DNA from: Candidatus Saccharimonadota bacterium
GTDB taxonomy: Bacteria; Patescibacteriota; Saccharimonadia; Saccharimonadales; UBA4665
Length of the DNA: 43,036 bases
Reading direction: 5' to 3'
NCBI GenBank assembly: GCA_003153395.1
Contig: PLYP01000003.1
Coordinates: forward strand, 86,558-129,593
The position numbers were made by a program, and so were the translations under genes. Under the pieces are notes generated by a model. The model saw only the letters and a list, made by a program, of their open reading frames with translations, was not told the origin of the DNA and ran no database searches. Shown here one piece after another: positions 1-43,036 of this stretch (its first letter is position 1; every line of letters begins with the position of its first letter).

Positions 1-25
1 CGTTCGAGTCGCGGCGGGGATACCA
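1..25 (+). tRNA. 3' end of a tRNA, cut by the window edge
   Basis: The first 25 bases read as the end of a tRNA: the last two bases of a T-stem, loop TTCGAGT, T-stem CGCGG, acceptor strand CGGGGAT, discriminator A and an encoded CCA at 23-25. The matching 5' half lies outside the window, so the amino acid cannot be named. The bases that follow (TAAGCATTATAA) resemble the bases that follow several of the cassette repeats downstream. Confidence 0.7.
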
Positions 26-131
26 TAAGCATTATAAACTCTGTAGTTTTTGAATAAGGTTCATACTAGCGAATACGGAAATGAAGCCGGATACTAGCGG
101 AATAATCGTAATAGATAGCGATTCCCCATAG

Positions 132-160
132 TTGACTTTTAATCAATCTTATGCTATTTT
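132..160 (+). promoter_or_regulatory. Promoter of the 317-aa gene
   Basis: TTGACT at 132-137 and TATTTT at 155-160 are separated by 17 bases, about 26 bases before the ATG at 187. No Shine-Dalgarno sequence precedes that ATG. Two near-copies of ATACTAGCG occur just upstream, around 64 and 100. Confidence 0.5.
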
Positions 161-186
161 AATAAGATAAGATTCAAAATAAAATT

Positions 187-1140
187 ATGCCAACAGATCC
201 AGGAAAAATCCCCCAACATGAGCAAACTATAGCAGTGACACGACTGTTGACTCCCGGCGATATAGTTGATTTGGACCAAGGTGCAATTGAATACGCTAAT
301 AGCATGTTGCCTCCTCTAGCTCAGGGAGGTAATATCCTACCTGCTTTGCTAGAAGGTAGCATTGAGCGTCGTCCTGAAGAAGCTAAGGCCCTGGCTCTGT
401 ACTATCAGAAACTTATTAGCCAGGCGATCGGCTTAACTAGTACTGAGCCGAATACAAACACGGCTGAGATTATAGACAACACAACCACAAGATTGTCTGC
501 TAAGGCACTATCTGATCCTGATTTTATTGAAACATTAGTGCAAAATATGCACGCTGCTGAGCTAGAGCTTTCTAGCCAACCGTCAAGTCGACGTAGTTTG
601 CTATCGGCCATTCATGAACGTCGACGAGCAAAGGATAGGTCTAAACGTAAAGCCGAAGTACAAGCGTTGCATGATCGTAATTTTGAATCCACTACATCAC
701 GAATAAATGTTAACGAACTGAAAGCTGACGATGAAGTAACTTTTAGATTGGGTGACAAAAACGCAGAGCTTGAATTAACTGGGAGAGTAGTGGGCTTTAA
801 AAAAGTCGAGGTTGATCGAAATAAGAAACATAAAACTCTCGTCTTAGCATTTGAAGTAGAAAAAGAGGAACGTGATCTTAAAGAAGCCCGTGAATTTTTA
901 GTGCCACCCAGAGAGTCTAAAAGAGTGATATATATTATGGGGAGTGAAGGGAATGGGTTTATACCAGACGGTACTATCCAAAGTGGATCGTCGCTAAGCA
1001 TTGTGGGAAGTGATGGTTTTAGACAAACCTATGGATCATATGTAGATATAAAAAAACCTGGCCAGCAAAACTTATCGTTTGGTCGGCCAAATGTCTTACA
1101 ATTGTCAGTTAACGGAACTGAAATGCTGCCTCAGCGTTAA
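187..1140 (+). CDS. Unknown soluble protein, 317 aa
   Basis: I do not recognise this protein. It has no signal peptide or membrane segment. The N-terminal half (to about residue 130) looks helical. A strongly basic stretch follows (RERRRAK-type, about 140-160), then a charged beta-rich part (about 175-240) whose DDEVTFRLGDK and GRVVGFKKVEV segments look like a small barrel. The C-terminus is rich in Gly and Ser. It starts after a good promoter without an SD and is the only gene between the tRNA end at 25 and the repeat at 1272, so it may be the first cassette of the array. Confidence 0.6.
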   Translation: MPTDPGKIPQHEQTIAVTRLLTPGDIVDLDQGAIEYANSMLPPLAQGGNILPALLEGSIERRPEEAKALALYYQKLISQAIGLTSTEPNTNTAEIIDNTTTRLSAKALSDPDFIETLVQNMHAAELELSSQPSSRRSLLSAIHERRRAKDRSKRKAEVQALHDRNFESTTSRINVNELKADDEVTFRLGDKNAELELTGRVVGFKKVEVDRNKKHKTLVLAFEVEKEERDLKEAREFLVPPRESKRVIYIMGSEGNGFIPDGTIQSGSSLSIVGSDGFRQTYGSYVDIKKPGQQNLSFGRPNVLQLSVNGTEMLPQR

Positions 1141-1271
1141 ACTGCTTACTATTACAGGTTTAAGATCTAAGTCTTAACTTATACCCTAGCTCCACTAACA
1201 GTAGGGAAGACTAATGACCACTGTTTATTATCCTGTAATTGCTTCCAGCGTACAATTTCTGAACAGATTAG

Positions 1272-1300
1272 GTTCCACTGCGACTCTATATGGCATACCA
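1272..1300 (+). repeat. Cassette repeat, copy 1 (29 bases)
   Basis: It begins GTTCCACTGCGACTCTAT and ends GGCATACCA. It shares length, the GTTC start, the CGACTCTAT core and the CCA end with the copies downstream. A perfect inverted repeat, ACTTAT-AACC-ATAAGT, follows at 1304-1319. This copy lies outside the dense part of the array, between the 317-aa gene and the PH-domain gene. Confidence 0.5.
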
Positions 1301-1357
1301 AATACTTATAACCATAAGTTTTTAGCGTATTAAATCGAATAACTGTAAAATATACTT

Positions 1358-1936
1358 ATGGCCGAAGCCAAACAAACAAAAGAAAAGTATTTCGAAGATC
1401 AATTCGATGACGAAGATGTGCTTTATGTCTTTCACAAACACCCTATAGTAATGCGAAAAGGTCTAGTATTTGGAATGCTTGGACCACTCGTAGGCATTTT
1501 ACCCACAGCATTTAAGCCTGATCTAGGATTCGGTTATTTCTTTGGTGGCTTAGCGGTTGGATTCTTATTAGGATTGCTAATTTTTGCTCCAGGATGGATC
1601 GGTTGGCACTTCAGTGTGTTTATAGTAACTGACCAGCGATTTATTCAAATAACACAAAAAGGCTTATTCCATAGAGCTGTTGCCGATCTTAGCTTAAGTC
1701 AGATACAATCCGTGAACTACGATATTTCGGGACTGGAGGAAACTCTGCTTGGATTTGGTACAATAAAGATGCAGACATATGTGGGAGATTTAACAATACA
1801 TAATGTCCATCACCCTGCGAAAGTTCAAAAGAAGCTGCTATCGATACTGCGAAAAGAAGGTGTAAGTATTTCCCAGTACCCAAACGTCCAATCAAATAAT
1901 AATGTACATGAAGAAACTGAAGCTCAAGAAACCTAA
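1358..1936 (+). CDS. Bacterial PH-domain membrane protein (YdbS/YdbT-like)
   Basis: The 192-aa protein has an acidic N-terminus, two hydrophobic segments (about 35-57 and 63-85), then a bPH_2-type domain. FIVTDQRFIQITQKGLFHR and the DLSLSQIQSVNYD segment followed by GFGTIKMQT are the family hallmarks (residues about 88-150). Such proteins sit in the membrane and their biochemical role is poorly defined. TAAAAT at 1346-1351 lies 6 bases before the ATG, which suggests a leaderless mRNA. The end overlaps the next gene by 35 bases, so the two are probably co-expressed. GC content looks ordinary for this genome. Confidence 0.75.
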   Translation: MAEAKQTKEKYFEDQFDDEDVLYVFHKHPIVMRKGLVFGMLGPLVGILPTAFKPDLGFGYFFGGLAVGFLLGLLIFAPGWIGWHFSVFIVTDQRFIQITQKGLFHRAVADLSLSQIQSVNYDISGLEETLLGFGTIKMQTYVGDLTIHNVHHPAKVQKKLLSILRKEGVSISQYPNVQSNNNVHEETEAQET

Positions 1937-2993
1937 ATTATCCATTCCAAGTAGTAAACTACTCAAACGTTCTCCATCAGTCGAAGAGCGTGTTAGTGAT
2001 GCTATAAGCAATGTTCCAAGAATTACCAACGATACCGTTGCAGAACATCGAGAAGATGTGTTATCCGGAGCTAGGAAATATATATATCCGTTGCAGCATT
2101 CTAAGCATAGTGTCGTACGTATCTCCGTTTCACTATTCATTATTGTTATAGTTGGTTTTTTTGTAATATGCGGTTTAAGTTTATATAAATTTCAAAGTAC
2201 ATCCGGTTTTATATATGGAGTAACGAAGATCGTTCCATTTCCGGTAGCTAAAGTTGGTCCTCGTTGGGTAAGTTATGAGTCGTATTTATTTGAGTTAAGA
2301 CGAAATATGCATTATTACGCTACTCAGCAGCAGGCGAATTTCTCTACAAAAGACGGAAAAGCGCAACTAATTAGATTAAAAGAACAGGCTATGAACCAAG
2401 CAATACAGAATGCTTTAGTTAATGAATTAGCGGGAAAGAATAAGATTAGCGTTAGCGGCCAAGATGTAAATAACCAGTTAATACTTGTTAGGAGTGAAAA
2501 TAGACTAGGCAGTAGTGACAGTGTATTCAAGCAAGTGTTAAGTCAGTACTGGGGTTGGAGTGAATCAGACTTTAAGAGAGAACTTAGCCAGCAACTGCTT
2601 CAACAATCAGTAGTAGCTAAGCTGGATACAGCTACAACATCAAAAGCTAGTCAAGTACTTAAACAACTAAGGTCAGGAGCTGATTTTGCTACACAGGCAT
2701 CACAAAACTCACAAGACTTATTAACAAAAAACAACGGGGGACAATATCCAAACCCAATTACACTTAATGATCAGCAAATTTCTCCTATTATTTCTCACGC
2801 GCTGTTTAAATTATCTCCAGGACAAATATCCGGTGTAGTTAACACAGGATTTACTCTAGAGATATTAAAAGTTATGGATAAAAGTGGCAATAGCTTACAT
2901 GGTAGTCATATTCAATTTAACCTACAGGACGTAACCAAATACACGCAACCCTTAGAAACAAAACAGCACGTTCACAGATATATAAAAGTCTAA
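1902..2993 (+). CDS. Membrane-anchored SurA/PrsA-like peptidyl-prolyl isomerase homolog
   Basis: A basic N-terminus is followed by one membrane segment (about residues 75-98), then a SurA-N-like helical region with QAMNQAIQNALVNELA. The rest is a parvulin-like (PpiC) region: GADFATQASQNSQD, a Gly-Gly before the PNPITL segment, and HALFKLSPGQISGVVNTGFT. The order fits an extracytoplasmic folding factor. Parvulin active-site residues are not clearly conserved, so it may be a chaperone without isomerase activity. Two in-frame ATGs (1902 and 1908) are possible and neither has a clear SD. The start lies inside the PH-domain gene, so translational coupling is likely. Confidence 0.65.
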   Translation: MYMKKLKLKKPKLSIPSSKLLKRSPSVEERVSDAISNVPRITNDTVAEHREDVLSGARKYIYPLQHSKHSVVRISVSLFIIVIVGFFVICGLSLYKFQSTSGFIYGVTKIVPFPVAKVGPRWVSYESYLFELRRNMHYYATQQQANFSTKDGKAQLIRLKEQAMNQAIQNALVNELAGKNKISVSGQDVNNQLILVRSENRLGSSDSVFKQVLSQYWGWSESDFKRELSQQLLQQSVVAKLDTATTSKASQVLKQLRSGADFATQASQNSQDLLTKNNGGQYPNPITLNDQQISPIISHALFKLSPGQISGVVNTGFTLEILKVMDKSGNSLHGSHIQFNLQDVTKYTQPLETKQHVHRYIKV

Positions 2994-3070
2994 CATTGAT
3001 ATCTTAATTTGATTTTTACTGATCAAGTTGCTATGATTACCCCTGTTGCTATGGCGGTAATAGCTTATTT

Positions 3071-3147
3071 GGGCTCGTAGTGAAGAGGCCTATCACGTCT
3101 CCCTGTCACGGAGAAGATCGCCGGTTCGAATCCGGTCGGGCCCGCCA
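3071..3147 (+). tRNA. tRNA-Asp(GTC)
   Basis: A full cloverleaf can be drawn. The acceptor GGGCTCG pairs with CGGGCCC. The anticodon stem TCTCC/GGAGA encloses CTGTCAC with anticodon GTC. The T-arm is CCGGT-TCGAA-TCCGG style, the discriminator is G and CCA is encoded at 3145-3147. Its last 24 bases (GTTCGAATCC then CCCGCCA) are the closest cellular sequence I can see to the cassette repeats, which makes it a candidate anchor for the array. Confidence 0.95.
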
Positions 3148-3188
3148 AAAATTTTCGTCAACTGTTTGTCGGTTGCCGACATGCAATA

Positions 3189-3225
3189 AGTCGAGTGGCT
3201 TCCTAGGGGCCAACTCGACTTTTTT
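3189..3225 (+). terminator. Intrinsic terminator after tRNA-Asp
   Basis: AGTCGAGT-GGC pairs with GCC-A-ACTCGACT around an 8-base loop and is followed by six T. It would end the tRNA-Asp transcript before the first multi-gene cassette. Confidence 0.85.
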
Positions 3226-3364
3226 GTTACCTAGATACCAGTTCGAGCCGAGAAAAGACATCAATTGTCGTCGCTCCTGCTCGTTTGCCATAAGCTTCAT
3301 TGTATTCTCACTGCATTGATTATGAAATTAGTAAGCACCGGCGTAATCGGAGTAAAATGGAGGT

Positions 3365-4183
3365 ATGGCGTTAAAGGATTTCACCTACTTAGACTTTGAG
3401 AGAATTCGTTCTTACCTGGCACAGATGGACGGTAAGCTTAGTGAAGACTTTTCTGAAACTAGCCAACATGCGACTGGTACTAAAGTTACGGGTGGAACTG
3501 GTGCGCTCACGAAACTGATTGCAAGCGTCGAGGCGGAAGGAAACTACCTGTATACCAAATCCCATTCTGAAACATCAAGTTTACACCACGCCATATTTGA
3601 CACATTTGAAGCAAAGCTAAGAGATAAAGAGCTGGTTGGCGACCTTGCGGGCGATAAGCCTTTTGCAGAAATTATTTGCAGGCTAAAAGTAGTCGACTAC
3701 GAACTCTTGTCGCGTCAGTTCCTAGCTACTGCAGAAGTCATGCCCTTGATTACAAGTATTGCGGCGAGGAGCGCAAATGCAAACCAGACAACCAAACAAG
3801 CGAGGGCGGATGAGAAGGCCCAGGTTAAGTTAATTAAAGACATAGCAAACGCAATAGGTATGTTGTTTGAAGGTGTTAAGCTACTTCAGCTTGTAAGCGG
3901 TGATGGCAAGATTATTGCCCAGGCTTCATTAGACGAGGACTTGCTGCCACAGAAATCACTATTCTTTGCCAACAATAACGAAGTATTGCCGCAAGAGTGG
4001 ACGGTATTCTGCTTAAAGCAAGCACAGGTCGATCCGGTGATGGTGATTGACGATACTGGCAATGACTTCTCAAAAAGTATTAACGGTGCCGTTGTTTCTT
4101 TGCGTGCTTTACGTCAAATTCTACTGCCGCCTATAGAGACTCCAAATGTCACACCAATAGCTATATATAAGAGAATTAGCTGA
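3365..4183 (+). CDS. DUF6414-like protein, 272 aa
   Basis: The start (KDFTYLDFERIRSYLAQMDG) and the following stretch with LHHAIFDTFEAKL resemble the DUF6414 family as I remember it: a YLD-x-x-R-x-x-S-x-x-x-Q opening, then a low-complexity Gly/Thr stretch, then a helix. Function is unknown; no membrane segment is visible. A GGAGG lies directly before the ATG, too close for ideal spacing, but an in-frame TAA at 3353 excludes other upstream starts. It is the first of three same-strand genes with GC content clearly above the housekeeping genes. They look transferred and form one unit after tRNA-Asp. Confidence 0.55.
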   Translation: MALKDFTYLDFERIRSYLAQMDGKLSEDFSETSQHATGTKVTGGTGALTKLIASVEAEGNYLYTKSHSETSSLHHAIFDTFEAKLRDKELVGDLAGDKPFAEIICRLKVVDYELLSRQFLATAEVMPLITSIAARSANANQTTKQARADEKAQVKLIKDIANAIGMLFEGVKLLQLVSGDGKIIAQASLDEDLLPQKSLFFANNNEVLPQEWTVFCLKQAQVDPVMVIDDTGNDFSKSINGAVVSLRALRQILLPPIETPNVTPIAIYKRIS

Positions 4184-4195
4184 GGTACTTCACCC

Positions 4196-5482
4196 ATGGG
4201 CCCTGTTACTATATTCGATAAATCTGCACTCCAGGCACTTAGCATGGATGAATCCGTGTGGCTTGATGCCTTTACTATGGGCAATGTAACACCGTTATTT
4301 TATGTTGAGACACTCGCTGACCTAGAAAAGTCAGTTAAGGCTGGCAGTACTCCGGAGAAAGTTGTCGGCATGTTGGCACATAAAACAGGATTTCACGCCG
4401 TGCCGAACGTGTACCATAGGTCAATCATGCTCGCAGAGCTTGCTGGTGAACCACCTATCCCCATGGACGGCAGACCTGTAATTGGCGGTGGTGTGCCCAG
4501 GCTGAACGATGATGGTACCACTGCTATACATTTTGATGAATTCCCCGAAGCGGCAGCGCTAAACCGCTGGCAGAATGGTGAGTTTGAGGAAATTGAGCGT
4601 GCAGCTGCAAAACAATGGCGTGCTGACTTAGCTGCACAGAATACTGAGGAGCAAATACAGCTTGTCAAAAACATCTTACCAATAAGCGTTAAGATATCTA
4701 ACCTTGTGCAGTTAAAGGAGTTTATTGATAAATTCTGCGAAACTACGGACAGACATGTTTTACAGTTGGTTCTGCAGCTACTAGATGTCCCTGAGCGGGG
4801 CCGGCCGATAATCATGCAAAGGTGGCTGGATGCAGGTAGCCCCTCATTAGAGAAATTTGCGCCATATACTACGCACGTATTTAAGGTTGACCTACTCTAT
4901 TACCTCGGCATGCTTAGGGGCTTTATCTCTGACGTCAGGAAAAGTAACAAGGCAGACTTAGCGTACCTTTACTATCTTCCGTTTTCGATGGTATTTTTAT
5001 CCGGTGATAAACTTCATGCCAGTACAGTGCCGTTATTTTTGCGGCCAGACCAAAGCTTTGTTAAGCTTGACGAAATTGAACCAGCGCTTCAGGAGATTGA
5101 TGCACACTACGATGCACTGCCTGATGAAGTTAAGGCGCTGGGTATCATGCGGATAGCAGGCTATCCCCCAGCTCATATGGATAACGTCATCACTCAACTA
5201 TGGAATAAACATATGCGGCCCGATTGGCGCGAGATTTCAAAGCAAGAAGAGGCGGGTCGTTTTAAGCCACGAGAAGAAGAGCCTGAGGACAAGGATTTTA
5301 TAAAGGAAATTAACAAAAAGCATGACACTGCCGTAGACTTACCTGATGGTATGGAAGTGCCTAGTGTTGATGATGTACAACATGTGATGCTCAAGCGGAA
5401 GATGCCTGTACAGAAAGGAAAATGGCGAATGATATCCAAAGACGTAGAGGAAAAAATTAAAGAAAGTAATGTTGATGAATGA
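4196..5482 (+). CDS. Unknown protein with a PIN-like N-terminus, 428 aa
   Basis: The opening VTIFDKSALQALSMDESVW followed by FYVETLADLEK resembles a widespread uncharacterised family. An acidic residue after the first strand and a downstream ETLxDLE suggest a PIN-like nuclease fold, but I infer this only from motif spacing. The middle is mostly helical. The C-terminus is charged, with a Glu/Lys-rich segment (about 345-375). It starts 12 bases after the DUF6414-like gene and is probably co-transcribed with it. GC in one sampled row is about 50%. Confidence 0.5.
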   Translation: MGPVTIFDKSALQALSMDESVWLDAFTMGNVTPLFYVETLADLEKSVKAGSTPEKVVGMLAHKTGFHAVPNVYHRSIMLAELAGEPPIPMDGRPVIGGGVPRLNDDGTTAIHFDEFPEAAALNRWQNGEFEEIERAAAKQWRADLAAQNTEEQIQLVKNILPISVKISNLVQLKEFIDKFCETTDRHVLQLVLQLLDVPERGRPIIMQRWLDAGSPSLEKFAPYTTHVFKVDLLYYLGMLRGFISDVRKSNKADLAYLYYLPFSMVFLSGDKLHASTVPLFLRPDQSFVKLDEIEPALQEIDAHYDALPDEVKALGIMRIAGYPPAHMDNVITQLWNKHMRPDWREISKQEEAGRFKPREEEPEDKDFIKEINKKHDTAVDLPDGMEVPSVDDVQHVMLKRKMPVQKGKWRMISKDVEEKIKESNVDE

Positions 5483-5521
5483 GGACGTTAATAACTCACT
5501 CCCTAGAACCACACGCGAACT

Positions 5522-6172
5522 ATGAATTACCAACCTGGCCCTAAATACAATGTCCGGGCATTTGACTCGGTCGAAAACGCATATCTAGATGCCATTGAGC
5601 CCTATATTGGTGATAAACGTTTGTTTGTAAGTGGTCCCATGCACAAAACTCTAGGCCTACGCGCCCGCGAATTATTTGGGCTAATCCTTATTGCACATGT
5701 ACATAATTACCTTACGGGTGGTAAATGGGTGCCTGGTACTGACCCCTTAGGTCATGATGGTGTCATTATGCGTATAGATGACCCTCGCATTAGAGGTTCA
5801 GGACGCGCGTACGAACAGGTCTTTGTGCCTGAGGTAGACCCTAAAGAGCCAGATCAGACCATTGAAGAGGGAGTACTAAAAGCGATAGAGCGTAAAGCAG
5901 ATAGAGGCGAGGCCTACCGTGCTAATACTGACCTCATAGTTTTCGTTAACCGGTCCGGAAACATAGGAGATTTACGAGCTTTAGCGGATGCAGCGGGTCA
6001 GTTGGGTTATGAGGCAGTGTATATGATTGCTCATAATGTGAAGATAGACAGCGTAGACGAGATATCGTATTTGTGCGTAATCCTAAACAGTCCAACGTTT
6101 ACTCGTGGCCCACTGAGTGTACGCATCAATAGAAAAAATGGCATTGGGAGTGTTGAACGCGTTATGTCTTAA
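5522..6172 (+). CDS. Unknown protein, 216 aa
   Basis: I do not recognise the family. Visible features are a conserved-looking centre with GHDGVIMRIDD followed by YEQVFVPEVDPK, a hydrophobic strand TDLIVFVN, and no signal or membrane segment. A D-G-x-I strand followed by an E-containing strand and Lys could fit a PD-(D/E)XK-type nuclease core, but this is weak. It is the third gene of the unit after tRNA-Asp, 39 bases after the 428-aa gene, and shares its higher GC content. The first cassette repeat of the dense array follows 47 bases later. Confidence 0.5.
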   Translation: MNYQPGPKYNVRAFDSVENAYLDAIEPYIGDKRLFVSGPMHKTLGLRARELFGLILIAHVHNYLTGGKWVPGTDPLGHDGVIMRIDDPRIRGSGRAYEQVFVPEVDPKEPDQTIEEGVLKAIERKADRGEAYRANTDLIVFVNRSGNIGDLRALADAAGQLGYEAVYMIAHNVKIDSVDEISYLCVILNSPTFTRGPLSVRINRKNGIGSVERVMS

Positions 6173-6219
6173 GAATCAAAGTGCGGCGTGTACCCATGTA
6201 GCGAACCGCTCATATAATA

Positions 6220-6249
6220 GTTCCAAACCTGCAACGCTACGGCCCGCCA
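6220..6249 (+). repeat. Cassette repeat, copy 2 (30 bases, CCA-type)
   Basis: It begins GTTCCAAACC and ends CTACGGCCCGCCA, then AAGCATAGCG. AACGCTA inside the repeat and TAGCGTT just after it form a 7-base inverted repeat around CCCGCCA. Confidence 0.75.
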
Positions 6250-6265
6250 AGCATAGCGTTATTAG

Positions 6266-6535
6266 TTAGAAAACACCCGATATATGGCAATATTTAGCTG
6301 CTTCAGTAGGGTCAACTGGTACATAACCTTTAGCTGACGGCTGAGTAGGGGAACTTGGAGTAGGAATTGTCTCTAGCTTAGCTTTTATTGGTTTTGAACA
6401 ACTATACTGGTTGTTAACGTCATAATAGCCATTTACCAGTTTGTACTGGTAGTTGTGGATTACGAGTCCGGCAATAACCCCAGCTAGTATTATCACAACG
6501 CCAAATGCCAAGAGAAGTTTACTTATAGTCATCAT
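6266..6535 (-). CDS. Small membrane-anchored protein, 89 aa
   Basis: An N-terminal membrane segment (about residues 5-28, LLLAFGVVIILAGVIAGLVI) is followed by about 60 extracytoplasmic residues with a Pro/Ser/Thr-rich stretch and two Cys (YSCS and KYCH) that could form a disulfide. No family is recognised. It is the only gene between two repeats and runs against the repeat direction. Upstream on the minus strand, TTGCTC-17-TAGAAC lies 7 bases before the second ATG, so the leaderless start is probably that ATG (MTISK). Confidence 0.55.
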   Translation of the reverse strand: MMTISKLLLAFGVVIILAGVIAGLVIHNYQYKLVNGYYDVNNQYSCSKPIKAKLETIPTPSSPTQPSAKGYVPVDPTEAAKYCHISGVF

Positions 6536-6570
6536 TTACGTTCTACCAAAATAATCACCTAAGAGCAATA

Positions 6571-6599
6571 GTTCGAAAATCCGACTCTATGCCCCGCTA
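6571..6599 (+). repeat. Cassette repeat, copy 3 (29 bases, CGA-type)
   Basis: It begins GTTCGAAAATCCGACTCTAT and ends GCCCCGCTA. The promoter of the next gene starts five bases later. TAAGT and ACTTA form a loose inverted pair just after it. Confidence 0.75.
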
Positions 6600-6603
6600 A
6601 GTA

Positions 6604-6632
6604 TTGACATTTTATACCACTTATGCTAGAAT
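6604..6632 (+). promoter_or_regulatory. Cassette promoter directly after repeat copy 3
   Basis: TTGACA at 6604-6609, a 17-base spacer and TAGAAT at 6627-6632 give a near-consensus sigma-70 promoter. It begins within five bases of the repeat end, so each cassette brings its promoter at its 5' edge. Confidence 0.8.
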
Positions 6633-6657
6633 ACCTATCTGTAAGGTAAAAACAAAA

Positions 6658-7593
6658 ATGTCAGAACGCATAAATCACACTGCCGATAACAATGTTCAAA
6701 TAATAACTCACCTTGGCGAGCAAGGTCTTCAGCATGTGTTACATATGGGGAATGAGACTATGAGTACCACAACCACAGCTATAGTTGAGGTAACTCCAGC
6801 ATCGACTGGGAGGATTGACGATGGAGGCAGGGCCGAAGCCATGGCCTACTCGCTGGATCGTACTTATGATTTTGCAGCTGAACATGAACGCCGCGCTGCG
6901 AGTCCGAATGTAAGTGCTTCCAGTCGTAAAAATCATATGCAGACTGTAGAGGGACAGCGGACCAACGCTGAAAAGTTTGCCGAAAATGCCGGAAAGCGCT
7001 ATGACGAGGGACAACAGCGTAAGGCTCGCCAAGAAGCTACGAGTGACGCTACAGTCAATATCGAGAAGTCACTTGAAGGCAAGACATTGAGCGAGAAGTT
7101 AGATGTTATCAAGAAGGGCTTAGCTGCTGCGGAACCGGCTGAGCGCGAAGAGACCTTGAATGAGCAAGAAAAGCAAGGACATCTGGTAAAAAAAGGTGCC
7201 ATGCGGACTGCTTTCAGTAATTTGGTAAAAGCTAATCCACAAATCGCCCCGGGGCTTTATATAAGCGTCCTTACAGAATATGTTGGCCAAGCAATGACTG
7301 AGGGAAAATCACTTGAAGAGCTTGATGAAAACCTCTTCCCAATCTTTGACCTCAACAACAGCACCCATTTTATGCTTGATGAGCTGACAAGCGTTATCAA
7401 TCAGAGCGAAAATGTCGGATCTGCATTTATGGATCGAGCAAGATACTCCGTCCTGGCGAGTTTTGATTCTCAGAAACAGAGTACGCAGCCCAGAGTAGGG
7501 GATAATGGCTATATCGATTTGGAAGAGGCACGTATCAATCTGCAAAGAATAATGATGTATCGCGACACTAGAGACCACGACGAGTCGCAATAA
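6658..7593 (+). CDS. Unknown hydrophilic protein, 311 aa
   Basis: I chose the ATG at 6658 because the longer reading from TTG at 6604 would translate the promoter itself. TAAGGT about 10 bases upstream may serve as SD. The protein is soluble, rich in Ala, Glu and Asn, and mainly helical, with an Arg/Lys/Glu-rich middle (about residues 75-190) and a folded-looking C-terminus with ISVLTEYVGQAM and LDELTSVIN. No family, catalytic motif or membrane segment is recognised. It is the largest single-gene cassette of the array, with GC above the housekeeping genes. Confidence 0.6.
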   Translation: MSERINHTADNNVQIITHLGEQGLQHVLHMGNETMSTTTTAIVEVTPASTGRIDDGGRAEAMAYSLDRTYDFAAEHERRAASPNVSASSRKNHMQTVEGQRTNAEKFAENAGKRYDEGQQRKARQEATSDATVNIEKSLEGKTLSEKLDVIKKGLAAAEPAEREETLNEQEKQGHLVKKGAMRTAFSNLVKANPQIAPGLYISVLTEYVGQAMTEGKSLEELDENLFPIFDLNNSTHFMLDELTSVINQSENVGSAFMDRARYSVLASFDSQKQSTQPRVGDNGYIDLEEARINLQRIMMYRDTRDHDESQ

Positions 7594-7624
7594 CATTTGC
7601 AATATCCTACCTAGAGTTAAAATA

Positions 7625-7654
7625 GTTCCAGACTTTCTCTGCCACGGTCCGCCA
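7625..7654 (+). repeat. Cassette repeat, copy 4 (30 bases, CCA-type)
   Basis: It begins GTTCCAGACTTTCTCTGCCA and ends CGGTCCGCCA, followed by AGCATAAAC. ATAAA-CAC-TTTAT follows immediately. Confidence 0.75.
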
Positions 7655-7711
7655 AGCATAAACACTTTATTTTAACGTCCTTTTAACTCAACATAGTCTA
7701 TAATTTGTATA

Positions 7712-8014
7712 GTGAAAGCAATTTGGAACGACGTCGTTATTGCGGATGCTCCAAAAGAGGAGCTTATTTACATTGAGCGCAACTGGTATTTCCCGCCCAA
7801 CCGGGTTAACAAGGACCACCTTCAGGATAGCCCGACTCCTTATACATGCCCATGGAAAGGAGAGTGCCAATACTTCAATGTCGGCAAAGATGATAACTGG
7901 AGCCAGGATAACGCCTGGACATATCCTAAACCTAAACCTTCAGCCATAGACATCGTCAAAAAAGACTTTAGCAACTACATAGCCTTTTGGCGAGATGTAA
8001 AAGTTACGGAGTAG
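7712..8014 (+). CDS. DUF427 family protein, 100 aa
   Basis: The sequence matches the DUF427 pattern well: KAIWNDVVIADA, then YFPPNRVNKDHL, CPWKGECQYFNV, AWTYPKPKPSA and YIAFWRDVKV. This is a small beta-barrel family common in actinobacteria and cyanobacteria with no settled biochemical role. The start is GTG, and TATAAT at 7699-7704 lies 7 bases upstream, so the mRNA is probably leaderless. It is a single-gene cassette between repeat copies 4 and 5. Confidence 0.85.
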   Translation: MKAIWNDVVIADAPKEELIYIERNWYFPPNRVNKDHLQDSPTPYTCPWKGECQYFNVGKDDNWSQDNAWTYPKPKPSAIDIVKKDFSNYIAFWRDVKVTE

Positions 8015-8040
8015 TATCTAAACCTACTGCGAGACAAATA

Positions 8041-8067
8041 GTTCGAAAATCCGATTCTATGCCGCCA
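8041..8067 (+). repeat. Cassette repeat, copy 5 (27 bases, CGA-type)
   Basis: It begins GTTCGAAAATCCGATTCTAT and ends GCCGCCA, two bases shorter than copy 3 but otherwise nearly identical. AGCAT-CATAAC-ATGCT follows at about 8074. Confidence 0.75.
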
Positions 8068-8101
8068 AACATAAGCATCATAACATGCTATCATTGCCTG
8101 T

Positions 8102-8362
8102 ATGGACAGTGAAGTTTTGGGCTTTATCGCAGGTTCTTTAGTTGCAATTTCATTACTGCCACAAGTAATTAAATCTATCAAGACCAGGTCAACTAATGAT
8201 ATATCGCTGCAATGGAGTGTTATCAACATAACTGGACAAGTACTATGGATTTGTTACGGAGTAGTAATTAGTAGTGCAGCTTTGTACATAATGAGTGGAA
8301 TTACGCTTGTGATGGCTTCAACTATGCTTATTTTAAAGATAAAGTATGGCTTAAATAGGTAG
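8102..8362 (+). CDS. SemiSWEET-type sugar transporter, 86 aa
   Basis: Three membrane segments (about residues 4-22, 38-57 and 60-80) and the PQ-loop motif LPQVIKSIKT in the first segment identify a SemiSWEET (MtN3/saliva half-unit), which works as a dimer for facilitated sugar movement. ISLQWSVINITGQVLW is typical of the second segment. TATCAT lies 7 bases before the ATG, so it is probably leaderless. The stop codon is a few bases before repeat copy 6. Confidence 0.88.
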   Translation: MDSEVLGFIAGSLVAISLLPQVIKSIKTRSTNDISLQWSVINITGQVLWICYGVVISSAALYIMSGITLVMASTMLILKIKYGLNR

Positions 8363-8366
8363 AATA

Positions 8367-8395
8367 GTTCTAATATCCGACTCAATAGCCTGTCA
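8367..8395 (+). repeat. Cassette repeat, copy 6 (29 bases, diverged CGA-type)
   Basis: It begins GTTCTAATATCCGACTCAAT and ends AGCCTGTCA. The core TCCGACTC is kept and the end is CTGTCA rather than CCGCCA. It follows the SemiSWEET stop by four bases. Confidence 0.7.
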
Positions 8396-8441
8396 AAACG
8401 CTTATGATTAAATTTATTGCTGATATGCTAATATTAGCTTT

Positions 8442-8873
8442 ATGACATGGCTGCCACTAGCGTTCATAGCTCCTCTCTTATTCGCTGTTTACCAAGCATT
8501 GTCTAAGCTACTTCCTAAAGGAACATCTGTATATCTGGTCAATGCCTATGCATCACTCATAGGATTGCTGTTGATGTTAGCACTGTATTTTGTGACAAGT
8601 CATGGTGCAAAATCTGTACGTTTGAGTCCGAAAGCTCTTTATCTAGCAATAGGTATAGGATTACTGATTAGTCTGGGCAATTATGGGATAATTAAGGCTT
8701 TTTCCCTTGGTGCTCCTCAGTCTCAATTCTCGGCAATCATGTATCCCACTCTCATTACCTATGCGCTTATAATCGGTTTAATAGCATTTCATGAGAAGCT
8801 TCACATCGTACAGTTATTGGGTATCGTATTGGCGGGCACAGGTCTATTTTTGATTGTGTACTTTAGGAAATAG
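8442..8873 (+). CDS. EamA/DMT-type transporter, single-domain, 143 aa
   Basis: Five hydrophobic segments over 143 residues and a C-terminal EKLHIVQLLGIVLAGTGLFLIV are typical of one EamA repeat. Full-size DMT exporters have two, so this is a short form that would have to pair with itself or a partner. The substrate is unknown. TAATAT lies 7 bases before the ATG, embedded in the palindrome GCTAATATTAGC. The TAG stop is also the first bases of the next repeat (TAGTTCC). Confidence 0.75.
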   Translation: MTWLPLAFIAPLLFAVYQALSKLLPKGTSVYLVNAYASLIGLLLMLALYFVTSHGAKSVRLSPKALYLAIGIGLLISLGNYGIIKAFSLGAPQSQFSAIMYPTLITYALIIGLIAFHEKLHIVQLLGIVLAGTGLFLIVYFRK

Positions 8874-8902
8874 TTCCACACCTCCTCCGCCACGGCCCGT
8901 CA
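8873..8902 (+). repeat. Cassette repeat, copy 7 (30 bases, CCA-type)
   Basis: It begins GTTCCACACCTCCTCCGCCA and ends CGGCCCGTCA. Its first base is the last base of the upstream stop codon, and a promoter starts two bases after its end. Confidence 0.75.
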
Positions 8903-8904
8903 AA

Positions 8905-8933
8905 TTGACAAAATACTATATTTATGATACTAT
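8905..8933 (+). promoter_or_regulatory. Cassette promoter of the PpnP-like gene
   Basis: TTGACA at 8905-8910, a 17-base spacer and TACTAT at 8928-8933. The -10 box ends 6 bases before the ATG at 8940, so transcription probably begins at or next to the start codon. Confidence 0.8.
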
Positions 8934-8939
8934 GCTTTT

Positions 8940-9308
8940 ATGACGCACGCTTTTAATTTGCCTGATACTCGTGGCGGTCCGGATAATCCTTATTTTGACG
9001 GCCAAGTCGTAAGTTATAATTTCACAGCTGACGGTTATGAAGCCAGACTAGGTATTATCCAGCCTGGCTTTGAAGGAACATTTCCTGCTGATGAAGGTGG
9101 AGAAAACATTACTTTGATCGATCCAAAAGAAGGTAGTCAGTTAACTATAGAAGTTATTGGCAAAGACGGTAATGTTGAAACAAGCCATAGTTTAGTTGAA
9201 GAAGGAGATGCTTTATCAGTTCCTGGCGGCAGACAAATGAAAGTTTCAACTGCAGGAGCTGTTGTTAGATACGTCTGTGTTTATCCTGGCCGCCCGGTAA
9301 AGAAATAA
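8940..9308 (+). CDS. PpnP-like cupin (pyrimidine/purine nucleoside phosphorylase family)
   Basis: NPYFDGQVVSYNF, ARLGIIQPGFEGTF, an ENITLID strand, GDALSVPGG and a final YVCVY match the small cupin family of E. coli PpnP (DUF1255), which splits several nucleosides with phosphate. The family is about 95 aa; this one carries an extra N-terminal dozen residues and a longer loop around residue 65. A salvage role would suit a reduced genome, but substrate specificity cannot be read. Leaderless single-gene cassette. Confidence 0.75.
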   Translation: MTHAFNLPDTRGGPDNPYFDGQVVSYNFTADGYEARLGIIQPGFEGTFPADEGGENITLIDPKEGSQLTIEVIGKDGNVETSHSLVEEGDALSVPGGRQMKVSTAGAVVRYVCVYPGRPVKK

Positions 9309-9336
9309 TTGTACGTAGCTCTTTTTCTATAAAGCA

Positions 9337-9366
9337 GTTCCAGACATTCTTCGCTACTGCCCACCA
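9337..9366 (+). repeat. Cassette repeat, copy 8 (30 bases, CCA-type)
   Basis: It begins GTTCCAGACATTCTTCGCTA and ends CTGCCCACCA, followed by GGACGCTTATAC, which matches the ACGCTTATGA after copy 6. Confidence 0.7.
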
Positions 9367-9386
9367 GGACGCTTATACTTATTTAA

Positions 9387-9830
9387 TTATCGAGTCTCAT
9401 AAACCACAGCCAAGCTAGCAGCTATTACTATAAGCTGGGTTAACACACCCCACATTGAACTAGTTTCTTGTTGAATCTTGCAGTGCCAATCCCAGTACTT
9501 CTTAAGCAAACCTTGTTTAAGCCTTGGCACAAGCACCATTATTACATCTAGATCAGGTGCATTTGCCATTGTTGCACCAAGCCATATCGTAGATATATGA
9601 TTTGGCTGCCAATGGGCAACTAGCCACACTAAAGTAATGGCAAGTGCTATGTCTATAGGTATACGTATATATGTTTTCTTAGTTGGTATATATGGAGCTA
9701 GGGTTTCTTGCCAATGAGGGATACTGTCCAAAACAAAATGACTGCCTATTGACAATGGAATTACTACTATTGGGTTAGGCAATAAAGCTCCTATTGCAGC
9801 TCCGGCCATAGAGTGTGGTGTAGTTAACAT
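9387..9830 (-). CDS. YdjM-like membrane protein (metal-dependent hydrolase-like), 147 aa
   Basis: The opening TPHSMAGAAIGALL, the segment IGSHFVLDSIPH and APDLDV carry the His and Asp residues seen in the YdjM/DUF457 family of inner-membrane putative metal-dependent hydrolases. Four hydrophobic segments are visible (about 8-25, 58-74, 80-98 and 125-142). No substrate is known. It is the second array gene that runs against the repeat direction. On the minus strand TAAAGT lies 6 bases before the ATG, again suggesting a leaderless start. Confidence 0.65.
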   Translation of the reverse strand: MLTTPHSMAGAAIGALLPNPIVVIPLSIGSHFVLDSIPHWQETLAPYIPTKKTYIRIPIDIALAITLVWLVAHWQPNHISTIWLGATMANAPDLDVIMVLVPRLKQGLLKKYWDWHCKIQQETSSMWGVLTQLIVIAASLAVVYETR

Positions 9831-9856
9831 ATACTTACTTTAGCATTCTAGATAAA

Positions 9857-9885
9857 GTTCGGAAGTCCAACCCTATGTCCCGCCA
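9857..9885 (+). repeat. Cassette repeat, copy 9 (29 bases, CGA-type)
   Basis: It begins GTTCGGAAGTCCAACCCTAT and ends GTCCCGCCA. AAGTGG-8-CCACTT follows directly, overlapping the next promoter. Confidence 0.75.
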
Positions 9886-9887
9886 AG

Positions 9888-9916
9888 TGGACAAAGTACC
9901 ACTTTTATGGTAATGT
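9888..9916 (+). promoter_or_regulatory. Cassette promoter after repeat copy 9
   Basis: TGGACA at 9888-9893, a 17-base spacer and TAATGT at 9911-9916. The ATG at 9923 follows 6 bases later. Confidence 0.7.
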
Positions 9917-9922
9917 TTGCTT

Positions 9923-10387
9923 ATGGCTGTTAATTATCCTGGGGTAACCTCACGTATCTTAACTGAGTTTGACTGGTATCCAGAAACTCTCCAAATAGGG
10001 GGAGACACCCCAGCCGTAAGATTTGATAATATTTTTAGCATTCTATCCACTATAGCTCCAACTTTAGTTGTAGGTGAGCTACATCCAACGTTGGTTATTT
10101 CAAGTTCGTATCCTAGGCATGGACAAGTAGCACAAGGACTTTCGGACTGGCATCAATACCTAGCAGAGCAATGTTCGGAAGTGTACAGTCACTTAACTTC
10201 TGACCCTGAAGGCCCGACCTTGGATAGGGAGAAAGCTAACACCGATAAAGAACTGCAAACCTTACAGGCCGTAAGACGTGGTGTACGACGTGCAATGAAT
10301 ACTCATTATCGATTTGCTCGAGATAGCAGTACCCGTAAGCCTCTGAGCGCCGTCTCTTCACTGTACCCTAAAGAACTCTTTGAATAG
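9923..10387 (+). CDS. Unknown protein, 154 aa
   Basis: I chose the ATG at 9923 over the TTG at 9917 because the promoter places the transcript start near 9923. No family is recognised. The N-terminal half has beta-like hydrophobic stretches (AVRFDNIFSILSTIAPTLVV, PTLVISSSYP). The C-terminal half is helical and basic (LQAVRRGVRRAMNTHYRFAR). No membrane segment is seen. The TAG stop overlaps the start of the last, truncated repeat. Confidence 0.55.
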   Translation: MAVNYPGVTSRILTEFDWYPETLQIGGDTPAVRFDNIFSILSTIAPTLVVGELHPTLVISSSYPRHGQVAQGLSDWHQYLAEQCSEVYSHLTSDPEGPTLDREKANTDKELQTLQAVRRGVRRAMNTHYRFARDSSTRKPLSAVSSLYPKELFE

Positions 10388-10405
10388 TTCGAGAATCCGT
10401 CTGAC
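10387..10405 (+). repeat. Cassette repeat, copy 10, truncated
   Basis: GTTCGAGAATCCGTCTGAC matches the first part of the CGA-type repeat, but the CCCCGCCA end is missing and a short reading frame begins at once. This marks the right end of the recognisable array. Confidence 0.5.
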
Positions 10406-10541
10406 ATGATTGAATTTCGTAAACCTAGTTTGGACACACTACAACCAGGAATTGTTTCTTTGAAGAGCAAGACATTTGTTGGACCCTGAAGGCCAACGTA
10501 CTTTTAAGCCAATTGTCGTAAATTGGGCCAAAGAAATATAG
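10406..10541 (+). pseudogene. Short broken reading frame after the last repeat
   Basis: ATG at 10406 opens 27 codons ending at a TGA inside GGACCCTGAAGG. Dropping one T there lets the frame continue smoothly for about 17 more codons (GQRTFKPIVVNWAKEI) to TAG at 10541. The most economical reading is a 44-residue protein broken by a one-base insertion, or a sequencing error. No family is recognised. Confidence 0.3.
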
Positions 10542-10594
10542 AATTAATTACTTGAAGTAAAGTTATATTTCGAGTGATTTGCTACTATTGATTT

Positions 10595-11302
10595 ATGACA
10601 ACTATACAAACGCCACATCCAGGTGAAGCCCATAAATCTCAGCGTTCTGGTTGGTTGAGAGCGTCTGTTCTAGGGGTGGATGATGGCATTGTATCTACTT
10701 CAAGCCTAATGCTTGGAGTTTTGGCAGCAAAAGCAAGCCACTCTACAATTTTAACCGCTGGAATTGCCGGATTAGTGGCAGGGGCTATGTCTATGGCTGT
10801 CGGAGAATATGTTTCAGTTAGTTCTCAAAGAGATTCCGAGAGAGCAGATATACTTATTGAAAAGCGATCATTAAAAGATAACCCTGAAGAAGAGTTTGAG
10901 GAGCTGGTCTCTATTTATATAAGTAGGGGGTTGGATCGACAGTTAGCGTTAAAAGTAGCGCATCAACTTCATGAACATGATGCAATTGCTGCTCACGCCA
11001 GGGATGAATTAGGTATTGATCAAGATTCCCTTGCTAATCCCGTGCAGGCAGCATTAGCTTCTGCCGTGGCATTTTCATTTGGATCAATAGTGCCGGTTCT
11101 TGCGGCTTTAATTGTAAAAGGTAGAGATAGTGCTATTGTTATAGTCTTTGCTTCTTTATTAGCCTTAGGTATATCAGGTGCTATAGGTGCTTATATTGGC
11201 GGAGGACATCGATTTATTGCTGCCAGCCGGGTATTTCTGGGTGGTGGTGCAGCCATGGCTATAACGGCCTTTATTGGTCATCTAGTCGGTAAAAGTATTT
11301 AG
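10595..11302 (+). CDS. VIT1/CCC1-family iron/manganese transporter
   Basis: The 235-aa protein has the family opening RASVLGVDDGIVSTSSLMLGV, then GLVAGAMSMAVGEYVSVSSQRDSERAD, a charged metal-binding-type loop (about residues 85-140) with many Glu and His, and three C-terminal membrane segments. The family moves Fe2+ or Mn2+ out of the cytosol. TACTAT at 10583-10588 lies 6 bases before the ATG. It is the first gene after the repeat array and looks like ordinary chromosome. Confidence 0.88.
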   Translation: MTTIQTPHPGEAHKSQRSGWLRASVLGVDDGIVSTSSLMLGVLAAKASHSTILTAGIAGLVAGAMSMAVGEYVSVSSQRDSERADILIEKRSLKDNPEEEFEELVSIYISRGLDRQLALKVAHQLHEHDAIAAHARDELGIDQDSLANPVQAALASAVAFSFGSIVPVLAALIVKGRDSAIVIVFASLLALGISGAIGAYIGGGHRFIAASRVFLGGGAAMAITAFIGHLVGKSI

Positions 11303-11449
11303 AGAATTACTTTATATTTTCAAAGGACATAGAACTAAGTTAGCAAGCTAAAAAATCTTTGATAATTATGGTTTTGAGCATCCTATGAGAGTAGTAGGTG
11401 AGTGCACTTTATCTAAACAGCACAGTTTAGCCTTAGTGCATAATAAACA

Positions 11450-12664
11450 TTAGGAATTTATAACTTGAGAACTAGTGCTGTTTGGATTAGCAAGATCGGT
11501 ACCATAGGAAAAGTTAGCTGTATCAACGAAAGTATCTTTATCTCTAATTATAGCTTGAGGCGGTAATTGCTGAGAAGAAGTTGTTAGTCCATCGACTTTT
11601 TTTACTGCGGTTCCTATTGCTAAGAATTCTATTAATCCACTGCCTAAGTTATATATGTAAGTCTTGATTCCTAATACGTGATCGGCGCCTATTTCTTCAG
11701 CTTGCTGTTGAACTTTTTTTAAAGACTCTTCACGTGCTCCGTAAATTAATTGAGTTAATTCATTAATTTCTCCCTTTACAAGATTTTTCAACACTGATTT
11801 CATGCCACCAATAAAACCAAGAGAATATACTGACGTACCAATTACAAGCTTGACTGGAGCAAGTCCGAGTTTAGCTATATTCCAAGTTTCCTCAGCTGTC
11901 ATATCGCTTGTTGTCACTCCGCCCACAGATTGAGCAACGCTATCTAGCTGCTTATTATATGATGCAGTACCTATCATTATCATTTCTTGAACACCAGATG
12001 TACCCACCGGAAGTATAGTAGTTCTAATTCCGACTACACTGTTACCGTTCAAGGATTTAGTTTCCTGCATAATACGTTCCAATGCAGCATTTCGTGTTTT
12101 ATTAAATATGTCACTGTATTGTTTAACCTCTCCTTTTGCGAGCTGTCGGAGTGATCCCAATATTCCTCTAGCTACACCAATAGAGTATGCAACATTGCCA
12201 AAAACGAAGCTTACTGGCTGATATCCAGCATCCCATTGGCAAAAAAGTTCTTGACCGTCTGCAGCACTTGTAAAGGACACTTGGCTAGCGTTATCTGATC
12301 TGTGAATAGTAGATCCGATAGTTAAGAACTCGATGTTACCCGGATGCATAATTAGTTCACTTGTTACTCCAGATGCACCTGATCCGCTGGCTTCAGCCAT
12401 TTCTTTTCCAAAACGGGAGAGCGACAATCTTCTCCCCTCGGCAATCATATTGGTTACTTGAGTAATCTCGCCACCAACTACTGTTCTTATACTTGAACCA
12501 ATACCTCCTATAAAACCCATCGCAAACACGCTGTTTCCCACAAGAATATTACCTGGCTGATAACCCAGCAAACTTATACAATACAATTCATTTCCTGATA
12601 ACCCTGAATATTTAGTCGTAGACGTTTGAGGTGCTGAATCATTAATATTTTGGTCTGGATCCAT
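11450..12664 (-). CDS. Protein with three YbjQ (heavy-metal-binding-like) domains, 404 aa
   Basis: Three tandem copies of about 110 residues each carry the YbjQ/UPF0145 pattern: (L/Y)QP-(V/G)-x-V-x-G-(N/T)-S-V-(F/Y)-S-x-G-F-x-x-G, a (V)KGEI(N/T)xxxxxxxxxR helix, a conserved-length helix, then a strand ending in FLxIGTA or TIGST. YbjQ proteins usually have one domain and form pentamers, so a triple fusion is unusual. The second copy is the most diverged (GYQPVSFVFGNVAYSIGVARG). I use the ATG at 12664 because AAGGAG lies 9 bases upstream; a TTG three codons earlier is possible. C-terminal 45 residues look disordered. Confidence 0.8.
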   Translation of the reverse strand: MDPDQNINDSAPQTSTTKYSGLSGNELYCISLLGYQPGNILVGNSVFAMGFIGGIGSSIRTVVGGEITQVTNMIAEGRRLSLSRFGKEMAEASGSGASGVTSELIMHPGNIEFLTIGSTIHRSDNASQVSFTSAADGQELFCQWDAGYQPVSFVFGNVAYSIGVARGILGSLRQLAKGEVKQYSDIFNKTRNAALERIMQETKSLNGNSVVGIRTTILPVGTSGVQEMIMIGTASYNKQLDSVAQSVGGVTTSDMTAEETWNIAKLGLAPVKLVIGTSVYSLGFIGGMKSVLKNLVKGEINELTQLIYGAREESLKKVQQQAEEIGADHVLGIKTYIYNLGSGLIEFLAIGTAVKKVDGLTTSSQQLPPQAIIRDKDTFVDTANFSYGTDLANPNSTSSQVINS

Positions 12665-12783
12665 TGGGGTCAACTCCTTGCTTACATTTATTTAACTTTA
12701 CTACAGTATGTATTGCTTGTGCTATTCGGATTTAAGGCTAAAAGAAGTATATGTATAATCTTACATATAAATAGGAGTAAAAG

Positions 12784-13050
12784 ATGAAAAGATATTCAGC
12801 ACCATTAATGATAATTCTGGCTATTATGTCTGTAGTTATAGCGTATTTTTATTTTACAAAAACCGCAGGAAGCCTCCCGCATTTTTTTCCAGGCTATACT
12901 CAAGGTTCAGCACATAAACATACTAAACACGGTCTAGCGTTTATTGGCCTAGCAGTAGTATTTATAATTGGTGCATGGATGGTGAGCGGAGATAAAGGGG
13001 TGAGTTCTAGTAGTACTGAAAAGAAAGATTCCGAGAGCGATTCAGTTTAA
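12784..13050 (+). CDS. Small two-segment membrane protein, 88 aa
   Basis: Hydrophobic segments at about residues 8-24 and 50-67 flank a His/Lys-rich loop (SAHKHTKHG), and the tail is Ser/Glu/Lys-rich. No family is recognised. AGGAG lies 7 bases before the ATG. It ends six bases before the convergent MFS gene. Confidence 0.6.
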   Translation: MKRYSAPLMIILAIMSVVIAYFYFTKTAGSLPHFFPGYTQGSAHKHTKHGLAFIGLAVVFIIGAWMVSGDKGVSSSSTEKKDSESDSV

Positions 13051-13055
13051 CCAAA

Positions 13056-14627
13056 TTACTCTATTGTGGGCATATCATCTTTTCTAGTGTGCAAAGTTGT
13101 TTTCAATGGAGTTTCACGAAGCCGTAGGGATACAAAAAACATCGCGAGGGCGAAAGGTATACCGAACAAGAAGATTACGTGAAAAGATTTGGTGAATGCT
13201 TCAAGGACAGCATGCAAAATAGGGGGTGGCGCTTGTCTTAAGTTTGAAGCACTATTTTGAATAGTTTTTGCAGTAATATGAACCTTTGCTGCTTGAGCTG
13301 GCAATAGCCGCGGTAAATTATAGGCTAGTCTATTAACTAGTATTGCTCCAAATAATGCAGCACCTAAGGAACTACCTAAGCTTCTGAAAAAAATTACGGA
13401 AGAAGTTGCTGTCCCAAGATCTTTTCTATCTACCGCGTTTTGTACGGCCAAGGTAGTAATTTGCATGAACGGTCCTATACCAAAACCAAGTACGACCATC
13501 CATAAAGAAATGGTTAACTGCGGTGTGGTTAAGCTGATATGACTGAATAACCAATAGCCCAGAATTGCAAATAGGCTACCAATAATTGGGAATATTCTAT
13601 ATTTACCGTATTTAGATATAAGTCTACCCGAGGTGAGTATTGCCGTAAGTAAACCTGCAATAAGAGGCAGCATCAGCAACCCTGATTTTGTAGCAGAATA
13701 TCCTCTAACTATTTGCTGGTATTCTGGTAGGAAAATTATTGCACCAAATAGCGCAAAGCCCGCTAAAAAGCTCATTACAACTGAAACTGAGAAAATGTCA
13801 TTACGGAAAAGGCGTAAGGGCAGTAGTGGCTCTGTGGCTTTATTTTCTCTAAAAACAAACAGTATAGCCGCAACAATACTTGTGACTGCAAGACCTATTA
13901 TTTGAGCAGAAAGCCAAGCATAAGTTGCTCCGCCCCATACAGTTAATAGTATTAATGACACAATACTTACTGCCAAAATACCCGCTCCAAGAAAATCAAT
14001 TTTATGCTCAGTCTTTTTTACCGGTAGATGCAACCTGGTTGCAATTGCTGTTAGAGCTAATGCCCCGAGGGGAAGATTAATATAAAATATCCATCTCCAA
14101 CCTAGAGTTTGACTATCCGTAAAGAAACCACCTAGTAATGGTCCTATTATGCTAGAGATGGCAAATATAGCTCCGAAATAACCCTGGTATTTACCTCTTT
14201 GCCTCGGTGGAATAATGTCACCCATTACTGCAAGCGAAAGTGTGAATAGTCCTCCAGCGCCAATGCCTTGTAAGGCTCTAAAGAATATCAGTTGATTCAT
14301 AGATTGACTAAGACCGCATAGCGCTGACCCAATAAGAAAAATAGTGATAGCGGCCTGAAAGATACGCTTTCTTCCGTACATATCACTTATTTTTCCGTAT
14401 AACGGCGTAACAACCGCACTAGTAATTAAGTAGGCTGTTGCTACCCAAGAGAGCTTACTTAATCCATGTAAATCACTGGCGATTTTAGGTAATGCAGTTG
14501 CCACTATAGTTTGGTCTAGAGCAGCTAGAAGCATAGCCAGCATCAATGCTGATAATATAACCATTATTTCAGCATGGGTTCGTACAGTTTCTGGATGCGT
14601 TAATGTATCTGAGCTATTTTCGGCCAT
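13056..14627 (-). CDS. DHA2-type MFS drug exporter (EmrB/QacA-like)
   Basis: The 523-aa length and about 14 membrane segments fit DHA2 exporters. LAALDQTIVATALPKIASDLHG is the motif D1 region in the first segment, and GKISDMYGRKRIF is motif A. GALQGIGAGGLFTLSLAVMGDIIPPRQRG covers motifs B and C. These pumps expel hydrophobic cationic compounds using the proton gradient. GGGAG lies at the end of the preceding MarR gene, 2 bases upstream, so both are translated from one transcript. MarR-MFS pairs are commonly repressed until a ligand binds MarR. Confidence 0.9.
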   Translation of the reverse strand: MAENSSDTLTHPETVRTHAEIMVILSALMLAMLLAALDQTIVATALPKIASDLHGLSKLSWVATAYLITSAVVTPLYGKISDMYGRKRIFQAAITIFLIGSALCGLSQSMNQLIFFRALQGIGAGGLFTLSLAVMGDIIPPRQRGKYQGYFGAIFAISSIIGPLLGGFFTDSQTLGWRWIFYINLPLGALALTAIATRLHLPVKKTEHKIDFLGAGILAVSIVSLILLTVWGGATYAWLSAQIIGLAVTSIVAAILFVFRENKATEPLLPLRLFRNDIFSVSVVMSFLAGFALFGAIIFLPEYQQIVRGYSATKSGLLMLPLIAGLLTAILTSGRLISKYGKYRIFPIIGSLFAILGYWLFSHISLTTPQLTISLWMVVLGFGIGPFMQITTLAVQNAVDRKDLGTATSSVIFFRSLGSSLGAALFGAILVNRLAYNLPRLLPAQAAKVHITAKTIQNSASNLRQAPPPILHAVLEAFTKSFHVIFLFGIPFALAMFFVSLRLRETPLKTTLHTRKDDMPTIE

Positions 14628-14629
14628 AT

Positions 14630-15118
14630 TTAATTTTCTCCCTTAATAGGACCAGCTGTATTTACCACTTTTGAGAAATCTATACTGAATTGATTAAAAA
14701 GCGATATAAATTCATTACGTTTATTAGTGTCCCAATCTTTTAAAGTCTGAGAAATTATTTCTCTTTGAGCTATCTTTACTTTTCTTGCCACTTTTAATCC
14801 TTCTTCGGAAATTTGAAGTTTTATTGCCCTACGATCCTCAGAACTTTGTACACGATAAATTAGACCTTCAGATTCTAATTCCTGAGTTTTTCTAGTGATG
14901 GATGGCGCTTCAATGCCGAGCATATGAGCTAATTCTTGAACTCCGTACGAATTAGTTTTTAATGATGCTAAAGTTTGCAAAATTACTGCGGCAGGGCGAT
15001 CGATTTTGACTTTGGATTTATTTAAGACATCCGACCAATAATGCGGTCTTTTAATAGTTTGAAAGAATAATCTTATAGCTTCTTCTAGTTGTAGTAATTC
15101 GCTTTCATCTTTGTACAT
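14630..15118 (-). CDS. MarR-family transcriptional regulator, 162 aa
   Basis: The wing-helix core is clear: VILQTLASLKTNSYGVQELAHMLGIEAPSITRKTQELESEGLIYR followed by the wing motif SSEDRRAIKLQISEEGL. Flanking helices would form the dimer. It precedes the MFS pump on the same transcript and most likely represses it. On the minus strand TACAAT lies 7 bases before the ATG, and an inverted repeat covers the -35 region, which suggests autoregulation. Confidence 0.88.
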   Translation of the reverse strand: MYKDESELLQLEEAIRLFFQTIKRPHYWSDVLNKSKVKIDRPAAVILQTLASLKTNSYGVQELAHMLGIEAPSITRKTQELESEGLIYRVQSSEDRRAIKLQISEEGLKVARKVKIAQREIISQTLKDWDTNKRNEFISLFNQFSIDFSKVVNTAGPIKGEN

Positions 15119-15136
15119 ATATTAAATTGTACATAA

Positions 15137-15153
15137 TTACTTAACAAAAGTAA
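15137..15153. promoter_or_regulatory. Candidate MarR operator
   Basis: TTACTT-AACAA-AAGTAA is a perfect 6-5-6 inverted repeat in the space between the divergent MarR and NRAMP-like genes. On the minus strand it overlaps the -35 region of the MarR-MFS promoter. Assignment to this MarR protein rests on position only. Confidence 0.5.
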
Positions 15154-15233
15154 ATATCTTAATATAATTTACATTCTTATCGATACTTTATTTATGTGAG
15201 TTCTGATATTATGTATTGAGATAAGCATCAAAA

Positions 15234-16610
15234 ATGACAAACAAAAAATTAGTTGAACGTGCAATAGAAGCACCCGCAATAGCTTTAGATAGGGGCATTG
15301 AAGGTGGTCAGAAGATTGCAAAGACGTTTCCGCTTAGTGGTCAGGAGCCATTAAGGAGAGCTAGAAATTATTGGTATCTGTTAGGCCCTGGTCTAACAAC
15401 AGGAGCATCTGACGATGATCCATCTGGAATTGCTACTTATTCACAAGCTGGAGCCCAATTTGGTTTTGGATTACTTTGGCTAGCTGCTTTTACATTTCCG
15501 TTAATGGCAGTAGTTCAAGAAATGTGTGCCCGAATTGGACTGGTAACTGGTCGAGGCCTGGCAAGTAATATAAGAAGACATTTTGGCACAAAAGTACTTT
15601 ATTTCAGTACCATATGTCTTTTTGCAGCCAATACGTTCAATATAGGTGCTGATATAGGAGCAATGGCAAATGCTGTTCAATTACTAAGGCCACACTATAA
15701 TCTTGGAATATTAGTGGTTGGAATTACTATTTTTATATTACTTTTACAGGTGTTTACTCCATATGTTAAATATGCCAGATACTTGAAATGGCTGGCCCTA
15801 GTGTTATTTGCATATATATTATCTGCAATATTGGCTCATCCTAATTGGGGGAATGTTATAAAACATTCAATAATTCCTCACGTAAGTTTTAATAAGGATG
15901 AGATTCTGCTGATCTGCGCGATTTTAGGAACCACAATAACGCCCTATCTGTTTTTTTGGCAAACATCTCAAGAGATAGAAGAGGAAATAGCAATAGGACA
16001 AATTACTATTAAACAGCGCGAAGGTTGTTCACCTGAAGATGTTAAAAAAATGCGGGTTGATGTTTGGTCCGGAATGTTTCTGTCTAACGTAGTGATGTTC
16101 TTTATAATTGCGGCTTGTGGAAGCGTTCTATTTGCTCATGGAATTACAAATATTAGTACTGCCTCTCAAGCTGCTGAAGCTCTGAGACCCTTTGCTGGGA
16201 ACGCGACCTATTGGCTTTTTGCTTTAGGTATTATTGGAATGGGATTACTCGCAATTCCTGTTCTTGCAGGGTCTAGTGCATATGCAATAAGCGAAAGTTT
16301 AGGGAAAAGGCAGGGCCTAAATAATAAGCTTAAACAAGGTTATTCTTTTTACGGAGTCATAATTATCTCAATGCTAGTTGGCCTAAGCTTAAATTTTATT
16401 GGCCTTAACCCTATTAAAGCTTTGATTTACTCAGCAGTGTTAAACGGAGTCGTTGCTCCTATAATACTAGTGCTAATCTTACTCATTGCTCGAAACAAAC
16501 GCGTCATGGGTGAATGGGCCAATAGTAAAGTATCCGGAGCGTTCGGTTGGGCATTAACAGGACTGATGGGTATATCTGGTATTGCAGCGATATATACTCT
16601 CTTTGCTTAA
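15234..16610 (+). CDS. NRAMP-related divalent metal transporter, 458 aa
   Basis: Eleven or so membrane segments with the NRAMP layout: LGPGLTTGASDDDPSGIATYSQAGA at the first segment and ILGTTITPYLFFWQTSQEIEEE at the sixth. Canonical Mn/Fe transporters have DPGN and a MPH (A-x-x-M) metal site. Here these read DPSG and TPY, so the thioether ligand for transition metals is absent. From memory, similar changes mark NRAMP-related Mg2+ transporters (NRMTs); substrate is therefore open. Divergent from the MarR-MFS pair. Confidence 0.8.
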   Translation: MTNKKLVERAIEAPAIALDRGIEGGQKIAKTFPLSGQEPLRRARNYWYLLGPGLTTGASDDDPSGIATYSQAGAQFGFGLLWLAAFTFPLMAVVQEMCARIGLVTGRGLASNIRRHFGTKVLYFSTICLFAANTFNIGADIGAMANAVQLLRPHYNLGILVVGITIFILLLQVFTPYVKYARYLKWLALVLFAYILSAILAHPNWGNVIKHSIIPHVSFNKDEILLICAILGTTITPYLFFWQTSQEIEEEIAIGQITIKQREGCSPEDVKKMRVDVWSGMFLSNVVMFFIIAACGSVLFAHGITNISTASQAAEALRPFAGNATYWLFALGIIGMGLLAIPVLAGSSAYAISESLGKRQGLNNKLKQGYSFYGVIIISMLVGLSLNFIGLNPIKALIYSAVLNGVVAPIILVLILLIARNKRVMGEWANSKVSGAFGWALTGLMGISGIAAIYTLFA

Positions 16611-16675
16611 CTCAATTTAAAAGCTTAAGTACTGCTCTAGACCACACTACGCCATAGCGTTATAATTAACGTTTT

Positions 16676-18277
16676 ATGGAACAAAAACCAAGACGAACCC
16701 CTCAAAGAAGTATTGATGGTTTTATAATCCCCCAAGTTAAGCAGGTACAAAGGATTAAGCCTAGTCCAATTTTTAATAAAATTGATCTAAGCAAAGCTGA
16801 TAATAAAGCACCTGAACTCTTAAATAAGTCTACTGAGCAACCCAATTTCAATAAATATTATTCTCCGCAATCATCTATAAAAGATGTTACACCTAAACGA
16901 AAAAAAATTAATAAGAGATGGACTCTTAAGAGAAAAATTGCTACTTCCGCTTTAGCGGTATTACTAGTTGGTTTTGGAATAGGAGCATGGTATGGCTCGG
17001 AAATCCTTGGTAGTTTAGATAAAGTACTCCATGGGAACGTTTTTTCAGATGTGCATGCCTTATTTAGTAATGTCAAACTAAAAGGCGAGGATCAGGGAAG
17101 AGTAAATATACTTCTAGCTGGAGACTCAGCAGATGATCCAGGCCATGGTGGCGCTAACCTAACGGATTCGATTATGGTGCTTAGCATTGATACAAAAACA
17201 CATACTGGATTTATGATTAGTGTTCCGCGTGATTTATGGGTGAATATACCGGGGTGGGGACACGAAAAAATTAATGCTGCCAACGAGGTAAATAACTTTA
17301 ACCAACCGGGTTATCCATCTGGTGGAATGGGGCAGCTAGAACAAATAGTACAAACTAATTTAGGTATCCCAATAGATTATTACGCATTAATTGATTACAC
17401 CGCCTTCAAAGATTCAGTAAATACTGTCGGTGGTATCACTATCAATATTAATAGTCCGGATCCAAGAGGCATATATGATGCCTATACTAACCTTCGTCTT
17501 ACAAACGGCAATGATACTTTAAATGGTCAACAAGCACTTAATTTAGCTAGAGCGCGAGGCGATAATGCAGCTGGCGATGTGTCTTATGGCCTTCCAAACA
17601 GTGATTTCGATCGTACTCAACATCAAAGGGAAATGCTTGTTGCTCTAGCTCAAAAAGCCCAAAGCGCCGGAGTGATCGCAAATCCCATAAAAGTTTCACA
17701 ATTATTTAATACTTTTGGTAGTCATATACATACTGACCTTAATCTTCAAGATGTATTACGATTCATTCAAATAACAAAAGGTATTAATTTAACTCATTTA
17801 CAATCTCTTACTTATGCCTACGGAGGTGCTAACAGTTTATTAGCAAGTTATCTATCGCCTGATGGGCAATCAGCTTTAATTCCAAAAGATGGAGTAGATA
17901 ATTTTGGTAGTCTTCAGCAATATTACCAGCAGCTTACTTCCAATAACCCGGTCGTTAGAGAAGCACCTAGCGTAGTGGTGCTTAATGGAAGTGGCGTTAC
18001 CGGTTTGGCGCATAAAGAAGCAACGACTCTTACTTCAGAAGGCTTTAATGTAGTTGCCGTTGCAGATGCAAACAGTCAATACTCAACTTCAATGCTTATC
18101 AATCTATCTAGTAGTCAAAAGCCGGCGTCTAAACAGCTACTGCAAACGATTTTACCGCGAGGCACACTAACTTCGTCGTCAGTCACTACACCAGCTGAAG
18201 CAATTGAAGCGTCAGGCTATACTGCTAATTTTGTAATTGTTTTAGGTCAGAACAGCGTAACTTCCCAACAACCTTAA
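16676..18277 (+). CDS. LytR-CpsA-Psr (LCP) ligase with LytR_C domain
   Basis: A long basic cytoplasmic tail leads to one membrane segment (about 88-108). The LCP domain (about 140-345) carries DSIMVLSIDTKT, ISVPRDLWVNIPGWGHEKINAANE, GGITINI, LNGQQALNLARARG and FDRTQHQREMLVAL, including the Arg and Asp residues that bind the polyprenyl pyrophosphate. A LytR_C domain (about 425-520, VVVLNGSGVTGLAHKEA) follows. LCP enzymes attach glycopolymers to peptidoglycan. TATAAT at 16661 lies 9 bases before the ATG. With the GT2 enzyme downstream it points to surface polysaccharide assembly. Confidence 0.92.
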   Translation: MEQKPRRTPQRSIDGFIIPQVKQVQRIKPSPIFNKIDLSKADNKAPELLNKSTEQPNFNKYYSPQSSIKDVTPKRKKINKRWTLKRKIATSALAVLLVGFGIGAWYGSEILGSLDKVLHGNVFSDVHALFSNVKLKGEDQGRVNILLAGDSADDPGHGGANLTDSIMVLSIDTKTHTGFMISVPRDLWVNIPGWGHEKINAANEVNNFNQPGYPSGGMGQLEQIVQTNLGIPIDYYALIDYTAFKDSVNTVGGITININSPDPRGIYDAYTNLRLTNGNDTLNGQQALNLARARGDNAAGDVSYGLPNSDFDRTQHQREMLVALAQKAQSAGVIANPIKVSQLFNTFGSHIHTDLNLQDVLRFIQITKGINLTHLQSLTYAYGGANSLLASYLSPDGQSALIPKDGVDNFGSLQQYYQQLTSNNPVVREAPSVVVLNGSGVTGLAHKEATTLTSEGFNVVAVADANSQYSTSMLINLSSSQKPASKQLLQTILPRGTLTSSSVTTPAEAIEASGYTANFVIVLGQNSVTSQQP

Positions 18278-18344
18278 TAAGTATTAATAATTTAAAAGTA
18301 GTATTGAGCTAAAATGAGCAGCTAGCTCTGTTATTATTGTTGTT

Positions 18345-18830
18345 ATGACAAGTAGATTAGATAAGGTTTTCGAAGTTAGTATATTGCTTAAGGGTCTAGA
18401 TGGACTTTTAGAGTTTGTTGGTGGTTTTATATTAATATTCATATCCCCAGCAGCAATAAATAGCATTGTTAAGAGCTTAACTCAGAACGCATTATCTGAG
18501 AATCCTCATGACTATATAGCGAATCACATCTTAGCGTATAGTCATCATCTGTCATCTTCGGCAGTGACATTCGGAGCTATTTACTTACTTGCTCATGGCA
18601 TTGTAAAAATTATATTAGTGACCGCTATTTTAAAAGAAAAATTATGGTCTTATCCCTGGATGATGGCCTTTTTAGTAATTTTTATTGTTTATCAAATCTA
18701 TAGATTATTGATATCTTTTACGGTTGGATTAACCTTACTCACACTATTTGATATCTTTATTGTCTGTTTAACATATATTGAATATAACAAGCATAAGCGA
18801 ATCGCTGAGACCATTGAGTCATCAGAATAA
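18345..18830 (+). CDS. DUF2127 membrane protein, 161 aa
   Basis: Four membrane segments with LLKGLDGLLEFVGG near the start, AIYLLAHGIVKIILVTAILKEKLWSYPWM in the centre and LTLFDIFIVCLTYIEY near the end match DUF2127. The function is unknown. TATTAT at 18332-18337 lies 7 bases before the ATG (leaderless). A short hairpin TGTAAG-AATG-CTTACA follows its stop by six bases. Confidence 0.8.
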   Translation: MTSRLDKVFEVSILLKGLDGLLEFVGGFILIFISPAAINSIVKSLTQNALSENPHDYIANHILAYSHHLSSSAVTFGAIYLLAHGIVKIILVTAILKEKLWSYPWMMAFLVIFIVYQIYRLLISFTVGLTLLTLFDIFIVCLTYIEYNKHKRIAETIESSE

Positions 18831-18925
18831 TATCTTGTAAGAATGCTTACAGGTTTTAGCTATATATTAATTTAAACTTCACTCTTAACTTAGTACTTTT
18901 AAAGTGTAGGAGGTAGTTTAGGCAT

Positions 18926-19465
18926 ATGGCAGATTTATCCGGTAAGAAAGTAGCAATTTTGGTAGACAACTACTTTGAAGAAGCAGAAATGACAGGTCCG
19001 ATGAAAGCTTTAAATGATGCTGGTGCAAAAACAGAAATAATTGCTGCAGAACCGAAACACGGAGAAGTTCAGGGGCTTAATCATGTAGATAAGGGCCACA
19101 CATTTAAAATTGACAAGACATTGGAAGAAGCGAATATTGATGACTACGATGCGTTGGTATTGCCTGGCGGTGCTGTAAATGCGGATCAACTTAGAATGCA
19201 ATACAAGGCATTAGAATGGGTAAAAAATATTGTTGAAAGAGGAAAGCCGTTAGCTGTTATATGTCATGCTCCATGGGTCCTAGCTAGCGCTGGGGTGGCT
19301 AACGGTAGAAGACTCACTAGTTTTTATACTATCCAAGATGATCTAAAAAATGCTGGTGCAGATTGGATTGACGAGGAAGTAGTAATAGACGGAAATATTA
19401 TTACGAGCAGAACTCCTGATGATATACCAGCCTTTAATAAAGCCTTAGCAACCTTATTAGCTTAA
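18926..19465 (+). CDS. DJ-1/PfpI-family protein, 179 aa
   Basis: KKVAILVDNYFEEAEMTGPM opens the flavodoxin-like fold with the conserved Glu. YDALVLPGGAVNADQLR and AVICHAPWVLASAGVANGR contain the nucleophile-elbow Cys of the PfpI/YhbO group (deglycase or protease-like). The closing ITSRTPDDIPAFNKAL is also typical. AGGAGGT lies about 11 bases before the ATG. Likely a stress-protection enzyme; exact activity cannot be read. Confidence 0.9.
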   Translation: MADLSGKKVAILVDNYFEEAEMTGPMKALNDAGAKTEIIAAEPKHGEVQGLNHVDKGHTFKIDKTLEEANIDDYDALVLPGGAVNADQLRMQYKALEWVKNIVERGKPLAVICHAPWVLASAGVANGRRLTSFYTIQDDLKNAGADWIDEEVVIDGNIITSRTPDDIPAFNKALATLLA

Positions 19466-19579
19466 TAAAAATGCATACACTCTTTTTATAAAACTACTTA
19501 CTAATTTCTTTATAATTTGTAATAATTATTATGCTTAACCATTAGGGTTATAATTTTTAAGACTGAAAGGTGAAATTTT

Positions 19580-19915
19580 ATGTATTATCAAAAGAAGCGT
19601 ATGGATTCAAGCGCTTTTGCCATAGTTGAAGCCCTACTTATAGTAGTAATAATAGCTACGATAGTAGGAATAGGTGCATACGTTATGCATCAAAACAACA
19701 AAGCTACATCAAGTTTAAGTAGCAGTAGTTCACCAGTAGTAACTAGTCCGGCGTCTTCCGGTACTAGCGCAAGTATCAATCAACTTACTCAGCAAGATGC
19801 TCAAATAGAGAGTAGCGCTGATAATTCAGCCGATTCGCAGGGTCAAGCAAATATAAATAACTCTAATGCTGCATCTAACAGTGTGGGGGGAGCCTACAAT
19901 GAAAACAATCTTTAA
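19580..19915 (+). CDS. Type IV pilin-like protein, 111 aa
   Basis: SSA-FAIVEALLIVVIIATIVGIGAYV looks like a prepilin N-terminus: a short basic leader, a hydrophobic helix and Glu at mature position 5 if cleavage follows Ala. The remainder (about residues 35-111) is a Ser/Asn/Gln-rich linker without a beta domain. AAAGGTG serves as SD. It may be a minor pseudopilin or a simple surface anchor. The end overlaps the next gene by 17 bases. Confidence 0.55.
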   Translation: MYYQKKRMDSSAFAIVEALLIVVIIATIVGIGAYVMHQNNKATSSLSSSSSPVVTSPASSGTSASINQLTQQDAQIESSADNSADSQGQANINNSNAASNSVGGAYNENNL

Positions 19916-20702
19916 TTTTCTTAATAAAATTGGTTTAGTCGGTTCATTATTTGCTGTTACGACTCTGGCTATGTCACCTTTAGGTGCTTCAGCAATAAGC
20001 GCAAGAGCATCGGAAGTTGCTACACCTAAGTCTGCAGTTAGTAAAACTAGCCCGTTCTGTACAAATTTAATAAATGAAACAAGTAACGTAACTTCAAAAC
20101 TGAATAACTTAATCTCTAATGCGAACCAATCCTGGTCTAATAACGATCAAAGGTGGAACACTCTGTGGCAAAAAGTTGATACTACTGTTGCTTCAGACAG
20201 ATCAAAAGCTGATACAGAGCGTAGCCAGGAATTTGTAAAACTTCAGGCAAGAGCTAAAACAAGTACCCAAAAAACTGCAGTTCAGACCTATAGCGCATCA
20301 GTAATTAATGCTGTTACTGTACGTCGAGCGGCATACGATGCAGCCAGACATACTTTCCGGGAAGGAGTACTAGCTACTATTAATACTCGAAAGGAAACAG
20401 TGACTTCTCAGTTTAGTAGTTTTCAAGGATCTGTAAATTCAGCGATTCAGACAGCTCAATCTAGTTGTAGCAGCACTCCAAATGATGGCTCTGCTATAAG
20501 AACAACACTTCAGACGTCTCTGAAAGCTGCAAGAGAAACTTTCCAAAGCGACAGAAAATCCGATACAACTACTAATTCTCAGATTCATGAACTAGCTATT
20601 ACTAGAAACGCTGCCTTTAAAGCCGCAGATCAAACTTTCCAAAATAGTATTACTTCGGCCAGGCAGTCTTTAGAAAAAGCATTTAGTGGAAGTTCAATAT
20701 AA
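19899..20702 (+). CDS. Secreted helical protein, 267 aa
   Basis: I chose the ATG at 19899: it has a GGGGGGAG SD and yields a signal peptide (MKTIFNFLNKIGLVGSLFAVT through ASA, about 33 residues). The mature part is strongly helical, rich in Ser, Thr, Ala and Gln, with repeating AAYDAARHTFREGV- and AAFKAADQTFQNSI-type segments that suggest coiled coils. It has two Cys only. No family is recognised. The overlap with the pilin-like gene suggests the two are made together and may act at the cell surface. Confidence 0.65.
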   Translation: MKTIFNFLNKIGLVGSLFAVTTLAMSPLGASAISARASEVATPKSAVSKTSPFCTNLINETSNVTSKLNNLISNANQSWSNNDQRWNTLWQKVDTTVASDRSKADTERSQEFVKLQARAKTSTQKTAVQTYSASVINAVTVRRAAYDAARHTFREGVLATINTRKETVTSQFSSFQGSVNSAIQTAQSSCSSTPNDGSAIRTTLQTSLKAARETFQSDRKSDTTTNSQIHELAITRNAAFKAADQTFQNSITSARQSLEKAFSGSSI

Positions 20703-20759
20703 TAATTATATAAGTGCCTGATATAATTTTCTGAGTAAAGACAAGGCTAGTTAGATCTT

Positions 20760-20835
20760 GCCGTCTTAGCTCAGTTGGTAGAGCGGCGCTTTCGTAAAGC
20801 GTAGGTCACCGGTTCAATTCCGGTAGACGGCTCCA
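20760..20835 (+). tRNA. tRNA-Thr(CGT)
   Basis: Acceptor GCCGTCT/AGACGGC, anticodon stem GCGCT/AGCGT with loop TTCGTAA (anticodon CGT), T-arm ACCGG/CCGGT, discriminator T and encoded CCA. Its UCCA end is complementary to the TGGA bulge of the T-box leader at 24293. Confidence 0.95.
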
Positions 20836-20876
20836 TGATTAATATAATTGTTAATATTTATAGTTCTTAGGACTCA

Positions 20877-20951
20877 GCGGGTGTAGTATAACGGCTATTA
20901 TGCAGCCTTCCCAAGGCTGAAACGCGGGTTCGACTCCCGCCATCCGCACCA
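20877..20951 (+). tRNA. tRNA-Gly(CCC)
   Basis: Acceptor GCGGGTG/CATCCGC, anticodon stem CAGCC/GGCTG with loop TTCCCAA (anticodon CCC), T-loop TTCGACT, discriminator A and encoded CCA. It lies 41 bases after tRNA-Thr. Confidence 0.95.
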
Positions 20952-21027
20952 TTTAATATGGTTGGATTATCAAAATAAATGTAGATATAACATTAAGAAG
21001 AAGATGATAAAATGAGATCTGATAAAT

Positions 21028-21387
21028 ATGGCGACTCCTAAAAAATATTTTCATGACCATTTCGTGTTATTGCTACTGAGTATTAATGTCTTTTTAGCAA
21101 TTGCCGGAATTATTTTTATAATTATTAAGCTAATAAGCACAAGTCACGGCAGTGGTTATATAGTTCAGTATCGGCCAAGTTTAGGAGTAAGTTCTTATCA
21201 GACCGGAAGTGTTATGCAGTTAATAAGTTTTACTATGTTTGCTGGAATCATAGGGATAACTAACGTCGCACTAAGCTACAGAGCATACAGAATACACCGG
21301 CAATTATCAGTAACAATTTTAAGTTTGGGAATTTTGCTACTAGTGCTAACAATCATTATTAGCAACTCTCTTTTACTTCTTAGGTAA
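21028..21387 (+). CDS. Small membrane protein, 119 aa
   Basis: Three hydrophobic segments (about 11-35, 62-82 and 95-117) with a Gly/Ser/Tyr-rich outer loop between the first two. No family is recognised. It sits 31 bases before the glycosyltransferase on the same strand and may be its operon partner. Confidence 0.6.
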   Translation: MATPKKYFHDHFVLLLLSINVFLAIAGIIFIIIKLISTSHGSGYIVQYRPSLGVSSYQTGSVMQLISFTMFAGIIGITNVALSYRAYRIHRQLSVTILSLGILLLVLTIIISNSLLLLR

Positions 21388-21418
21388 TAAAGCAAAATAA
21401 AACTCTGAGGTATATACA

Positions 21419-23050
21419 GTGACAGATTTAGAGATTCCGCTCGAAAAGGATCGAAAAACGCACTATAGAGTATTCGAAATCTTACCTGGCCTGCTGAGTT
21501 ATAGCTTATTGCTATTACCCTTTGTCTTGACCTATATAAACGTTACTTTGGCAGTCTTTTTTATCCTATTTTATCTTTTGATATTTTTTGTGAGAGCACT
21601 AGGGTATTCGGTTAGAGCTGTAGCAGGATATATATCGATGAAGCATCATATGAAGCTTGATTGGAACGGCTTAGCGGAAGATTTAGAAGTAGGTAAAGTT
21701 ACTGGCCTTAATATTGAAAGACCAAAATGGCATTTTAAAAATTTAGAACGATTATCTAGTAGGAAATATCAAATAAAGCCTTCCGAGCTTTATCATGCAG
21801 TTATTGTAGCGACGGTAAATGAGAGTAGAGAAGTTCTTGAGCCGACCATACAGGCAGTATTAAATTCAGACTATGACCCGAAAAGAATAATATTATTTAT
21901 TGCATATGAAGAAAGAGCTGGCCGTCCCACCGAAGATAGAGTGAAAGAACTTATGAAGCTGTATGGTGATAAATTTATGGGATATAAACTTGTTAAACAT
22001 CCTTCAAATTTACCGAACGAAATTATAGGTAAGGGGGCAAATATTACATATGCCGGTAGAGTCCTTAAGAAGTACATAGCAAAACAAAAAATTGACCCCA
22101 AAAATGTATTGGTTACTACTCTTGACTCAGATAACAGGCCTGATAAACGATATTTTGCGGCGTTAAGCTATCTTTATTGTGTAGTTCCCAATCCAATTCA
22201 GGCTTCTTATCAACCACTAGCTATGTATACCAACAATATTTGGGATGCACCTACATTAATGAGAGTACTTGCAACAGGGAATAATCTGTTTTACATCGTA
22301 AATACTAAGCGTCCACACTTATCTCGCAACTTTTCTGCTCACGCTCAACCATTACAAGCGTTAATAGACACTGATTTTTGGAGTACTCGTACGGTAGTGG
22401 AAGATGGGCATCAATTTTGGCGCTCCTACTTCCGCTACGATGGTGATTACAGAGTATATCCATTTAGCATACCTATCTATCAGGATGCAGTGCTGGCAGA
22501 AGGCTATATGCGTACTCTGAAGGCTCAGTTTATACAATTAAGGCGTTGGACGTATGGAGCATCGGACGTGGCTTATATCGCCGATAAAGGCTTCTGGCAT
22601 AAAAACAATATTCCTAAAGCAGACGTTCTTGCTAAATTGCTTAGGACTTTGGAAAGCCATGTAACCTGGGCAACGGGCCCCTTAATAGTTTATTTCGCAG
22701 CATTCATCCCCCCACTATTAAATCCGCAGAATTTAGCAGCCAACCAACTACCCCTAATAGTCAGTAAAGTACAAAGGATTGGTTTAGCTGGATTACTTAT
22801 TACTCTTTACGTTTGTATAGTAACCTTACCACCAAGGCCTGCCAGATATAAAAGGCACCGATCGGTATTAATGCTACTCCAATGGATTTTATTACCTGTT
22901 TCATCTGTTGCGTATGGCTCTTTAGCAGCCTTTAATTCTCAGACTAGGTTAATATTTAAGCGCTATTTAAGTAGGTTTGATGTTACCGAAAAGACTACTA
23001 TTACAGATAGCGGTAAAAAAATTAGTACTACCGCAGATCCATCGAAATAG
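21419..23050 (+). CDS. Membrane GT2 glycosyltransferase, 543 aa
   Basis: Two N-terminal membrane segments (about 22-62) precede a GT2 domain with VATVNESREVLEPTIQAVLNSDY, a TLDSD metal-binding motif (about 232), VEDGHQFWR (the ED catalytic position, about 326) and QLRRWTYG (about 372, the QxxRW acceptor motif). Three or four membrane segments follow. This layout is that of processive synthases such as cellulose or hyaluronan synthase; product unknown. The start is GTG with TGAGGT upstream. It may supply the polymer that the LCP enzyme attaches. Confidence 0.85.
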   Translation: MTDLEIPLEKDRKTHYRVFEILPGLLSYSLLLLPFVLTYINVTLAVFFILFYLLIFFVRALGYSVRAVAGYISMKHHMKLDWNGLAEDLEVGKVTGLNIERPKWHFKNLERLSSRKYQIKPSELYHAVIVATVNESREVLEPTIQAVLNSDYDPKRIILFIAYEERAGRPTEDRVKELMKLYGDKFMGYKLVKHPSNLPNEIIGKGANITYAGRVLKKYIAKQKIDPKNVLVTTLDSDNRPDKRYFAALSYLYCVVPNPIQASYQPLAMYTNNIWDAPTLMRVLATGNNLFYIVNTKRPHLSRNFSAHAQPLQALIDTDFWSTRTVVEDGHQFWRSYFRYDGDYRVYPFSIPIYQDAVLAEGYMRTLKAQFIQLRRWTYGASDVAYIADKGFWHKNNIPKADVLAKLLRTLESHVTWATGPLIVYFAAFIPPLLNPQNLAANQLPLIVSKVQRIGLAGLLITLYVCIVTLPPRPARYKRHRSVLMLLQWILLPVSSVAYGSLAAFNSQTRLIFKRYLSRFDVTEKTTITDSGKKISTTADPSK

Positions 23051-23058
23051 TTATTGTT

Positions 23059-23457
23059 TCAACTATGATACGACTGATAATGGATTGCTGATACTTTATC
23101 GAACCTGTTAAGTATTACCAAGGTAATCTGAACAATAGAGTCGGAGTCGATATTGCCGTTACTATGTTGAGATATTAATCGAGCAATAACCGATTCAGTT
23201 AAAGATGTAGCGTCAGTAATTGCTCTCTTGCGGTGCTTACAGCTTTCATAAATGCTCAAAAAGAGTTTATCTCTGGAAAATACGCTCATCTTAGAATTAT
23301 TAAGAACCCGCAACGAATTACTAAATTGGACAATCTCCTCAGTAGTAAACAGTGCATGGCACTCTAAACATTCGCGTCTGCGCCAAACTTGATTACGTTT
23401 TTTTTGATGACGAGAATTGTTAACCTTAGTCTCAGAGCCACAATGTAAGCAAACCAT
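23059..23457 (-). CDS. nrdR: NrdR-type transcriptional repressor
   Basis: The zinc ribbon has Cys at 3, 6, 30 and 33 and the RRRECLECHALFTTEE segment, followed by an ATP-cone (about residues 45-125) with SRDKLFLSIYESCKHR. NrdR senses dATP/ATP and represses ribonucleotide reductase genes. At 132 aa it is somewhat shorter than the usual 150. No reductase gene lies nearby. Its own start codon sits in a NrdR-box-like palindrome, pointing to autoregulation. Confidence 0.88.
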   Translation of the reverse strand: MVCLHCGSETKVNNSRHQKKRNQVWRRRECLECHALFTTEEIVQFSNSLRVLNNSKMSVFSRDKLFLSIYESCKHRKRAITDATSLTESVIARLISQHSNGNIDSDSIVQITLVILNRFDKVSAIHYQSYHS

Positions 23458-23473
23458 GACAATATATTGTCAT
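23456..23473. promoter_or_regulatory. NrdR-box-like palindrome over the nrdR start
   Basis: ATGACAATATATTGTCAT is a perfect 18-base palindrome overlapping the nrdR start codon. Its centre CAATATATTG matches the known NrdR-box core (acaCwAtATaTwGtgt). Usual NrdR sites come in pairs; only one is visible here. Confidence 0.65.
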
Positions 23474-23524
23474 ACGGCAATAAAAAAGGCTAGTGGAAAA
23501 GTAACTTTAAAAGTGGATAAAGCC

Positions 23525-23550
23525 AAACAAAATAGCCACAAATGTGGCTA
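23525..23550 (-). terminator. Minus-strand intrinsic terminator
   Basis: TAGCCACA-TT-TGTGGCTA followed by TTTTGTTT on the minus strand, about 36 bases after the stop of the small gene at 23586-23699. Confidence 0.7.
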
Positions 23551-23585
23551 GAATTCTCCTATAAAGATTAAAAATTTTCCGCTAA

Positions 23586-23699
23586 TTACTTATTAACAGA
23601 GGTAGATCTTATTCTACGTATTCTATTTATATGAGGTTTAGTTGAAATCAGCTCTTCGTAAAATAACTTGTAGGCGTCTAGGGCGCTATCTTTTCTAAT
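23586..23699 (-). CDS. Small basic protein with an apparent ATT start (bS21-like?), 37 aa
   Basis: The frame reads (I)RKDSALDAYKLFYEELIS then TKPHINRIRRIRSTSVNK and stops at TAA. No ATG, GTG or TTG is available: an in-frame TAA lies six codons before the ATT. AGGAAG sits 7 bases before that ATT, which is ideal SD spacing. A 17-spaced promoter lies upstream and a terminator downstream, so the unit looks complete. The basic, helical sequence with an Arg-rich turn is reminiscent of ribosomal protein bS21, but the similarity is weak and identification is tentative. Confidence 0.5.
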   Translation of the reverse strand: MRKDSALDAYKLFYEELISTKPHINRIRRIRSTSVNK

Positions 23700-23725
23700 A
23701 CCAAAACTTCCTGCTTAATCGGTCC

Positions 23726-23754
23726 ACTTTAGCAGAAAAAAAGTATCGGGTCAA
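23726..23754 (-). promoter_or_regulatory. Promoter of the ATT-start small gene
   Basis: On the minus strand TTGACC (23754-23749), a 17-base spacer and TAAAGT (23731-23726). Transcription would start near 23719, leaving a leader of about 20 bases that contains the AGGAAG. Confidence 0.8.
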
Positions 23755-23802
23755 TAATAAGTATTAAAAAAATGTTAAATCTAAGAAGTTAAATGCAAAA
23801 AA

Positions 23803-23879
23803 TGGTGGGCGATATAGGATTCGAACCTATCACCTCCGCAACGTCAATGCGGCGCTCTAGCCAAATGAGCTAATCGCCC
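23803..23879 (-). tRNA. tRNA-Val(GAC)
   Basis: Acceptor GGGCGAT/ATCGCCC, anticodon stem CCGCA/TGCGG with loop TTGACGT (anticodon GAC), T-loop TTCGAAT, discriminator A and encoded CCA; 77 bases. Confidence 0.95.
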
Positions 23880-23956
23880 TAGGGGCAGGTAATAAACTAC
23901 ATTATTAAGGAACTCTTCGCAATAGCACAGATAGAGGACTGAATTAAATGTTAAGT

Positions 23957-23974
23957 AACGTCACAAGTGACGTT
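23957..23974. repeat. Perfect inverted repeat upstream of tRNA-Val
   Basis: AACGTCAC-AA-GTGACGTT is an 8-2-8 inverted repeat about 80 bases upstream of the tRNA-Val 5' end. No T-run follows on either strand, so it is more likely a protein-binding site or hairpin than a terminator. Role unknown. Confidence 0.4.
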
Positions 23975-24045
23975 TAAAAAATATACTTATCCCCAAACGA
24001 AATGTATGAATTACAGCATAAATAGGCTAGCCTTATAATACTAAC

Positions 24046-24155
24046 CTTGCTATAGTACTCCATTACAGGTGAAGTTTTGTCGAGATTGTTTTTCTTAACA
24101 AAACATAATATTAGCGATTGAATGACATGCGAGATCATTTGATCGCTTTTTATTT
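24046..24155 (+). ncRNA. Candidate small RNA upstream of the thrS leader
   Basis: TTACAG-17-TATAAT (24011-24039) would start a transcript near 24046. It contains a hairpin GTTTTGT/ACAAAAC (24074-24104) and ends in a stem AGCGATTGAATGA/TCATTTGATCGCT with a mismatched TG pair, followed by TTTTTATTT (24113-24155). No start codon opens a frame of useful length. It could be an independent sRNA or an upstream attenuator for thrS. Confidence 0.45.
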
Positions 24156-24205
24156 AGGGTGACATAACTAACTAATAATTAGGTAAGGGCTGATATAATA
24201 AAAAT

Positions 24206-24415
24206 AAGCTGTGATAAGGGCTAACCACCCTAGGAGCTTCGTCGGTTTGCCAATTACGTACGATAACGTTAATAGGTAAGAGAGAAACGTTTCGGTGGAA
24301 CCGCCTAGGATTAAATTAATTTTTGGGCCCGAGATGCGCTAAGTTGTTAGGAAAGTTTAAATATATTTGCGAGAATATTTAAAACCTAATAGAACTAAAT
24401 GCGCATCTTTTTATT
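24206..24415 (+). promoter_or_regulatory. T-box riboswitch leader of thrS
   Basis: TATAAT at 24194-24199 would start the leader. CGGTGGAACCGCC (24293-24305) matches the T-box core (GGTGGNACCGC). TAACCACCC (24222-24230) offers ACC threonine codons as specifier. A long terminator follows: AGATGCGC (24332-24339) pairs with GCGCATCT (24401-24408), then TTTTT, with an inner TTAGG...CCTAA hairpin. Uncharged tRNA-Thr should stabilise the antiterminator. The bulge TGGA fits a tRNA ending UCCA, as the tRNA-Thr at 20760 does. Confidence 0.85.
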
Positions 24416-24430
24416 AATAGAGGAGTTGAT

Positions 24431-26275
24431 GTGTCAGATTCGGATCATAATCTAGCAACTATGAGACATAGCCTAGCTCATATTATGGCTAGCGCTATAC
24501 AACAGAGATGGCCAGATGCAAAGTTTGGCGTAGGCCCTGCCATAGATAAGGGCTTCTATTACGACATAGATGTGGGAGAAGATAAGATATCCGAAGAAGA
24601 TTTTAAGTCTATCGAAACGGACATGAAGAAAATTATTAAAGAAGATCAGAAATTTGAACGGATAGAAAAGCCAATTGATGAAGCAATTAACTGGGCAAAA
24701 GAGAATAACCAGGCATATAAAGAAGAGCTCCTAAATGACTTAAAAAGAGAAGGCACAACACTTGCAAGTAGTTTAAATCAGGATGAGTTAGGAACGATAT
24801 CAGATAATCTGTCCCAGGTCGATACGGTCTCGTTCTATCGAAACGGTGACTTTACCGATTTATGTAGAGGTCCTCACGTAGAATCAACCGGAATGGTGGG
24901 GCATTTCAAATTGCATCGTATATCTGGCGTATATTGGCGTGGTAATGACAAAAACCCACAACTTCAGCGTATTTACGGATTGGCATTTTTAACCCAGGAT
25001 GAACTGGATGCATATATTAACCAGTTAGAAGAAGCAAAAAAAAGAGATCACAGAAAGCTTGGCCAAGAACTCGACCTATTTGTAATTTCTCCACTTGTTG
25101 GTGCTGGCCTGCCGCTTTTTACTCCAAGAGGTACTGTTTTAAGGGAAGAGCTTAATAAATTTTCACAAGAGATCCGTGAAGTTGAAGGTTATCAGAAAGT
25201 TTGGGTTCCACATATTGCCAAGAAAGAGCTATATGAGAAATCTGGCCATTGGGATAAATTCGGGGATGAATGGTTAAAAGTAGAAAGCCAGGAATCTAAT
25301 GATCATTTAGTAATGAAACCAATGAATTGCCCTCATCATCAGCAAATATATGCGTCCAAACCAAGGAGTTATAAAGAGCTGCCTATTAAGTATATGGAGA
25401 CCACAACTGTATACCGGGACGAAAAGGCAGGAGAACTTTTAGGTTTATCTCGGGTAAGATCAATCACTCAGGATGATAGCCATACTTTCTGTACGCCAGA
25501 ACAGATTAAAGAAGTAGTTAATCTGCTAGTAAGAATAGTTACGGATTTCTATAAAGCCTTGGAGCTACCCTTGAAAGTAAGACTTTCATTTAAGGATGAC
25601 AGCGATGGATATTTGGGTAGCGATGAACTTTGGAGCCAGGCACAAAATATTCTCAAAGAGGTCCTCGAAGAGAATAATATAGAATATTACGAAGGAATTG
25701 GTGAAGCAGCTTTTTATGGCCCTAAGATAGATTTCATGGCGACAGATGCGCTTGGTAGAGAGTTTCAAGTTGCAACTCCACAATTAGACTTTGTGCAGCC
25801 GGAGAGATTCGGGCTTACTTATACAGATCAAGATGGGATCGAAAAAACTCCGGTCATGATTCACTTCGCATTGCTTGGATCTATTGAACGATTTTTGGGT
25901 GTATATATTGAGCATACCGCTGGAAAATTTCCTGTTTGGCTAGCGCCAGAACAGATTAGAATGCTAACCGTTAATCAGGAAGATAATACCGTAAGTTTTG
26001 CTGACAAAATATTGAAAAGGGCGAAAGAGTTAGGACTGCGTATTACTATAGATAATTCAAATGAATCTGTAGGTAAAAAAATTAGATCTGCCGAGTTATA
26101 TAAAGTCCCTTACGTTTTAGTTATTGGCGAGAAAGAAATATCGAGCGGGGAAATTATACCTCGAATTCGTAAAGATATAGATGTAATGAAAGAGCCGCAC
26201 AGTATTGGCATAGAAGAATTTTTGGTTACTGTTTCAAATGAAACTAAATCACGCGTAAACAAAACTTCTGTTTAG
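24431..26275 (+). CDS. thrS: Threonyl-tRNA synthetase, TGS-less
   Basis: The 614-aa protein starts at GTG with AGGAG 6 bases upstream. It begins directly with the editing (SAD) domain, including RHSLAHIMASAIQQRWP (the HxxxH pair), so the usual N-terminal TGS domain is missing. Class II motifs follow: LPLFTPRGTVLREEL, MNCPHH (zinc ligands), TTVYRDEKAGELLGLSRVR, ITQDDSHTF and HFALLGSIERFLGVYIEHTAG, then the anticodon-binding domain (about 500-600). Expression is controlled by the T-box upstream. Confidence 0.96.
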   Translation: MSDSDHNLATMRHSLAHIMASAIQQRWPDAKFGVGPAIDKGFYYDIDVGEDKISEEDFKSIETDMKKIIKEDQKFERIEKPIDEAINWAKENNQAYKEELLNDLKREGTTLASSLNQDELGTISDNLSQVDTVSFYRNGDFTDLCRGPHVESTGMVGHFKLHRISGVYWRGNDKNPQLQRIYGLAFLTQDELDAYINQLEEAKKRDHRKLGQELDLFVISPLVGAGLPLFTPRGTVLREELNKFSQEIREVEGYQKVWVPHIAKKELYEKSGHWDKFGDEWLKVESQESNDHLVMKPMNCPHHQQIYASKPRSYKELPIKYMETTTVYRDEKAGELLGLSRVRSITQDDSHTFCTPEQIKEVVNLLVRIVTDFYKALELPLKVRLSFKDDSDGYLGSDELWSQAQNILKEVLEENNIEYYEGIGEAAFYGPKIDFMATDALGREFQVATPQLDFVQPERFGLTYTDQDGIEKTPVMIHFALLGSIERFLGVYIEHTAGKFPVWLAPEQIRMLTVNQEDNTVSFADKILKRAKELGLRITIDNSNESVGKKIRSAELYKVPYVLVIGEKEISSGEIIPRIRKDIDVMKEPHSIGIEEFLVTVSNETKSRVNKTSV

Positions 26276-26290
26276 CGGAGCTAAAACATA

Positions 26291-26617
26291 ATGGTTTCTC
26301 AATCTGACAGTTTTAAAATGAGAGTTGAAAGTATTGTAAGCCAGATACCACGAGGAAGAGTTATGACTTACGGACAGATAGCGGCAATGTGCGGTAACGC
26401 TAGATCATCTCGTATAGTTGGAGGTATTGCTCATTTTGGAGATCCAAAACTACCGTGGCAAAGAGTAGTTAATAGAGAAGGGAGACTAGCGTCTGGCTAT
26501 CCTGGAGGAAGAAATGGCCACAAACAAGTACTTGAAACTGAAGGTGTTAAGGTTGATATGAATTTCAAAGTCAATCTGAAAGAACTACTATGGATACCAC
26601 CAACGGCAAACCCTTAA
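26291..26617 (+). CDS. Alkyltransferase-like protein (ATL), MGMT family
   Basis: The 108-aa protein has the MGMT DNA-binding domain: IPRGRVMTYGQIAAMCGNARSSRIVGGI. The active-site PCHRV of real methyltransferases reads PWQRVVN, the Trp-for-Cys swap that defines ATL proteins. ATLs bind O6-alkylguanine without removing it and hand the lesion to nucleotide excision repair. GGAG lies about 10 bases before the ATG. The gene sits 15 bases after thrS and overlaps miaA by 28 bases. Confidence 0.9.
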   Translation: MVSQSDSFKMRVESIVSQIPRGRVMTYGQIAAMCGNARSSRIVGGIAHFGDPKLPWQRVVNREGRLASGYPGGRNGHKQVLETEGVKVDMNFKVNLKELLWIPPTANP

Positions 26618-27477
26618 TTGTTATAGTAGGTGAAACTGCATCTGGTAAAACCGATTTAGCTATACGCATAGCTGTAAATTTTCATGGTGAGATAATATGC
26701 GCCGATTCAAGCACTATAAGACAGGAGTTGGACATTGGAACTGCTAAACCAACATCTTCAGAACGAAAGAAAATCCCTCATCATTTATTAGATATAATTA
26801 ATCCCGATGAAGACTTCAGCGCTGCAGAATTTAAAAAGCTTGCTAATCGAGCTATAACAGATATACATTCGAGAAATAGAATACCGATATTAGTTGGTGG
26901 TAGCGGTCTTTATGTTGACTCTGTTTTATTTGATTATAGTTTCTTGCCAAAAAGTAATAAAAAAATCAGAGATGCACTTAACGAGCTTAAGTTAGAAGAA
27001 TTAAGGACAAGGGCTAATAATATAACTGGTGCTAAGCTAAAACATGATGATTTAAATAACAGGCATAGATTGATAAGACTTATTGAAGTAAATGGAATAA
27101 AACCTGAAAAAAAAACGATACGAAAAAATACCTTAATTTTAGGAATTAAATATACACCTCAAGAAATTAACGATCGTATTGAAAAAAGAATGAAAAGCAT
27201 GCTTGAAAAAGGTTTGGAAAAAGAGGTAAGAGACCTTACGGAAAAATATAGTTGGAGCAGCCCTGCTCTAAAATCTATCAACTATATTCAATGGAAAGAA
27301 TATATTTATGGTGAGGAATCTTATGAGGAACTATGCAATAAATTGCTTAAAGCTAATAAACATTTAGCAAAGAAGCAACGCACCTGGTTTTACAGAAATA
27401 AAAGTATTCAATGGATTAGTACCCCTGTTAAATGGAGTACAGTTGTAGAAACTATAACAACATTTTTATACTCATAA
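26590..27477 (+). CDS. miaA: tRNA dimethylallyltransferase
   Basis: The 295-aa protein has the P-loop VGETASGKTDLA, DIGTAKPTSSERKKIPHHLLDI, FSAAEFKKLANRAI and ILVGGSGLYVDSVLFDY, all MiaA hallmarks, and a C-terminal WFYRNKSIQWI. The enzyme isopentenylates A37 of tRNAs reading UNN codons. The substrate-binding DS(A/R)xxY segment reads DSSTIR here, replacing the Tyr. It overlaps the ATL gene by 28 bases, so thrS, ATL and miaA form one operon. Confidence 0.95.
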   Translation: MDTTNGKPLIVIVGETASGKTDLAIRIAVNFHGEIICADSSTIRQELDIGTAKPTSSERKKIPHHLLDIINPDEDFSAAEFKKLANRAITDIHSRNRIPILVGGSGLYVDSVLFDYSFLPKSNKKIRDALNELKLEELRTRANNITGAKLKHDDLNNRHRLIRLIEVNGIKPEKKTIRKNTLILGIKYTPQEINDRIEKRMKSMLEKGLEKEVRDLTEKYSWSSPALKSINYIQWKEYIYGEESYEELCNKLLKANKHLAKKQRTWFYRNKSIQWISTPVKWSTVVETITTFLYS

Positions 27478-27513
27478 TTATAGTAATGAACCAACTTTTG
27501 CTACAATGAATAA

Positions 27514-28137
27514 ATGATTGAGCAACTCTTTGGGTCAAAAACTAGGGTAAAGTTATTACAGCTATTTTATAGCAATCCAAATAGATCATTTTACGTGAGG
27601 GAGATTACACGTAAGATCAATGAACAAATAAATTCAGTAAGACGAGAACTAAGTAATTTACTTAGCATTGGAATTATTACATCTGATAACACTAATAATA
27701 AATTGTATTATGAGGTTAATCAAAAATACGAATACTATCCTCCATTGCAGCAAATATTTGGTAGCGGAAGTAAGCCTAAGGCACCAGCTAGCGGCGGAAC
27801 AAATAACGTCAATGATGAAGCGAATTCAGACCTAAAGTCAGTCGGACATATAGACCTTGCTGTATATACTGGTCAGTTTACTAGAGACGATACTGCTGGA
27901 GTGGACCTGTTAATTGTAGGAGATGTTAATCTTAACGCGCTACAGAAATACGTTGAATTACTTGAGGCGAAGGAAAATAAGAGTTTACGTTATTCAACAA
28001 TGAGCTTGTCCGATTTTATATATAGACAACAGATTCGCGATCGATTTGCTACAGCTATTGCAAGATCAAAAAAGCAAATTATAATAGACGAACATAATCT
28101 TTTATCAGATATAGACGAAGAATTAGAGAAGGAATAA
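27514..28137 (+). CDS. Winged-helix regulator with a nucleotidyltransferase-like C-terminus
   Basis: Residues 1-80 form a winged helix: FGSKTRVKLLQLFYSNPNRSFYVREITRKINEQINSVRRELSNLLSIGII. A Pro/Ser/Asn-rich linker leads to a C-terminal domain (about 110-200) with GVDLLIVGDVNLNALQKYVELLEA, which looks like a minimal nucleotidyltransferase strand pair. Such fused wHTH/NTase-like proteins occur in CPR genomes. TACAAT lies 6 bases before the ATG (leaderless). The MBL-fold gene follows after one base. Confidence 0.7.
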   Translation: MIEQLFGSKTRVKLLQLFYSNPNRSFYVREITRKINEQINSVRRELSNLLSIGIITSDNTNNKLYYEVNQKYEYYPPLQQIFGSGSKPKAPASGGTNNVNDEANSDLKSVGHIDLAVYTGQFTRDDTAGVDLLIVGDVNLNALQKYVELLEAKENKSLRYSTMSLSDFIYRQQIRDRFATAIARSKKQIIIDEHNLLSDIDEELEKE

Positions 28138-28138
28138 A

Positions 28139-28762
28139 ATGGATCTACAGTTCTATGGTGCTAACTGCATAGGTTTAACTTATAAAGGTGCTCGTTTTGT
28201 CTTCGACGACAACCTGAATGATCTGGGGTCTAAATCTATACTAAAGCCGGACGATGTAGCACTTTTTACTGGCAGTCATCCTAATGATAGGGTCGCTAGG
28301 CTAATGTTTGACGGTCCGGGTGAGTATGAAGTGTCTGACATCTCAATCCACGGCATAGCAGTTCGCTCGCACATGGATGAACCTGATAAATTCTCTACAA
28401 CAATGTTCAAGCTAACCCAAGCTGATCAAAACGTGCTAGTTACTGGTCACATATATCCTGAGCTAAGTGAAGCGCAGTTAGAATCTATTGGCATGGTTGA
28501 TCTGCTTATAGTCCCAGTTGGTGGTAATGGATACACTGTAGACCCTGTAGGTGCGCTAAAGTTAATTAAAGCAATTGAACCCAAGATAGTAATTCCTACT
28601 CATTATGCCGATAAGACATTGAACTATCCAGTTCCCCAACAAGACCTAGATGAAGCTCTTAAAGAGATTGGCATGGAACCCAAAGAAAAATTAGCAAAGT
28701 ACAGATTGAAACCTACAGAATTAAGCGATCTAACACAGCTTATTATATTAGAGAGAAGTTAA
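28139..28762 (+). CDS. MBL-fold (UlaG-like) hydrolase-like protein, 207 aa
   Basis: The overall pattern is of the small metallo-beta-lactamase-fold group: LQFYGANCIGLTYKGARFVFDD, FTGSHPND, GPGEYEVSDISIHGI, VLVTGH, VDLLIVPVGG and IVIPTHYAD. The HxHxDH metal motif is reduced to SHPND, so catalysis is uncertain. GAAGGA lies 5 bases before the ATG, and the gene is coupled to the wHTH gene upstream. Confidence 0.75.
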   Translation: MDLQFYGANCIGLTYKGARFVFDDNLNDLGSKSILKPDDVALFTGSHPNDRVARLMFDGPGEYEVSDISIHGIAVRSHMDEPDKFSTTMFKLTQADQNVLVTGHIYPELSEAQLESIGMVDLLIVPVGGNGYTVDPVGALKLIKAIEPKIVIPTHYADKTLNYPVPQQDLDEALKEIGMEPKEKLAKYRLKPTELSDLTQLIILERS

Positions 28763-28766
28763 TATA

Positions 28767-28967
28767 TTATTTAGCTGCAGGGATCAGGCCCTTTTTCTTA
28801 AGAGTTCTGATAGCTTGAGTACTTAGTTTCATTCGCACTTTTTTACCGTCAACGATAATGGTCTTATTCTGTAAGTTTGGTTTCCAAACTTTTTTAGTAT
28901 GACGCTGAGAAAAACTTACGTTATTTCCGTACTGCTTTCCTTTACCAGTTAAATCGCACTTTTGCAT
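28767..28967 (-). CDS. rpmB: Ribosomal protein bL28
   Basis: MQKCDLTGKGKQYGNNVSFSQRHTKKVWKPNLQ and the basic C-terminus MKLSTQAIRTLKKKGL are typical bL28. At 66 aa the length is normal. AAGGATG lies just before the start. Convergent with the MBL-fold gene. Confidence 0.95.
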   Translation of the reverse strand: MQKCDLTGKGKQYGNNVSFSQRHTKKVWKPNLQNKTIIVDGKKVRMKLSTQAIRTLKKKGLIPAAK

Positions 28968-29000
28968 ATCATCCTTAAATATAACGTATTGTAAGGTGTT

Positions 29001-29029
29001 ATTGTAGCAACTTCTCCATATAAGGTCAA
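29001..29029 (-). promoter_or_regulatory. rpmB promoter
   Basis: On the minus strand TTGACC (29029-29024), a 17-base spacer and TACAAT (29006-29001), 33 bases upstream of the rpmB ATG. Confidence 0.8.
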
Positions 29030-29064
29030 TTAGAGATTTTTAAAAAATATGAAAGTTTCGTAAG

Positions 29065-29550
29065 TTAATTTATTGAATCTATAATCGATCTATCATTTTC
29101 AGGTATTGATTCCAATATTTCGCTTAGAGATTGCCCGCTAATTGGGTCTTTAAGATCATCATTTATGTCTAAAAGCGGCCTTAAAACGAAATCACGATCT
29201 TGATAAGAAGGGTGAGGAATAATTAATTCTTTAGATTCGTACTTCTTATCAGCATAAAATATTATATCTATATCAATTTCTCTTGGTCCTAATTTGAATC
29301 TTCTAATCCTGCCTACCGTTATCTCTACTTCTTTAATAAAGTCTAGAAGCTTTTCCGGGGATAAATCAGTGGAACCCTTTAGGGCTGTATTTAAAAAATT
29401 GGCTTGATTAGTGTAGCCTACCGCTTTTGATTCATATATATTTGCTCGCTTAATACCTGAAATATTTTCCTGTAACAGCGTAATTGCACTCTCAATATAT
29501 TTATTTTTTTCTCCTACATTTGAACCTAAAGCCAGATATACAGTACTCAT
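29065..29550 (-). CDS. folK: HPPK, 2-amino-4-hydroxy-6-hydroxymethyldihydropteridine pyrophosphokinase
   Basis: YLALGSNVGEKNKYIESAI, ESKAVGYTNQANFLNTAL, VGRIRRFKLGPREIDIDIIFY and IPHPSYQDRDFVLRPLLDI are classical HPPK motifs over 161 aa. It pyrophosphorylates the pterin that DHPS then joins to pABA. The gene is divergent from folP with 50 bases between the start codons, and TAACAT lies 6 bases before the ATG. Confidence 0.96.
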   Translation of the reverse strand: MSTVYLALGSNVGEKNKYIESAITLLQENISGIKRANIYESKAVGYTNQANFLNTALKGSTDLSPEKLLDFIKEVEITVGRIRRFKLGPREIDIDIIFYADKKYESKELIIPHPSYQDRDFVLRPLLDINDDLKDPISGQSLSEILESIPENDRSIIDSIN

Positions 29551-29600
29551 GGAGCTATGTTAACACGTAATTAAATTAGTAATTTGTTAATATAACCAAC

Positions 29601-30347
29601 ATGGTTAAACTTGTTGGCATTCTTAACGTAACCCCGGATAGTTTTAGCGACGGCAATTTATATTTAGATATTTCTGATGCAATTGCTCATGCCAAGAAAT
29701 TATTTCAAGAAGGTGCAAGTCTGGTCGATGTAGGTGCTGAAAGCACAAGACCTGGTGCAACCGTATTAAGATGGCAAGAAGAGTGGAAACGTCTAGAGCC
29801 TATACTAAGGGCTTTAACTAAAGCTTATCCTGAGAAAATTTCAGTTGATACGTACCATCCAGAAACAGCTATAAAGGCATTGAAACTAGGCCGGGTTATT
29901 ATTAATGACGTAACAGGGCTTAATAATACTAAAATGATCAAAGTCATACTAGATAATAAGCCATCTGTAATCATAAGTCATTTAAAAGGAGTAGATATAC
30001 AAAAAGCGCATAACTCGAGGTTAATTGATGATATAGAGGAAGTAAAATCAGACCTATTGGAAAAAGTTGAATTATTAGAAGCCAGCGGTATTAAGCGAGA
30101 TAAGATAATAATTGATCCAGGTATCGGATTTGGCAAGACATCCGAACTGAATAATAAGTTGCTTAGATTTGCAGAATACGTCCCTGGACAAAGGGTTATG
30201 ATTGGTTACTCGAGAAAAAGGTTTCTAGGCCCTAATCGCATGAGTATAGAGGCTAATATATCAGCTGGGAAAATCGCCGCTGCGTCAGGCGCAGAGTTTA
30301 TAAGAGTGCATGATGTTGCTGGCCACCGTGGGTTACTGCATATATAA
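29601..30347 (+). CDS. folP: Dihydropteroate synthase
   Basis: GILNVTPDSFSDGN, GASLVDVGAESTRPGA, ISVDTYHPETAIKAL, IINDVTGL, IIIDPGIGFGKT, GYSRKRFLG and a final FIRVHDVAGH cover the DHPS motifs in 248 aa. It condenses the pterin pyrophosphate with p-aminobenzoate. TAATAT lies 7 bases before the ATG (leaderless). Pairing with folK shows at least the central folate steps are encoded. Confidence 0.96.
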   Translation: MVKLVGILNVTPDSFSDGNLYLDISDAIAHAKKLFQEGASLVDVGAESTRPGATVLRWQEEWKRLEPILRALTKAYPEKISVDTYHPETAIKALKLGRVIINDVTGLNNTKMIKVILDNKPSVIISHLKGVDIQKAHNSRLIDDIEEVKSDLLEKVELLEASGIKRDKIIIDPGIGFGKTSELNNKLLRFAEYVPGQRVMIGYSRKRFLGPNRMSIEANISAGKIAAASGAEFIRVHDVAGHRGLLHI

Positions 30348-30356
30348 TATTGCTAA

Positions 30357-30971
30357 ATGATAGCTAACCTTTCTCCCACATCGTTACTAATATTAGCTGT
30401 CTCCATAATTATATCTTTGGTAATTCATGAGTTTATGCACGCCTATGCGGGACATTTATTAGGCGATAGTACTGCTAAATATGAAGGTCGTTTGAGTTTA
30501 AACCCTTTAAACCATATAGATCCCTTAATGACCGTGGTACTGCCGGTTTTGACTTTAATTCTATTTGGATTTCCAATCTTAGCCGCTAAACCAGTACCTT
30601 TTAACCCCGATAGATTAAAGTTTGATGAATTTGGGGCAGCCATCTTGGCAGCAGCAGGACCGTTATCTAATCTTGTTCTAGCCTTTATCTCCGCGCTTAT
30701 ACTCCGTAATGTATCTTTAGGAAGCTTCATGGTTAATGCACTAAGCACATTTACATATTTGAATGTAGCCTTATTTGTATTTAACTTAGTTCCTATACCA
30801 CCTCTAGATGGTTCAAGGATTTTATATGCTTTTGCGCCAGAGGCTTTGCAGCAAATTCTGCGTGAAATTGAACCCTTTGGATTAATAATAGTTTTTGCTT
30901 TAGTTTTAGGTGCGGGCTTGGGTGGATTTTTACAAAGTATAGACCAATCCATTCTAAATATTCTTCCTTAG
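30357..30971 (+). CDS. M50 (site-2 protease) family membrane metallopeptidase
   Basis: The zinc motif HEFMH sits in the first membrane segment (about residues 24-28) and the second metal site is in NLVPIPPLDGSRIL (about 142-155). Four to five hydrophobic segments are visible in 204 aa, with no PDZ domain. This is the minimal group of intramembrane proteases found in many small genomes. It begins nine bases after folP. Confidence 0.88.
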   Translation: MIANLSPTSLLILAVSIIISLVIHEFMHAYAGHLLGDSTAKYEGRLSLNPLNHIDPLMTVVLPVLTLILFGFPILAAKPVPFNPDRLKFDEFGAAILAAAGPLSNLVLAFISALILRNVSLGSFMVNALSTFTYLNVALFVFNLVPIPPLDGSRILYAFAPEALQQILREIEPFGLIIVFALVLGAGLGGFLQSIDQSILNILP

Positions 30972-30988
30972 ATCTGTATAATATTACG

Positions 30989-31134
30989 TAGGTCGGGTAA
31001 GGAAATATTCCTCATGCCGAGTGTATGATTATCTGATACTAATCATAAGGGAGCTCAACATCTGCAGTAATCGTGATTGCTGCTTGAGAGCACCCACCTG
31101 GGATCTCTCAGGTGATCGAACTCGGTGCCCGGCT
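30989..31134 (+). ncRNA. Structured RNA of unknown family
   Basis: TATAAT at 30977-30982 would start a transcript near 30989. A two-part closing helix pairs GTCGGG (30992) with CCCGGC (31128) and GCCGAGT (31016) with ACTCGGT (31120). Inside are hairpins AGGAA/TTCCT, ATGATTA/TAATCAT, GCAGTAATC/GATTGCTGC within a GCTCAA/TTGAG stem, and CACCTG/CAGGTG. There is no open frame. 6S RNA is one possibility, but the extra hairpins do not fit well. Confidence 0.55.
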
Positions 31135-31166
31135 ATTTAGTTGGTGATATAATTCGAATGAAATTA

Positions 31167-31241
31167 CGGGGTGTAGCGCAGTGGTAGCGCGTACGGCTGG
31201 GGGCCGTGAGGTCGCAGGTTCAATCCCTGTCACCCCGACCA
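31167..31241 (+). tRNA. tRNA-Pro(GGG)
   Basis: Acceptor CGGGGTG/CACCCCG, anticodon stem TACGG/CCGTG with loop CTGGGGG (anticodon GGG), T-loop TTCAATC, discriminator A and encoded CCA. The following gene starts 42 bases later, so its mRNA 5' end may be made by tRNA processing. Confidence 0.95.
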
Positions 31242-31282
31242 GAAATAAATTCAATTTAGAGGAGCATGGTAATATTAATCGC

Positions 31283-31987
31283 ATGTGGCAAGAAACTAAA
31301 CACGGTTTATATAAGCAGTTTAACTTTGAAAATTTCAAGCAAGCTTGGGAGTTTATGAGTAAGGTGGCTGAGGTTGCAGAAGATTTCCAGCATCATCCAA
31401 GATGGGAAAATGAATGGAATGTAGTTCAAATCTGGCTTATAACCCATGAAAATAATAGTAAAATAACAGATAAAGATAGAACGCTCGCTGAGGCAATAGA
31501 TAAAATATTTAATTCTGACGAAAGTATTAATAAAATAGGCAGCGATCTTCATCCCGATAAAGTCAAAGTATTTGGAGATGGTGGGTCACGAGGAAATCCT
31601 GGTCCCAGCGCAAGCGGATATGTCATATTAGATATGGAAGATAATCTTCTTGTCGATAAAGGCGTTTACTTAGGTATAACGACAAATAATCAAGCGGAAT
31701 ATACCTCGCTGAGACTCGCACTAGAAGAATGTAAAAAAATGGGCGTTCAAGAAGTGGAAGTGTATATGGATAGCTTACTAGTTGTAAATCAGCTGAAAGG
31801 CATTTTTAAAGTTAAAAATCGCGATTTATGGCCAATACATGATGCAATTCAAAAATTATCAAAGGATTTTCAACACATAAATTTTAGCCATGTACCCAGA
31901 GAGTTTAATAAATTAGCTGATGCAGCGGTAAATAGAGCTTTAGACGAACAATTAGGATTATTGCCAAAGTCTCCAGAGGCTGTATAA
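31283..31987 (+). CDS. Fusion: pterin-4a-carbinolamine dehydratase-like + RNase HI
   Basis: Residues 1-75 look like PCD: FNFENFKQAWEFMSKVAEVAE, the HHPRWENEWNVVQIWLITH core (HHP at 37-39) and DKDRTLAEAIDKI. Residues 94-225 are RNase HI, with FGDGGSRGNPGPS (D99), NNQAEYTSL (E139), YMDSLLVV (D163) and KLADAAVNRAL (D213), so the DEDD site is complete. Whether the PCD half is active is unknown. ATG at 31283 has no close SD; GAGGAG at 31258 would suit an upstream in-frame ATT. The rnpB promoter lies in the gene's last codons. Confidence 0.8.
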   Translation: MWQETKHGLYKQFNFENFKQAWEFMSKVAEVAEDFQHHPRWENEWNVVQIWLITHENNSKITDKDRTLAEAIDKIFNSDESINKIGSDLHPDKVKVFGDGGSRGNPGPSASGYVILDMEDNLLVDKGVYLGITTNNQAEYTSLRLALEECKKMGVQEVEVYMDSLLVVNQLKGIFKVKNRDLWPIHDAIQKLSKDFQHINFSHVPREFNKLADAAVNRALDEQLGLLPKSPEAV

Positions 31988-31988
31988 T
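31961..31988 (+). promoter_or_regulatory. rnpB promoter
   Basis: TTGCCA at 31961-31966, a 16-base spacer and TATAAT at 31983-31988. The -35 lies inside the end of the RNase H fusion gene, and the -10 covers its stop codon. Confidence 0.7.
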
Positions 31989-31994
31989 TAGACA

Positions 31995-32348
31995 GCCAGA
32001 TTATTGGCTGATCGCGTACTTTTAATTAAGCACGAGGAAAGTCCGGGCAGTAAAGGGAAGGACAGTCGCTAACGGCGACCGGGGGCGACCCTAGGGAAAG
32101 TGCCACAGAAACTATACTTCCAAGCTTGCTTGGTAAAGGTGAAAAGAGTGGAGTAAAAGCCCACAGTTTACAGTGGTGACACTGTAAAGCGGTAAACCCT
32201 GTCTACTGCAAGGAGATGGATCCTTTGAGCCTAAAGCTCAAAGTTTCCCGCTAAGGATCACATCTTAAAATCCGCTTGAGTTTGTTGGCAACAATAAGCC
32301 TAGATAGATGATCAGTCTAGACAAAACCCGGCTTATAGATAATCTGGC
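31995..32348 (+). ncRNA. rnpB: RNase P RNA
   Basis: Helix P1 is closed by GCCAGATTAT (31995) and ATAATCTGGC (32339). The conserved GAGGAAAGTCCGGGC, CCACAGAAA and the 3' segment AGATAGATGATC with ACAAAACCCGGC form the catalytic core. At about 354 bases it is a bacterial A-type RNA. Confidence 0.95.
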
Positions 32349-32353
32349 ACTAA

Positions 32354-32377
32354 ATGACTCTTTACAGAGTCATTTTT
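32354..32377 (+). terminator. rnpB terminator
   Basis: ATGACTC-TTTACA-GAGTCAT followed by TTTT, six bases after the end of P1. Confidence 0.85.
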
Positions 32378-32391
32378 AAATTAATGACGAT

Positions 32392-32736
32392 TTACTTCTT
32401 GGTTGCGTCAATAATTGCACTAAATGCTTTAGGTTCATTTACTGCAAGTTCAGCAAGTATTTTTCGATCTAAATTTATTTTATTCGTCTTTAAGCCAGAG
32501 ATTAAAGTGCTATAAGTAGTACCATTTAATCTGGCTGCGGCGTTAATTCTGGCGTTCCAGAGCTGCCTAAAAGTTCTTTTTCTGTTTCTGCGATCCCTAG
32601 TAGCGTGCTGCAGCGACTTAGTTATAGCCTGTTTGCCTCTTTTTATACTAACCCTATTAGGATGAGACATACCTTTAGTAGCTTTTCTAATTTTATTGTG
32701 ACGCTTGTGGGATGTTACTCCTCTTTTAACTCTCAT
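32392..32736 (-). CDS. rplT: Ribosomal protein bL20
   Basis: MRVKRGVTSHKRHNKIRKATKGMS, RDRRNRKRTFRQLWNARINAA and GLKTNKINLDRKILAELAVNEP are typical bL20; 114 aa is normal. AAGGAG lies 7 bases upstream. Last gene of infC-rpmI-rplT. Confidence 0.97.
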   Translation of the reverse strand: MRVKRGVTSHKRHNKIRKATKGMSHPNRVSIKRGKQAITKSLQHATRDRRNRKRTFRQLWNARINAAARLNGTTYSTLISGLKTNKINLDRKILAELAVNEPKAFSAIIDATKK

Positions 32737-32758
32737 AAAAATTCTCCTTAAGACCTAT

Positions 32759-32953
32759 TTATACACCTAAATTCTTCTTTACGTTTTTGGCAAATTTACC
32801 ACTTCGAGTCTTTAAACCCCTTAATGATCTTTTACGACTACCGCTCTTTTTACCTAAAAAGTGATTTAAGTTAGCACTACCAACTCTTACTTTTCCATTT
32901 TTACTGACTCTGACGCGATCTTTAGTTCCGCTATGGGTTTTTAACTTAGGCAT
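32759..32953 (-). CDS. rpmI: Ribosomal protein bL35
   Basis: MPKLKTHSGTKDRVRVSKNGKVR and FLGKKSGSRKRSLRGLK identify bL35; 64 aa from the second of two ATGs. AAGGAG is 6 bases before that ATG, which makes it the better start. The start overlaps the infC end by eight bases. Confidence 0.96.
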   Translation of the reverse strand: MPKLKTHSGTKDRVRVSKNGKVRVGSANLNHFLGKKSGSRKRSLRGLKTRSGKFAKNVKKNLGV

Positions 32954-33509
32954 CATGTTCTCCTTCTTCTTGTTCTACTTGAGTATTTTTCACAGTTTTC
33001 TTACCACTTGTCCGGATGACAAAATTTAATTGCTTGCCAGCGAGTTGAGGTTGTTGGTCAACAATTATTGTATCACCGAAATCTTCTAGTATCCTTTCAG
33101 CTATTTGGAAACCGATCTCTCTATGTGCTTGCTCTCTCCCTCGGTACATAAGTGTAACTTTTACTTTATGCCCGCCATCCATAAATTTAGCTGCTCGATT
33201 CATTTTAATCCCAAGATCATGAGGACTAATTTTAAGCCCCATCCTTATTTGCTTCATCTCCATGGTTTTAGCTGTCTTACGACTTTTCTGCTGTTGTTTG
33301 GTTCGTTGGTAATTAAATTTACCCCAGTCAACAATTTTACAAACCGGTGGATCGGCGTTAGGAGATATTTCTACTAAGTCCAATTCTCGTTCTTGAGCAA
33401 GAGCTAAGGCCTCTTGTTTGCTAAGTATACCGAGCTGCTTACCGTCCTCATCAATAACTCGCAACCGTGGTGCCCGAATCTGATCATTCAGGCGGCTGTA
33501 TTTAGCTAT
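32946..33509 (-). CDS. infC: Translation initiation factor IF-3 with an ATA start
   Basis: The IF-3 N-terminus is complete only if translation begins at ATA (33509): (M)AKYSRLNDQIRAPRLRVID, matching the family opening. GGGAG lies 7 bases before ATA, and an in-frame TAA two codons upstream excludes ATG, GTG or TTG further out. The linker QRTKQQQKSRKTAKTMEMKQIRMGLKI and the C-domain FMDGGHKVKVTLMYRGRE follow; 187 aa. Known infC genes use non-AUG starts so that IF-3 limits its own synthesis; the ATA here fits. Confidence 0.92.
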   Translation of the reverse strand: MAKYSRLNDQIRAPRLRVIDEDGKQLGILSKQEALALAQERELDLVEISPNADPPVCKIVDWGKFNYQRTKQQQKSRKTAKTMEMKQIRMGLKISPHDLGIKMNRAAKFMDGGHKVKVTLMYRGREQAHREIGFQIAERILEDFGDTIIVDQQPQLAGKQLNFVIRTSGKKTVKNTQVEQEEGEHDA

Positions 33510-33553
33510 GACTTATCTCCCGTCTTAACAATTAAATGAATCAATGTAGAAGA

Positions 33554-33582
33554 ATTCTAACAGATGAAACTCCAGAGGTCAA
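33554..33582 (-). promoter_or_regulatory. infC-rpmI-rplT promoter
   Basis: On the minus strand TTGACC (33582-33577), a 17-base spacer and TAGAAT (33559-33554), giving a leader of about 38 bases before the ATA start. Confidence 0.85.
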
Positions 33583-33707
33583 ATAGTGAAAATATGGATA
33601 AATAATTTTTAGCCGTTATATTAAATTAGACTATAGAGTTTAAATCGGCTTTTTTGTTTCAGTATGGAAATATTAAAATAGACCAAGTTTAGAAATTAGC
33701 AGCAATT

Positions 33708-33873
33708 AAAAAGCGCCTTGAGCTTTTTTTGCTAAGGCGCTTTTTAAATTTTTAAGTTTTTGTTTGGCTTTTGAATTTTTAAGTTTTGATTAGTTTTGGT
33801 GGGACAACGACTTGCGAGAAACCGTCGTCCCAGATAGCTTTTTGTTTTTGAGCACTTAATTTGTTCAAGCGCT
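33708..33873 (-). ncRNA. Small structured RNA on the minus strand
   Basis: A promoter at 33880-33908 would start the RNA near 33873. It has three hairpins in order: AGCGCTT/AAGTGCT (33873-33851), GGGACGACG/CGTTGTCCC (33831-33801, nine pairs with one GU), and a terminator stem AAAGCGCCTT/AAGGCGCTTT followed by TTTTT (33745-33708). Two near-identical AAAACTTAAAAATT stretches lie between the last two. A 29-codon frame from TTG (33868) overlaps, but the helices explain the sequence better. Confidence 0.6.
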
Positions 33874-33879
33874 ACACGT

Positions 33880-33908
33880 ATCTTATAAAATAGCTAAAAG
33901 GCCGTCAA
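33880..33908 (-). promoter_or_regulatory. Promoter of the minus-strand small RNA
   Basis: On the minus strand TTGACG (33908-33903), a 17-base spacer and TAAGAT (33885-33880). The interval 33909-34036 between this and the next promoter is AT-rich and I see nothing else in it. Confidence 0.75.
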
Positions 33909-34036
33909 TACCATAATGCTTAAGTCTTATATAAACCTGTGTATAACTTTTACATTCCGACAGTTATTTTCAATTGAACATTAATAATATTGAATATATA
34001 AAATGCATTGTAGTAATAATTCTAAGCATAAGTGTA

Positions 34037-34065
34037 TTGACTTATTTGCCCACATGTGCTAAATT
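34037..34065 (+). promoter_or_regulatory. Promoter of the larger structured RNA
   Basis: TTGACT at 34037-34042, a 17-base spacer and TAAATT at 34060-34065; start expected near 34072. Confidence 0.75.
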
Positions 34066-34071
34066 GTGATT

Positions 34072-34280
34072 TGTAAGTCAAAAACAAAAACGTTCGTAAA
34101 AATTTAAATCAAAGATTACGAAAGCCTCGCGGGGCTGGACTTACTGAAGCGGCAGGAACCGCTTGAAAGAACCAACGCTCTATTTTGGCCCTAAAGGCCG
34201 ATAGAGCGGTCAGTCAGCCGATTGGGTGATAAGCGCTCTAATAGTCTATATATAAGTAGCGGATTTATCACCCCGGCACT
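34072..34280 (+). ncRNA. Structured RNA of unknown family, about 210 bases
   Basis: A three-way junction is closed by GTAAGTC (34073)/GACTTAC (34138), with inner hairpins TTCGTAA/TTACGAA and AGCC/GGCT. Then come AAGCGG/CCGCTT (34147-34164), CGCTCTAT/ATAGAGCG (34176-34208) with an inner GGCC/GGCC, and a long helix GCCG-ATT-GGGTGATAA paired with TTATCACCC-CGGC (34217-34277). A T-run follows four bases later, so the last helix may terminate. It could be a free RNA or a cis leader of the gene at 34305. I cannot match it to tmRNA, SRP, 6S or a common riboswitch. Confidence 0.65.
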
Positions 34281-34304
34281 ATTTTTCTCTTCTTATTATC
34301 AATT

Positions 34305-34685
34305 ATGTACAAAATAGCATTAACACTAGTAAAAAACAGCGTAATGTATAGATTACTTCTGTTAATTACTGTGGATTTTATTTTTTTCGGTAGCACTAGT
34401 GCTACTAAAGTAACTTCTTATTTAGTCATTGTAGGATTTGTACTATGGGCGCTAAGTGTATACGCAATTATTTATTACGCTCTAGTTGTTATTAAAATGT
34501 ATGGATTACCCATTAAAAATAAAAGACGTCTTACATCTTATTTAACGATATTGTTCAGTGGTTTTTTCGCTCTCCAATCTATAGGGGAGTTAAGCACTAA
34601 AGATATCCTAGTAATAATGCCGATTGCTATCATAGGTTATGCTTATATCAACTATTTCAGATCCGATAGTCAGCAAATTACTTAG
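34305..34685 (+). CDS. Small membrane protein, 126 aa
   Basis: Four hydrophobic segments (about 15-32, 38-66, 78-92 and 98-116) with short charged loops. No family is recognised. No SD is visible before the ATG; it lies 25 bases after the structured RNA and may be controlled by it. The next gene has its own leaderless promoter. Confidence 0.6.
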   Translation: MYKIALTLVKNSVMYRLLLLITVDFIFFGSTSATKVTSYLVIVGFVLWALSVYAIIYYALVVIKMYGLPIKNKRRLTSYLTILFSGFFALQSIGELSTKDILVIMPIAIIGYAYINYFRSDSQQIT

Positions 34686-34705
34686 CCAAGCTGTATAATA
34701 TATAT

Positions 34706-35131
34706 ATGAGCCCATCAACAAATAATGGTGGCATGGAGCTTCCGCCACCGATAAGCGAAAAGCAACCTACACCCCAATCAACACCTGAAACGACCGAAAA
34801 GAGTCGTGAAGTACAAAATCCGGCCCAGTTTGAGACTAGTTCTCAAAATAAGGGAGCAGCAGCTGCGGTACCCCCTATACAACTGCCACAATATACGCCA
34901 CAACCATTACCTGTTAATAAGGGAGTAGCCGTACAAGACGATAATTCACAGCAATCAGGAGTCCAACTGGCTCAAGATAAAGACTTGATAGAGAAAGAGT
35001 GGGTTAATAAAGCTAAAAGAATAGTCCAATCAACGAGGGATAACCCCTATAAGCAAACAGAAGATCTAACTATACTCAAGGCAGATTATATGCAAAAGAA
35101 GTTCAACAAGACACTTAAAATAAGTAAGTAG
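34706..35131 (+). CDS. Pro/Gln-rich protein preceding the VirD4/TraG-like ATPase, 141 aa
   Basis: The first 90 residues are a disordered Pro/Gln/Ser-rich stretch. The last 50 (IEKEWVNKAKRIVQSTRDNPYKQTEDLTILKADYMQKKF) form a charged helical module. No family name is known to me. TATAAT at 34694-34699 lies 6 bases before the ATG. It ends five bases before the ATPase gene, so a structural or adaptor role for that machine is likely. Confidence 0.65.
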   Translation: MSPSTNNGGMELPPPISEKQPTPQSTPETTEKSREVQNPAQFETSSQNKGAAAAVPPIQLPQYTPQPLPVNKGVAVQDDNSQQSGVQLAQDKDLIEKEWVNKAKRIVQSTRDNPYKQTEDLTILKADYMQKKFNKTLKISK

Positions 35132-35136
35132 TAACT

Positions 35137-38100
35137 ATGACTCTAATTATCACTATTTTAGCAATCGTATTCTTATTGGTAAGTCTTGCTGCGCCGGTAG
35201 TTTACGTTCAAGCTCGTAAAATTTTCCGTGAACAAAAAAACTATGAGCGTGGCTTAAAAATTGTACCCCTGTTAATACATTTACCTCCGCCTAGTGATGA
35301 TATTGACCTGGGTAGTAGAGACGTAAGAGATGTTACAGATGAAACCATAAGCAAGGCAACTGCCATCTATAATATTATTGCCAGCACTCTTAAGAAGGAT
35401 TTTAAAAGTCATTTCTATGGTCAAAGACACTTTGCCTTCGAAATAGTAGGCATACAGGGTCGAGTATATATGTATGCAGCCGTACCAATCTCTCTTGTGG
35501 AGGTTGTAAAGCAGGCAATTATAAGCGCTTACCCTACAGCCCGACTTGAAGAAGTTGCAGAACATAATGTTTTTAGCCCAATCGGCCGGATAAGTGGAAC
35601 TATGGGAGGAGAACTTAGCCTAAAAGAGAATTTTGCTTTTCCAATTGCAACATACCAGGATCTAAAAAGAGACGGCATGTCTTCGCTGCTTAACGCTCTT
35701 GCTTCACTAGGTAAGGAAGACGGAGCAGGCATACAGCTATTAATTCGTCCTGCAGACCCGTCTTGGCGCAAAAAAGCCACTAGCTTTGCAGACAGCAAGA
35801 GAAAAGGGCATAAGGGTATATCAGCGAGCAATCTAGCTCGAGATGTGGCTGTAGCTTTTGCTAAACCCCCGGACGGAAATAAGGACGGTGAGACCAAAAA
35901 ACCTGAACTATCAAATCTAGAGCAGGCGACCTTAGACGCCATAGATGAAAAAACTCGTCACCCCGGTTTTGAGATATTAATAAGAGTAGTAGTTTCTTCT
36001 AATGTAAGCCATAGGGCATTGGGCATTTTAAATAACATAGTAGCTAGCTTTAGTCTTTATGATGCCCCTGGAAAGAATGGATTTAAATATACTATGTCGA
36101 ATGATGTAGAGGAGTTAGTAACTTCATATATCATGCGGTTTTTCCCGCAACACAAGAACAAAAGCATAGTAAATGCTGTTGAACTAGCTACATTGTTTCA
36201 TTTTCCAGATGAAAGGAGCATTCCCACATCTCAATTAAGCCGTCAGGGCTCAAAACAGGTTGATGGACCAAGGGATATCCCTGAAGACGGTTTATTACTT
36301 GGCTTCAATCAATTTAGAGGAGCAAACAAACCTATACGTTTAAGTTTGCCTGACAGGCAGAGACATATGTATGTTGTGGGACAAACCGGTACCGGTAAAT
36401 CTGTCTTTATGGAGAATTTGGCACTGCAAGATATGTTAAAAGGAAACGGCTTTGCATTCGTTGATCCGCACGGTGATGTAGTAGATAAACTTCTTGCTAT
36501 GGTGCCTAAGGAAAGAACAGAAGACGTGATCTATTTTAGTCCTGCTGAGATGGACTATCCAATGGGTCTTAACTTGTTTGAATTTACAACACCTGACCAA
36601 AAAGACTTCTTAATTCAAGAAGCATTGAACATGTTATATAAGCTGTATGATCCACAACACCAGGGAATTATGGGACCAAGGTATGAGCACTTGTTTAGAT
36701 ACGCCGCTCTGACAGTAATGGCGGATCCTAAGGGCGGTACTTTTGTGGATATACCTAAGCTTTTCAGAGACCCTCAGTTTGTGCAGCAAAAGCTTGAATA
36801 TGTTAAAGACGTTAATGTTTTAGATTTTTGGAATAAAGAAATGCCAATGTCCCAAAGATCTAATGAGTTTGGTGATGTAGTTAGTTGGTTTGTCAGTAAG
36901 TTCGGTGCATTTTTGAATAATGAAATGATGCGCAATATTATTGGTCAAACAAAAAGCGCATTCGATCTACGTGACGTAATGGATAACAAAAAGATACTGC
37001 TAGTTAACCTAAGTAAAGGACGGACCGGCGAACTGAACAGTAAATTATTAGGGATGATCTTTGTAATGAAATTTCAGGCAGCGGCCATGAGCAGATCGGA
37101 TATTCCCGAAGATCAAAGAGTAGATTTTTGTTTGTACGTTGATGAGTTCCAGAATTTTTCTACCGATAGTTTCGCAACAATTACTTCTGAAGCAAGAAAA
37201 TTTCATTTGAACTTGATAGTCGCAAACCAGTTTACTACGCAGCTAACACCTGAAATACGTGACGCAGTCTTTGGAAATATGGGTACCATTGTTAGTTTTC
37301 GCGTCGGGCAAGGAGATCTAGAGTCGCTTGGTAAATACTTCCAGCCGACTTTCGATGAAGACGATCTCATAAGGATGCCTAATTACAACACGACAGTCAG
37401 AACTCTAATCGGTGGTGTGCCAACCTCGCCATTTAGTATGGCAACGATGCCACCATTAGGATCGCCTAATCCAAAGCTTGCTATAGCTTTGAAACAGTTA
37501 TCTGCAGCCAAGTACGGTAGGCCGAGGGCGGTAGTAGAAAAAGAGATCGTGGAAAGAATGGCTACTAAAGAAAACGTTAAGCCTAAATCTACAGGTATCG
37601 GAGCATCACCATATTCCCCAACAAGTCGAAATCCAAACCTACCAAGCAATGCTCCCATTCAGTCAGCTGCCCCATCTCCTACAGGCTCATTTTTAGATGA
37701 ATGGCTAGCTAAAAAATCGAGTGGGCCACTGTCAGCACCGTCTAAACCTACAAGTAGCGTAAATCCTCCTGCGCAACCAGCAACTTCTACTATTCCAAAC
37801 GCGAATGCTACAAATGATATTACTCAGCAAGCTGCAATAGCAGCTCCTGAACCTGTGAACAGCATTCCAGCACCCGCTATAAATCCTGCACCACCCACTA
37901 CTAACGACACGGCAGAAGTGAAAAAACCAGTTGAAGAGAAAAAAGAAGATACTGAAAGTAGAAATATCTCTAGTGACGAGATTGAAAAAGAAGAGGTTCA
38001 CGAAGTAGCTGCTCAACTGAAAGAAATGTTAGATAGCCCTGAATACTTAGCGGAACAGCAGATTATGAATAATAGGAAAAATAAGACTGAACATGTAGCA

Positions 38101-38190
38101 GATTTAAATAATGAGAAACCAGGAGAGGACGATACAATTTTCATAGATCATGATGGCTCTTTCCGTCAGACAAATACCAACGAAGCTTAG
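35137..38190 (+). CDS. VirD4/TraG-like (type IV coupling) ATPase, 1017 aa
   Basis: An N-terminal membrane segment (about 1-25) precedes a roughly 350-residue alpha/beta region. The motor domain has Walker A GQTGTGKS (about 415-422), AFVDPHGDVVDKLL, and Walker B FCLYVDEFQNF (about 664-674), then TSEARKFHLNLIVANQFTTQL. These match the type IV secretion coupling/TraD-like families. The last 200 residues are a Pro/Ala/Ser-rich linker and a charged tail. CPR genomes often carry such an ATPase with no full conjugation set; it may move DNA or protein across the membrane. Confidence 0.85.
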   Translation: MTLIITILAIVFLLVSLAAPVVYVQARKIFREQKNYERGLKIVPLLIHLPPPSDDIDLGSRDVRDVTDETISKATAIYNIIASTLKKDFKSHFYGQRHFAFEIVGIQGRVYMYAAVPISLVEVVKQAIISAYPTARLEEVAEHNVFSPIGRISGTMGGELSLKENFAFPIATYQDLKRDGMSSLLNALASLGKEDGAGIQLLIRPADPSWRKKATSFADSKRKGHKGISASNLARDVAVAFAKPPDGNKDGETKKPELSNLEQATLDAIDEKTRHPGFEILIRVVVSSNVSHRALGILNNIVASFSLYDAPGKNGFKYTMSNDVEELVTSYIMRFFPQHKNKSIVNAVELATLFHFPDERSIPTSQLSRQGSKQVDGPRDIPEDGLLLGFNQFRGANKPIRLSLPDRQRHMYVVGQTGTGKSVFMENLALQDMLKGNGFAFVDPHGDVVDKLLAMVPKERTEDVIYFSPAEMDYPMGLNLFEFTTPDQKDFLIQEALNMLYKLYDPQHQGIMGPRYEHLFRYAALTVMADPKGGTFVDIPKLFRDPQFVQQKLEYVKDVNVLDFWNKEMPMSQRSNEFGDVVSWFVSKFGAFLNNEMMRNIIGQTKSAFDLRDVMDNKKILLVNLSKGRTGELNSKLLGMIFVMKFQAAAMSRSDIPEDQRVDFCLYVDEFQNFSTDSFATITSEARKFHLNLIVANQFTTQLTPEIRDAVFGNMGTIVSFRVGQGDLESLGKYFQPTFDEDDLIRMPNYNTTVRTLIGGVPTSPFSMATMPPLGSPNPKLAIALKQLSAAKYGRPRAVVEKEIVERMATKENVKPKSTGIGASPYSPTSRNPNLPSNAPIQSAAPSPTGSFLDEWLAKKSSGPLSAPSKPTSSVNPPAQPATSTIPNANATNDITQQAAIAAPEPVNSIPAPAINPAPPTTNDTAEVKKPVEEKKEDTESRNISSDEIEKEEVHEVAAQLKEMLDSPEYLAEQQIMNNRKNKTEHVADLNNEKPGEDDTIFIDHDGSFRQTNTNEA

Positions 38191-38268
38191 GTTCTGACAG
38201 TCGACCAAGACACTTTTTACTTAATACAGAAGTCGTTATGAAAGCTTGTTGAAAGTCTGACGATATGG

Positions 38269-38297
38269 TTGTCCAGTGATGCTACACCTGGTACAAT
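38269..38297 (+). promoter_or_regulatory. gyrB-gyrA promoter
   Basis: TTGTCC at 38269-38274, a 17-base spacer and TACAAT at 38292-38297, about 58 bases before the gyrB GTG. Confidence 0.75.
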
Positions 38298-38333
38298 ATA
38301 TAGATAGTGGGACCAAAAGTTAAAGACAGATAA

Positions 38334-40331
<1,998 letters not shown>

Positions 40332-40335
40332 AGAT

Positions 40336-42888
40336 ATGGACGACGAGCAAATACCTGAAGCTATTGAGCCAGTAAATATGGATAATAGTCGGGAGACCGA
40401 ATTTCTGAAAGTCGATCATTCAAGGATGGTCGAAAGGCGCGCTGTAGAAAACGTCATGGAAGATAGTTATTTACGATATTCCATGAGTGTGATTATTGAT
40501 AGGGCTCTTCCAGACGTCAGAGATGGTCTAAAACCTGTACATAGACGAATTCTATATAGCATGAATGAGGACGGTCTTAGGAGTGGGGCAAGACACCGAA
40601 AAAGTGCAAACGTTGTTGGTGCTGTTATGGGTAAGTACCATCCACATGGCGATGCTTCTATATATGATGCCATGGTTCGTATGGCTCAACCATGGGCACT
40701 AAGATACAACTTGATAAACGGTCAGGGTAACTTTGGTTCTATGGACGGCGATCCGCCAGCAGCTATGAGGTATACGGAAGCAAAAATGGCACGACTGGCA
40801 GATGAACTTTTGGCTGATATTGATAAAGAAACTGTAGATTTTAGAGACAATTACGACGGAACAACTCAAGAGCCTACGGTTTTACCTGCAAAGCTGCCAA
40901 ACCTACTACTAAATGGTCAGCTAGGTATTGCAGTTGGAATGGCAACAAACATACCACCGCATAATCTGGGTGAGTTAGTTGACGCTGAAATTTATACAAT
41001 TGAACATCCCGACGCGTCTTTAGATGATCTACTGCAGTTTGTGAAGGGCCCGGACTTTCCTACGGGAGGATTTATATATGGCAAGGAATCCATCCGAACG
41101 GCATATGCTACGGGTCGCGGTGGTGTAGTTACTCGCGGGGTTGCGGAAATAGTAGAAGGCGACAAAGGTCGCCATCAAATAATTATTAGTGAAATCCCAT
41201 ACGCCCTTAATAAAGAAACCTTGGTATTAAAAATAGCTGATCTGGTAAGGGACAAAAAATTGGTTGGCATAAGTGACTTGCGCGACGAAACAGCTAGAGG
41301 TCAAGTCAGGATAGTAATTGATCTAAAGAAGGATGCATATCCTAAAAAACTACTTAATCAACTTTATAAAATGACTCCCTTGCAAGCTAGTTTCCACTTT
41401 AATATGATGGCGCTTATAGATGGCATACAACCTAGAGTTCTAGGGCTTCAAGATATTCTTGGTGAGCACATTAAGCATCGAAAGACAGTCGTACGCAGAC
41501 GAACCGCGTACGAACTTAAGAAAGCAAAGGAGCGGGCACATGTTCTAGAAGGCCTTACTATTGCACTTGACCATATTGACGAAGTAATAAGTGTAATACG
41601 TGCCAGTCAGACAACTGATGAAGCTGCCGCCAACTTAATCAAGAAATTTAAACTTTCTGACATTCAGGCCAAAGCCATACTTGCGATGCAGCTTAGAACG
41701 CTAGCTGGACTGGAAAGAAAGAAGATAGAAGACGAACTCAGTGAGCTCATGAAGCTGATAGAAAAACTAGAAGGCATTTTATCCGATGAGAAAAAAGTTC
41801 TTAAAATCATCAAGGATGAGTTAACAGAATTAAAAAAACAGTATGGGGATGAAAGAAGAACTAGAGTAGTCAATAGCGAACTTGGCAAAATGAGTGACGA
41901 AGACCTGATCGCTGATGAGCAAGTAGCTGTAACTCTTACTGCCGCAAACTATGTTAAGCGAAGTCCACTCATAGAATACAAGCGACAAGGTAGAGGTGGT
42001 AAAGGACGTAGAGGAATGGCAACTAGAGAAGAAGATGTTATCGAGCATATGGTCAGTGCATCCACACACGACTTTCTTCTGTTCTTTACAAATAAGGGAC
42101 GAGTTTTCCGTATGAAGACTTATGAAGTACCTGCCGTCGGTCTAAATGCTAAAGGCGTAGCTTTAGTTAACTTACTGCAATTACAGCCCGAGGAGACTGT
42201 TAGTAGCGTAATAAATGTTAGTAAAACAAATGACGCTGCAAATCTAATTATGTGTACGGTACGAGGCGTGATTAAGAAAACACCTTTCTTGCAATATCAA
42301 AACGTAAGAAACAGTGGCCTTATAGCAATAAATCTGGACGACGGTGATGAATTAAAGTGGATTAGGATGACGACAGGTGAAAATGAAGTAATCATCTCAA
42401 CTTCACAAGGCCAGGCAATTAGATTTAATGAAAAAGACGCTCGTCCTATGGGAAGAGTTAGTCGAGGAGTACGAGGTATTCGACTGCGACCAGGTGACCA
42501 TGTAATAGGTATGGACATCGTTGAAGAGGGCTCAGATATATTCGTTATCAGTAAATATGGATATGGGAAGCGTACAAAAGTTTCGCAATTTACACCTCAT
42601 GCAAGAGGCGGGGTAGGTATAAGATCAGCAGTAGTGAATGATAAAACGGGCGACTTGATCGGTGTTAAAACTCTCGTAAGCGAGGATCAGGAAGTAATAA
42701 TTATAAGTCAGCAGGGACAAACTATTCGACTTGGACTTAAAAATATTCCTGCACTGGGCCGTGCAACTCAAGGAGTGCGCATTATGAGATTGAATGATGG
42801 CGACGAGGTGGTATCTCTGGCATTGGTCGATAAGGCGATCGAGGAAGAAGCTGAACTGGAAGAGCCAGCGGTCGTAGAATCTACTTAA
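40336..42888 (+). CDS. gyrA: DNA gyrase subunit A
   Basis: The 850-aa protein has the winged-helix region with [17 protein letters not shown], the catalytic Tyr in AAMRYTE (Y146), a coiled-coil gate (about 380-500) and a C-terminal beta-pinwheel. The GyrA box reads QGRGGKG (about 551), which separates it from ParC, with one change from QRRGGKG. The position equal to E. coli Ser83 is Ala (A107), as in mycobacteria, and Asp87 is kept (D111). The start ATG lies 4 bases after gyrB. Confidence 0.97.
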
Positions 42889-42929
42889 TATTGTAGACAG
42901 TAGAACAACAAAAACATACAATTTACCCC

Positions 42930-42958
42930 TTGACTGAGCTATTCTATTGAAGTATCAT
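42930..42958 (+). promoter_or_regulatory. Promoter of the next unit, leaving the window
   Basis: TTGACT at 42930-42935, a 17-base spacer and TATCAT at 42953-42958. The remaining 78 bases contain no start codon with an open frame that I can support; they may be the leader of an RNA gene or a downstream coding gene. Confidence 0.65.
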
Positions 42959-43036
42959 AGTTTGAACGGCTTGATGTGGGCTGTCTATTAGTCGCCCTCA
43001 TACCAAACGTTTTGTTCGTTAAAAATTGAGTAGTGC

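Follow-up and report, generated by a model that had tools for sequence, protein, structure and literature searches.

The analysed DNA, hereafter the window, is a stretch of 43,036 nucleotides from Candidatus Saccharimonadota bacterium (contig PLYP01000003.1, positions 86,558 to 129,593). Saccharibacteria are tiny epibionts that depend on a host and have genomes of close to 0.9 Mb; their gene gain is poorly understood. In the window, a tRNA-Asp gene is followed by a tandem series of genes separated by short repeated sites, and the 3' end of a tRNA-Arg gene occupies the first bases. The features are listed below in window coordinates.

1-25, + strand: tRNA-Arg 3' end, a second putatively attI-like tRNA end, with an assembly gap (NN) immediately upstream (basis: L002, 10528-10582)
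187-1140, + strand: probable lone cassette 3' of tRNA-Arg, 317 aa (interval empty in relatives)
1269-1300, + strand: degenerate site with Arg-type tail ..GGCATACCA (tail and context; the arm matrix gives no support)
3071-3147, + strand: tRNA-Asp(GTC), 3' end GGGCCCGCCA, the putatively attI-like end of the array (ARAGORN, Rfam)
3148-6249, + strand: cassette 1, three genes (3365-4183, DUF6414; 4196-5482; 5522-6172), closed by a type B site
6217-6249, + strand: site 1, type B, ATAGTTCCAAACCTGCAACGCTAC + GGCCCGCCA (weight matrix)
6266-6535, - strand: cassette 2, inverted, 89-aa predicted membrane protein without Pfam match
6568-6599, + strand: site 2, type A (weight matrix)
6658-7593, + strand: cassette 3, 311-aa protein with a relative at 33% identity within a G208 array
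7622-7654, + strand: site 3, type B (weight matrix)
7712-8014, + strand: cassette 4, DUF427 (NTP_transf_9) protein (Pfam, E 4e-21)
8038-8067, + strand: site 4, type A, with a deletion of 2 bases
8102-8362, + strand: cassette 5, SemiSWEET/PQ-loop transporter
8364-8395, + strand: site 5, type A (weight matrix)
8442-8873, + strand: cassette 6, EamA-type half transporter, stop codon formed by the TAG of the following site
8870-8902, + strand: site 6, type B (weight matrix)
8940-9308, + strand: cassette 7, Ppnp-like (pyrimidine/purine nucleoside phosphorylase) protein (Pfam, E 2.4e-6)
9334-9366, + strand: site 7, type B (weight matrix)
9387-9830, - strand: cassette 8, inverted, 147-aa predicted membrane protein
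9854-9885, + strand: site 8, type A (weight matrix)
9917-10387, + strand: cassette 9, 156-aa protein, stop codon formed by the TAG of the final half-site
10384-10407, + strand: terminal half-site, a type A arm without tRNA tail, where the array ends (A-arm matrix)

Eight full copies of the site, all on the + strand, were found to start at 6217, 6568, 7622, 8038, 8364, 8870, 9334, and 9854, the start being the first base of the ATAGTTC-type site. They fell into type A (6568, 8038, 8364, 9854, and the half-site at 10384) and type B (6217, 7622, 8870, 9334). When all positions on both strands were scored, the seven gap-free copies, each judged by a weight matrix derived from the others, took ranks 5-8 and were outscored only by other copies; the weakest reached 22.5 bits versus 6.8 bits for the best non-copy position. 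The earlier note's observation that the repeats run in one direction and occur nowhere else in the window was thus confirmed. Its count of ten stood in part: besides the eight full sites, the copy at 10384 was the left arm alone (rank 5 of all positions with the A-arm matrix), and the copy placed at 1272 was degenerate, ranking 76 with the arm matrix. As had also been noticed, one gene lies in each interval from 6250 onward, two of them inverted, and the repeats overlap stop codons. Meanwhile, the 3.1 kb from tRNA-Asp to the first site, overlooked at that time, was a single three-gene cassette. A PADLOC run over the window cassettes gave nothing convincing, and an Rfam search returned tRNA only.

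Because of its tail, CATACCA as compared with ..GGGGATACCA of the tRNA-Arg at 1-25, and its context, an interval that is empty in three relatives, the copy at 1272 was taken as a degenerate site. In those relatives (G031, G171, and G215) a PH gene follows tRNA-Arg(CCT) within about 43-115 bp, and hence no cassette is present there.

Each site proved to be a composite in which a constant 24-bp arm, of type A or B, precedes a copy of the final 8-9 nt of the tRNA gene lying upstream, in keeping with the tRNA-end-like character first ascribed to the repeat. Across 41 sites, the identity between tail and tRNA was 0.80-0.98 at nucleotides 1-7 and 0.73 at nucleotide 9, and fell to 0.07 at nucleotide 10. 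The arm models R1 and R2 comprised the left arm alone, with the tails excluded from the search, and the tails of the sites that they found agreed with the tRNA preceding the array: Asp GGCCCGCCA, Arg-GCG TTACACCA, Asn CCGAGCCA, and Gln CCCAGCCA. Among relatives, the nearest upstream tRNA on the same strand was tRNA-Asp in 25 of 27 type B loci and 9 of 15 type A loci; tRNAs for Arg, Asn, and Gln also precede type A sites, with corresponding tails. Counting against such anchoring, the array on G000:C11, another contig of the window's genome, carries Asp-type tails, yet does not lie behind tRNA-Asp. The stretch from the tRNA to the first gene contains no site, and where an ORF lies upstream of a site (84 sites), it terminates at the TAG of that site in 17 cases. 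On the other side of the CCA, the cassette end carries almost no information (profile columns 32-43) and is not an inverted copy of the arm. When either strand of 39 type A and 17 type B sites was folded on its own, no signal emerged (mean z between -0.1 and 0.26). In G008, a terminator hairpin follows some sites.

Cassettes move between genomes, including those of different genera. A VapBC-like cassette was 96.0% identical in two genomes (L191 4526-5220 and L192 1062-1756). One genome has it immediately after tRNA-Asp and the other in second position, and the flanks of the two copies matched at the random level (0.55 over the 200 nt preceding the tRNA and 0.57 over 600 nt downstream; shuffled control 0.62). 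In several genome pairs in which a cassette lies behind the tRNA in one member and behind a site in the other, homology begins in both settings 6-8 nt before the CCA end, placing the cassette edge exactly in the tail. The turnover among relatives proposed as a check was also observed: G031, of another genus, is syntenic with the window's genome (G000) up to tRNA-Asp and shares no cassette gene with it, same-genus arrays vary by swapped cassettes, and the locus content differs among G247, G163, and G138. The opposite outcome, a repeat scattered over the genome, was not seen; in the window's genome the site models matched only the window array and the second array on another contig. Among 393 genomes of the order, species representatives that are mostly metagenome assemblies and many of them fragmented, arrays were detected in about 13%, and among the genomes searched they were essentially confined to Saccharibacteria. 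The cargo (YafQ, VapC/PIN, MazE, PemK, GNAT, NUDIX, Fic) resembles that of chromosomal integrons. Two further candidates were rejected: a match in G004 beside tRNA-Met was part of an element that contains a gene resembling serine recombinases, and a 1.4 kb difference at tRNA-Asp between G163 and G026, apparently a cassette insertion, proved to be an insertion element encoding a transposase of the rve type.

Given the tRNA anchoring and the exact edges in the tail, the tRNA 3' end would act like attI, and arm plus tail like attC. We regard a cassette system as such as very probable, and consider probable the account as a whole, in which the window array consists of mobile gene cassettes that site-specific recombination has built up downstream of a tRNA gene. 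The cassette unit would comprise a start, usually one gene or a toxin-antitoxin pair, the 24-bp arm, and the 8-9 nt tail, the last being the 3' end (acceptor strand and CCA) of the tRNA targeted. Through recombination of the tail with the tRNA 3' end, a presumably circular cassette would come to lie directly behind the tRNA, which insertion would restore intact; older cassettes, each with its own closing site, would be shifted outward if insertion prefers the tRNA. The likeliest enzyme would be Xer, another possibility being a recombinase supplied by another mobile element.

The window's genome encodes a sole tyrosine recombinase (a single PF00589 gene), which is XerC/D-like and located at C5:84957-85919, 0.6 kb outside the window start (86558). 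In most array genomes, the PF00589 census likewise gave one XerC/D-like gene. The co-occurrence of a tyrosine recombinase anticipated in the earlier note was thus found, yet as a universal Xer gene it lends the cassette system weak support; since Xer genes are equally common in genomes without detected arrays, their presence alongside arrays says little. It counts against the favoured account that the arms neither resemble a dif site nor occur as a lone site elsewhere in the window's genome, and that in 40 genomes the canonical dif pattern showed no excess, its matches being no clearer than those of the reversed control. As the likeliest candidate we tentatively put forward the lone Xer-type tyrosine recombinase, working in trans. 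The same cassettes could instead depend on an enzyme provided in trans by a helper, be it a phage, a plasmid, or an element of the large serine recombinase kind, as Xer is not specific to arrays and several array genomes carry large serine recombinases, some near tRNA genes. We consider this unlikely, because a PF00239 serine recombinase was absent from 8 of the 20 array genomes tested (G008, G031, G171, G208, G247, G082, G150, and G071), a second PF00589 gene is missing from most, and the exact A-arm and strict B-site patterns had zero matches in 2.9 million viral contigs. Somewhat doubtful is the fuller proposal of an integron-independent capture system with several tRNA entry genes, a universal 24-bp arm, a tRNA-specific key of 8-9 nt, and the housekeeping Xer as integrase wherever no other tyrosine recombinase exists.

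Cassettes might instead be short transposons, the tail having arisen by duplication of the tRNA end as their target site, and 8-9 nt is a common length for such duplications; this is improbable, as conservation is confined to one cassette end and the cassettes examined encode no transposase. Homologous recombination between the sites, which form direct repeats some 33 bp long, might reshuffle ordinary islands, but a tRNA junction and a site share just 6-9 nt and the edges are nevertheless exact, which makes this quite improbable. The dull alternative kept in view from the beginning, an old degenerate repeat family, or an immobile transcription or RNA-processing element, would suit the divergence of the copies and the hairpins in G008; the exchange of a nearly identical cassette between non-homologous flanks with breakpoints exact at the tail, together with tails that follow the local tRNA and folding not in excess, contradicts it and leaves it very improbable. 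Least probable of all is a classical integron with IntI, attC, and attI. Its array layout, single-gene cassettes, site at the cassette 3' end, and toxin-antitoxin cargo are all seen here, whereas the arm is conserved in sequence, no foldable attC was found, a tRNA stands in the place of attI, and the sole tyrosine recombinase scored 140.8 with TIGR02249, far below the IntI cut-off of 265. The original view of a site-specific-recombinase cassette array that is not a classical integron was upheld.

With integrons (PMC8946536, PMC2727003), the arrays share tandem cassettes, one site per 3' end, mixed orientation, toxin-antitoxin and acetyltransferase cargo, and a fixed entry end. They differ in that this end is a tRNA gene, with no attI beside an intI gene, that the site is sequence-conserved and non-folding, that IntI was not found, and that some cassettes contain promoter-like sequence. 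Small genes collected in tandem behind a tRNA, each with a tag copying that tRNA, thus amount to integron-like gathering without integron parts. This suggests a second solution to the integrons' problem, in which cassettes enter at a tRNA end, necessarily kept intact, and an exchangeable short tail sets the specificity. It also provides a defined, searchable capture locus for Saccharibacteria, whose place, tag, and unit are recognisable in any assembly and whose cargo can be systematically collected. As the sites are short and defined, the recombinase question is open to laboratory test.

The dif/pdif modules of Acinetobacter recombined by Xer (PMC12907356) are similar in being small toxin-antitoxin or other-gene modules between short sites; the housekeeping Xer moves them, as it may move the present cassettes. 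Their sites, unlike those here, alternate in orientation and are dif-like (28 bp, 11+6+11 bp, inverted); the present consensus is about 32-33 bp, tRNA-tailed, unidirectional, and not dif-like. Tycheposons (PMC10872708) are likewise islands anchored at a tRNA and linked to a tyrosine recombinase, but they are described as 4-200 kb long and as accompanied by a recombinase gene, whereas the present cassettes measure about 0.3-3 kb, mostly 0.3-1.2 kb, and carry no recombinase gene.

In the open-access literature, no paper on such arrays in Saccharibacteria or Patescibacteria was found. The novelty for Patescibacteria claimed earlier holds to this extent, but tRNA-targeted cassettes are already known elsewhere, in the additive flexible genomic islands of Ca. 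Actinomarinales (PMC7771536) and fGI-2 of Ca. Methylopumilus (PMC10872708). As there, small cassettes are inserted directly behind tRNA genes in streamlined genomes, direct repeats of the tRNA 3' end close the insertions, and the content varies among relatives through partial replacement and between-genera exchange. The repeat of those islands is described as a piece of the tRNA itself, such as the last 20 nt of tRNA-Lys, whereas only 8-9 nt are tRNA-derived in Saccharibacteria. Since such islands occur in other streamlined bacteria, the Saccharibacteria system is viewed as an integron-like variant, new as such; it differs from them in that a constant arm of 24 bp, not taken from the tRNA and common to four tRNA species and many genera, stands before the tail, and in that its cassettes are mostly single-gene and spaced about 0.3-1 kb apart.

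The + strand of the window carries, at 6217-10407, an element of 30-33 bp in eight complete copies, with a half copy at the end of the array, and in a leave-one-out test each of the gap-free copies ranked, over the whole window, below the other copies only. Both subtypes of the element were built on the common frame ATAGTTC...CCGCCA, type A consisting of ATAGTTCGRAAATCCGACTCTATG plus a tail and type B of ATAGTTCCANACNTCNNNCGCTAC plus a tail. From 6250 onward every interval holds a single gene, two of them inverted, as the earlier note had described; among the ten copies which it counted, those within 6217-10407 were recovered, whereas the copy at 1272 was degenerate and gained no supporting score from the arm matrix. 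Its tail (..CATACCA) resembles the end of the preceding tRNA-Arg (..GGGGATACCA) and not that of tRNA-Asp. Since the gap between tRNA-Arg(CCT) and the PH gene is only ~43-115 bp in the relatives G031, G171, and G215 versus 1.3 kb in the window, the gene at 187-1140 probably represents one inserted cassette. The tRNA-Arg itself is broken by two N bases (fetched stretch L002, 10555-10556) just 5' of window base 1, and thus the assembly was joined there.

Search models of the arms only, with the right part of the site excluded, were run on 393 genomes of the order: R1, covering nt 1-24 of type-A sites, matched 58 genomes (E<=0.1), and R2, covering 26 nt of type-B arms, matched 55 (E<=0.02). At a stricter cut (E<=0.01 for R1 or E<=0.005 for R2), ~50 genomes were left by hand count, with ~6 expected by chance. 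An exact A-arm search of 84,980 species genomes hit Candidatus Saccharibacteria only, and a 380-genome sample across the phylum gave one match outside the order. The nucleotides following the arm matched the 3' end of the nearest same-strand upstream tRNA:

Site tails according to the upstream tRNA
Asp: GGCCCGCCA
Arg(GCG): TTACACCA
Asn: CCGAGCCA
Gln: CCCAGCCA

In 25 of the 47 sites that have a tRNA at most 9 kb upstream, this tRNA outmatched at least 95% of other-isotype tRNA ends drawn from the fetched loci, against ~2 sites expected. Over the last seven positions, tail-tRNA identity (41 sites) ranged from 0.80 to 0.98; it was 0.51 at position 8, 0.73 at position 9, and 0.07 at position 10, under a placement rule favouring positions 1-6 and not 7-10. 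The tRNA thus supplies 7-9 nt of the site, and the arm is non-tRNA. At L020 (918/1005 and 1578/1622) and L090 (2658-2740), an A site and a B site (in some cases a B site that has decayed) are spaced by ~45-90 bp of gene-free sequence, and could be empty cassettes or double sites. The Arg array of G008 (L020 179-270, 2302-2397, 3148-3236) has, between its cassettes, a further ~100-bp repeat that ends in tRNA-Arg(GCG) 3'-end pieces and may be either a third type of site or an element in decay.

Judged from arms alone, tRNA-Asp was the nearest same-strand upstream tRNA at 25/27 type-B loci, and type-A loci followed Asp in 9/15, Arg(GCG) in 2/15, and Asn in 2/15; as loci fetched because of tRNA-Asp are included, 25/27 and 9/15 speak for consistency but give no independent rate. 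A cleaner sample, made up of R2 loci fetched afresh, had tRNA-Asp upstream in 14/15, and tRNA-Gln precedes lower-scoring type-A variants. The exception is the second array of the window's genome (contig C11, ~52.4-54.9 kb; L228 2443-4960), which has Asp-type tails 6 kb behind tRNA-Pro and may have been displaced by rearrangement. At the start of the G019 array (L024 13545, -), which follows a gene, there is a bare tRNA T-arm-like sequence (ACAGGGTTCGAATCCTGT) and not a complete tRNA. In G163 (L105 4493-5892), an insertion element encoding an rve-type transposase lies precisely at the junction of tRNA-Asp with the first cassette; a 99.8% identical stretch of G026 lacks this element.

As support, the earlier note had asked for different genes at the same locus in close strains. 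G031, of another genus, retains the order pili - Xer - ndk - tRNA-Arg - PH - SurA - tRNA-Asp, and the array behind tRNA-Asp has no cassette gene in common with that of the window. Pairwise comparison of array loci further revealed shared cassettes at different positions. Most clearly, G026:C6 carries a MazE/AbrB-like + PIN cassette as the first unit after tRNA-Asp, and G245 has it in second place (96.0% identity over 695 nt), while the flanks (600 nt behind the cassette and 200 nt ahead of the tRNA) were no more similar than shuffled sequence. The alignment starts 8 nt before the tRNA ends in one genome and 8 nt before the preceding site ends in the other, and stops where the closing site stops; this edge recurred, at -6 to -8 nt, in G247/G138, G208/G273, G163/G273, G026/G138, G208/G026, and G026/G035. 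These edges place the exchange point within the tail and assign the arm to the cassette 3' end, the position that the site has in integrons. On contigs C6, C9, and C13, G026 has two distinct array loci at tRNA-Asp, one of which matches G163 at 99.7-99.8% identity; this bin is probably a mixture of two species.

The data show the make-up of the site, its tRNA anchoring, the cassette edges, and the exchange of cassettes. In the most likely mechanism, whose circles, direction of growth, and enzyme we infer, a circular cassette would comprise arm, tail, and cassette start; a recombinase would swap strands between the tail and the tRNA 3' end, restoring the tRNA and leaving the cassette behind it, closed by its own arm and tail. 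The only tyrosine recombinase that the window's genome encodes, an XerC/D-like protein of 320 aa, has its gene 3.7 kb from tRNA-Asp, and such a gene is the only tyrosine recombinase in most array genomes; no PF00239 serine recombinase was detected in 8 of the 20 array genomes tested. However, Xer also occurs in genomes without detected arrays, its proximity to tRNA-Asp is probably an ancestral arrangement, and the arms do not resemble dif, so that we put the chance of Xer being the enzyme slightly below even. Serine recombinase genes adjoining tRNA genes (L026 8500-9760 in G004; G000:C2 79437-80987 in the window's genome) are a different type of tRNA-associated element in the same group.

Because IntI is lacking, the site is not foldable, and a tRNA takes the place of attI, the array is not classed as an integron, yet by analogy it is integron-like in its working. 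Ca. Actinomarinales (PMC7771536) and likewise Ca. Methylopumilus (PMC10872708) have been reported to possess additive islands whose cassettes enter at tRNA genes, with tRNA repeats marking the insertions, but a constant non-tRNA arm, dense single-gene arrays, and the use of several tRNAs with matching tails, all present here, are apparently not part of those accounts. As no earlier description of such arrays was found in the open literature either, we regard the array as a new variant of the known tRNA-targeted cassette islands.

The window cargo comprises a DUF6414 operon, DUF427, SemiSWEET, EamA, Ppnp-like, and unknown proteins, and that of the relatives YafQ, VapC/PIN, MazE, PemK, GNAT, NUDIX, Fic, and DUF218. 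An ORF precedes 84 of the sites; 17 of these provide its stop codon, and another 20 start 2-5 nt after the stop. The C11 array includes a ~2.5-kb cassette with a Trp-repressor-like gene, hisG, and hisD, which is unusual for a host-dependent bacterium. Two unrelated cassette genes have the same promoter-like start (AAGTGGACAAAGTAC..CTTTTATGG; 9886-9930 of the window and L024 12600-12641, -), which suggests exchangeable promoter modules at cassette starts.
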